37,208 nt of DNA from an uncultured Desulfobacteraceae bacterium. GTDB taxonomy: Bacteria; Desulfobacterota; Desulfobacteria; Desulfobacterales; Desulfatirhabdiaceae. The stretch covers positions 1-37,208 of the forward strand of contig CAJBLH010000179.1 in assembly GCA_903953895.1 (NCBI GenBank). The letters run 5' to 3'. Under the pieces are notes generated by a model that made no database searches, was not told the origin of the DNA, and was given only the letters and a program-made list of their open reading frames with translations. Positions within the stretch are counted from its first letter, which is position 1. Every line of letters starts with the position of its first letter. Of the stretch, positions 1 through 37,208 are shown piece by piece. The position numbers and the translations under genes were made by a program.

Positions 1-884
1 GTTCTCGAAACATTCTGACGCCACCCGGTAAATACCGGCGGAACCTTCACATCGACCCCATGAGACTGCACGGGCTCATCGGAAACCGGCGCTGAAACCA
101 GTGTCGGTTGAACCGGTTCTCCAAGGTTCTCCGCCAATCCTTCCACCGGTACTCCCTGTACCCGAGGAGCCGTACTGGAAACTTCTGCTTTTGAAACCCC
201 TGGCGCTTCCGGAACTGTTCCCACAACCGGCTGACGCCACCCGGTAAGCAGCAACCCAACATCAGGGCTGTCCTTAACTTGGATTTTCGGCATCGTCTCG
301 ACCTGAGCAGATGAATTCTGGTCAGAATCTGATTGAACAGGCATCATCGAAACTTTGCCTGCCTGGGAATTGCGGTTATCCGGCAATCCTGATTGTGCAT
401 TCGTTTCCGGTAACAGTTCGCCGACAATCGAATCAGAATCAATTGTCTCCTGATTTTCTGAGCCTGAAGCACGAAAAGCAGGTTCCATTGACAGCTCCGG
501 CTGGAGTGGGTCCGGTAAGGTTAACAGCCCCATGATAAAACCCAGTGTTTCCGGAAGCACGGCCGTTCCCCGTTTGACAATGCCGCTATCCTTCCCCTGC
601 TTTTCTTTTGTTTTTTCAGGTGAGACATTGTCGGCTTTCACCTCATCCGGCAATTGTCCTTCGGCAAGTTTCAGTTCGGGAGTTTTGACTTCTTCGGGTG
701 TCGTCTGAACCATTCCCATGCTGAACTGGGACATTATCGACAAGAAATTTTTCTGCTGACACTCCGGATCATCCGTTAATGAACTCTGTCCGATAAAACT
801 TCCGTCTTTCATCGCCTGTGATCTACCGGTTCCGGAAAGCATGTCCCCGGAATTGGTGATGGTCATCATATCATTTAGCATCAT
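1..884 (-). CDS. fliK: Flagellar hook-length control protein FliK, N-terminal part (runs off the window)
   Basis: An open frame of 294 codons runs from an ATG at 884 to the window edge with no stop, so only the N-terminal part is present. The start follows an AGGAAA ribosome site, 14 bases after the fliJ stop. The protein begins MMLNDMMTITNSGD and is rich in Pro, Glu, Ser, Gln and Val with little predicted structure, as expected for the ruler half of FliK. FliK is exported, measures the hook and triggers the switch to filament export; the conserved C-terminal switch domain lies outside the window. Position as the last gene after fliJ supports the call more than sequence does, because this half is poorly conserved. 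A segment containing TGWRQ occurs twice, 72 codons apart. Confidence 0.75.
   Translation of the reverse strand, partial: MMLNDMMTITNSGDMLSGTGRSQAMKDGSFIGQSSLTDDPECQQKNFLSIMSQFSMGMVQTTPEEVKTPELKLAEGQLPDEVKADNVSPEKTKEKQGKDSGIVKRGTAVLPETLGFIMGLLTLPDPLQPELSMEPAFRASGSENQETIDSDSIVGELLPETNAQSGLPDNRNSQAGKVSMMPVQSDSDQNSSAQVETMPKIQVKDSPDVGLLLTGWRQPVVGTVPEAPGVSKAEVSSTAPRVQGVPVEGLAENLGEPVQPTLVSAPVSDEPVQSHGVDVKVPPVFTGWRQNVSR
15..247 (-). repeat. Repeated 17-base segment inside fliK
   Basis: The string ctgacgccacccggtaa occurs at 15-31 and again at 231-247, exactly 216 bases (72 codons) apart and in the same reading frame. Both copies encode TGWRQ (LLTGWRQPV and VFTGWRQNV). This could be the edge of a longer degenerate internal repeat in the ruler region that continues past the window start. 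Confidence 0.7.
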
Positions 885-898
885 GGCAAATTTCCTGA

Positions 899-1345
899 TT
901 AAAGAGTTTCATTATGAAAACGGCATATCGCAACTTCATCCAGAAAATCCTGATCCAGTTTCAGCAGATTTTTGGAGTAGGCAGCCAGACCTTTTTCTTT
1001 GAGATTTTCAATGGTTTTTCGTTTCTTGACCGCTTCAATCAGTTCTTCCCGTTTTTGTGCAAATTGTTTTTCGGCATCAATAATCTTTTCTTCCTGAGTC
1101 ACCATGTTCCGGGCAAGTCCTTCCAGAAAATTGGCGTAAACGATATGCTCAGAAATGGCAATTCCGCGCAATTGTTTTTGGTGAATCTCCGCGTACGCTT
1201 TGTCTTTATCCTGTTGAATCCGCATTAGAGTTGCCTTTTCATCCCTGACCCTGCACCCGTAAACAGCCAGTTCTTTTTGAACGACCTCCTCGTGATGGAG
1301 GCGGTGATTCAGGAGTGCTTCAAGTGAAAATTTGAATTTTGCCAT
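899..1345 (-). CDS. fliJ: Flagellar export chaperone/stalk protein FliJ
   Basis: The 148-residue protein is charged, almost entirely helical and coiled-coil in character, starting MAKFKFSLEALLNHR, which is the usual FliJ opening. Its length matches the family (about 145-150). FliJ sits as the central stalk of the FliI ATPase ring on the cytoplasmic face of the flagellar type III export gate and helps recycle chaperones. An AAAGGG ribosome site lies 5 bases before the ATG. It follows fliI by 75 bases and precedes fliK by 14, the normal order. Identification rests on this context, size and N-terminal pattern, since FliJ is weakly conserved. Confidence 0.88.
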   Translation of the reverse strand: MAKFKFSLEALLNHRLHHEEVVQKELAVYGCRVRDEKATLMRIQQDKDKAYAEIHQKQLRGIAISEHIVYANFLEGLARNMVTQEEKIIDAEKQFAQKREELIEAVKKRKTIENLKEKGLAAYSKNLLKLDQDFLDEVAICRFHNETL

Positions 1346-1420
1346 GGTAACCCTTTCATCAGAATGGACTGCAAGTCAGAAAAAATGTCTACAGGACCTC
1401 TTTTTCAGTGTCAGCCCCCA

Positions 1421-2743
1421 TCATTTGGATTGAAACAGGTACTCCAGTTGCTGAACACTTTCTTCAAAACTGGTCCTGTCATCGATTCCCTGCTGAAGGT
1501 AACGGGTGATATCGTCTATCATACTGATGGCCTGATCGATCTTTGGATTGCTGCCAGGCACATAAGCGCCGATGTTGATTAAATCCTCAGCTTTACGGTA
1601 TGTTGCCAGCAATGACTTGAAAAAGCCGGCGCATTCCTTGTGGCGCGGCAAAATGATATCACTCATGACCCGGCTGATGCTTCTTAAAATATCAATCGCC
1701 GGATAATGGTTCTGCATAGCCAGATCACGGGTCAGAACAATATGCCCATCAAGAATGGATCGGACGGCATCCGCCACCGGCTCGTTCATGTCATCCCCTT
1801 CTACCAGAACCGTATACAGGCCGGTAATAGTGCCGCTGTTTGAAGAAGTGCCCGCCCGTTCCAGAAGTTTGGGCAGCAGGGTAAACACGGAAGGGGTATA
1901 TCCTTTTGATGTCGGCGGCTCCCCCAAGGCAAGACCGATCTCTCTTTGCGCCATGGCAAACCGGGTAACGGAATCCATCATCAGATTCACATGAAGCCCT
2001 TTATCTCGAAAATACTCGGCGATGGTGGTGGCAACAAAAGCAGCCCTTAAGCGGATCAGAGGCAGGTGATCTGAGGTCGCCACAACGAGGACAGACCGTT
2101 TCAACCCCTCATCTCCAAGTTCTTTCTGAATAAATTCATTAACTTCTCTGCCCCGCTCCCCGATCAATGCAATCACGTTGACATCAGCCGATGTTCTGCG
2201 TGCAATCATTCCCAGCAGCATGCTTTTTCCAACACCGGAGCCGGCGAAAATGCCCACCCGCTGCCCACACCCGACTGTCAGCAAGCCATTGATAGCCCGA
2301 ATGCCGATATCCAGGGGCTGATGAATCCGATCTCGAGAAAGCGGATTCATCGGCTCGGCATACAGGGGATAGTCACAGTCATGGGAAACAGGACCTTTCC
2401 CATCAATAGGCATTCCGAGTCCATCGACGATCCTTCCCAGAAGACTGTCTCCCACCGAAATATAGGCTTTTTGCTTTCCGGCCACCACCCGGCTGCCCGG
2501 GCTGATTCCCCGAATATCCCCAAGCGGCATCAAAAGGACTTTATTATCTCTAAAACCCAACACTTCCGCCTTGACGCTTCGGCCTGAACCCTGGGGATAA
2601 ATATCACATACACTCCCCAGATGCGCAGAAGGTCCCAAGGATTCGGTGACCAGCCCGACCACCTTGGTTACTTTTCCAGTGGCTTTGATCAGGTCTGCCC
2701 GATCCAGTAACTGGTGATATAAATCCAGATTAAAGGATTCCAT
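1421..2743 (-). CDS. fliI: Flagellum-specific export ATPase FliI
   Basis: The 440-residue protein is an F1-beta-like ATPase that energises flagellar type III export. Walker A GSGVGKS is at about residues 168-174, the GERGRE motif with the catalytic Glu at about 195-200, and the Walker B strand HVNLMMD at about 251-257. GEPPTSKGYTPSVF follows, typical of FliI/YscN. The frame is open further upstream, but the ATG at 2743 (MESFNLDLYHQ) is preferred: it overlaps the fliH stop as TGATG, which suggests translational coupling, and it gives the usual family length. Neighbours fliH and fliJ are its regulator and stalk. Confidence 0.96.
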   Translation of the reverse strand: MESFNLDLYHQLLDRADLIKATGKVTKVVGLVTESLGPSAHLGSVCDIYPQGSGRSVKAEVLGFRDNKVLLMPLGDIRGISPGSRVVAGKQKAYISVGDSLLGRIVDGLGMPIDGKGPVSHDCDYPLYAEPMNPLSRDRIHQPLDIGIRAINGLLTVGCGQRVGIFAGSGVGKSMLLGMIARRTSADVNVIALIGERGREVNEFIQKELGDEGLKRSVLVVATSDHLPLIRLRAAFVATTIAEYFRDKGLHVNLMMDSVTRFAMAQREIGLALGEPPTSKGYTPSVFTLLPKLLERAGTSSNSGTITGLYTVLVEGDDMNEPVADAVRSILDGHIVLTRDLAMQNHYPAIDILRSISRVMSDIILPRHKECAGFFKSLLATYRKAEDLINIGAYVPGSNPKIDQAISMIDDITRYLQQGIDDRTSFEESVQQLEYLFQSK

Positions 2744-3558
2744 CAGGAGATTCCTTCCAAATCCTCGGCGTTCTTCTCCAGCCCGGGCAAAAATGCTTCC
2801 TCGACCATTTTCAACTGCGATTCGATCCGTGCATCGATATCTCCGGAAAGGCTCTCCACCACACACCCGCCGCAGGAAATGGATGCATCCTCAATAAAAA
2901 TGACTTCCCCTTCAATGGGAACCAAATGCCTGCGCTCCTGCATATAGGATAGTTCGGCAGGATTGATGCGAATGCGAACAGGCGCATTGATCGCAATGGT
3001 TTCAAATGTCTTTTTCACGATATTGGCGATGATCCTTGGATTTACTTCCGGTTCCTGATGCAGAATTTTTCCGGCGATGGCAAGAGACAAACTGACCGTC
3101 TCTCTCTCGGCTTTCAGGGAAAGCTCCTTTCGGAATTGTTTGATATCCTTCATCGCCTGCTGAAGTGAATGGAGCATGGTCTCAATTTCTTTCAATCCTT
3201 CAGCAAGCCCGGCCTTGTGGCCTTGTTGAAAGCCATCCTTATGACCGTCTTGAATTCCCTTCTGGTAGACTTCGGCTTCTTTTTGCCGCGATTCCGATAT
3301 CATGTCGTCCATGATTTTCTGGTAATCGATCTGTTCTTCATCCGCATTATAGAATACCGCAGACTTTATGAAGTTTCCGCCTGGCGACTCTCCGGCCTGG
3401 CCGGAATTCACGTCTACATAAATGCGCTGAAAGGATGAACCACTTGCTTTCGAATCGATAGGATCGCTCATTCCCGTTTCTTTGAAAATATCGGGGAAAC
3501 TATACGTGCTGGTGGCATCAACAGAAAAAAGGCTTCGGGATTTTATGATTTTATGCAA
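2743..3558 (-). CDS. fliH: Flagellar assembly protein FliH
   Basis: The 271-residue protein is the regulator and peripheral stator of the FliI ATPase. It carries the glycine-spaced helix typical of FliH (residues about 100-121: GIQDGHKDGFQQGHKAG, repeated GxxxG). A C-terminal domain related to V/F-ATPase E/delta subunits follows, ending in a conserved CGGCVVES-type segment. Its first 30-90 residues are variable and low in complexity. The start overlaps the end of fliG by 8 bases and the stop overlaps the fliI ATG, so the three genes form a tightly coupled fliG-fliH-fliI unit. Confidence 0.92.
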   Translation of the reverse strand: MHKIIKSRSLFSVDATSTYSFPDIFKETGMSDPIDSKASGSSFQRIYVDVNSGQAGESPGGNFIKSAVFYNADEEQIDYQKIMDDMISESRQKEAEVYQKGIQDGHKDGFQQGHKAGLAEGLKEIETMLHSLQQAMKDIKQFRKELSLKAERETVSLSLAIAGKILHQEPEVNPRIIANIVKKTFETIAINAPVRIRINPAELSYMQERRHLVPIEGEVIFIEDASISCGGCVVESLSGDIDARIESQLKMVEEAFLPGLEKNAEDLEGIS

Positions 3559-4594
3559 TATAATCGCCTCCTTTCCTGCCGCTTATGATGATTTCACCTT
3601 TGACTTCCAGCTCCTGAATGATTCGGGTGATGGTTTGCTGGGCTTCCTCGACATCTCTCATTCGGACAGCACCGATCGACTCGATTTCTTCTCTCAACAT
3701 CTCACCGGCCCGTTCCGACATGTTTTTGAATATTTTTCGCTTGACTTCTTCAGAAGCGCCTTTCAGAGCCAGAGACAGTTTTGCAGTCTCAACCCGGCGA
3801 AGCACTTTCTGCATTCCCTTATCATCCACCAGAACCAGATCTTCAAACACGAACATCATCAGTTTGATCTGGGCGGCAAGGTCCGGATTGATTTCTTCAA
3901 TTTCGGTCAACAACTGCTCTCCGATTGATCCGTCCGCCATGTTCAGCAACTCGGCAAGGTGACTGACACCTCCAGTTTTATGCGTAGCCGACGTTTTCTT
4001 CTTTTTCATGAGCTCTTCAAATACATGACCGATCTCAATGACCATTCCGGACAATACTTTATCCAGCTTGGCGATTCGCATGGCGACTTCAACCTTGACA
4101 TCATCCGGCAGCCTGGACAGAACGACGATTCCAGACTCCGGCTTGAGATGAACGATAATGACCGCAATGGTCTGTGGGTGTTCATCTTTGATCATTTCGA
4201 CAAGCTGATCCGGCTCAATGGATTGAAGTGCGAGTAAACCGGAGGCCTCGTTCATGGCTTCATCCTGGGAATCCGGGTCTGAATCATCCGGGATATGTTC
4301 CTGGGAATCCGCTGCAGTCTCATCGGGGTCACTCTGCGAAGCCTTCTTATCCGGATATGGCAATGGAATCTCCTTAGATTTGCGATGCTTTATTTTTTCT
4401 GCAAGCATTGCAAATTCTTTAGAGATTTTTTCCACGACTTCGGGAGAAATTGAACCAATCTGAGATAAATGCTGCTTTACGAGTTCTCTTTCAGAAGGTC
4501 CCATTCGGTCCATGATATCTTTGGAGACTTTTTCCCCCATCGAATGAATGAGAACCGCAACTTTTAATGCACCTGGTAATTGATTCGTATCCAT
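3551..4594 (-). CDS. fliG: Flagellar motor switch protein FliG
   Basis: The 347-residue rotor protein joins the MS ring to the C ring and transmits torque from the stators. Visible parts are a short N-terminal FliF-binding domain (LPGALKVAVLIHSMGE), the middle-domain EHPQ motif (DEHPQTIAVIIVHL, about residue 139), the glycine hinge (TGGVSHLAELLN), and the C-terminal torque domain (FEDLVLVDDKGMQKVLR followed by SERAGEMLREEIE). A strongly acidic, Ser/Asp-rich stretch of about 45 residues (roughly 70-115) lies between the N and middle domains and replaces the usual short helix. The ATG is 56 bases after fliF. The ribosome site is weak. Confidence 0.95.
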   Translation of the reverse strand: MDTNQLPGALKVAVLIHSMGEKVSKDIMDRMGPSERELVKQHLSQIGSISPEVVEKISKEFAMLAEKIKHRKSKEIPLPYPDKKASQSDPDETAADSQEHIPDDSDPDSQDEAMNEASGLLALQSIEPDQLVEMIKDEHPQTIAVIIVHLKPESGIVVLSRLPDDVKVEVAMRIAKLDKVLSGMVIEIGHVFEELMKKKKTSATHKTGGVSHLAELLNMADGSIGEQLLTEIEEINPDLAAQIKLMMFVFEDLVLVDDKGMQKVLRRVETAKLSLALKGASEEVKRKIFKNMSERAGEMLREEIESIGAVRMRDVEEAQQTITRIIQELEVKGEIIISGRKGGDYIA

Positions 4595-4650
4595 AGACTG
4601 TCTGCATCACCTTTTTTGAATTGAAATTTCGTGTTCAACTGACGGATGTT

Positions 4651-6246
4651 TCAGTTTTGTTTCATCCATTCCCGCAGCACTTCGACAAAAGCCTGATTGT
4701 CTGCGATAGCCAGTTGTGAAAGCTGATGGCTGATGGGCAGCGTTTTTGGTGAGACGCCGTATTCACCTTCGATTTCATTGATCGTTCTGGGAAGTTGTCC
4801 GATCAGTTCAGCTTCCTTGCTCGACTCGCTGGTCAACCACTGAATGATCGGCCGGATGACAAAAATAAAAGTCAATACCATAAAAACCGCTGAAAAAACA
4901 TATTTGATATAATCAGAATACTGCATCAACCGGGAAACCCAGCCACTGGCACCCGCTTGGACTTCGGCCAACTCTGAATTCTCGAATGGAATGTTGACGA
5001 CTTCGACCTCATCCCCTCTTGAAGCCGTGTAGTTGACCGCTCGCATCACAATGCTTTTGATTTTGGCGATTTCTTCGGGCGTACGGGGCACATATTCGAG
5101 TTTTGATGCACCATCATCACCGACCACGGTTTTATAGGCGCCATCTACCAGAACCGCCACTGAAATGTTGGTGATCTGACCGATGGGTTCAACAGTGTGA
5201 CTTGTCGTTTTTCCAATTTCATAATTGGTGGTCTGATGTTGCTTCTGAAATCCGGCATTGCCAGGTGATGCATCGGCGGCTCCCTGCTGAGTTTTATCGG
5301 CCGTGGCGGCAGTCGATCCTGGAACCCCCATCGCTGTTTTATCCGGCTTTAGGGAAGATTCATTCGATATCTGTTCACTTCGCACCACCTTGTTTTCCGG
5401 ATAATATCTTTCCTCTGTTCTTTCCTGTTTCTTGAAGTCCATATTGCTTGAAAGCCTGACAATGGCCTTGTTCGGGCCCAGTGCATTCTCGAGCATGGTT
5501 TTTACCCGGGTTTCCAGAGTCTGTTCCACTTTTTCCTGATAGGCCAATTGGTCGGTTCGAATACTTTCTAAATCATTCTTCGATTTCTTGGAACCGATCT
5601 GATTTCCCATACTATCCACGATGGTGACATTTTCCGGTTTCAATCCGGCGACACTGGATGATATCAGATGAACGATTCCCTGAATCTGCTCCGGGTTCAG
5701 CGTTTTTCTGGAGCGAAGCTTGATAACGACCGATGCCCTGGCAGGCTCCTCGTTTTCGACGAACAGAGATTTGGGGGGCATGACAAGATGCACCCGCGAG
5801 CTTTCGATTTCTTCAAACCTGTTGATGGTTCGGGAAAGCTCTCCCTGAATGGCCCGCTGGTAATTGACGTTTTGAACAAATTCAGTCATGCCGAGTTTTG
5901 AATTGTCAAAAATTTCAAACCCTATGCCGCCTCCCTGGGGAAGGCCCTGGGAAGCCAGCTCCATGCGGGTTTCATAAACGATTTCTTTCGGAACCAGAAT
6001 TGCACCGCCATTGGATGATATCCGATAGGGTATTTTTTTGGCTTTCAGTTGAGCGATCATGGCACCGGAATCCTCTGCGGAAAGTCCGGAAAACAAAATC
6101 TGGTAGTCCGGCCTGCCGCTCAGGATGATAATGGCGGATAGTCCGGCAATCACCCCAGCGATCACTGAAAACAACGTAATTTTCTTGATCGGACTCAAAC
6201 CGGCATAAATTGCCTTAATCTGCCCTAATGACTCTTGTAGCTGCAT
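4651..6246 (-). CDS. fliF: Flagellar MS-ring protein FliF
   Basis: The 531-residue protein forms the inner-membrane MS ring, the base of the flagellum. There is a transmembrane segment near residues 23-44 (FSVIAGVIAGLSAIIILSG). The periplasmic ring-building motifs follow, including GLPQGGGIGFEIFD and the TEFVQNVNYQRAIQGELSRTI segment. A second transmembrane helix lies near 440-465 (YVFSAVFMVLTFIFVIRPI), then a short cytoplasmic tail that binds FliG. Length is typical. An AAGGAAG ribosome site precedes the ATG. It lies between fliE and fliG in the standard order. Confidence 0.96.
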   Translation of the reverse strand: MQLQESLGQIKAIYAGLSPIKKITLFSVIAGVIAGLSAIIILSGRPDYQILFSGLSAEDSGAMIAQLKAKKIPYRISSNGGAILVPKEIVYETRMELASQGLPQGGGIGFEIFDNSKLGMTEFVQNVNYQRAIQGELSRTINRFEEIESSRVHLVMPPKSLFVENEEPARASVVIKLRSRKTLNPEQIQGIVHLISSSVAGLKPENVTIVDSMGNQIGSKKSKNDLESIRTDQLAYQEKVEQTLETRVKTMLENALGPNKAIVRLSSNMDFKKQERTEERYYPENKVVRSEQISNESSLKPDKTAMGVPGSTAATADKTQQGAADASPGNAGFQKQHQTTNYEIGKTTSHTVEPIGQITNISVAVLVDGAYKTVVGDDGASKLEYVPRTPEEIAKIKSIVMRAVNYTASRGDEVEVVNIPFENSELAEVQAGASGWVSRLMQYSDYIKYVFSAVFMVLTFIFVIRPIIQWLTSESSKEAELIGQLPRTINEIEGEYGVSPKTLPISHQLSQLAIADNQAFVEVLREWMKQN

Positions 6247-6267
6247 GGATACACTTCCTTTTAAATT

Positions 6268-6570
6268 TTAAACCTGCATCCGCATGACTTCCTGATAAGC
6301 CTCAAGCATTTTGTTTCGAACCTGCATGGTCAGTTGAAATGCCACACCTGCTTTTTCCATGGCAATCATGGTGTTATGAATATCTTTGTTTTGACCGGTC
6401 GCCAGTTTCTGAACTGCATCATCGGCATTATGTTGCAGATGATTGACTTCACTCAGCGTGCTCTTCAATATCTGCCCAAACGATGTGTCCTGAATCTTGT
6501 TGTTGAGCGGACTACCGCCTGCAGGCTGCATCGGAATGGGCTGTGTCGTATAAAATCGGATTGGATCCAT
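6268..6570 (-). CDS. fliE: Flagellar basal-body/MS-ring junction protein FliE
   Basis: The 100-residue protein has the family-length layout. Its conserved C-terminal half runs through SFGQILKSTLSEVN, then HNTMIAMEKAGVAFQLTMQV and a closing VRNKMLEAYQEVMRMQV. FliE connects the MS ring to the rod and is the first rod substrate exported. The ATG lies one base after the flgC stop, so it is probably translated by coupling, helped by an AGGACG ribosome site inside the end of flgC. Confidence 0.94.
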   Translation of the reverse strand: MDPIRFYTTQPIPMQPAGGSPLNNKIQDTSFGQILKSTLSEVNHLQHNADDAVQKLATGQNKDIHNTMIAMEKAGVAFQLTMQVRNKMLEAYQEVMRMQV

Positions 6571-6571
6571 A

Positions 6572-7009
6572 TTACCGTCCTATTTCCAGTGCTTTCTGCA
6601 CCATGTTTTTTGAGGTGGAGATTGCGGAAACATTGGCCTCATAACTCCGGGACGCTGTCATCATATTGACCATCTCTTCCATAACATTGATGTTCGGCAT
6701 GGAAACAAAACCCAGTGAGTCGGCATCCGGATGCTGGGGGTCAAATTTTTGAATAGGTTTTCGCGAATCGTTGATGACATCCACCACATTCACTTCGGCC
6801 GGACCGCCGCCAAGCTCTGAATTCAATATCTCTCCAAAAGCACTTTGAACGGGTATGGCGGCAAATATCGGCTCTCTGCGTTGATACGGGCCCCCCTGTT
6901 CGGTTCGAGTCGTATTCGTATTGGCCAGGTTGCTGGAAACCAGATTCATTCTCAGCCGCTGAGCCGTCAAACCCGATGCGCTGGTCTGCATAGAATCAAA
7001 AAAATTCAT
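6572..7009 (-). CDS. flgC: Flagellar proximal rod protein FlgC
   Basis: The 145-residue rod protein opens MNFFDSMQTSASGLTAQRLRM and has the N-terminal rod/hook signature with NLANTNTTRT. It ends in the helical C-terminal signature (MVNMMTASRSYEANVSAIST). It polymerises with FlgB in the proximal rod above the MS ring. The PNINVMEEMVNMM motif before the last helix is typical of FlgC. It begins 2 bases after flgB, with a GAGGT ribosome site within the flgB end. Confidence 0.95.
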   Translation of the reverse strand: MNFFDSMQTSASGLTAQRLRMNLVSSNLANTNTTRTEQGGPYQRREPIFAAIPVQSAFGEILNSELGGGPAEVNVVDVINDSRKPIQKFDPQHPDADSLGFVSMPNINVMEEMVNMMTASRSYEANVSAISTSKNMVQKALEIGR

Positions 7010-7011
7010 AT

Positions 7012-7434
7012 TTACCTCGCAACGCCATTGATGACAGTCGACAATGATTGAAACTTCTTGGAAATTATCTGCGCCGAAGCATTATACATTAACCCGTTTT
7101 CCGACAGCATGGACATGGTTTTATCAATATCGACGGTATTTCCGTCTGAATGAAAATCATAAAGAGGCTTTTCAACCGGCCGAATTTCCGGAGCGTTCAA
7201 ATCGCCCATTCCGGTCAGGGGGATATGTGCCGACTGGGTTCGGGTTAAAGGCATTCGGTTTGTGTCACTCGACGTTTTCTGCATTTCCTCATCCACAAAA
7301 ATATCAAATGCCTTGAAATTGGGCGTATCCATATTAGCGATATTGGAAACCATCAGATTATGTTTCTGGGATCGCAGATTCATGCTCTTTTCCAGAACCG
7401 AAAAAGTCTGATTGAATAACCCCAGTGATTCCAT
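7012..7434 (-). CDS. flgB: Flagellar proximal rod protein FlgB
   Basis: The 140-residue protein begins MESLGLFNQTFSVLEKSMN and has the rod signature SNIANMDTPNFKAFD. The GNTVDIDKTMSMLSENGLMYN segment close to the C terminus is diagnostic for FlgB. The frame is open 26 codons further upstream, but the ATG at 7434 is preferred because it has an AAGGAA ribosome site 7 bases away and gives the family length. An upstream start would also overlap the sigma-54 promoter. It is the first gene of the basal-body operon. Confidence 0.95.
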   Translation of the reverse strand: MESLGLFNQTFSVLEKSMNLRSQKHNLMVSNIANMDTPNFKAFDIFVDEEMQKTSSDTNRMPLTRTQSAHIPLTGMGDLNAPEIRPVEKPLYDFHSDGNTVDIDKTMSMLSENGLMYNASAQIISKKFQSLSTVINGVAR

Positions 7435-7473
7435 ATGCAAGTTCCTTTCAATATCAATTTTACCATGAATTAA

Positions 7474-7489
7474 TGCAATATTCGTACCA
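7474..7489 (-). promoter_or_regulatory. Sigma-54 (RpoN) promoter of the flgB operon
   Basis: On the minus strand the bases read TGGTACGAATATTGCA, against the RpoN consensus TGGCACG-N4-TTGCW. The invariant GG (-24) and GC (-12) are separated by exactly 10 bases. Transcription should begin near 7463, about 30 bases before the flgB ATG. This fits class-II control of basal-body genes by an NtrC-type flagellar activator, and such an activator is encoded directly upstream. Confidence 0.85.
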
Positions 7490-7660
7490 GAATATAATAA
7501 ACTAAGATACATGTATTAAAACAGATAGTTATGTAAGATAGTGATGTGTTCCGGGGACCGAACAGACGCACTTGATCAAATGCTGTGTCATATCGTTGAC
7601 AGGAGGTCAATTGAATATTTTGATCTTATAGAGGGATTTCAGAACCAATTATTCTGAAAA

Positions 7661-7687
7661 TAAAAATCCCCCATTTTCAGGGGGATT
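7661..7687 (-). terminator. Rho-independent terminator after the sigma-54 activator gene
   Basis: On the minus strand an 8-bp stem AATCCCCC / GGGGGATT encloses a 7-base loop and is followed by TTTTTATTTT. It stands 35 bases after the stop of the regulator gene and separates it from the flgB operon promoter. Confidence 0.85.
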
Positions 7688-7721
7688 GGAGGAAAATTTT
7701 GGCAGGGCCGGAAAACGAAAA

Positions 7722-8789
7722 TTATGCAGCGCTTTCTTCAAGATTGTGGCGCTTTATTTTTTCAATCAGGGTGGTGCGTTTGATATTCAACAGCTTGGCG
7801 GCATTTTTCTTGACACCGTTGGCTTTTTTCATGGATTGGGAAATCAGGGCTTTTTCAAAATCGCTGACAGCCGTACTCAGACAAATGCCATCGCCGGATA
7901 CTTCCATTTCCGGAATAGCTGATGATTCTGTATCGGAAGCCATTCTTAGTTTCTGCGGCAGATCTCTGGGATAGATTTCCCCTTCCTGAGTCAGCACCAC
8001 CAGCCGTTCTATCATGTTCCTGAGTTCTCGCACATTACCGGGCCATGTATGCGCAACCAGCAACTCCATGGCTTTTTCAGAAATTCCGGTAACCTGAGTT
8101 CGTTTTTTCTGATTCAACTGATCCAAAAAATGGGCGATGAGCAGCGGAATATCTGATTTTCGATCTCTGAGCGACGGCAGGGTCAATGGAATGACAAACA
8201 GACGATAATACAGATCCTCTCGAAATGTACCGTTCTCGACCGCCGATTCCAGATCTCGATGTGTCGCTGCAATGATCCGAATATCCGTTTTGATGGTCTG
8301 GCATCCGCCGACACGTTCAAATTCACTTTCCTCGAGGACCTTCAGCAGTTTGACCTGAAGATCGTGGCTCATATCTCCGATCTCATCCAGGAAAATGGTA
8401 CCGCCGTTGGCAATCTCGAATTTTCCGGGCTTGGCTGTGATCGCTCCGGTAAACGCACCTTTGACATGTCCGAAAAGTTCGCTTTCCAGTAGATTCTCCG
8501 GAATCGCACCGCAATTGATCTGGACGAACGGTTTGTCTTTTCGGTAGGAATGCTCGTGAATGGCCTTGGCGACAAGCCCTTTTCCCGTTCCGGTTTCACC
8601 TTGAATAATAATGGTGCTGTCACTGTCCGCCACTTTTTCGACCATACGGAATATTCTTTGCATCCGTTCGCTTTGGCCGACGATGTTCATAAAAGAATCA
8701 GGCTGAGCGGTATTGAAAGCAAACGGTATTTTCTCGATCCGGGGATCTGTTTCCTGCCACTTGCTGAAATCGATTGCGAGGTTTGTCAC
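7722..8789 (-). CDS. Sigma-54-dependent transcriptional activator (NtrC family, no receiver domain), probable flagellar regulator
   Basis: The AAA+ activator domain shows Walker A GETGTGKG, the sigma-54 contact loop GAFTGA, Walker [12 protein letters not shown] and arginine-finger-region sequence [10 protein letters not shown] Fis-type helix-turn-helix closes the protein ([19 protein letters not shown]). Only about 40 residues precede the ATPase, so there is no receiver or recognisable sensory domain. I chose the GTG at 8789: an AGGAGG ribosome site lies 6 bases before it, whereas an in-frame ATG at 8804 would place that site inside the coding sequence. This gives 355 residues. Position between the signalling genes and the sigma-54 flgB promoter suggests a FleQ/FlrA/FlrC-like role. 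Which promoters it serves is inferred. Confidence 0.9.
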
Positions 8790-8902
8790 AGTCTGCCTCC
8801 TCATAATAAAGACATTGCTTTTTTTATCGACTATTCTGTTACCAGCTTGGTGAGCAAGGAAAGTGCCAACTGCAATCAAACTCCTTTGACTGATTTTATA
8901 TT

Positions 8903-8926
8903 AAATATATCCGGATAGATATATTT
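8903..8926. promoter_or_regulatory. AT-rich inverted repeat upstream of the sigma-54 activator gene
   Basis: AAATATAT and ATATATTT flank an 8-base spacer (ccggatag), giving a symmetric 24-base site about 115 bases before the activator start. It could be an operator, but AT-rich symmetry arises easily by chance. The surrounding stretch 8790-9157 holds no gene that I can support. Confidence 0.25.
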
Positions 8927-9050
8927 TAAACTCAAAAAGAGGCATTTCATTATCTGGTGATTTTAATTGCAATTTGCAATAAATTTATAAAGAAAAAGAT
9001 ATTTTTTCGGCGACAATCCTTTTACCATATCATTAGACAGGAGCATTGAT

Positions 9051-9083
9051 GCGATTTGCACTTTGCGATTTACACTTTGCGGA
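9051..9083. repeat. Short tandem repeat of 14 bases
   Basis: GCGATTTGCACTTT is followed directly by GCGATTTACACTTT and then GCG, giving a little over two copies of a 14-base unit with one difference. It lies in the non-coding stretch between the receiver-STAS gene and the sigma-54 activator gene. Confidence 0.6.
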
Positions 9084-9110
9084 AACCTGCGGGGAAACTC
9101 GGAGAACAGG

Positions 9111-9140
9111 ATTTCCCCCCCTTGGGGAAAGGGGGGGGGA
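9111..9140 (-). terminator. C/G-run hairpin after the receiver-STAS gene (possible terminator or dispersed repeat)
   Basis: Runs of seven C (9115-9121) and nine G (9131-9139) can form a strong stem just downstream of the stop at 9158, with TTTCCCC/GGGGAAA as an alternative pairing. No T-run follows on the minus strand. It could act as a terminator, or be one of the CCCCTTTCCCCAAGGGG-type repeats often seen scattered in deltaproteobacterial genomes; that last point is from memory and unverified here. Confidence 0.5.
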
Positions 9141-9157
9141 TAAAGGCATTATCATTA

Positions 9158-9895
9158 TCAAAAAGCGGCCTTGGCTTCTTCGACCGTGGCGTTGACGGTA
9201 AACCCGCTGGTTTCCTGAAACCCCTTGAGTTCATTACCGAGAGCCGGCGATCCAACGATTCTTAAGTGAATTTTGGATTTCACACAGTTCTGTACCAGCG
9301 CAAGTACAAATTTGATCATCAACATGTTGATCTCCTTAATTTTTCTGGTATCCAGAATCAGCTTGTTGCGGCCGGCGGTGGTCATAGATTTTAAAGACTG
9401 GACGAAATCGCCTTCAATCTCTGCAAAAACGACCCGATCGGATTTGTCGGGCAGGGCTATGATCTCGATGTCGCCATCAGTTGAAAAATACTGGCTGGCC
9501 GCGGGCGTATCCGCCACAATCTTGGGCTTCAGCGTGAATATTTTCATCACCCGTTCGATAAGCTGCTCTCCCTTGAACGGCTTGACCATATAATCCCGGA
9601 CGCCCATCTTGACAATCTGCATGACATTTTCCTTGCCGGATTCAGCGGTCAGCATGATGACCGGGATATCTTTCAAATCCGGCTGACCTTTGAGTTTGCC
9701 TAGCATCTCCACCCCATTCATCACCGGCATGGTAATATCCAGAACGATCAGATCCGGCTTGTCGCGGCTGGCGATGGACAGTCCTTCGATCCCGTTTTCC
9801 GCCTCCATGACTTCACAGTCATAAGCGGAAAAAGCTTTGCTTACAATTTTTCGAATGGTTTTGCTGTCATCGACAGCCAAAACTTTCAGTGTCAT
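9158..9895 (-). CDS. Response regulator: CheY-like receiver fused to a STAS-like domain
   Basis: The 245-residue protein has an N-terminal receiver (about 1-120) with the acidic pair DD at 9-10, the phosphoacceptor in LIVLDITMPVMNG and the conserved Lys in MVKPF. After a short linker, residues about 150-245 (beginning near RVVFAEIEGDF) resemble a STAS/anti-sigma-antagonist fold. The helix after the central strand (LILDTRKIKEINMLMIKFVLAL) lacks the Ser or Thr that is normally phosphorylated, so it probably works as a binding module rather than a kinase substrate. It is the last gene of the signalling cluster, 51 bases after cheX. Its partner is unknown. The receiver call is secure; the STAS call is less so. 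Confidence 0.82.
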   Translation of the reverse strand: MTLKVLAVDDSKTIRKIVSKAFSAYDCEVMEAENGIEGLSIASRDKPDLIVLDITMPVMNGVEMLGKLKGQPDLKDIPVIMLTAESGKENVMQIVKMGVRDYMVKPFKGEQLIERVMKIFTLKPKIVADTPAASQYFSTDGDIEIIALPDKSDRVVFAEIEGDFVQSLKSMTTAGRNKLILDTRKIKEINMLMIKFVLALVQNCVKSKIHLRIVGSPALGNELKGFQETSGFTVNATVEEAKAAF

Positions 9896-9946
9896 AAAAA
9901 TTCCTCCATTATCAAAAATATAGACAGTGCGAATTTCACGCCACCA

Positions 9947-10429
9947 TCAGGCGATAACCTTGACAAATACCTCGACCAAGGATAACTGCTCCTGCTGACC
10001 GAAAGTAATTTTTTCATGCCGCATCCATCCCTTGGATTCGATTTGAAAATCGCTTCCGGTCGTAACACTGGGAATCGACAGCACGCAAGGGAAACCGGCA
10101 TCGCACAATTTGGATTTCAAGTCTCCGCCGATCATGTTGCTGACCTCTCCAATAACATCATTTATTTCTTCATCATCTTCAACTTCATCGGGTTCCATTC
10201 CCAGCATGGCGGCAGTCATGATTTTGGCGAATTGCCGGGAAACATGGATACAGATACTTCCGATCACATCTCCGGTAAAACTGACACAACCGACAATCTT
10301 GCTGCCGGATAATTCCATTCCCGGTTCGGCGTTACCGATGTTCACCTCCATCGAGAGCATGGTATGAAATACGCTCCGGGTTGCAGTGGTACAAAATCCC
10401 TTCAAGTCCAATTTGCTAATATCCGTCAT
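9947..10429 (-). CDS. cheX: CheX-family phosphatase (CheC/CheX/FliY fold)
   Basis: The 160-residue protein matches CheX in size. It carries the phosphatase signature with Glu and Asn on one helix (DVIGEVSNMIGGDLK, E..N pattern, about residues 98-112), which inserts into CheY-P and speeds hydrolysis. FTGDVIGSICIHVS is the conserved beta-hairpin of the fold. The ATG at 10429 has a GGAGAT ribosome site; an upstream extension of 20 codons lacks one. It lies between a histidine kinase and a receiver protein, so its likely job is to reset one of the two receiver proteins encoded nearby. Confidence 0.88.
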   Translation of the reverse strand: MTDISKLDLKGFCTTATRSVFHTMLSMEVNIGNAEPGMELSGSKIVGCVSFTGDVIGSICIHVSRQFAKIMTAAMLGMEPDEVEDDEEINDVIGEVSNMIGGDLKSKLCDAGFPCVLSIPSVTTGSDFQIESKGWMRHEKITFGQQEQLSLVEVFVKVIA

Positions 10430-10498
10430 AAAATATCTCCAATCATTGATGATTGCCTGATAAAAATCAACATATCGATGAGATGGCAATCCATTGCG

Positions 10499-11791
10499 TC
10501 AAGAACACGGCAGTCGAACCGTAAAAGTTGTTCCCTGATTCGCCTGACTTTCAACCCGGATGGTTCCGCCATGATTCTGAATAATACCGTAACAGAGAGA
10601 CAATCCCAGGCCGGTTCCGTTCTTGGATACCTTGGTGGTGAAAAACGGGTCGAAAATTCTGTCGATGTCTGCTTGCGGTATGCCGTGTCCGGTATCGCAG
10701 AATTGAATTTCAATCCAGCCTGCGGCATCAACGTCCGTATTTTCGGATAGAATTCCCCGGGTGGAGACACGCAACCGCCCCCCACTCGGCATAGCGTCCC
10801 TGGCATTGGAGAGCATCATAAACATCACCTGAGACAAGGTATCGGCATTTCCCTGAATCATCGGCAGATCTTCTTGCAGATCCATCACATTCTGAATGTG
10901 ATCGTATCGGTTTTCGTGTTCGAAGAGCCCAAACGCCCGGCGGACCAGTTCATTGATCTGAACATTATCCTTGGTGGATCCGGCTGCCTGAGAAAACTGG
11001 TACAATCCGTTGACAATCCGGGAGATGCGATCGATCTGCTCACTCATGACGGTTAGATACCGTGCGGTTCGCTCGTCTGCATTCCCGTTCAGATTCAGCA
11101 TTTGTACGTATCCGGAAAGAATGTTGAGAGGGTTTAAAATTTCATGCGAGGCGCCGGCGGTCAGCCGTCCGATGGATGCCAGTTTTTCCGCCTGAAGAAT
11201 CTGGTTCTGCGCTTTTCGAAGCGATTCATGTTCTCTTCTAAGCCGGTCGTACAACAAGGAGTTTTCCATAACCAGCGAGCATTGCTTGGCAAGCATGGCC
11301 AGAAGCTTCATATTCTCCTGGGTAATCGCACTTTCTTCGATCCCCGTAACGATCAGCGCCACGCCCAATGTCTGTTTGGCCGTAACCAGCGGCAGCATGA
11401 TGACTGTTTTGTTGTTTTTAAGCACCAGGGCAGGCAGCAGGGCGGGTTTGCGGCGATTGATAATCCAGGAAAACATGCCGCACTCGATCTGGTGTTCGAT
11501 TTCACTGCGGAAAATGCCTTCCATCGACAGGGGTGAAGCGATTTTCAGCACGAATTCAAGGCTCTGGTCATCCACCATGAACAAGGCGCAGCCTTCCATA
11601 TTGATCGAGTTCTGAATTTCGTGAAAAAAGACATGCCATATCTGGTTGATGTTGGCCGTTATCTCGATTTTATCCTGCAGTTGAGATATTTCCTCGATCT
11701 GATCGATAAATTCCAGGATGGCCTGGTATCCCTTTTCCATCAGAGCGATTTTCTTTTCGGTATTCTCGATGTTCGGATCGCTGTCGGCCAT
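10499..11791 (-). CDS. Soluble sensor histidine kinase with GAF domain
   Basis: The 430-residue protein has no membrane segment. After an N-terminal helix comes a GAF-like sensory domain (about 30-190), then a coiled linker and a HisKA domain with phosphoacceptor His in GASHEILNPLN (about residue 216). The ATPase domain follows, with N box (MLSNARDAMPSGG), G1 box (FCDTGHGIPQADI), F box (FDPFFTTK) and G2 (GTGLGLSLCYGI). It resembles NtrB/AtoS-type kinases. A GTG lies immediately before the chosen ATG and cannot be excluded. It begins 5 bases after the HDOD stop. The natural targets are the receiver proteins encoded at 13000 and 9158, or the flagellar sigma-54 system; this is inferred from neighbourhood only. 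Confidence 0.9.
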   Translation of the reverse strand: MADSDPNIENTEKKIALMEKGYQAILEFIDQIEEISQLQDKIEITANINQIWHVFFHEIQNSINMEGCALFMVDDQSLEFVLKIASPLSMEGIFRSEIEHQIECGMFSWIINRRKPALLPALVLKNNKTVIMLPLVTAKQTLGVALIVTGIEESAITQENMKLLAMLAKQCSLVMENSLLYDRLRREHESLRKAQNQILQAEKLASIGRLTAGASHEILNPLNILSGYVQMLNLNGNADERTARYLTVMSEQIDRISRIVNGLYQFSQAAGSTKDNVQINELVRRAFGLFEHENRYDHIQNVMDLQEDLPMIQGNADTLSQVMFMMLSNARDAMPSGGRLRVSTRGILSENTDVDAAGWIEIQFCDTGHGIPQADIDRIFDPFFTTKVSKNGTGLGLSLCYGIIQNHGGTIRVESQANQGTTFTVRLPCS

Positions 11792-11796
11792 CACCG

Positions 11797-12648
11797 TTAC
11801 CCGGTCACTACCCAGTTGATGTCTTGAAACTCCCTTTCCATTTCCTGTAAAATCGGCTCCAGCACATTGGGTTTCAGCTTCAGGGATGCCCAGGCTTCGG
11901 CATTCAGCACCGGCATTTTATTGTCTCCCCCGGACCCCAGGTCGATGGACCGGCACAGAATATCCGCCACATGAATGATCGATGTTTCCTGAATAAACCG
12001 TCCGGACTGTTCCGGATGGTGGTGGTGTTCCAGAATATTCACCAGTTTCAGGGGCAGGTTCCACTTTTCCGCCAGGAGTTTGCCCACCGCCGGATGGGTA
12101 AAGCCCATCACCTCTTCCTCGGCGACAATCATCAGGATATCGCGGGTTTTCACCACGTCGCGAATCGCTGTAAAGTCATCGGGCAGAAACAGCATTTCAA
12201 CGATTTTTCCGATATCATGAAGCAGGCCGGAGACAAAGAGCTCTTCCACTTTTTCATAGCGCAGATAGGTGCCGATTACCTTGGCCCCGATGGCGCAGCC
12301 CAGGGAATGGTCCCAGAAACTTTCCTGGATGATCCGGTTTTCCCGATACCGGCTCGAAAACATGTCAAATACCGATGTGGTCAAGAGGAGATTTCGGATG
12401 GCATCGAACCCCAGCAATACGATGGCGCCGGTAATGGTGGATATTTTCTGGGGAAAACCATAAAAGGAAGAATTCACGAGTTTCAACAGGCGGGCGGTCA
12501 GCACCTGATCGTCGGTGATGACACTGGACAGATCTCTGGCCGAGGATTTGGGATTATTGACCAGCTCCGTAATTTTCAACACCGTCCGAGGAAGTGTCGG
12601 CAAATCGTCGATCTGGTTGATGATGCGTTTAAGCTTATTGGGCACCAT
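11797..12648 (-). CDS. HDOD-domain signalling protein
   Basis: The 283-residue protein is an HDOD domain (an HD-related output domain without cyclic-nucleotide hydrolysis). The opening LPTLPRTVLKITELVNNP and ITDDQVLTARLLKLVNSSFYG are typical. The HD-like GLLHDIGK (about residue 155) and EHHHHP segments are retained. The chosen ATG at 12648 lies within the last bases of the upstream gene (14-base overlap, out of frame), which implies coupling. An alternative upstream Met at 12696 would extend it by 16 residues inside the preceding gene. HDOD proteins commonly sit in chemotaxis and motility clusters, but no biochemical role can be read from the sequence. Confidence 0.9.
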   Translation of the reverse strand: MVPNKLKRIINQIDDLPTLPRTVLKITELVNNPKSSARDLSSVITDDQVLTARLLKLVNSSFYGFPQKISTITGAIVLLGFDAIRNLLLTTSVFDMFSSRYRENRIIQESFWDHSLGCAIGAKVIGTYLRYEKVEELFVSGLLHDIGKIVEMLFLPDDFTAIRDVVKTRDILMIVAEEEVMGFTHPAVGKLLAEKWNLPLKLVNILEHHHHPEQSGRFIQETSIIHVADILCRSIDLGSGGDNKMPVLNAEAWASLKLKPNVLEPILQEMEREFQDINWVVTG

Positions 12649-12985
12649 GTTGCTTTTCTTTTTTCTGCACTCGTTTTTCCAGAAGATTTCCGGCAATCCG
12701 CAGAATCTCTTCCATCAACGGATCGGCAATCGTTTCGGAAAACTTGGTCCGCAGGGCGTCATCAATAGATGCTCGCAGCTCGTTTTCAGGATTCATGAAT
12801 GCGGCGGGATTTTCGCCGACCGCCTCATCGATCCAGATTTCATGAATGCCCCATGATTTCAAGATATGGATATTTTTTTCGGTCAGCCGGACATCCGATT
12901 TCAGCAGCAACCGGTCCTGCAGAGTGGAAACCGATTTTGCCAGCATCATTCCCGGCTTTGCTTGGTCGAGATCAATCAGGTGCAT
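12635..12985 (-). CDS. Small HD-GYP-N-like (DUF3391-like) protein
   Basis: The 116-residue protein has a first half that follows the pattern of the domain preceding HD-GYP phosphodiesterases: a GMMLAKSV strand, LLLKSDVRLTEKNI, then HILKSWGIHEIWI. The HD-GYP catalytic domain is absent, and the second half is a charged helix. The ATG at 12985 has a GAGAGG site 6 bases before it; an ATG at 12991 is too close to that site. It lies between a receiver gene and the HDOD gene, with which it overlaps, so the two probably work together. Function unknown. Confidence 0.7.
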   Translation of the reverse strand: MHLIDLDQAKPGMMLAKSVSTLQDRLLLKSDVRLTEKNIHILKSWGIHEIWIDEAVGENPAAFMNPENELRASIDDALRTKFSETIADPLMEEILRIAGNLLEKRVQKKEKQHGAQ

Positions 12986-12999
12986 GCCCATCCTCTCTT

Positions 13000-13374
13000 C
13001 TATCTTTTCTCGGGAGGCTGCAGCGATTTCAGGGTTTCCACCAGATGTTTCAGATTCATGGGCTTTTGCAGATAATGGTCGGCCCCCAACCGAAGCGCCT
13101 CGTTCACGGTTTCCGGATCTCCATAAGCGGACAGCATGATTACCCCAATGGCTTTATTTTTCTCTTTGATGGATTTCAGCACCTCCATGCCGCCCATCCC
13201 CGGCATCCGGATATCCAGAATGACGATGTGGGGCGGAGTTTGCTGAATCGCAGAAATCGCATCTTCGCCGTTTGAAACAGCCGCCACCTCGTACCCGATG
13301 ATGGACAGATATTCCTTCAACAATTCCCCGACAAACAGCTCATCATCGACAACCAGCACCCTGATTTGTTCCAT
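13000..13374 (-). CDS. CheY-like single-domain response regulator
   Basis: The 124-residue protein is a complete receiver: acidic DDE near residue 10, phosphoacceptor in VILDIRMPGMGG (about 54), Ser/Thr switch in VIMLSAYGD and Lys in LQKPMNL (about 104). There is no output domain. It leads the signalling run 13374-9158, which is nearly gapless. It could be phosphorylated by the GAF histidine kinase and dephosphorylated by CheX of the same cluster. No CheA is present in the window. Confidence 0.92.
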   Translation of the reverse strand: MEQIRVLVVDDELFVGELLKEYLSIIGYEVAAVSNGEDAISAIQQTPPHIVILDIRMPGMGGMEVLKSIKEKNKAIGVIMLSAYGDPETVNEALRLGADHYLQKPMNLKHLVETLKSLQPPEKR

Positions 13375-13442
13375 TTACCAAAATTTCCTTACCCGTATCA
13401 GAAACATATGAACAGCAGGTTATTTATCACCCTGAAATATAT

Positions 13443-13566
13443 AACCACGAGATACACGAAATACACGAAAGAAACAATAAGGGTCTTTACCGTGAGACGT
13501 GAATTTTTATTCATGGGGACGACATTGCGACAATACCTTGGGTTTAACCACGGAACACAGAACACT
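13443..13566. repeat. Dispersed-type repeat with the ACCACG...ACACGAA motif
   Basis: A stretch beginning aaccacgagatacacgaaat and continuing acacgaaa carries reiterated TACACGAAA units near 13446-13473, and a related ttaaccacggaacacagaa follows near 13543-13561. This ACCACGAAG-TACACGAAG pattern is known to me as a frequent non-coding repeat in many bacterial genomes, where it is often mis-called as short proteins. The 362-base space 13375-13736 holds this, a palindrome, and no gene that I can support. Confidence 0.5.
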
Positions 13567-13708
13567 CGGAGGCAGTAGCAATGTTATGAATGAAAAAAGA
13601 AACAACTTGGATAGGAACGGATTATCATGGATGACAATCCATTATCAAGACAAAAACAGGCAGGAAGAATGAAACCGAACACAAATAAAATGGCAGACGC
13701 GATCGGCT

Positions 13709-13730
13709 GCACCACGCTGCAGCGTGGTGC
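13709..13730. repeat. Perfect 22-base palindrome downstream of flaG
   Basis: The arms GCACCACGCTG / CAGCGTGGTGC are perfectly complementary with no spacer, centred at 13719/13720, starting 7 bases after the flaG stop. No T-run follows on the minus strand, so it is at best an imperfect terminator. A protein-binding site or repeat remnant is possible. Confidence 0.65.
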
Positions 13731-13736
13731 CGTAAG

Positions 13737-14207
13737 TTACACTTTTTTATCGAACAGAATCCCGATCATCTGATCCATTTTTTCGACAAAATCCAGAAAC
13801 TCTTCGCTGGGGATTTCCCGGATAACTTTATCGGTACCTTTTTCAACCACCTTTATGATTATTTTCCCGGAATCCTTGTACTGGGAAAACTGCAATCCGA
13901 CTTCCTGCATCAGATTGACTTTGTTTTCCAGAGCCTTCAGCAGATCCGGCATGGCATCTTTATTACTTTCAGACGGTTTCTGCTGATCCCTGATCTTTTC
14001 GTCGATCTGATCCTTGATCTTTTCATCGAGACGTTCCTGGTTTTTTGAACCAATTTGATCACGAGTTTTCAAATCAACCTGGTCGGAGGATTGAACCGGA
14101 TTGACACCGGATTTATCCGAAGCAGACGACGTCGGATTTCCCATGGAGGTTATATCTACATAACCGGTTTGAAACCGTTGAACTTTAAGCGATTGGGTTG
14201 CTTCCAT
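13737..14207 (-). CDS. flaG: FlaG family flagellar protein
   Basis: The 156-residue protein ends in the FlaG domain: LQFSQYKDSGKIIIKVVEKG, then IREIPSEEFLDFVEKMDQMIGILFD. The first 85 residues are low-complexity and highly charged, with a run of repeated DEKIKDQ/DEKIRDQ units. FlaG affects filament length in several genera; its mechanism is not settled. The ATG at 14207 has a GGAGG ribosome site 5 bases away, so I prefer it to an upstream alternative. It is the last gene of the fliD-fliS-fliT-flaG run. Confidence 0.88.
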   Translation of the reverse strand: MEATQSLKVQRFQTGYVDITSMGNPTSSASDKSGVNPVQSSDQVDLKTRDQIGSKNQERLDEKIKDQIDEKIRDQQKPSESNKDAMPDLLKALENKVNLMQEVGLQFSQYKDSGKIIIKVVEKGTDKVIREIPSEEFLDFVEKMDQMIGILFDKKV

Positions 14208-14217
14208 ACTGCCTCCG

Positions 14218-14508
14218 TTATGTGCTGTAAGCACGCGCCAACTTTCTGCCGTCCACAACCTCTTTCATGCGGACAGATATTTCCTGCTGACAATGCTGAA
14301 CTTCCGATATCACATCCGATACCCGGCGGTCAAGCGCCTGAAGCTGTTCGGCAAGATGACCATCTGAAGGAATACCGGCTTTTTGGAAATCTTCTATCAG
14401 CGCGTCCTGCTCTTCAGATAGAAGGCACAGGACATCGGGATCGGGATCGCCATCCTTCAACGCTAGACAGACCCGGTCCGTAAATACAGCCAGCCTCTGA
14501 TAAATCAT
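14218..14508 (-). CDS. FliT-like small flagellar chaperone
   Basis: The 96-residue protein is helical, acidic and glutamine-rich, as FliT/FlgN-type chaperones are, and sits immediately after fliS and before flaG. In other flagellar clusters this slot is filled by FliT, which binds FliD and keeps it export-competent. Sequence alone does not prove it. The frame is open from a TTG at 14529 that overlaps fliS by 11 bases; I take the ATG at 14508, 10 bases after the fliS stop. The start is uncertain. Confidence 0.6.
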   Translation of the reverse strand: MIYQRLAVFTDRVCLALKDGDPDPDVLCLLSEEQDALIEDFQKAGIPSDGHLAEQLQALDRRVSDVISEVQHCQQEISVRMKEVVDGRKLARAYST

Positions 14509-14518
14509 TTCATGAGGA

Positions 14519-14968
14519 TCAGGCTGCAATGCAGAGTCCCTTCTGATCAGCAGGTGAATCGGACTGCTGCTGTACGTGATCAGAGGATACTTCCGATGTC
14601 AACTGCTTCAATGCCTCGGTAAAGCCTTCCTTGATCGGTAAAAGCAGATTTTCCACTTCGACCAGTATCTGGCTGTCGTTTTTCAGGTTGGCCTTTGTCA
14701 GGCGGCCCAGGATATATTGGTAGAGGAGCGAAAGGTTCTCTGCCAGATTGCCACCTATTTCCCGGTCTAACGCACTGTCCAACTCGGTAATGATGGCTAC
14801 CACCTTGGAGATGTTCTCTCCCTTGATCCTCAAGTTGCCAGCTTCGATCGCGGCCCGTGCAACCTGAACAAACCGCACGGTTCCGTCCAGAAGTTTAACC
14901 AGAATCACTTCCTTGCTGTCGATTGCCGTGGCCACTCGGTTGTAAGCACTGTACCCTGTATATGTCAT
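14519..14968 (-). CDS. fliS: Flagellin export chaperone FliS
   Basis: The 149-residue four-helix protein opens with the conserved YNRVATAIDSKEVILVKLLDG. It continues KGENISKVVAIITELDSALDREIGG and NLSLLYQYILGRL, the FliS family landmarks. FliS binds the C-terminal disordered region of newly made flagellin and prevents premature polymerisation. The C-terminal 25 residues (from EVSSDHVQQQSDS) are extra and low-complexity. A GAGGGG ribosome site precedes the ATG. It follows fliD by 20 bases. Confidence 0.95.
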   Translation of the reverse strand: MTYTGYSAYNRVATAIDSKEVILVKLLDGTVRFVQVARAAIEAGNLRIKGENISKVVAIITELDSALDREIGGNLAENLSLLYQYILGRLTKANLKNDSQILVEVENLLLPIKEGFTEALKQLTSEVSSDHVQQQSDSPADQKGLCIAA

Positions 14969-14988
14969 AAAGTCCCCTCAATATCCTT

Positions 14989-16644
14989 TTATTTCCCTGT
15001 ACCCCAACTGTTTTGAATCTGTTCAAGACCTGCGGTTACTGAATCGGATAAGGTCTGATACTTCCCCAATATCGTTTCCAAGGCGGTAAACTGGGTACGC
15101 AAGCGGGTTTCGGATCGGGTCAGGCGGGTATTGAGCCTAGCGATCTGATCATCCATACCATCGATGCTTCCTTCAAGCCCCTTTGTTCGCACCGCCAGCA
15201 TACCAGTACTGGTATCCAGCATTTTATCAACCGAACTGACCATCCGGGTAGCAAAACCCGTACTGGTTTGTGTAAAAAAATTGGCCACATCCTCGAAATT
15301 GTCTTTAAGTTTGGCTTTGAATACCGTTGAATCCAGCACAGCTTTACCGTCTTCATCGGTGGAAACGCCAAAGTCCACCAGACGGTTCAACCCTGACGAA
15401 AGTCCGGAAACGGAATTAGAAAAAAGGCTTCGCACATCGCTTTGCATCCGCCGGGTCGTCGAATCGCCAAACAGCATGCCGGTTACTTTGGTTTTCGAGT
15501 CATAACTCTGCAAATTATTCAAGGAATCCATCAACCCATTATATGCATCCAGAAAAGCGTTTATCCGTGTGGTAAAAAGATCGTCACTGCGCGCAACCGA
15601 GGCAGTTACAGGCTTTGCCATATCGGCAGATTTCAGGTTGAGTGTTATCCCCTTGATGACATCGTCGATGGTATTGGTGGAACGAAGGATATTGGTTACG
15701 CCATCTACGCTGATATCTGCGTCTGCAGCATCAACAGACGTAAATTTTGAACTGCCTGTGCCTGAGTAGGTGCCGACCGTTAACCCTGTATTCGTTGTCG
15801 TTCCACCTATGATTAAATCATCACCCGTAGAATTGCTCAACAAAAGAGAGCCGTCTGTTTGCAATGTGGCTGTAACACCAGACACATCCTGGTTGATATT
15901 GTCAATCAACGTCGCCATGTCTGCAGAATCGGACACCGTCACCCCATTGATAGTCAGGCCACTTGTAACGCCACTGCCTCCGGTTTCACCCTGGTAAGAG
16001 GTAGCAGTGTCTGTGTAAACCAGACTGGAAAGACCGGTGGAATCCAGATTTGAAGCAAGTTTCGGATCACTGGTGCCGTCTTCTGTCACCGTCAATTTAA
16101 TGACATTGTCCGCCCCGGTCTCTTTTCCGGTCAGGGTTAAATAACTCTTGTTGCCATCATAGATCGTGGCAGCATAAATCCCCATATCTTCCGCGTTAAT
16201 GGCATCTGCGATATCGGAAATCGTGCTGGTATCGCTTACATCGATATCCGCCGTGGTACTGCCTATCGATAAATGGATGGCGCCTTTGCCGACAGCCCCT
16301 GAAAATCCAGCTTTACTGGTCAATTGATGCGCTGATGCCAGACTGTTTACGGTTATGGTGTGATTGCCCGCCGCAGCCGTACTTGCTGCATCAATCGTCA
16401 ACAGACTGGTGTTACTGGAGGATGCGGAAAAGTTTGTAATATCCGATAAGCCATCCAGATTTTTCGCAGCAGTTCTCAAGGTTTTCAGGCTTCCCTGAAG
16501 GGTGGCGTAAGCGGATATCTTAACCTGATAGGCAGTCTGTTTCTGCTGAAGCTGCGTAATGGGTCTTTTCTGCAGTTGCACCAGTTGGCTGATGACGCTA
16601 TCGGTATCCATCCCTGAAATCAGACCGCCGACTGTTATTCCCAT
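14989..16644 (-). CDS. fliD: Flagellar filament cap protein FliD
   Basis: The 551-residue protein begins with the FliD N-terminal domain (GGLISGMDTDSVISQLVQLQ, then KRPITQLQQKQTAYQ). It ends in the FliD C-terminal coiled coil (ARLNTRLTRSETRLRTQFTAL, then LGKYQ). A flagellin-IN-type segment (GVTATLQTDGSLLLSNSTG) is present in the middle. FliD caps the growing filament and helps insert flagellin. The ATG has a GGGGG ribosome site. It stands 123 bases after fliC, from which a hairpin separates it. Confidence 0.95.
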   Translation of the reverse strand: MGITVGGLISGMDTDSVISQLVQLQKRPITQLQQKQTAYQVKISAYATLQGSLKTLRTAAKNLDGLSDITNFSASSSNTSLLTIDAASTAAAGNHTITVNSLASAHQLTSKAGFSGAVGKGAIHLSIGSTTADIDVSDTSTISDIADAINAEDMGIYAATIYDGNKSYLTLTGKETGADNVIKLTVTEDGTSDPKLASNLDSTGLSSLVYTDTATSYQGETGGSGVTSGLTINGVTVSDSADMATLIDNINQDVSGVTATLQTDGSLLLSNSTGDDLIIGGTTTNTGLTVGTYSGTGSSKFTSVDAADADISVDGVTNILRSTNTIDDVIKGITLNLKSADMAKPVTASVARSDDLFTTRINAFLDAYNGLMDSLNNLQSYDSKTKVTGMLFGDSTTRRMQSDVRSLFSNSVSGLSSGLNRLVDFGVSTDEDGKAVLDSTVFKAKLKDNFEDVANFFTQTSTGFATRMVSSVDKMLDTSTGMLAVRTKGLEGSIDGMDDQIARLNTRLTRSETRLRTQFTALETILGKYQTLSDSVTAGLEQIQNSWGTGK

Positions 16645-16722
16645 AATACGTTCCCCCTTCTATAGCAGCACCCGAGAAAACCGCAACAATTTATAATGAA
16701 CCACATACTACCCGAATACAAC

Positions 16723-16743
16723 CCCCCCGATAAAACCGGGGGG
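16723..16743 (-). terminator. Hairpin terminator-like structure between fliC and fliD
   Basis: On the minus strand CCCCCCG / CGGGGGG form a 7-bp GC stem around a 7-base loop (GTTTTAT), 24 bases after the fliC stop. The following GTTGTATT is only a weak U-tract. It probably terminates or attenuates the highly expressed fliC transcript before fliD. Confidence 0.7.
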
Positions 16744-16767
16744 ATTTTCCAGAGTAAAGATTTTAAT

Positions 16768-18123
16768 CTATTGCAACAGTTGCAGTACCTGCTGCGGGAG
16801 TTGCTTGGCCTGGGCAAGCATGGCGACACCTGCCTGTACCAGAATCTGCTGCTTGGTCATGTTGGATGTTTCCGCAGCGAAATCCGCATCCATAATTCGA
16901 CCATTTGCGGCAGAGAGATTCTCCCCTACATTCATTAAATTGGATATCGTTGAATCCAGCCGGTTCTGTACCGCCCCCATCTCGGCACGGTTGGCCGAAA
17001 CCTTGTTCAAGGCGGCATCGACGATATCGAGTACATCATTGGCTTTAGCTACTGTTCTGACGCTCAATCCCTGACCCACTGTCGTAGCGCCGGTGAAGGT
17101 TCCAGAAGAAAGACCCAAATTAGCATTATCGGTAAAGCTAATCGTGTTGCCGGCGGAATCGTTCATGGCTACAAATCCAGCAAAGGTGCCTGATGCGGCG
17201 AACCCAGCAGCTGTAGCATCTCCTGATAGTACAATGTCTTCACCATTGTAATTGCTCAGGGTGATTGTCTTATCAGTATTTAACGTTGCCGTTACACCCG
17301 TTTCAGTCTTCTTCTTATTGATGTTGACCACTAGATCTGCATTCGTCCCAGCTCTGCTAATACTGACACTATTAATGGACAGCCCTGTAGCGCCACCGGT
17401 TCCGGTTCCAGTGCTTGTCGCATTGACCGTGTTAAAAGCATTCGCCCCAACATCGGTCGTGCTGCTCTTCGCATTGATCAGCTCGGCAATTTCCTTGGCA
17501 TCATCTGCACTCGACAAATCGACATTAGTTCCATTGATTGTCACAGAGGAATTTGTATAAGTACCAGCCGCCCTGGTACTACCCGTCACTTCCCCGGTCG
17601 GCTTCATGGTAAGATCAAGATCTTTACCGGCAACACTTTGCAGTGTGACAGAAATACTTTGTCCAGAATTTGCGCCGATCTGAAAATCGCGAGTTCCCCC
17701 CGTTCCATCCAGCAGGCTGATCCCATTGAACTGGGTAGATTCCGATATGCGGTCGATCTCGTAATACAACTGGTCCATTTCTCCCTGCAGAGATGCACGG
17801 TCCGATGCCGAATAAGTATTGTTAGCGGCCTGCACCCCGATCTCTCTCATACGCTGCAGAATCGTCGTGACTTCCTGCATGGCGCCTTCAGAAGTCTGCA
17901 GCATTGAAATGCCGTCGTTGGCATTTCTGACCGACTGATTCAGACCGGATATCTGGGCGGAAAATCGAGTTGAAATTGCCAGCCCGGCGGCGTCATCCTT
18001 GGCGCTGTTGATGCGAAGTCCCGAAGAAAGTCTTTCCAGAGACCGGTTCAGCACTCCCTGTGTTTTGTTCAGGTTTCGCTGAGCGTTCAACGACGCGATG
18101 TTGGTATTGATCGTCATAGCCAT
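16768..18123 (-). CDS. fliC: Flagellin FliC
   Basis: The 451-residue filament subunit has a D0/D1 N terminus (MTINTNIASLNAQRNLNKT, SSGLRINSAKDDAAGLAIS). A version of the TLR5-recognition region follows (LQRMREIGVQAANN). It closes with the matching C-terminal helix (MTKQQILVQAGVAMLAQAKQ). The middle is Thr/Ser/Gly-rich and holds a flagellin-IN-type segment (GVTATLNTDKTITLSNYNG) similar to one in FliD. The many Ser/Thr in the middle are plausible glycosylation sites, in keeping with the glycosyltransferase genes next door. A GGAGGA ribosome site lies 8 bases before the ATG, and a sigma-28 promoter stands about 80 bases upstream. Confidence 0.97.
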   Translation of the reverse strand: MAMTINTNIASLNAQRNLNKTQGVLNRSLERLSSGLRINSAKDDAAGLAISTRFSAQISGLNQSVRNANDGISMLQTSEGAMQEVTTILQRMREIGVQAANNTYSASDRASLQGEMDQLYYEIDRISESTQFNGISLLDGTGGTRDFQIGANSGQSISVTLQSVAGKDLDLTMKPTGEVTGSTRAAGTYTNSSVTINGTNVDLSSADDAKEIAELINAKSSTTDVGANAFNTVNATSTGTGTGGATGLSINSVSISRAGTNADLVVNINKKKTETGVTATLNTDKTITLSNYNGEDIVLSGDATAAGFAASGTFAGFVAMNDSAGNTISFTDNANLGLSSGTFTGATTVGQGLSVRTVAKANDVLDIVDAALNKVSANRAEMGAVQNRLDSTISNLMNVGENLSAANGRIMDADFAAETSNMTKQQILVQAGVAMLAQAKQLPQQVLQLLQ

Positions 18124-18208
18124 AGTAGTATTCCTCCTTGAATAATTTGTTGACCTCGGGCATCAATGCCTGAAGCATGAATTGGGTGATTTTCTTCTGT
18201 CAATCACT

Positions 18209-18235
18209 TTATCGGCATTCGGCCGAAAAGCTTGA
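18209..18235 (-). promoter_or_regulatory. Sigma-28 (FliA) promoter of fliC
   Basis: On the minus strand TCAA, 15 bases, then GCCGATAA match the FliA consensus TAAA-N15-GCCGATAA except for one base in the -35. The -10 occupies 18209-18216 and the -35 occupies 18232-18235. Transcription should start near 18202, giving a leader of about 80 bases. This is the expected late-gene promoter for flagellin. Confidence 0.85.
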
Positions 18236-18481
18236 ATATTTTTTAATGCGTTTTTCACTTCAACCATAATACCGTGATAGCCTCTCCCTCAAAGGTAACG
18301 TTTTCGCCTTGCATCTTTATTAATGACCCATGCTGAAACTGTTATCGGCATTCTGTAAGGAAATCTTAATTTTTTCATATTGCTCTGTTTTATTTACGAT
18401 CTTGATAAAGGTATCGCCTTCGCGTATAGATACTTTAATTATTTTTGGTTCATCGTGGATTAGCGTGACAACAACACAAGT

Positions 18482-18517
18482 CCGCTGGTTCCCAAGCTGG
18501 AGCTTGGGAACCAGCGG
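18482..18517. repeat. Long perfect inverted repeat (17-bp arms, 2-base loop)
   Basis: CCGCTGGTTCCCAAGCT and AGCTTGGGAACCAGCGG are perfectly complementary around a GG loop. Such GTTCCCAAGCT/AGCTTGGGAAC palindromes are known to me as scattered elements in various bacterial genomes, often mistranslated as VPKLQLGN. No T-run follows on either strand. The 554-base space between fliC and the glycosyltransferase gene holds this, the fliC promoter, and at most weak small ORFs. Confidence 0.8.
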
Positions 18518-18520
18518 CAA

Positions 18521-18670
18521 ATGAAATCATTCAGCGAATCGACCGAAACGATGATCGAACCCGTCTTTCACGTCAATCCACGATCTGAAACCGATGTCAT
18601 AACGGTTGGCATTCTGCCCGAACTGCAAATCGTTCTTAAATCAGTCTTCAAGGGAATGACGGAAACATGA
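18521..18670 (+). CDS. Possible short plus-strand ORF, 49 residues
   Basis: An ATG beside the inverted repeat opens a 49-residue frame (MKSFSESTETMIEPVFHVNP and on to LKSVFKGMTET). Its residue mix looks protein-like, but there is no clear ribosome site and no family that I recognise. It would be the only plus-strand gene among the flagellar and glycosyltransferase genes. It may be chance or a remnant. Confidence 0.15.
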   Translation: MKSFSESTETMIEPVFHVNPRSETDVITVGILPELQIVLKSVFKGMTET

Positions 18671-18677
18671 ATACATT

Positions 18678-21600
18678 CTAAGACCGATTTCCATTACCCC
18701 CCTCTCCTTTTATACCGAATCTATCAAGAATCAACTGCCGCCTTCTTTCCATTTCATCGCTGTAGAACGGTGATGAGCGCATCAGTTCCAGGTCCGGCAG
18801 AGAACTCTTACCGACAAAATACGAGGAAAACGTCCGATAAAGTTCTCGAGACTCCAGCACCCCATATATCAACCACTGACCAATATCATTTCCAGGATCA
18901 AGTGCCGCGATCCGTCCGGAAACGGCAAGAAAGGGTTCATCCAAGGAAATGTTCTTCCCGGATTCAAAATATTCGTATAAGCGATACAGCATATTTGCGG
19001 CATCTTCCTGACAGCCCAGATCATGCGCGATTCGGATTGACGTCATCACCCGTGAAACAGTTGGCTGAGCTGTTACAATATCCGACATCAGTTCATGTGC
19101 TTTGGCCAATGCCTTGTACCGATCGGCGCCACTGTAGCCCGGCAGTTTCGATATGGCATATGCGCTGAGCGCCTGTTGATGTTTCTGCCAGTTCGGATCG
19201 TCGGTATGCGTGACGCAAAACGTTTCCCACATACGAAGCAGTTGCAATACATAAGGAAAGTTCTGAAAATAGTCGAGCCAGAGATGTGCAGGCGCATCGA
19301 TCAAAGACAGAGCTTTTTCTATGGTACTGATCAGAAGTCCCCGTTTTCGAAGTTTTTCCGCACAATCAGCTTTGAAGCAAAAAAGGTTTAATTGAAAGAT
19401 ATCCACTTTTTCACCGATGGTAAACGGTACCAACATGTTCAGCCCCGGTATCAGCCGGTAACTCTGATAGCCGATGCGGCTGAAAGCTTGAACCCTATCC
19501 AGATGGAACCTGTCTCCAAGTTTGATTTTATAGAGAATCAAAGGAGAAAATGCTTCGAAAAAACGTTTTCCCCCGTTGATGATATTATTTTCCTGACCCA
19601 GCCCATTCATTGTCAAAAAATGGATATCGGCACTCCAGGACTGCATCCATCCATCCAGACTCACCAGAGAGGTGGATTCCTTGATATCCGAACCTTCGAA
19701 TTCAATTACAGAATTGAGCCCTGAAAGGGTGTTTGCAGATAGAAAAGCCGATCTTTCGCTATCCGAAACCCCGGCCTGATTAACCGTGATGTTGTTCAGT
19801 TCATCGATACGCGCGCTTCGTGCGAGATACGCTGCCGTCAAACGGGACGGCTCAAACGCCCAGACCTGCCCGACCGGTCCGACATGCTTTGCGGCTGTCA
19901 GCGCATACATTCCGCAATTTGCCCCGATATCCATTCCGTTCATGCCGGGCTGCAGAAAAGTACGGAAAAAAGTGATTTCCCGTTCAAACCAGTCCTGTTG
20001 TTCCATCAGAATGTATGAAACTGGACAAGTGGCATCATTGGGAACACATACCGTTATCTCTCCAGGCATTCGAACTTCTTTGACATCACTGCGATCACCG
20101 TTTTCATCGACCAGCTTTGCACAGCGATCAAACCACATCAGACGATAAGCCGCTTCCAGCTTCACAGCAAATCTTTTCTTGTCCATCAGCGGCGAATTCT
20201 TGAATCTCTCTCGCAAAGACCACCGTAAGTGTTTCAGATTGCCGATGTCTGAGGATAATCTTACCGAGGCAGCTACGTAATCGTCAATCGACGAAGCAAT
20301 CCATTCACTCAGTCCCAGACGACCGAGAATACTGGCGCCGACTCTCGCAGCATGAACATTCCCGACCAGCGTCAGTACCGGAACCCCCATCCACAATGCC
20401 TCACAGGTCGTGGTCGTTCCATTGTAGGGAAACGTGTCCAGCGCAATGTCAACCTGCTGATACTGTGCCAGATGTTCAGTGAAAAGAAGGTAGGGCAGGA
20501 TTTGAATCCGTGATGCATCGATACCATTTTCTACGAACAGTGAACATAATTCCTGTCTTGCATCCATATCCAGGGCCAAACTCGATTTAAGAATCAATTT
20601 CGAATGCGGAACCCGCAACAATATATCGGACCACACTGCAATCACAGTTGCATTGATTTTCGGTCGGTTATTGAAAGAACCGAATGTAATGAAACCATTT
20701 TCAAGGCAAGGGGGGGGGGTGACATCCGGACAACCAACGGAAGATTGATAACAGAGAAAACCGTCTGGAAGACGAATCAGCTTTTCCGTATAAAAACGAT
20801 CCAGCATCCCCGGCGGATCTGCAATGGCATCAGTAATGCGATAATCTATCGCTTTCAGCCCTGTTGTATTGGGGTATCCCAGATAAGAGACTTGAATGGG
20901 CGCCGGTTTTCGGGCAAACAGACTCATTCGGTTATTACCGCTATGCCCGGCAATATCCACAAGAATATCTATGGAATCTTTCTGAATACATTGAAATACC
21001 AAGTCATCGGACATTCCATGAATATTATTCCAGTGTTCCACATTCGTCATTATCGTTTTGGTAATTTCATCCGGCAAAGCAACGTCTGCATAACAGTAAA
21101 TGTCATGCTTTTCCCGGTCATGAGCAATTAGAATCGGATTCATGAAAAATGCCACCGAATGAGAACGAAAATCCGCAGATACATATCCCACTCGAAGCCG
21201 GCGGTTTGGAACAGCATCGTTGGAATAATTGCGTTGGATATGGTCAACTTCCGGAACATGACGGGCCGACCACTCCAGATGATGCTGAAACACTGTTTCC
21301 GGTTCGATATCTTCCAGATAATTCAAGCAAAACAGAAAATTTGAATCGTACCGATCCGTGTTCAGTTTTCGCCGAACAGCTTCCTGAAAAATTTCAATTG
21401 CTTCTTTGACTTTACCCTGATCTTTGTAAGTACAGGCTTTGTTGTTCCATGCCAAATGATAATCCGGGTTGCGCTCCAGTGTATAATCATACCACTTCAA
21501 TGCCAAAGAGAGGTCTCCCAGTGCCTGGTATGAAGTGCCCAAATTGTAAGCTGCATCGCAGTAGTCCGGATACAAATCGACCGCCTTTTGAAAAATGGCG

Positions 21601-21935
21601 ATAGATCCTTTGATATCACCACTTTCTTTCATGGCTGCCCCAAGATTGTTGTAATAACGGTGTTCGTGGTCATTGAACTGGATGGCGGAACGAAGTTTCT
21701 CGATGGCCGAATTGAAATTTCTGTATTCATAGTCAATTAAAGCTGATAGGTTCAAGGAGGCATCATCTTTAGGATATCGTTGAAGGTGGGATTCAAGCAG
21801 GTCTTCAGCCTCCCTAAATTGACCGGAATTAAAACACGTTAAAGCTTTCTGAAAAAGAACTTTGCTTATTTCCAGAGATCTGATTCGAGTTGGTTGTCCT
21901 TTGAAGCCTTTTCGTTGTTTGTTCTGGCGATGCAT
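18678..21935 (-). CDS. TPR / O-GlcNAc-transferase-type (GT41) / FkbM fusion, probable flagellin glycosyltransferase
   Basis: The protein has 1085 residues. Residues about 20-220 are TPR repeats (YNNLGAAMKESGDIKGSIAI, AAYNLGTSYQALGDLSLAL). About 245-610 is a GT41/SPINDLY catalytic region with GYVSADFRSHSVAFF (catalytic-region His), FNNRPKINATV (conserved Lys) and LDTFPYNGTTTTCEALWMGV. About 620-870 is an FkbM-type methyltransferase region with MDIGANCGMYALT, but the usual KIDVEG motif is replaced by TMNGLGQE. The rest is helical. OGT-type enzymes transfer sugars to Ser/Thr, and placement next to flagellin suggests FliC as substrate, which is inferred. The ATG at 21935 has an AAGGAA site; a few in-frame codons upstream lack one. 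A sigma-54-like promoter lies just upstream. Confidence 0.88.
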   Translation of the reverse strand: MHRQNKQRKGFKGQPTRIRSLEISKVLFQKALTCFNSGQFREAEDLLESHLQRYPKDDASLNLSALIDYEYRNFNSAIEKLRSAIQFNDHEHRYYNNLGAAMKESGDIKGSIAIFQKAVDLYPDYCDAAYNLGTSYQALGDLSLALKWYDYTLERNPDYHLAWNNKACTYKDQGKVKEAIEIFQEAVRRKLNTDRYDSNFLFCLNYLEDIEPETVFQHHLEWSARHVPEVDHIQRNYSNDAVPNRRLRVGYVSADFRSHSVAFFMNPILIAHDREKHDIYCYADVALPDEITKTIMTNVEHWNNIHGMSDDLVFQCIQKDSIDILVDIAGHSGNNRMSLFARKPAPIQVSYLGYPNTTGLKAIDYRITDAIADPPGMLDRFYTEKLIRLPDGFLCYQSSVGCPDVTPPPCLENGFITFGSFNNRPKINATVIAVWSDILLRVPHSKLILKSSLALDMDARQELCSLFVENGIDASRIQILPYLLFTEHLAQYQQVDIALDTFPYNGTTTTCEALWMGVPVLTLVGNVHAARVGASILGRLGLSEWIASSIDDYVAASVRLSSDIGNLKHLRWSLRERFKNSPLMDKKRFAVKLEAAYRLMWFDRCAKLVDENGDRSDVKEVRMPGEITVCVPNDATCPVSYILMEQQDWFEREITFFRTFLQPGMNGMDIGANCGMYALTAAKHVGPVGQVWAFEPSRLTAAYLARSARIDELNNITVNQAGVSDSERSAFLSANTLSGLNSVIEFEGSDIKESTSLVSLDGWMQSWSADIHFLTMNGLGQENNIINGGKRFFEAFSPLILYKIKLGDRFHLDRVQAFSRIGYQSYRLIPGLNMLVPFTIGEKVDIFQLNLFCFKADCAEKLRKRGLLISTIEKALSLIDAPAHLWLDYFQNFPYVLQLLRMWETFCVTHTDDPNWQKHQQALSAYAISKLPGYSGADRYKALAKAHELMSDIVTAQPTVSRVMTSIRIAHDLGCQEDAANMLYRLYEYFESGKNISLDEPFLAVSGRIAALDPGNDIGQWLIYGVLESRELYRTFSSYFVGKSSLPDLELMRSSPFYSDEMERRRQLILDRFGIKGEGGNGNRS

Positions 21936-21998
21936 AAATATTCCTTTTGTTTTTTGATGAATCTGTGTTTGTTGTGACATCAATTATGACAAATAATT

Positions 21999-22015
21999 AT
22001 GCAAAATATGCGCCT
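21999..22015 (-). promoter_or_regulatory. Putative sigma-54 promoter of the TPR-OGT-FkbM gene
   Basis: The minus strand reads AGGCGCATATTTTGCAT. GG at -24 and GC at -12 are exactly 10 bases apart, and TTGCA matches the -12 element; the -24 element GGCGC differs from GGCAC at one base. Transcription would start near 21990, about 55 bases before the chosen ATG. If real, the glycosyltransferase is expressed with the basal-body genes. Confidence 0.6.
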
Positions 22016-22064
22016 TTACAAAAGAACTCTTGAAAGTAAACAATTAGATATTGATATTTGCCCA

Positions 22065-23015
22065 TCAGCGAATAGCTTCAACCATCATTCGTGCCACATC
22101 ACGCATTCGATATATAGCCTGCCAACCAAGTACCTTCATCGCCTTTTCTGGATTTCCACTGCTTACCAGAATATCCGTAGGCCTTAGAAGTGAATCGTCA
22201 TGAATGATGTACTCGTGCCAATCTATATTGAGGATATTGAAAACCTCAGACACAAAATTTTCCAGCGTATTCGTCTCACCAGTTGCGATGACATAGTCAT
22301 CAGGTTTTTCCTTCTGAAGCATCAACCACATGGCTTCAATGTATTCTGGCGCCCAACCCCAGTCCCTGGCAATTGAGACATTGCCAAGTTGAAGTTTTTC
22401 TCTACTTCCAGACGCAATCCGACATGCAGCTTTAATAATCTTCTGGGTGACAAAACGCTCAGGTCTCAGAGGCGACTCATGGTTAAAGAGGATTCCAGTG
22501 CAAGCGAATAAATTGTATGCTTCCCGGTAATTGGCCACTTCCCAGAAAGCAGTAGCCTTTGCCACAGCGTAAGGGCTGCGGGGTCGAAAGGGAGTGGATT
22601 CATCCGCATGCAGGCCATAAGTATTGCCGAAGATTTCACTGGAGCCAGCGTTATATAGCTTAATAGGCTTATTCAAAAAACGGATAACTTCCAGCAAATT
22701 GAGTGTACCGACGCTTATACTTTCCAGCGTTTCAACGGGCTGTTCGAAAGATAGTCCGACAGAACTCTGTCCGGCCAGATTATAGATTTCATCCGGCTGA
22801 ATCTTTGTTAACACCTGCAAGACGCTTCGAAAGTCGTTAAGTGCTATGGAATAAAACGAAATCTCTTTATCGATTCCCAAATATTTCAGATTACCAAAAC
22901 TGGTCATCTGGGCATCACGGGAACCCCCATAGACTTCATAGCTTTTATTAAGCAGAAATTGGGAAAGATATGCACCATCCTGCCCTGAAATACCACATAT
23001 CAAAGCTCTTTTCAT
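22065..23015 (-). CDS. gmd: GDP-mannose 4,6-dehydratase-like protein
   Basis: The 316-residue extended short-chain dehydrogenase has the NAD(P)-binding CGISGQDGAYL at the N terminus, the GSSEIFG strand, and the active-site YAVAK in FRPRSPYAVAKA. Family landmarks FNHESPLRPERFVTQKI and ARDWGWAPEYIEAMW also match GMD. It should convert GDP-mannose to GDP-4-keto-6-deoxymannose, the branch point to GDP-fucose, rhamnose or perosamine sugars. It is somewhat shorter than the usual 340-370 residues. It lies 15 bases after the giant glycosyltransferase gene. No GDP-fucose synthase or perosamine synthase is identifiable, though the reductase at 30731 could be downstream. Confidence 0.88.
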   Translation of the reverse strand: MKRALICGISGQDGAYLSQFLLNKSYEVYGGSRDAQMTSFGNLKYLGIDKEISFYSIALNDFRSVLQVLTKIQPDEIYNLAGQSSVGLSFEQPVETLESISVGTLNLLEVIRFLNKPIKLYNAGSSEIFGNTYGLHADESTPFRPRSPYAVAKATAFWEVANYREAYNLFACTGILFNHESPLRPERFVTQKIIKAACRIASGSREKLQLGNVSIARDWGWAPEYIEAMWLMLQKEKPDDYVIATGETNTLENFVSEVFNILNIDWHEYIIHDDSLLRPTDILVSSGNPEKAMKVLGWQAIYRMRDVARMMVEAIR

Positions 23016-23030
23016 AGCAGATACTTTCTG

Positions 23031-26000
23031 TCACTTTTCTGTAATCACCCGCAGTAAGACGTTTTTGACTTCATCCGCCATCTTGGCCCAAGAATAAAGT
23101 CGGCTGCGCAGCATTCCTCTGTCGATGAGCAATCTCCGCAATTGCGGCTTCTGTACTTGCTTCATTGCATTCAGCATCTCGTCAACATTACTGGTATTAA
23201 CCAACAGCGCGGCATCTCCTGCGACTTCGGGAATTGATCCGGAAGGACTAGTGATGACCGGACATCCGCACGCCATCGCTTCTATGATGGGCATGCCAAA
23301 GCCTTCATAAAGGGATGGATAGACCAAGGCGATGGCTGCCGCATAGGCGGCTTGCAAATCATCATCACTGAGATCAAGCATGAATACCGCCGCATTGCCG
23401 ATAAGTGCTGCATATTCTGCTTCAAGTTCGCCGGTGGGACCTGTGCAGACAATGGCAAAGTCCCTACGATGATTTTTAAGCTTGGCGAATGCCTTGAAAA
23501 AAAGAATGCTGTTTTTATAACCACCACGACCACCAACGAGAAGCCAATAAGGTTTGTTGATACCGAACTGTTTTTTAAAGGTTTTGATAGCTTTATCGGA
23601 AGGGCGGGAAAAATCGACCCCCGTGTGTGCCACGGTGATTTGCTCGGCAGTAATGTCCGGGAAGAAACGTCGCAGGTCATCGGCCGTATTTTGGGAAATC
23701 ACGATGTAACGAGTCGCATGGCGTATGCCATATTGTTTTTCACGCCACATGGGGTGATTGGTATCCCAGCCGGCAACCTCCGGAATCATGTCGTAACCCA
23801 TGAAGACTGATGGTGTCGTCAGCGGCGTTGTGTAATAAGTGGATATAAAGACAGCCGCATTTTCTTCATCACATACATGTTGCAGCATTGCCCTGTCTGC
23901 GTCGGTATTGCTGTAATCGTAGGCTGCAATTCTGCGATACCGCAAACCAGCCACTTCCGGAGATGTCCCATTACGGTCCAGGAGAAGCAGTTGATCGCCA
24001 AATTGGGTGTTGGCCCATCTCAGTAAAAGCGATTTCCAAACTCTGGCGATTCCTGTCCGGTACATTTGAAAAAATACCCCATCAACGATGATTTTCGATG
24101 AATTGAATGCTTTTTGTTCATAACCGATACCCATGACTGTTTCAGTCCGTTCACCCTCGCAATGCGGTTTTTCACCCTCGCTGATAGGGTTGGATACATT
24201 CAAATTCGATCCGCCTGATAAAGATATAACCGGATCACTTTTCTTTAGGGCTTTGTCAAAACAAGATTCAATGGCATCTACAGACATATTGATATCAAAA
24301 ATATCTAAAGCTCTTCGCTGTCCGGCAATTGAAATTTTACGCCAATTCTCCGGATTATTCATTAACTGGATCAACTCCTTGGATAGAGATGAATCATCTT
24401 CGGGTTTAAAAACGGCTCCGTTCACACCATGCTCGATAATCTCTTTTGCCACACCCGTATCGCTGGTTACAATTGTTAAGCCTGCGGCCATCGCCTCCAG
24501 ATGATTGATTGCAAAACTTTCATTCACACAAGATGGAAACACTATGATGTTATGTCGAGCAAAAAGTTGTTTTTTTGCATTAAGATTCAAATCCCCTGTG
24601 AACTGAATCATATTCTCCATACCGGTTTGGAAAACAAATAACTTTAATTTATTTATGAAATTCTCATCTGGTGCATTCCCTGCAAATAAACATGAAAACT
24701 TTATTCCCATATCATATATTTTTTTGAGAGCATTTATAAGTATGTGCGGCCCATGCTGAGGTAGAATCGCTCCAGTGAAAACGATTCGAAGTTGATCAAT
24801 TGCCGGCGGAATCCGCATTCGATAATCATCAACAAAAGCCCCTAATCGTGCAATGCTGATATCCTGGATCGGATATCCACTACGGATAATTTTATTCTTT
24901 AACCAACTGCTGGCTGTCGCCAAGTGATATAGGCGATTTTTCGGAGTATCTGATATGTCGTAGTTCGGTAGATCATTGCATAAATGATGTATGATAGGAA
25001 TTTTCTTATCCATAACGATATCCAAAATATTTCTCGAAAGAAAATTCATGTTACCAATTAAACATACATCTGCATTGCATTCTTTTATCACATTATCAAT
25101 TCTTGCCGTATTGTGCGAATTGATTCTGTTGATTTCTTTCTTATTATCGATAGGATTGAATTCACGATCTTTCCAAACGCCCAATAATTGAAGGCTTCTG
25201 TCAATATTTGATTCATTTCCATCAGCCATTCCCAGAAATGAAATATTAGATGTTAGTACATGAATAGTATGTCCCCTCTCATTCAGTATATTCACAACAT
25301 CAAGCAACCAGTTTTCATATTCGCCCTGCGCTTGAGGTGGATATAAATTGTTGATAACAAGAATATGTTTACTAATCGGTACGAATTTTTCATTATTTGC
25401 TGTTGACAATAATTTTTCAAAGCTTGCAATTATCCCTTCTGGCGTCGGGTAATTAATCTCATCGATTGATCGAGCCTTTTGGTATGAATAATACGATTCC
25501 TTTATGAGATTCAGTCTTTCTTGACAAAATCCCAACAAATACCACGATTCAGCCCTTTCTGGATCGATGGTTGTGACTTCACGCAATAATCCAACCACTT
25601 CCTCAAATCGCTCCGTTTTGATGTAAAGTTGGACCAAGTTGTTCAATGCATGAACATTGTATCTGTTCAAGCTGACAGCTTTTAATAAAAATTTTTCCGC
25701 TGCTTCATTATGCGTTAATTGAAATGAGATTACGCCTAAATTGTTGAGGGCATTCTCGTTTGTAGGATTATCTTGCAAAGCGTATTCAAAATTCTTGACA
25801 GCCAATGCTGTTTGCCCTTGCAAAAAGAGATGCTCTCCCCATAAGCTTTTATCTTTCCAATGAAAAACATCCGGATTTTTTTGAATTTTTTCAAAACCGA
25901 TTTTCAATAAAAAGTCAACTATTTTATTCTGATTAGATTCGCCAACCACAGTGAGACAGTCTGAAAATATCAAAAATTTTAAATTAATCGACATTATAAT

Positions 26001-28475
26001 ATCTTCAAGATTCTTCTCTACAAGATCAGATGTGTTTAACACTACAATATCCCAAGAAACCTGAACGCGCTTAATATCTTCTGGAGATATGGCATGTATC
26101 CGATCAGCAACTCCAGCATCATTGAAAAACCTCATTTTCTCATTGGATATATCTGCCACATTGCCATTTAAATACAATCGAAGCCGTGGAAGATCTATTA
26201 CATCACATATCACGCAGGGATCTACTGATGGGAAAAAAAGAGCTTTAATTTCTTGATGGGTAAGATGAACATTTTGAAAGTATTCATAAATTGAAATTCT
26301 ACGAAAAAGTTCATCCATGGATTGACTTTTTGCAATAGTACTTCTGCTATCTTTTTGGACATCATACAGAGGATTCATTCGACCTTTATAAATATATTCC
26401 ATGAGCTCATTTGTCTTTTTTTCCGGCGTATGATTTATTAAATATTCTTCATAACCTTTTCGTGCTATGGCTCTGGCCTCTGCTGGATGTTTCAGATAAT
26501 AGCGAATTTTTTCAACCAAATCTTGGAGATTGTCATAACAAACGAGATGCTCACCATCTTTAAATATCATTTCAAGGCCAGATTCTTTGCTTAATCTGTC
26601 GGTCAATAAAAAACCTCCACTGGAAAGCACTTCAAATACACGCAAATTGAGATCGCCATTGAGGCTGATATTCAAATTGATCAGAGATTTTGAATAGATT
26701 TCGGCTGCTTTTTCATGCGGAGCCTGAATAATGTTTACTGCTATGCCATTAGTTTGAAGAAACTGAAGAACTGTTTTTCGATATGGGTGCCATTTACCAA
26801 CCTGACCAACGAAAGATATATCATATAGTTTTTCTTCTACATAAGGTTGTTCATGAGGGAAAATATTAATGCCGGGAAGCCAGAATATTTTCTCAAATCC
26901 AGCTTCTTTGAAAAAATGCAGATGGTGTCTCTTGTGATCTGACGTTATAAAATCAAATTGTTCTTTCAATGCATATGACAGCAGGGTTTGTATCGGTGAG
27001 TCAAGATGTTGAGTATTGCCCAATATAAGGACTTTGGGGCAGGTAAATACCTTAAGATTTGTTGGGAAGTTTCTGCGTGTGGCATCAGCTTTTACAATTA
27101 TAACTTCTGGATACTGTTTTGATGATAATAAACTAGAAATTCCTCTGACATCATATGATCCAAGTGGAGTCTTAATTGTTTTGTAAAGGTCATTGATCTG
27201 CTGAGTTTCACAATCAGGGCCACAGAAAATCTCATTGGTCGAAAAAAGTATGGAACGATATGCCTGGCGATTGCTGAGAAAAAAAAATATGGTCTGTAGG
27301 GCAGGAAATAATTCGAGATCAGATACACTTCTATCTACTTTATTCTGTATCAAATTAGCAGGTTGAATTTTTTTATTGGTAACATTTGGAATAGAACATG
27401 ATTGATAATATGGTTTTATAGATGACAAAAGCTGTTGATTATTAATTGGACATAGTTGTGATTTTATGGTGTCAAATTGGTTCAGCTCTAATATTTCTGG
27501 AAAAAAATATTTTATTATTTCTATTGCTTGGATTAGTTCAAAATAGCTATCAATTTGTAAAGATGGATAAGAACTGAATCGTGAAATAACTTGATCAGCA
27601 TGCTTTAGTAACGTTTTTATCTCATTAAGCATCAATGTTCCAAATCTATGACGATAACAGTTCTTAATATCTGTTAATAAAATCTCTTTTTCTTTAGCAG
27701 AAAAATTGAAATCCCTAATAATTTTAATTTGTGTAAATGCCAGCATGGTCCATGGGACGAGAGCTTTGATATCAGATTTAATAAACCATCCAACCTGACG
27801 CTGCGTCATGTCTTGAACAGTTTCTTTATTTCGATTTTGGCGACGAAAAAAAAGAGGTTGTTTTATTTGCGCGATTGTTCCGATTAAGCTTAACTTAGCC
27901 ATCATCGCAAGATCTGGTCCTATTGTAGCTCCGATATTCATCGCTTCTTTGAATGCAGGCATCCGATATATTCCATAAACCATATTCATCGCTGAAGATT
28001 CCCAAATAACTTTGCTAAATCTCTGACATATATCCATTCCTCGAGTATCGATACGATCTGCCATTAATTCGATAGGATACTCATCTTTATCTATCAATGT
28101 TGTCAATGGATAGGCCAAAACAACAGTTTCATCCTTATCAAAAATGTTTATCAAAGTAGTAATGAAACTAGGATGGTAAATATCATGATCTGCAGCCACC
28201 ATTAAGAATTCACCAGAACAGTAACTAACCGCTTTTTGCGAATTATAATTTGGCCCCATATTCTTTCTATTACGAAAATATCGAATTCTGTTGTTACGTT
28301 TAGCAAAATCCTGACAGATTTCGCTTGAACCGTCTTCTGAAGCATTATCAGAAATGACAATTTCAAAATTTTCATAATCCTGAAGAAGTAATGACTCAAT
28401 TGCTTTCGTAAGAAACATAGCGGCATTAAACACTGTCATTCCAATTGATACCAATGGGCTTTTTTTAGTATGCAT
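23031..28475 (-). CDS. Giant modular glycosyltransferase (GT2 - CgeB-like - TPR - GT4 - GT4)
   Basis: The protein has 1814 residues in one frame. Residues 1 to about 240 are a GT2 domain (VSIGMTVFNAAMFLTKAIES, DHD as the DxD-like metal site). About 450-700 is a CgeB-like GT-B domain (LNLRVFEVLSSGGFLLTD). About 700-870 is a segment I do not recognise. TPRs fill about 870-1010 (NALNNLGVISFQLTHNEAA). A first GT4 spans about 1030-1430 with the EX7E motif ESFAINHLE, and a second about 1460-1814 with EGFGMPIIE. A low-complexity linker with two EGE(K/R) units joins the two GT4s. No membrane helices are evident. The start has a GGAG ribosome site. It may build a short oligosaccharide for flagellin or a surface glycan. 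By eye the last GT4 is more GC-rich than the rest, suggesting fusion of separate genes. Confidence 0.88.
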   Translation of the reverse strand: MHTKKSPLVSIGMTVFNAAMFLTKAIESLLLQDYENFEIVISDNASEDGSSEICQDFAKRNNRIRYFRNRKNMGPNYNSQKAVSYCSGEFLMVAADHDIYHPSFITTLINIFDKDETVVLAYPLTTLIDKDEYPIELMADRIDTRGMDICQRFSKVIWESSAMNMVYGIYRMPAFKEAMNIGATIGPDLAMMAKLSLIGTIAQIKQPLFFRRQNRNKETVQDMTQRQVGWFIKSDIKALVPWTMLAFTQIKIIRDFNFSAKEKEILLTDIKNCYRHRFGTLMLNEIKTLLKHADQVISRFSSYPSLQIDSYFELIQAIEIIKYFFPEILELNQFDTIKSQLCPINNQQLLSSIKPYYQSCSIPNVTNKKIQPANLIQNKVDRSVSDLELFPALQTIFFFLSNRQAYRSILFSTNEIFCGPDCETQQINDLYKTIKTPLGSYDVRGISSLLSSKQYPEVIIVKADATRRNFPTNLKVFTCPKVLILGNTQHLDSPIQTLLSYALKEQFDFITSDHKRHHLHFFKEAGFEKIFWLPGINIFPHEQPYVEEKLYDISFVGQVGKWHPYRKTVLQFLQTNGIAVNIIQAPHEKAAEIYSKSLINLNISLNGDLNLRVFEVLSSGGFLLTDRLSKESGLEMIFKDGEHLVCYDNLQDLVEKIRYYLKHPAEARAIARKGYEEYLINHTPEKKTNELMEYIYKGRMNPLYDVQKDSRSTIAKSQSMDELFRRISIYEYFQNVHLTHQEIKALFFPSVDPCVICDVIDLPRLRLYLNGNVADISNEKMRFFNDAGVADRIHAISPEDIKRVQVSWDIVVLNTSDLVEKNLEDIIMSINLKFLIFSDCLTVVGESNQNKIVDFLLKIGFEKIQKNPDVFHWKDKSLWGEHLFLQGQTALAVKNFEYALQDNPTNENALNNLGVISFQLTHNEAAEKFLLKAVSLNRYNVHALNNLVQLYIKTERFEEVVGLLREVTTIDPERAESWYLLGFCQERLNLIKESYYSYQKARSIDEINYPTPEGIIASFEKLLSTANNEKFVPISKHILVINNLYPPQAQGEYENWLLDVVNILNERGHTIHVLTSNISFLGMADGNESNIDRSLQLLGVWKDREFNPIDNKKEINRINSHNTARIDNVIKECNADVCLIGNMNFLSRNILDIVMDKKIPIIHHLCNDLPNYDISDTPKNRLYHLATASSWLKNKIIRSGYPIQDISIARLGAFVDDYRMRIPPAIDQLRIVFTGAILPQHGPHILINALKKIYDMGIKFSCLFAGNAPDENFINKLKLFVFQTGMENMIQFTGDLNLNAKKQLFARHNIIVFPSCVNESFAINHLEAMAAGLTIVTSDTGVAKEIIEHGVNGAVFKPEDDSSLSKELIQLMNNPENWRKISIAGQRRALDIFDINMSVDAIESCFDKALKKSDPVISLSGGSNLNVSNPISEGEKPHCEGERTETVMGIGYEQKAFNSSKIIVDGVFFQMYRTGIARVWKSLLLRWANTQFGDQLLLLDRNGTSPEVAGLRYRRIAAYDYSNTDADRAMLQHVCDEENAAVFISTYYTTPLTTPSVFMGYDMIPEVAGWDTNHPMWREKQYGIRHATRYIVISQNTADDLRRFFPDITAEQITVAHTGVDFSRPSDKAIKTFKKQFGINKPYWLLVGGRGGYKNSILFFKAFAKLKNHRRDFAIVCTGPTGELEAEYAALIGNAAVFMLDLSDDDLQAAYAAAIALVYPSLYEGFGMPIIEAMACGCPVITSPSGSIPEVAGDAALLVNTSNVDEMLNAMKQVQKPQLRRLLIDRGMLRSRLYSWAKMADEVKNVLLRVITEK
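24150..24181 (-). repeat. Short direct repeat at the junction of the two GT4 modules
   Basis: TTCACCCTCGC occurs at 24150-24160 and 24171-24181, 21 bases apart, encoding SEGEKP and CEGERT on the minus strand. It falls in the linker between the two C-terminal glycosyltransferase domains. A Met codon at 24134 just after it could once have been the start of a separate glycosyltransferase gene. Confidence 0.55.
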
Positions 28476-28644
28476 AACTACTCCAAATATTTATGAGTTT
28501 TTGCGATAATGTTTCTGATTATAAAGGATTTGAGGATTTGGTGGTAATGGTTTATGTACATTCAAAAAATCTGAGGCTCATGTTGGGTTCTATGGTCTTA
28601 CCGGGCGAGCAACTCGACCAGGGGATGATGATGGGTTTTTTATT

Positions 28645-28878
28645 TCATATACGTCGTAAATGACCATCAGGGGCTACTGTTATAAGCGTCCTATACATAA
28701 TATCCCTGTCAATCATAAATTTTAAAGGGTTACCATCTGCAGCAACACGACCTACCTCTTTTAGTCTGCGCAGAAACTCACAAACAGCCATCTTGGGATT
28801 GTTGTACTTGCCCCAGGGCCGGTCTTTGCACATATCATTAGGCATATCGTCAATAAGCGTATCAAATACGACACAATA
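28645..28878 (-). pseudogene. C-terminal fragment of a second CmcI-type methyltransferase
   Basis: The frame YCVVFDTLIDDMPNDMCKD through DRPWGKYNNPK and ending TLITVAPDGHLRRI parallels the last 75 or so residues of the intact gene upstream (YCVVFDTIIEDMPDNVFPD, RPWGKGNNPK, LLITVAPDGYLKRL). It has an in-frame stop immediately before Tyr, lacks the N-terminal two thirds including the SAM site, and carries about ten extra residues in the middle. It begins 4 bases after the stop of the intact copy. This is a truncated paralogue, not a recent copy, since many positions differ. Confidence 0.8.
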
Positions 28879-28882
28879 TTAT

Positions 28883-29674
28883 TTAAATATGCTTTTTTAC
28901 TTCATTCAGACGCTTCAAATATCCGTCCGGTGCTACTGTGATCAAAAGTTTGTATTCAATTGATTTGTCGATTATAAACTCCGAATGATTTTTCAGATAC
29001 TCATAAACCGCTGTTTTAGGGTTATTACCTTTACCCCAGGGGCGGTCAGGAAACACGTTATCCGGCATATCCTCGATGATGGTATCAAAAACCACACAGT
29101 AGCTGCCTGGAGTAACCAGGGGTGCATAAGCTTCCAACTCGGCAAGAACGTGGTCATGGGTGTGCATGGAATCAAGACACACCAGCACGCGGGAGTATGC
29201 TGCAGCGATCTCGCAAACCTGCGCAACCACTTCCTGATCGATGGACGATCCTTCGATCAACTGAATTCGACTGAACATGGGGTGGTTTTCGATAGCCAAC
29301 CGATTGTGAGCCCGAATGTCTATATCGATTCCCAGAACCTTTCGATTCGACTTCACAGGATTGATCATCTTTTCTCCGGATTCAATAGCATCGGCCATAT
29401 CCATCAGCGCGATCATGGATGCACTGAAAATCAAAGACCCGCCATGAGCGATGCCGGTTTCGATAATCAGATCAGGCCTGACTTGCCAGATCAGCTCTTG
29501 AATGGCGACTATATCTTGGGGGTATTGAATGATTGGACGGGTAAACCAGGAAAAATTATATGAATACTTGGGAATTATCGACATGATCATGAATATGTCG
29601 CTTGCTTTCTTCAAATCTTCATTGAACATATTTGTTTCAATCCGCTCATAAGTGTTCTGTTCAAATAATATCAT
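28883..29674 (-). CDS. CmcI-type (cephalosporin hydroxylase / rhamnosyl O-methyltransferase family) SAM-dependent methyltransferase
   Basis: The 263-residue protein carries the SAM-binding loop ETGIAHGGSLIFSASM, the acidic strand VLGIDIDIRAHN, then VLVCLDSMHTHDHVLAEL with the putative metal-binding Asp/His residues. It ends DRPWGKGNNPKTAVYEYL. Members of this family are mostly sugar O-methyltransferases in glycan or glycopeptidolipid clusters, despite the hydroxylase name. The start overlaps the preceding gene by 14 bases with an AGGTGG site. Its likely job is O-methylation of a deoxysugar in the adjacent glycan pathway (inferred). Confidence 0.87.
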   Translation of the reverse strand: MILFEQNTYERIETNMFNEDLKKASDIFMIMSIIPKYSYNFSWFTRPIIQYPQDIVAIQELIWQVRPDLIIETGIAHGGSLIFSASMIALMDMADAIESGEKMINPVKSNRKVLGIDIDIRAHNRLAIENHPMFSRIQLIEGSSIDQEVVAQVCEIAAAYSRVLVCLDSMHTHDHVLAELEAYAPLVTPGSYCVVFDTIIEDMPDNVFPDRPWGKGNNPKTAVYEYLKNHSEFIIDKSIEYKLLITVAPDGYLKRLNEVKKHI

Positions 29675-30734
29675 TATCCACCTGAAGATAGTTAAATCGA
29701 TAATTGGTTAACTCTTTAATTTCAGTGATGTAATTGCTGTTCATAACAAAAACATCCGAACCTGGGGAAAGCAGGTTTACCGCCTCTTTCGGTGAATAAA
29801 CCCGAAGACCCGTGGCAGGCAGATATTTTCCCTGCTTCGCCGGACTGATGTCAACAACCACATCCACACCGGCACCAGCGCAATACATGAACAAACCAAA
29901 AATAACACCCTTTGACGCACCGCCCCATATAATGGAATGTTTCTTTTGCGATTTAATTCTGTTTACATAACCGTTAACCGTGTCAAGAAAATCCCTTGGA
30001 AATTCAGCCCGGTCAGACCGATCGTTTTTAGGCATTCTGACAGTAGATAAATCGGCAATCACATAAAGATATTGGCCCCCAAATGTATGCCCAATCTGAA
30101 ATATGCGACCGAACATACGGATAAAATCACTCATTCTGAAATAGTTCACATGCTCGTAATAAATATCGAACCAGGCTCTCTGTCTGCAAATCCAGTCGAA
30201 GCAAGGAACTTCGATATAAATTTTACCTTTTCCACCATTGGAATCGCATATATTTATAATGAATGCTACAGGATCCTGAACATGCTCCAGAACGTGTCGG
30301 AGAATGACGCCATCCGCACGCAATCTGACGTCGGGGCTAAAGTATTTCTTAATTACACATGGATTGCTTCCTTCGTAAGCTGGATCGAACCCAACGATAT
30401 GATATCCAAGTGATCGCAGTTGCTCAAGAAAATAGCCTTTACCACAGCCTACTTCAATTAGAGATAAATTATTAAAATGGCCATTAATAATATTTGAAAC
30501 TTCCAGGAGATGTTTTCGGAAAACCATGCTGAATGCCTGTTCGTTCTGATAACAATCATCATACAGCATCAGCTCTGATTTGAACGCCCGATTGAAAATC
30601 AGACCGGTTTCTATATCCTGTACCAAGACTACATCACCCTTGGCGCAGTTTCTTGCATCCTGTTTCGAATCAAATAGCCTATTCTGATAAATAGGTAATT
30701 GGTTCGCTCGATAAATTTCACGGTATCGGGTCAT
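29661..30734 (-). CDS. Class I SAM-dependent methyltransferase with C-terminal C-methyltransferase-like domain
   Basis: The 357-residue protein has a SAM motif IEVGCGKGYFLEQLRSLGY (about residues 92-110), FDPAYEG, and the post-motif VILRHVLEHVQDPVAF. A C-terminal domain (WGGASKGVIFGLFMYCAG, DISPAKQGKYLPATGL, VFVMNSNYITEI) resembles that of TylCIII/NovU-type sugar C-methyltransferases, but the N-terminal zinc-binding Cys cluster is missing. Its start overlaps the stop of the reductase/epimerase gene as ATGA, indicating coupling. It is probably a sugar or glycan methyltransferase; the exact acceptor cannot be read. Confidence 0.8.
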   Translation of the reverse strand: MTRYREIYRANQLPIYQNRLFDSKQDARNCAKGDVVLVQDIETGLIFNRAFKSELMLYDDCYQNEQAFSMVFRKHLLEVSNIINGHFNNLSLIEVGCGKGYFLEQLRSLGYHIVGFDPAYEGSNPCVIKKYFSPDVRLRADGVILRHVLEHVQDPVAFIINICDSNGGKGKIYIEVPCFDWICRQRAWFDIYYEHVNYFRMSDFIRMFGRIFQIGHTFGGQYLYVIADLSTVRMPKNDRSDRAEFPRDFLDTVNGYVNRIKSQKKHSIIWGGASKGVIFGLFMYCAGAGVDVVVDISPAKQGKYLPATGLRVYSPKEAVNLLSPGSDVFVMNSNYITEIKELTNYRFNYLQVDNDII

Positions 30735-31579
30735 GATAGTTCCATACAAGTATTCAACTTATGGCTGGTACCCCAAAAAGCCATAGGTTCATAGTCGGGA
30801 TAAGGATAATGCCCTAAATCTAATTTCAGGGTTGCGCCCCGTTCACGAATTCGCTGCTCCACCAGATGGCGAACCGAAATTGGCTTCCCATTGCAACAAT
30901 TGAAAATTCCCTGGTATTGTGGATGACAAACTAGAAAAACGATTCGACGAGCTACCTCCTGTACCGGGAGAAAATCGCGTAATTGTTCTCCCCACGACAT
31001 GTGAAATACGGGTTCAGAATTATCAATGCATCTATCCAGTTGAGACAGCAAACTGTTAGGATTTTGACCCGGACCATACATATAAAAAAGCCTGACCCAC
31101 TGCATCACAAATGGTCTTGAATTTTGCAGCATCTGAAGAAACTTTCGTAATGTGTCTTTAGCCAAACCATATGGATTTGTCGGAAAAGTAGGCATATCTT
31201 CAGACAACGGGCCGCATTGCATACCATACTCAAGGGATGTGCCCGTCACTAGAATATGCTTGGTTCCAGCCGATATCATGGTTTTGAGAAAACGATAATC
31301 CGCAGGAAAGTTGTCCTCTAAATGAAATAACTTCGTGTAATTGGGTAAGCCAGGCCATGCCAAATGCACAATAATATCTGGAATACCAAACAATTCAGAT
31401 GGATGCAATTCCAAATGATGTAGATCACAGGCAACAAAACGGACGCTGTCAAACCATTGCATCAGCCGGGCACGCTCATTATTGCGTGCGGTAGCCATTA
31501 CTTCGTGCCCCTGTGTCAGCAGTTCAGACACAACATGACGACCTATGAAACCCGTTGATCCGGTTACAAGAAATTTCAT
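30731..31579 (-). CDS. NAD-dependent epimerase/dehydratase (nucleotide-sugar reductase/epimerase)
   Basis: The 282-residue extended SDR has the cofactor loop VTGSTGFIGRHVV at residues about 5-17. IIVHLAWPGLPN follows, then the catalytic VTGTSLEYG strand and the YGLAK motif (YxxxK) in NPYGLAKDTLRKFL. It is compact, and the C-terminal substrate region is typical of NDP-sugar 4-ketoreductases or epimerases, such as those that follow CDP-hexose C-methyltransferases. The ATG at 31579 is preferred over upstream TTG codons. A 234-base space to the next gene shows nothing that I can identify. Confidence 0.85.
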   Translation of the reverse strand: MKFLVTGSTGFIGRHVVSELLTQGHEVMATARNNERARLMQWFDSVRFVACDLHHLELHPSELFGIPDIIVHLAWPGLPNYTKLFHLEDNFPADYRFLKTMISAGTKHILVTGTSLEYGMQCGPLSEDMPTFPTNPYGLAKDTLRKFLQMLQNSRPFVMQWVRLFYMYGPGQNPNSLLSQLDRCIDNSEPVFHMSWGEQLRDFLPVQEVARRIVFLVCHPQYQGIFNCCNGKPISVRHLVEQRIRERGATLKLDLGHYPYPDYEPMAFWGTSHKLNTCMELS

Positions 31580-31813
31580 TGTAAGCAAATCTTGGCGGGG
31601 GCAACAATTACAGACTGGACTTCCAATTCTGCGATATACGATTTGGTAAAATAGATGCGATGCATCATATAAAAAATACTCACTTACTCATTCTTCTCTC
31701 TTCAAAGGAGAGTTAATTGTCAGCGGCGAACTGAAATTGTATGTTATTCGACGGTTTGAAAATGTTGATTCATTTTTTTGGATTTTCTTCAGCACGACAG
31801 CTTTGGGTCGTGG

Positions 31814-33040
31814 TCAATGAATTTCAAGATATGGCAATACTACAATAAACCGTCCTCCCCACTCCCTTATATAATCGAGCTGATCCATTATCTCTACCTT
31901 CAAATTCCAAGGCAGGATAAGGATATAATCCGGTTTTTCCTCGTATATTCGCGCCTCGGTAACGATGGGAATACGGCTGCCAGGCATGAACTTGCCCTGC
32001 TTGGCTGGGTTGCGATCCACGACAAATGGAATGAGATCCGACCGTATGCCCGCATAATTCATCAATGTATTCCCTTTGGCCGCAGCACCGTATCCGGCAA
32101 CAATTTTATTTTGACGTCGGACTTCAAGTAGGAATGTAAGAAAATCGTTTTTAACCTTGTTCGCCTGCTCCTGAAAACCATCGTAATAGCTGGAATGATT
32201 CATTCCTGCAACGGACTCCCGTTCAAGCAGTTCCGCAACATGTGTACAGACAGGATGACTGCCAGTGTCTGTTCTCTGAGCAAAAACACGCAGGCTTCCA
32301 CCATGCGTTTCCAATTCCTCCACATCGAAAACAGTAAGTCCGTTGACTGCAAAAATGCGGCAGACCGTGGTAAAAGACAGATATGAAAAATGTTCGTGAT
32401 AGATGGTATCGAACTGTTTCTGTTCTATAAGGTGCATCAGATGCGGAAACTCGAAGGTCGCCACGCCATAAGGTTTGAGCAGAACTGCAAATCCCTGGGC
32501 AAAATCATTGATATCCGGAACATGCGCCAGCACATTGTTGGCAATCATCAAATCGGCCTGCTTCCCATGGCTTGCCAGTTGCTTTGCCAGGCTGCTGCAA
32601 AAAAAATCCTGAACGGTTTCAATTCCCTTCTGTTGTGCAGCCATAGCTGTGCCGGCTGTAGGCTCAATACCCAAACAAGGGATGGCACGTTGATTGACAT
32701 ACTGCAGCAGGTATCCATCATTGGATGCAATTTCCACCACATGATTATCTTGACCAAGACTGAAACGGTTCACCATAGATTCGACATAGTTTGAAGCGTG
32801 TTTGAGCCACTGATCTGAAAATGAGCTGAAATAAGCGTACTCTTCATTGAAGAGTTCCGCAGCTCGCGAATAGGCTTCAGCCTGCACCAGCCAGCAGGAT
32901 TCGCACACCAACACTTTCAGCGGAAACCATTTTTCCGGTCGTCGCAATGTCAATTTTGTCAGGTATGCATTGGATGGAGGGGCGCTGCCCAGATCAATCA
33001 GCGTTAAAGACACCTCAGCTCCACAATGTCTGCATTTCAT
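31814..33040 (-). CDS. Sugar C-methyltransferase, TylCIII/NovU type
   Basis: The 408-residue protein has an N-terminal zinc site (CRHCG near residue 3 and CESCWLVQ near 47), the SAM-binding VEIASNDGYLLQYV (about 101-114), and NVLAHVPDIN. The conserved EFPHLMHLIEQKQFDTIYHE and HFSYLS block is present. It closes with GYGAAAKGNTLMNYAGI and VVDRNPAKQGKFMPGS. This family transfers a methyl from SAM to C3 of NDP-4-keto-2,6-dideoxyhexoses or similar ketosugars, forming branched sugars. Its start overlaps the epimerase stop by 4 bases. Confidence 0.92.
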   Translation of the reverse strand: MKCRHCGAEVSLTLIDLGSAPPSNAYLTKLTLRRPEKWFPLKVLVCESCWLVQAEAYSRAAELFNEEYAYFSSFSDQWLKHASNYVESMVNRFSLGQDNHVVEIASNDGYLLQYVNQRAIPCLGIEPTAGTAMAAQQKGIETVQDFFCSSLAKQLASHGKQADLMIANNVLAHVPDINDFAQGFAVLLKPYGVATFEFPHLMHLIEQKQFDTIYHEHFSYLSFTTVCRIFAVNGLTVFDVEELETHGGSLRVFAQRTDTGSHPVCTHVAELLERESVAGMNHSSYYDGFQEQANKVKNDFLTFLLEVRRQNKIVAGYGAAAKGNTLMNYAGIRSDLIPFVVDRNPAKQGKFMPGSRIPIVTEARIYEEKPDYILILPWNLKVEIMDQLDYIREWGGRFIVVLPYLEIH

Positions 33041-33588
33041 AGCTCAATACCCCGAAAATGACTGCATAAAAACGGATGGCAAGAATCACGTTGCGAAAGC
33101 CCTGAAACAGGTAACGGCCATGTTATGCAAAATGCCGGATCATCATATCTACACCCTTGTTCAAATTCAGGACTGTAAAATGCAGAATGATGATAGATCA
33201 ATTCTGTATTATCGGCAAGGGCCTGAAAACCATGCGCGAATCCCTCCGGAATATAGACCATCCGCAAGTTGTCCATGGACAATTCCACACCATGCCATTG
33301 TAAACAGGTTGGGGAAACCGCCCTTAGGTCAACTATGACATCAAAAACAGCACCTTGAATGCAGCGAATTATTTTTGTCTCACACGCCGGTGGGCGTTGA
33401 TAATGCATTCCTCGAATCATCCCTTTATGTCGAGTGATAGAATGGTTGATCTGAACGATTTGCTTATTATAACCAATTTTTGAAAATTCTTTCTGACAGA
33501 AGGTGCGGACAAAGGCCCCTCGCTCATCCCTGAAAGGGTCAAGTTCAACGATATACGCTCCGGACAATGATGTTTCGATAAACTGCAT
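33037..33588 (-). CDS. dTDP-4-dehydrorhamnose 3,5-epimerase-like protein (RmlC/RfbC family)
   Basis: The 183-residue cupin has the family start (DERGAFVRTFCQKEF), the catalytic His strand GMIRGMHYQRPP (His about residue 61), IQGAVFDVIVDLR and the YIPEGFAHGFQAL segment. It ends YDDPAFCITWP. Length is that of RmlC. In a cluster with rfbF and a C-methyltransferase it probably epimerises C3 and/or C5 of a CDP- or dTDP-4-keto-6-deoxyhexose; which positions cannot be decided from sequence. It overlaps the downstream C-methyltransferase by 4 bases. A 126-base space separates it from rfbF. Confidence 0.9.
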   Translation of the reverse strand: MQFIETSLSGAYIVELDPFRDERGAFVRTFCQKEFSKIGYNKQIVQINHSITRHKGMIRGMHYQRPPACETKIIRCIQGAVFDVIVDLRAVSPTCLQWHGVELSMDNLRMVYIPEGFAHGFQALADNTELIYHHSAFYSPEFEQGCRYDDPAFCITWPLPVSGLSQRDSCHPFLCSHFRGIEL

Positions 33589-33714
33589 TTTATCGCCAAA
33601 AATATTTTTATTTATTGCGTCTCGACTCTATTTTTTTTTGCATTTTCAAAGTGTCGAATAACATAGGTTGAATGCTAATGTGATTACAATTACATATACT
33701 CATCGAATTGACAA

Positions 33715-34506
33715 TTAGGGCCAAATCTTCCATTTTGCCTGTCCGTTATTCCACAGATTGTTGAGATAATCCATGTCTCGCAACGTGTCCATACATGCCC
33801 AGAATCCCCGATGCTTATAAACCATCATCTGCCCGTCTTTAGCGATTTGTTCTAAAGGCCCTATCTCAAGATCGCAGGACTCATCTTCGGAAAGATAGTT
33901 GAAAATAGACCTATTAAATACAAAGAAACCACCATTGATAAGGCTCTCTCCCTTTTGCGGCTTTTCGGCAAATGATACCACGCAATCACCGTCTGTTTTA
34001 AGTTCACCAAAACGGGAAGCCGAATTGATCCCTGTAACCGTAACAAGTTTTCCATGCGATTTATGAAATGCCAACAAAGCATTAACATCCACATCTGAAA
34101 GGCCGTCGCCATAACTCATCATGAAGGGGTCATCACTGATATATTTTTCCATTTTTTTCAATCGCGCACCTTTGAGCGTTTTCTCCCCTGTATTGGCAAG
34201 CGTAATTTTCCAACCAGCTTCATCATGTGATTGGTGAATACACATCTTATCGGGCTGTCCCAGCTCAATAGTAACATCATTGTTCATCAGTTCATAATGG
34301 CAAAAATAATTCTTGATCATCTCGCCTTTATATCCCAATGCCAACACAAAATCCTGAAAACCAAATTGCGAATAGTACTTCATGATGTGCCAAAGAATGG
34401 GACGTGAACCGATATTAACCATCGGTTTTGGGCGAAATTCCGTTTCTTCACGGAGTCGAGTACCAAGACCGCCGCAAAGTATGACAACTTTCATTGAATT
34501 TGCCAT
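33715..34506 (-). CDS. rfbF: Glucose-1-phosphate cytidylyltransferase
   Basis: The 263-residue nucleotidyltransferase shows the substrate signature KVVILCGGLGTRLREETEFR followed by PKPMVNIGSRPILWHIMKYY. GYGDGLSDVDV-type metal-binding sequence (MMSYGDGLSDVDVN) and FWACMDTLRDMDYLN, both typical of RfbF, are also present. It joins CTP and glucose-1-phosphate to make CDP-glucose, first step to CDP-3,6-dideoxyhexoses. The ATG at 34506 has a GGAG site 7 bases upstream; a second Met four codons in is possible. The usual next gene, rfbG (CDP-glucose 4,6-dehydratase), is not in the window. Confidence 0.95.
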   Translation of the reverse strand: MANSMKVVILCGGLGTRLREETEFRPKPMVNIGSRPILWHIMKYYSQFGFQDFVLALGYKGEMIKNYFCHYELMNNDVTIELGQPDKMCIHQSHDEAGWKITLANTGEKTLKGARLKKMEKYISDDPFMMSYGDGLSDVDVNALLAFHKSHGKLVTVTGINSASRFGELKTDGDCVVSFAEKPQKGESLINGGFFVFNRSIFNYLSEDESCDLEIGPLEQIAKDGQMMVYKHRGFWACMDTLRDMDYLNNLWNNGQAKWKIWP

Positions 34507-34781
34507 GTTGAATCTCCGATCAAAATAATTACCCAAAAAACTGGGCAGCCTGCTAATCTATAACATACATTTCGCACTGATTTGAAAAGAATGATTACAG
34601 CATATTTATCAAAGCCATAACGGTCAACCTCACTGGTCATATAGGCCACGGTGAGATCACCCGTTGCGAACGAGGACTGAGAGATGATGACAATATTCAG
34701 TTCTGCCGTGACGATATCTGCAGGAATCGGCTCAAGAAATACAATGCGCCCCTGATTATAATGTGCTTTTACGGATATCAT
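34491..34781 (-). CDS. Small hypothetical protein, antitoxin-like N terminus
   Basis: The 96-residue frame begins MISVKAHYNQGRIVFLEPIP, resembling short beta-strand antitoxin-like proteins (AF2212/PG0164 type), but the second half shows no resemblance that I recognise and may be frame-shifted or untranslated. It ends overlapping the rfbF start by 16 bases. An AGGGAAAA site lies before the ATG. It could be a real small gene, a decayed antitoxin, or the leader of rfbF. Confidence 0.4.
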   Translation of the reverse strand: MISVKAHYNQGRIVFLEPIPADIVTAELNIVIISQSSFATGDLTVAYMTSEVDRYGFDKYAVIILFKSVRNVCYRLAGCPVFWVIILIGDSTWQIQ

Positions 34782-34881
34782 GGTTATTTTCCCTGTCTCT
34801 GTACCATTTTTTTGCGCAGTGTTATCATGTATGGGGTTGGATTTCAGGATACCCAGAATGAAATTGGTACCCAGAAAATAT

Positions 34882-35091
34882 CTAATTCAACTCATTTCGA
34901 AGCTTTTCATGAATTTCTGTGGGGTCACCCGCCAATGCAAGCGAATTATTCAACCGACCATTCAAATCGGTTACCAATTCTTCATTTATGTTTTCAAAAT
35001 TTCAAATTGTCTTTTCCCATACAAGAATTCTGCGAAATCCGAAAGTGTTGTCGCCGATGGAGTACACAGATGGGTATCGGTGTACCGATAC
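34882..35091 (-). pseudogene. Possible decayed ORF remnant
   Basis: A 70-codon frame reads VSVHRYPSVYSIGDNTFGFR and RILVWEKTI, then a TGA at 35002-35004, then NFENINEELVTDLNGRL and GDPTEIHEKLRNELN before its final stop. Both halves have protein-like composition, but there is no start codon and no family that I recognise. GTATCGGT/ACCGATAC (35074-35091) forms an inverted repeat at its upstream end. The stretch 34782-35246 holds nothing else that I can support. Confidence 0.25.
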
Positions 35092-35246
35092 TATCTATCA
35101 TATTGATATTAATTATAATATGTGATGGTTGGAAATGTTTTTGATATTTTTTTATCCGCTTCGGTTTCGACTCTGATACTGTCGCGGCAGGTCGAGATGG
35201 AAATCAGGTAACTGAGCATATCTTCTACGGTGCAGGAAGCCGATTT

Positions 35247-35504
35247 TCAAAGTCTGTCAGCGATTTTCCGCCACTGTTCACAAGCATCTTTCAACGATGG
35301 TGGCAAGAATTCAATCCGGGCATGATGACAACGTTCCCTGAGTTGTCGACCATATTGTGTCGGCTTGACATCCCGATATGTATTTTTGTGTGTTTTATGC
35401 TCTTCGATCGTTACTGTATCAATCCACTGAAACCAAGATTCAATGGTTTTCTCTTTGAGGCCGTTTGTTATGGGAGGCCAATTAAAATTGTAAACCGAAC
35501 ACGA
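35247..35504 (-). pseudogene. Orphan C-terminal ORF directly after the AAA ATPase stop
   Basis: In the same frame as the broken ATPase, the codons after its TAA continue open for 85 residues (from NWPPITNGLKEKTIESWFQW through HKTHKNTYRDVKPTQYGRQL to LPPSLKDACEQWRKIADRL). The composition is strongly protein-like, but there is no ATG, GTG or TTG near its beginning. It may be the tail of a truncated companion gene or, less likely, a readthrough extension. I do not recognise the family. Confidence 0.5.
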
Positions 35505-36447
35505 TTACTTCGAGACGCCATCAATCCACCCTCTTTCGATAAGTTGATCAACAGAAATGAGCGAATCGGCATTGAGGCTGATTGCCCAATTGCGCGTGGG
35601 GCCAGTACCGTTTGACCGTTCAAACCAAATGCCCGTGTCCGCAGCCAGGAAATTCAGCACGCACGGATGGTGAGAGATTATCAAGCCTTGCCGGGTTTCT
35701 TCTTGACACATTTCATAAAGGCGATCCAACCAGGGTTGCACCTCTGGTAATGCAAGAAAATTTTCCGGCTCATCGACGCAAAGGGTTGCATCATTATCAG
35801 AAAAAAGCCCGTAGAGCGCTGCATAAAGACCAATCAGTGCTTTTTGCCCTTCAGATATCTGCCCAAAAGGAATATCAATGGACTTTTTGCCGACATCGCT
35901 TTCAAAGCTTGCATAAAGAATCTTGCCCTCTCCAGCATCCTTAAGTCGCAATGTATGAAAACCCGGCAAGCGAAAACGCAGATCGCTCGTCAGTTTCTGA
36001 ATAACATCCGGCTGCGCCTGAGCCAGATATAGACTTTCAGAAAAATAATTTCGCGGCGTTATCGGTCGGAGATATACTACAGTATGATCTCCTCCCTGCT
36101 GCCTTGCGAAATGAATTTTCTGAAAGTCTATAGCGATACCAATCGGCAAAATCGTTCTGATTCGACTGTGGAGATATGGCTTCTCTACGGCTTTCATCAT
36201 TTATCATATCTGGAGCAATGCGTAGTATCCACACCCGTGAAAGACGTTCCTTGAACCATGTCATTTTCGTGGTGTCTTTGCCGGCCATGACGAATCCAAC
36301 TCCTGATTGGGTCCAGTCCATGGGAAAGTTAGGTCCTGCAGAGCCGTTATCCCGATAGAGTTGAGCCGCTCCCTTGATTGACTCAAACAATGGCGATTGA
36401 TTATATATCAGTCGTTCTTCGGCAATATGCTGCTGATGATTGCACAA
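35505..36447 (-). pseudogene. AAA/ABC-type ATPase (AAA_21/OLD-like) gene disrupted by a miniature element
   Basis: Two frames together encode one ATPase. The upstream part (36447 to 36133) ends NQNDFADWYR; the downstream part (from 36026) continues LAQAQPDVIQKLTSDLRFRL. Removing 103 bases (36028-36130) joins them as WYRYLAQAQPD with no other change, giving a 279-residue product. It has the signature-like ISEGQKALIGLY, Walker B LCVDEPENFLAL and H-loop IISHHP, ending LIERGWIDGVSK, as in stand-alone AAA_21 ATPases. No P-loop is found upstream on the minus strand, so the 5' end also appears lost. Such ATPases often belong to defence systems, but no intact partner is visible. Confidence 0.85.
36028..36132. 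mobile_element. Miniature inverted-repeat element (MITE) inserted at a TA site
   Basis: The ends form 27-base inverted repeats with two mismatches: outer part TATAGACTTTCAGAAAA and inner ATTTCGC on each arm (36028-36054 and 36106-36132). A central hairpin (GGAGAT-ATACT / AGTAT-ATCTCC with a 1-base bulge, 36068-36092) lies between. A TA flanks each end as the apparent target duplication, leaving a core of about 101 bases. No coding capacity. TA duplication points to an IS630/Tc1-mariner-type transposase acting in trans (inference). Its removal with one TA restores the ATPase frame. Confidence 0.88.
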
Positions 36448-36766
36448 GCAAACAGCGTGCCGCGGTCAGATGAATTCTCATTTCCATAAGCGAATATCAC
36501 GCAGAATAACTCTCATCCCCCAAATAAGAATGGATGGCAATTCGTTACCGTCTATCCGACAGGAGCGGACGATGTGTTATGATCATTTTCGGAACAGAAT
36601 GAATGAAATTGAATCAGGATCGATACCGATCCGATCCATTTGTACAGATTTTCAGAAAACTCATTCGGCATGGCATCGGAGCATGGGGTACATATCAGGC
36701 CGATAACTGCGAAATTGCCTTCCTGCAATGCCAATGTTACCCATTCCTGTCAATCTCTTGACAAGA
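36448..36766. other. Stretch without a supportable gene
   Basis: Between the broken ATPase and the PIN remnant I find no frame with a recognisable family on either strand. The short minus-strand frames are 60 residues or fewer with no ribosome site. The lost 5' part of the ATPase would be expected here, but no P-loop is seen. Confidence 0.5.
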
Positions 36767-37009
36767 TCAATATGTATTTTCAAACATAACATTATGAGCT
36801 GTACAACCAACAACCTTGGCAGTTGATTTCAATCGATCATCGTTTGTTCAGATTTCAGTACAACCATAATGAAGAGCCGTAGCGAGATGAAGTGCATCAG
36901 GAACCTTGATTTGGTGACAAACGCGCAGTTGAAGAGCCATATCAAATATTTTACCGAACTGAAGTTCATCAAAGGCCAAAAGCAAGGAGCTAATCGGCAG
37001 AATGGTGAT
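36767..37009 (-). pseudogene. PIN-domain (VapC-like) toxin remnant with in-frame stop
   Basis: The frame ITILPISSLLLAFDELQFGK, then LRVCHQIKVPDALHLATALH and YGCTEI is the C-terminal half of a PIN ribonuclease (VPDALHLATAL with the catalytic Asp). At codon 54 a TGA (36848-36850) stands where the family usually has Trp, followed in frame by TNDDRLKSTAKVVGC to a final stop. The N-terminal half with the first catalytic acids is missing: a TAA lies just upstream. It is a dead toxin gene. No intact antitoxin is next to it. Confidence 0.78.
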
Positions 37010-37107
37010 TTAAATGACAAGCCGGGGCAATTCCCGGATGTATAAAGGTAAGGGTTCATGATCCTTATTTTGCCATCTTTGTGCGTTTTAGCCCCTTGCT
37101 TTTGGCC
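36974..37107. repeat. Inverted repeat with 20-base arms
   Basis: GGCCAAAAGCAAGGAGCTAA (36974-36993) and TTAGCCCCTTGCTTTTGGCC (37088-37107) are complementary at 19 of 20 positions, 94 bases apart. The first arm lies inside the PIN remnant, so the outer arm may mark a duplicated and inverted piece of that gene, or another small element's end. Confidence 0.6.
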
Positions 37108-37189
37108 ACTTTCAGACACTTGATTCTTCACGGGCTCTTCTTTATAGATATGGTTCTCGTAAACACAGCTTCCAAGAAAGGATACGCCC

Positions 37190-37208
37190 ATGAAGAACTT
37201 TTTTATGA
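37190..37208 (+). CDS. Possible start of a plus-strand gene at the window edge
   Basis: An ATG at 37190 follows an AAAGGA site by about 8 bases and opens MKNFFM before the window ends. Too short to identify; listed because the ribosome site and spacing are good and because it would mark the change of strand at the end of the cluster. Confidence 0.35.

Follow-up and report, generated by a model that had tools for sequence, protein, structure and literature searches.

A probably IS630-mobilised, Correia-like MITE family with two end types around a conserved internal core, one copy of which lies in a decayed ATPase gene

Among described systems, the Correia elements of Neisseria (CREE/NEMIS) resemble the MITE treated here in their TATAG ends, inverted repeats of about 26 bp, terminal TA and target duplication; the sources give main forms of 104–157 bp, more than 120 copies per genome and a directional core (PMC2649163, PMC5039591, PMC2229807). 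The mode of Correia movement was not settled in 2009 (PMC2649163), and mobilisation of such repeats by a transposase had as yet no experimental support in a 2007 review (PMC2229807). A precedent for IS630 mobilisation is RUP of Streptococcus pneumoniae with IS630-Spn1, which shares with the present element its size (107 bp), TA target and proposed mobilisation in trans, but differs, by description, in the listed length of its inverted repeats, 9 bp, and in having an IS partner that is frequent within its own species; a second end type or a box pair is not mentioned in the excerpts available (PMC2229807, PMC3049150). Flood et al. report TATAG-ended repeats that are structurally nearest to Correia-like MITEs (PMC4853749), and we liken them to ours by description. 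The MITEs of Thiomargarita and Beggiatoaceae have TATAG ends as well, and in Parabeggiatoa and relatives they measure 88–95 bp with ends close to those called type I below; these loci differ from the present family in holding no box 5' within two mismatches. By title or abstract start, no description of the present family was found in the open-licence literature.

The window, by which we mean the whole stretch of 37,208 nucleotides that was analysed, comes from an uncultured Desulfobacteraceae bacterium. Between 4651 and 34536 its minus strand carries FliF, FliD and flagellin genes, two very large glycosyltransferase genes of 1101 and 1814 aa, and genes for sugar nucleotides; judged by its gene content, this is an island for flagellin glycosylation. 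The features relevant here lie further along:

35505..36026, minus strand, C-terminal part of an ATPase, Pfam AAA_21 (Pfam and orthologue alignment)
36028..36029, no strand, TA, left copy of the target duplication (inverted-repeat check and orthologue comparison)
36028..36054, plus strand, left terminal inverted repeat, type I, TA included (repeat and end comparison)
36030..36130, plus strand, MITE body, 101 bp (orientation per covariance model R1, 121.4 bits on the plus and 61.7 bits on the minus strand)
36055..36067, plus strand, internal box 5' (window copy GGCGTTATCGGTC; family TGCGTTATCGGTC)
36068..36092, plus strand, apical palindrome, differing among genomes and covarying
36093..36105, plus strand, internal box 3' (TCCCTGCTGCCTT)
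36106..36132, minus strand, right terminal inverted repeat, type I, TA included (two mismatches against the left repeat)
36131..36132, no strand, TA, right copy of the target duplication (inverted-repeat check and orthologue comparison)
36133..36447, minus strand, N-terminal remnant of the ATPase (aligns to orthologues from about residue 106; alone, no Pfam match)

The two ends form a 27-nt inverted repeat in which 25 of 27 positions match (93% complementary), exactly to the base as a preliminary description of this DNA had placed it. The 103 bp given there correspond to one TA plus the 101-bp element, which becomes 105 bases with both TAs. Typical features of bacterial MITEs are present, namely a length of 101 bp, no coding capacity, 27-nt inverted ends and many copies, and the single strand folds with a z of -8.5 against shuffles (DNA parameters).

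The element interrupts the ATPase gene. The N- and C-terminal parts were compared with orthologues as two separate proteins, with no prior joining of frames: the first ends ...FADWYRY and the second resumes LAQAQPD, and three orthologues are unbroken across the insertion point (L185, NFTSWYRYLSQDQG; L186, NFTSWYRYISQDQG; L199, NFTSWYRYVSQDQG). These orthologues lack the insert, also as coding sequence, and provide at the protein level an empty site supporting the TA duplication and the proposed boundaries. Removal of the insert had been said to restore the frame exactly. A frame does return, but the protein it encodes is without about 105 N-terminal residues and the P-loop: L185, L186 and L199 have 105–134 extra N-terminal residues including a Walker A loop of the form GxNGSGKS (GRNGSGKS, GVNGSGKS and GKNGSGKS, respectively), and tblastn of these missing parts against the whole window did not find them (best E 0.25, located elsewhere in the window). 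Frames upstream of 36447 contain many stops. Because the orthologue N-terminus and P-loop were not found in the window, the 280-codon frame is that of a truncated gene. For the same reason, the recency read from the intact downstream frame is a weak argument; such a frame gives little ground for dating an insertion in an ATPase that is otherwise decayed. The C-terminal part had no match in plasmids or viral contigs. The end of the contig has the appearance of an area of gene decay, with broken frames on the minus strand (36448-37208) upstream of the ATPase remnant; one of them reads KVPDALHLATALHYGCTEI*TNDDRLK, which on inspection by eye is similar to part of a PIN-domain (VapC-like) protein.

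Copies of the element are abundant in the same genome and in relatives, so that its ends are far from being confined to this site. End-like 17-mers (up to two mismatches) number 97 + 84 in the own genome versus 5 + 1 for the reversed control, and the nine best copies besides the one in the window are 98–99% identical (BLAST, 40 of 166 candidates scored), which makes the element young relative to its family, as had been proposed. Covariance model R1, built from 41 elements, gives 120 matches at E<=0.01, or at least 108 distinct places once 12 both-strand duplicates are dropped by eye, a lower bound obtained from 150 scored among 2678 first-look candidates; all but four rows span model positions 1-105. 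A search with the window element matches 18 of 57 genomes of the order, the own one included (E<=1e-3), while R1, under stricter filters and with 10 candidates scored per genome, matches 100 of 389 genomes of a class sample at E<=1e-5. In ten of these 100 the best E is above 1e-8, and the matches may be other hairpins. Weak R1 matches need not be members, since the score reaches 36.5 bits on the box-less Beggiatoaceae MITEs. The element is without match in plasmid and phage collections.

Own-genome copies lie mostly outside ORFs of at least 120 aa (83 of 91 fetched), and the fraction covered by ORFs is 0.20 at a distance of 5 bp versus 0.69 overall, both according to simple ORF calls; a copy inside a dead gene is thus unremarkable. 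The first base outside the TA is G or T at 66 of 86 ends (p 7e-7; 43 copies with TATA at both ends). The genome also holds one-ended remnants cut at varied internal points (L040, L041, L046, L049, L053, L054, L056, L058, L059), some of them just 17–23 bases of end. One-sided truncation of copies was considered and rejected because the one-ended set was picked from exact right-end matches, which renders any side bias meaningless. In some places two elements share a junction TATA (L224 521-727, L235 412-640 (G055) and C130:33599-33814 of the own genome, G000), as if one had inserted in the terminal TA of the other. A third subfamily was recognised by eye in the host genus (L359, L367 (G000), L399 (G006)); its core GTCGTCAGCGTA is like that of the distant genomes G578, G477 and G766, suggesting horizontal arrival. 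In G420, G030, G286 and G265 there is a variant of 125 bp whose apical palindrome is long (L265, L266, L268, L269).

Duplication of TA is the mark of IS630/Tc1-mariner transposases. Two DDE_3 matches exist in the own genome and neither has the element's ends. The IS630 at L038 was rejected as partner with 10 of 25 bases against the window's left end, and so was L039, presumably ISAzo13-like, whose ends do not match. No transposase of the matching IS630 group was found in the own genome, a 315-contig draft that could lack one. The two-contig assembly of G055 yielded only a transposase fragment with a stop and no matching ends nearby, and among the DDE_3 loci of order relatives (L060-L088; 29 fetched of 63 listed, own included) no end was within two mismatches of type I. 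Within the host genus, G001 and G002 have weaker transposase matches with different ends.

Similar ends were found further afield. An end-pattern scan of named genomes returned at least 84 loci, likely including chance matches, of which 80 were examined. Among the matches listed are IS630 elements of 1432–1448 bp from a Bathymodiolus methanotroph symbiont, with left end TATAGACTTTCAGAAAATTAATTTC, and one 1436-bp IS630 with similar ends from a Cycloclasticus symbiont; the closest end match in this set is in Pseudomonadota, outside the host phylum. The encoded transposase has DDE_3 and winged helix-turn-helix matches. Compared with the window's left end over 25 positions, type I IS630 ends agree at 24 and 21 (L093, two ends), 24 (L108), 23 (L316, single end found) and 20 and 21 (L321, two ends), against 14 and 9 for IS630s of other groups (L064 and L334). 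IS630 elements with similar ends, for which the preliminary description had advised a search, were found in other genomes at 20–24 of 25 bases, and the host assembly yielded none. At least seven IS630 copies (L093, L123, L143, L146, L150, L153, L166), and more by end spacing, lie in a single draft genome of a Bathymodiolus methanotroph symbiont; L093 and L123 have an open 434-codon frame and the other five are shorter or broken.

Used as query, this transposase matched 38 of the 389 class genomes (E<=1e-10, four candidates scored per genome). The MITE occurs in 18 of the 38 and in 82 of the 351 genomes without a transposase match (p 0.003), a comparison in which many of the 38 have other ends and the MITE calls in G572, G694 and G763 are weak. 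G629 and G512 carry a type I IS yet are outside the 100 MITE genomes. Among 27 transposase loci fetched, L316 and L321 have type I ends, three (L317, L318, L320) have a second type, TATAG..TTTTGGGG, hereafter type II, and most others are quite different. The three type II IS ends match the left end of a type II MITE of the own genome (L343) at 19–24 of 27 positions, compared with 18 of 27 for the L316 end and that of the window copy, so that the lowest type II match is barely higher; the likeness of MITE and IS end types is throughout a comparison between genomes. The seven transposases with type I or II ends are 41–85% identical to one another. In their small tree, type II forms one clade (100/98) that L321 joins (99/100); the other type I transposases stand beside L064 and L074 without resolution and on long branches.

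The two end types also divide the MITEs. Automatic typing of 180 elements gave 132 with type I at both ends, 29 with type II at both and 19 mixed or unclear. Both MITE types are present in G000, G055, G709 and G645, the last three being one genus. G709 and G055 each have a single type II copy, whose apical core is 97% identical to that of a type I element within that genome and on average 62% identical to type II cores elsewhere. The effect is mild in G000 (best-partner mean 0.76 vs 0.62) and absent in G645 (one pair, 0.68). The case for the same core under two ends is thus strong in one genus only. Two hybrids were observed: L366 has a type II left and a type I right end, and L377 a type I left and a worn type II right end. 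They are the two retained from five automatic hybrid labels; the other three (L209, L378, L253) seem wrongly typed or cut short. The simplest source of such end exchange would be recombination, or gene conversion, within the boxes that both types share.

The boxes, TGCGTTATCGG and CTSTDGCCTT, are kept better between genomes than the inverted ends. Over 20 rows, or 19 genomes should G006 and Umea1 be a single one, as appears, identity is 0.98 in TATAG/CTATA, 0.76 in the remaining end positions (6-27), 0.51 in the apical part and 0.82 in box 3'; the 0.96 of box 5' is inflated because this box (up to 3 of 15 mismatches) was used for selection, which box 3' was not. Relatives found by BLAST favour conserved stretches. 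In a sample picked by ends only, both boxes were present in nine of nine paired elements of one genome (by eye, one or two mismatches). The exact box 5' 15-mer occurs in 8 of 395 phylum genomes versus 1 of 395 for the reversed control; L270 (G187) has the left box only, and L267 (G068), with the 15-mer but neither ends nor second box, looks like chance and was discarded. The preliminary description, with its simple MITE of ends and hairpin, is right on the element, wrong in taking the gene to be otherwise whole, and missed the conserved core and the two kinds of end.

We consider it very likely that this MITE family resembles the Correia elements, is mobilised by IS630, can exchange its ends and keeps its core for a putative partner. 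IS630/Tc1-type transposases of one sequence group, with ends TATAG.., would move the element in trans, reading both 25–27 bp ends, inserting at TA and preferring (A/C)TA(G/T). That it is a non-autonomous element of the IS630 type, as proposed earlier, is supported by the ends it has in common with IS630, the TA flanks and the copies, all of them sequence comparisons. The family would be modular, each of its two end types resembling the ends of one subset of that IS630 group, and would retain an internal cassette of box 5', changeable palindrome and box 3', within which recombination may have exchanged the ends. Selection would keep the boxes, most probably as a site on the DNA for a protein of the host or one related to the element. 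The copy in the window may have landed, or been kept, in a gene now also without its P-loop.

Alternatively, the boxes might be leftovers of the founder in a passive MITE that had too little time to diverge. We regard this as unlikely. The own-genome copies are indeed young, and since IS loci and the box-less Beggiatoaceae MITEs have similar ends, boxes are not required for end recognition as such. Passive leftovers do not, however, fit the higher divergence of the ends read by the transposase (0.76) than of the boxes (0.96, inflated, and 0.82), the far higher divergence of the palindrome (0.51), or the finding of boxes with two end types.

Still less probable is a structured RNA, either a substrate of RNase III or riboswitch-like, with stems maintained as RNA. 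The hairpin is strong and covaries: 25 of 37 pairs show double changes against 15.8 +- 2.0 in shuffles, and in the main helix of the apical stem all seven pairs are changed on both sides. Covariation of the ends would also follow from a single protein reading the two. RNase III is able to bind and cleave Correia elements (PMC2649163). Counted by cell, A-C mispairs exceed G-T (61 to 20 in other genomes; 37 to 13 in the A1 arms), and folding favours the reverse strand by a mean of 3.8 kcal/mol and in 19 of 22 groups; the two findings would suit a reverse-strand RNA. Counted by distinct type, in contrast, G-T and A-C are close (10 and 13 in the arms, 7 and 8 in the apical stem), in own copies they are nearly equal even by cell (28 and 29), and most of the A-C excess falls in lineages that are shared. 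Selection at the RNA level thus leaves a reverse-strand lean by cell and no clear signal by type. Moreover, Rfam 15 gives 0 window matches at the gathering threshold, and the orientations of ORFs neighbouring the copies are spread 21/18/15/9 (n=63). That a different enzyme, REP/RAYT-like or IS200/IS605-like, spreads the element and that the TA is fortuitous is most improbable, as the hairpin form and intergenic habit that the element shares with REPs stand against matched ends of 27 bp, an empty site with one TA and near-identical IS630 ends.

Comparison with the Correia elements themselves gives a suggestive link at the level of sequence. By the published end, 12 distinct elements were fetched from IMG/VR contigs (organism not given). 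In 11 of the 12, GCGTT lies at +28/29 and GCCTT 31 from the right end, compared with +29 and 32 in the present MITE; in the twelfth (L411) the first box is changed. A positional test of the boxes, post hoc in that it was devised after the match was seen, gives p 0.0018 for the 155-bp and 0.008 for the 106-bp form, and box 5' alone 0.04 and 0.07. R1 finds the 106-bp CREE in register at E 1.6e-4, where an unrelated hairpin reaches 6e-4. The Correia terminal repeat TATAG[TC]GGATTAA..., by eye, shares only TATAG with the MITE here, and the cores are mostly different.

A core kept while the ends change is the opposite of the usual MITE expectation and points to a putative binding partner. Bacterial MITEs have reportedly been mobilised in later papers (PMC3189936, PMC4133298), so that MITE mobilisation in general is no longer open, although for the Correia-like branch it may be. 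Since this family offers IS630 candidates that are intact, ends of two types and naturally occurring hybrids, Correia-type mobility becomes a question for a plasmid assay. Much more speculatively, and in our view doubtfully, an ancient superfamily across Desulfobacterota and Neisseria might carry a conserved, protein-bound core cassette and replace its ends to follow the available IS630. If so, its most familiar branch would be the Correia elements, and the missing Correia transposase would be an IS630 of the TATAG type.
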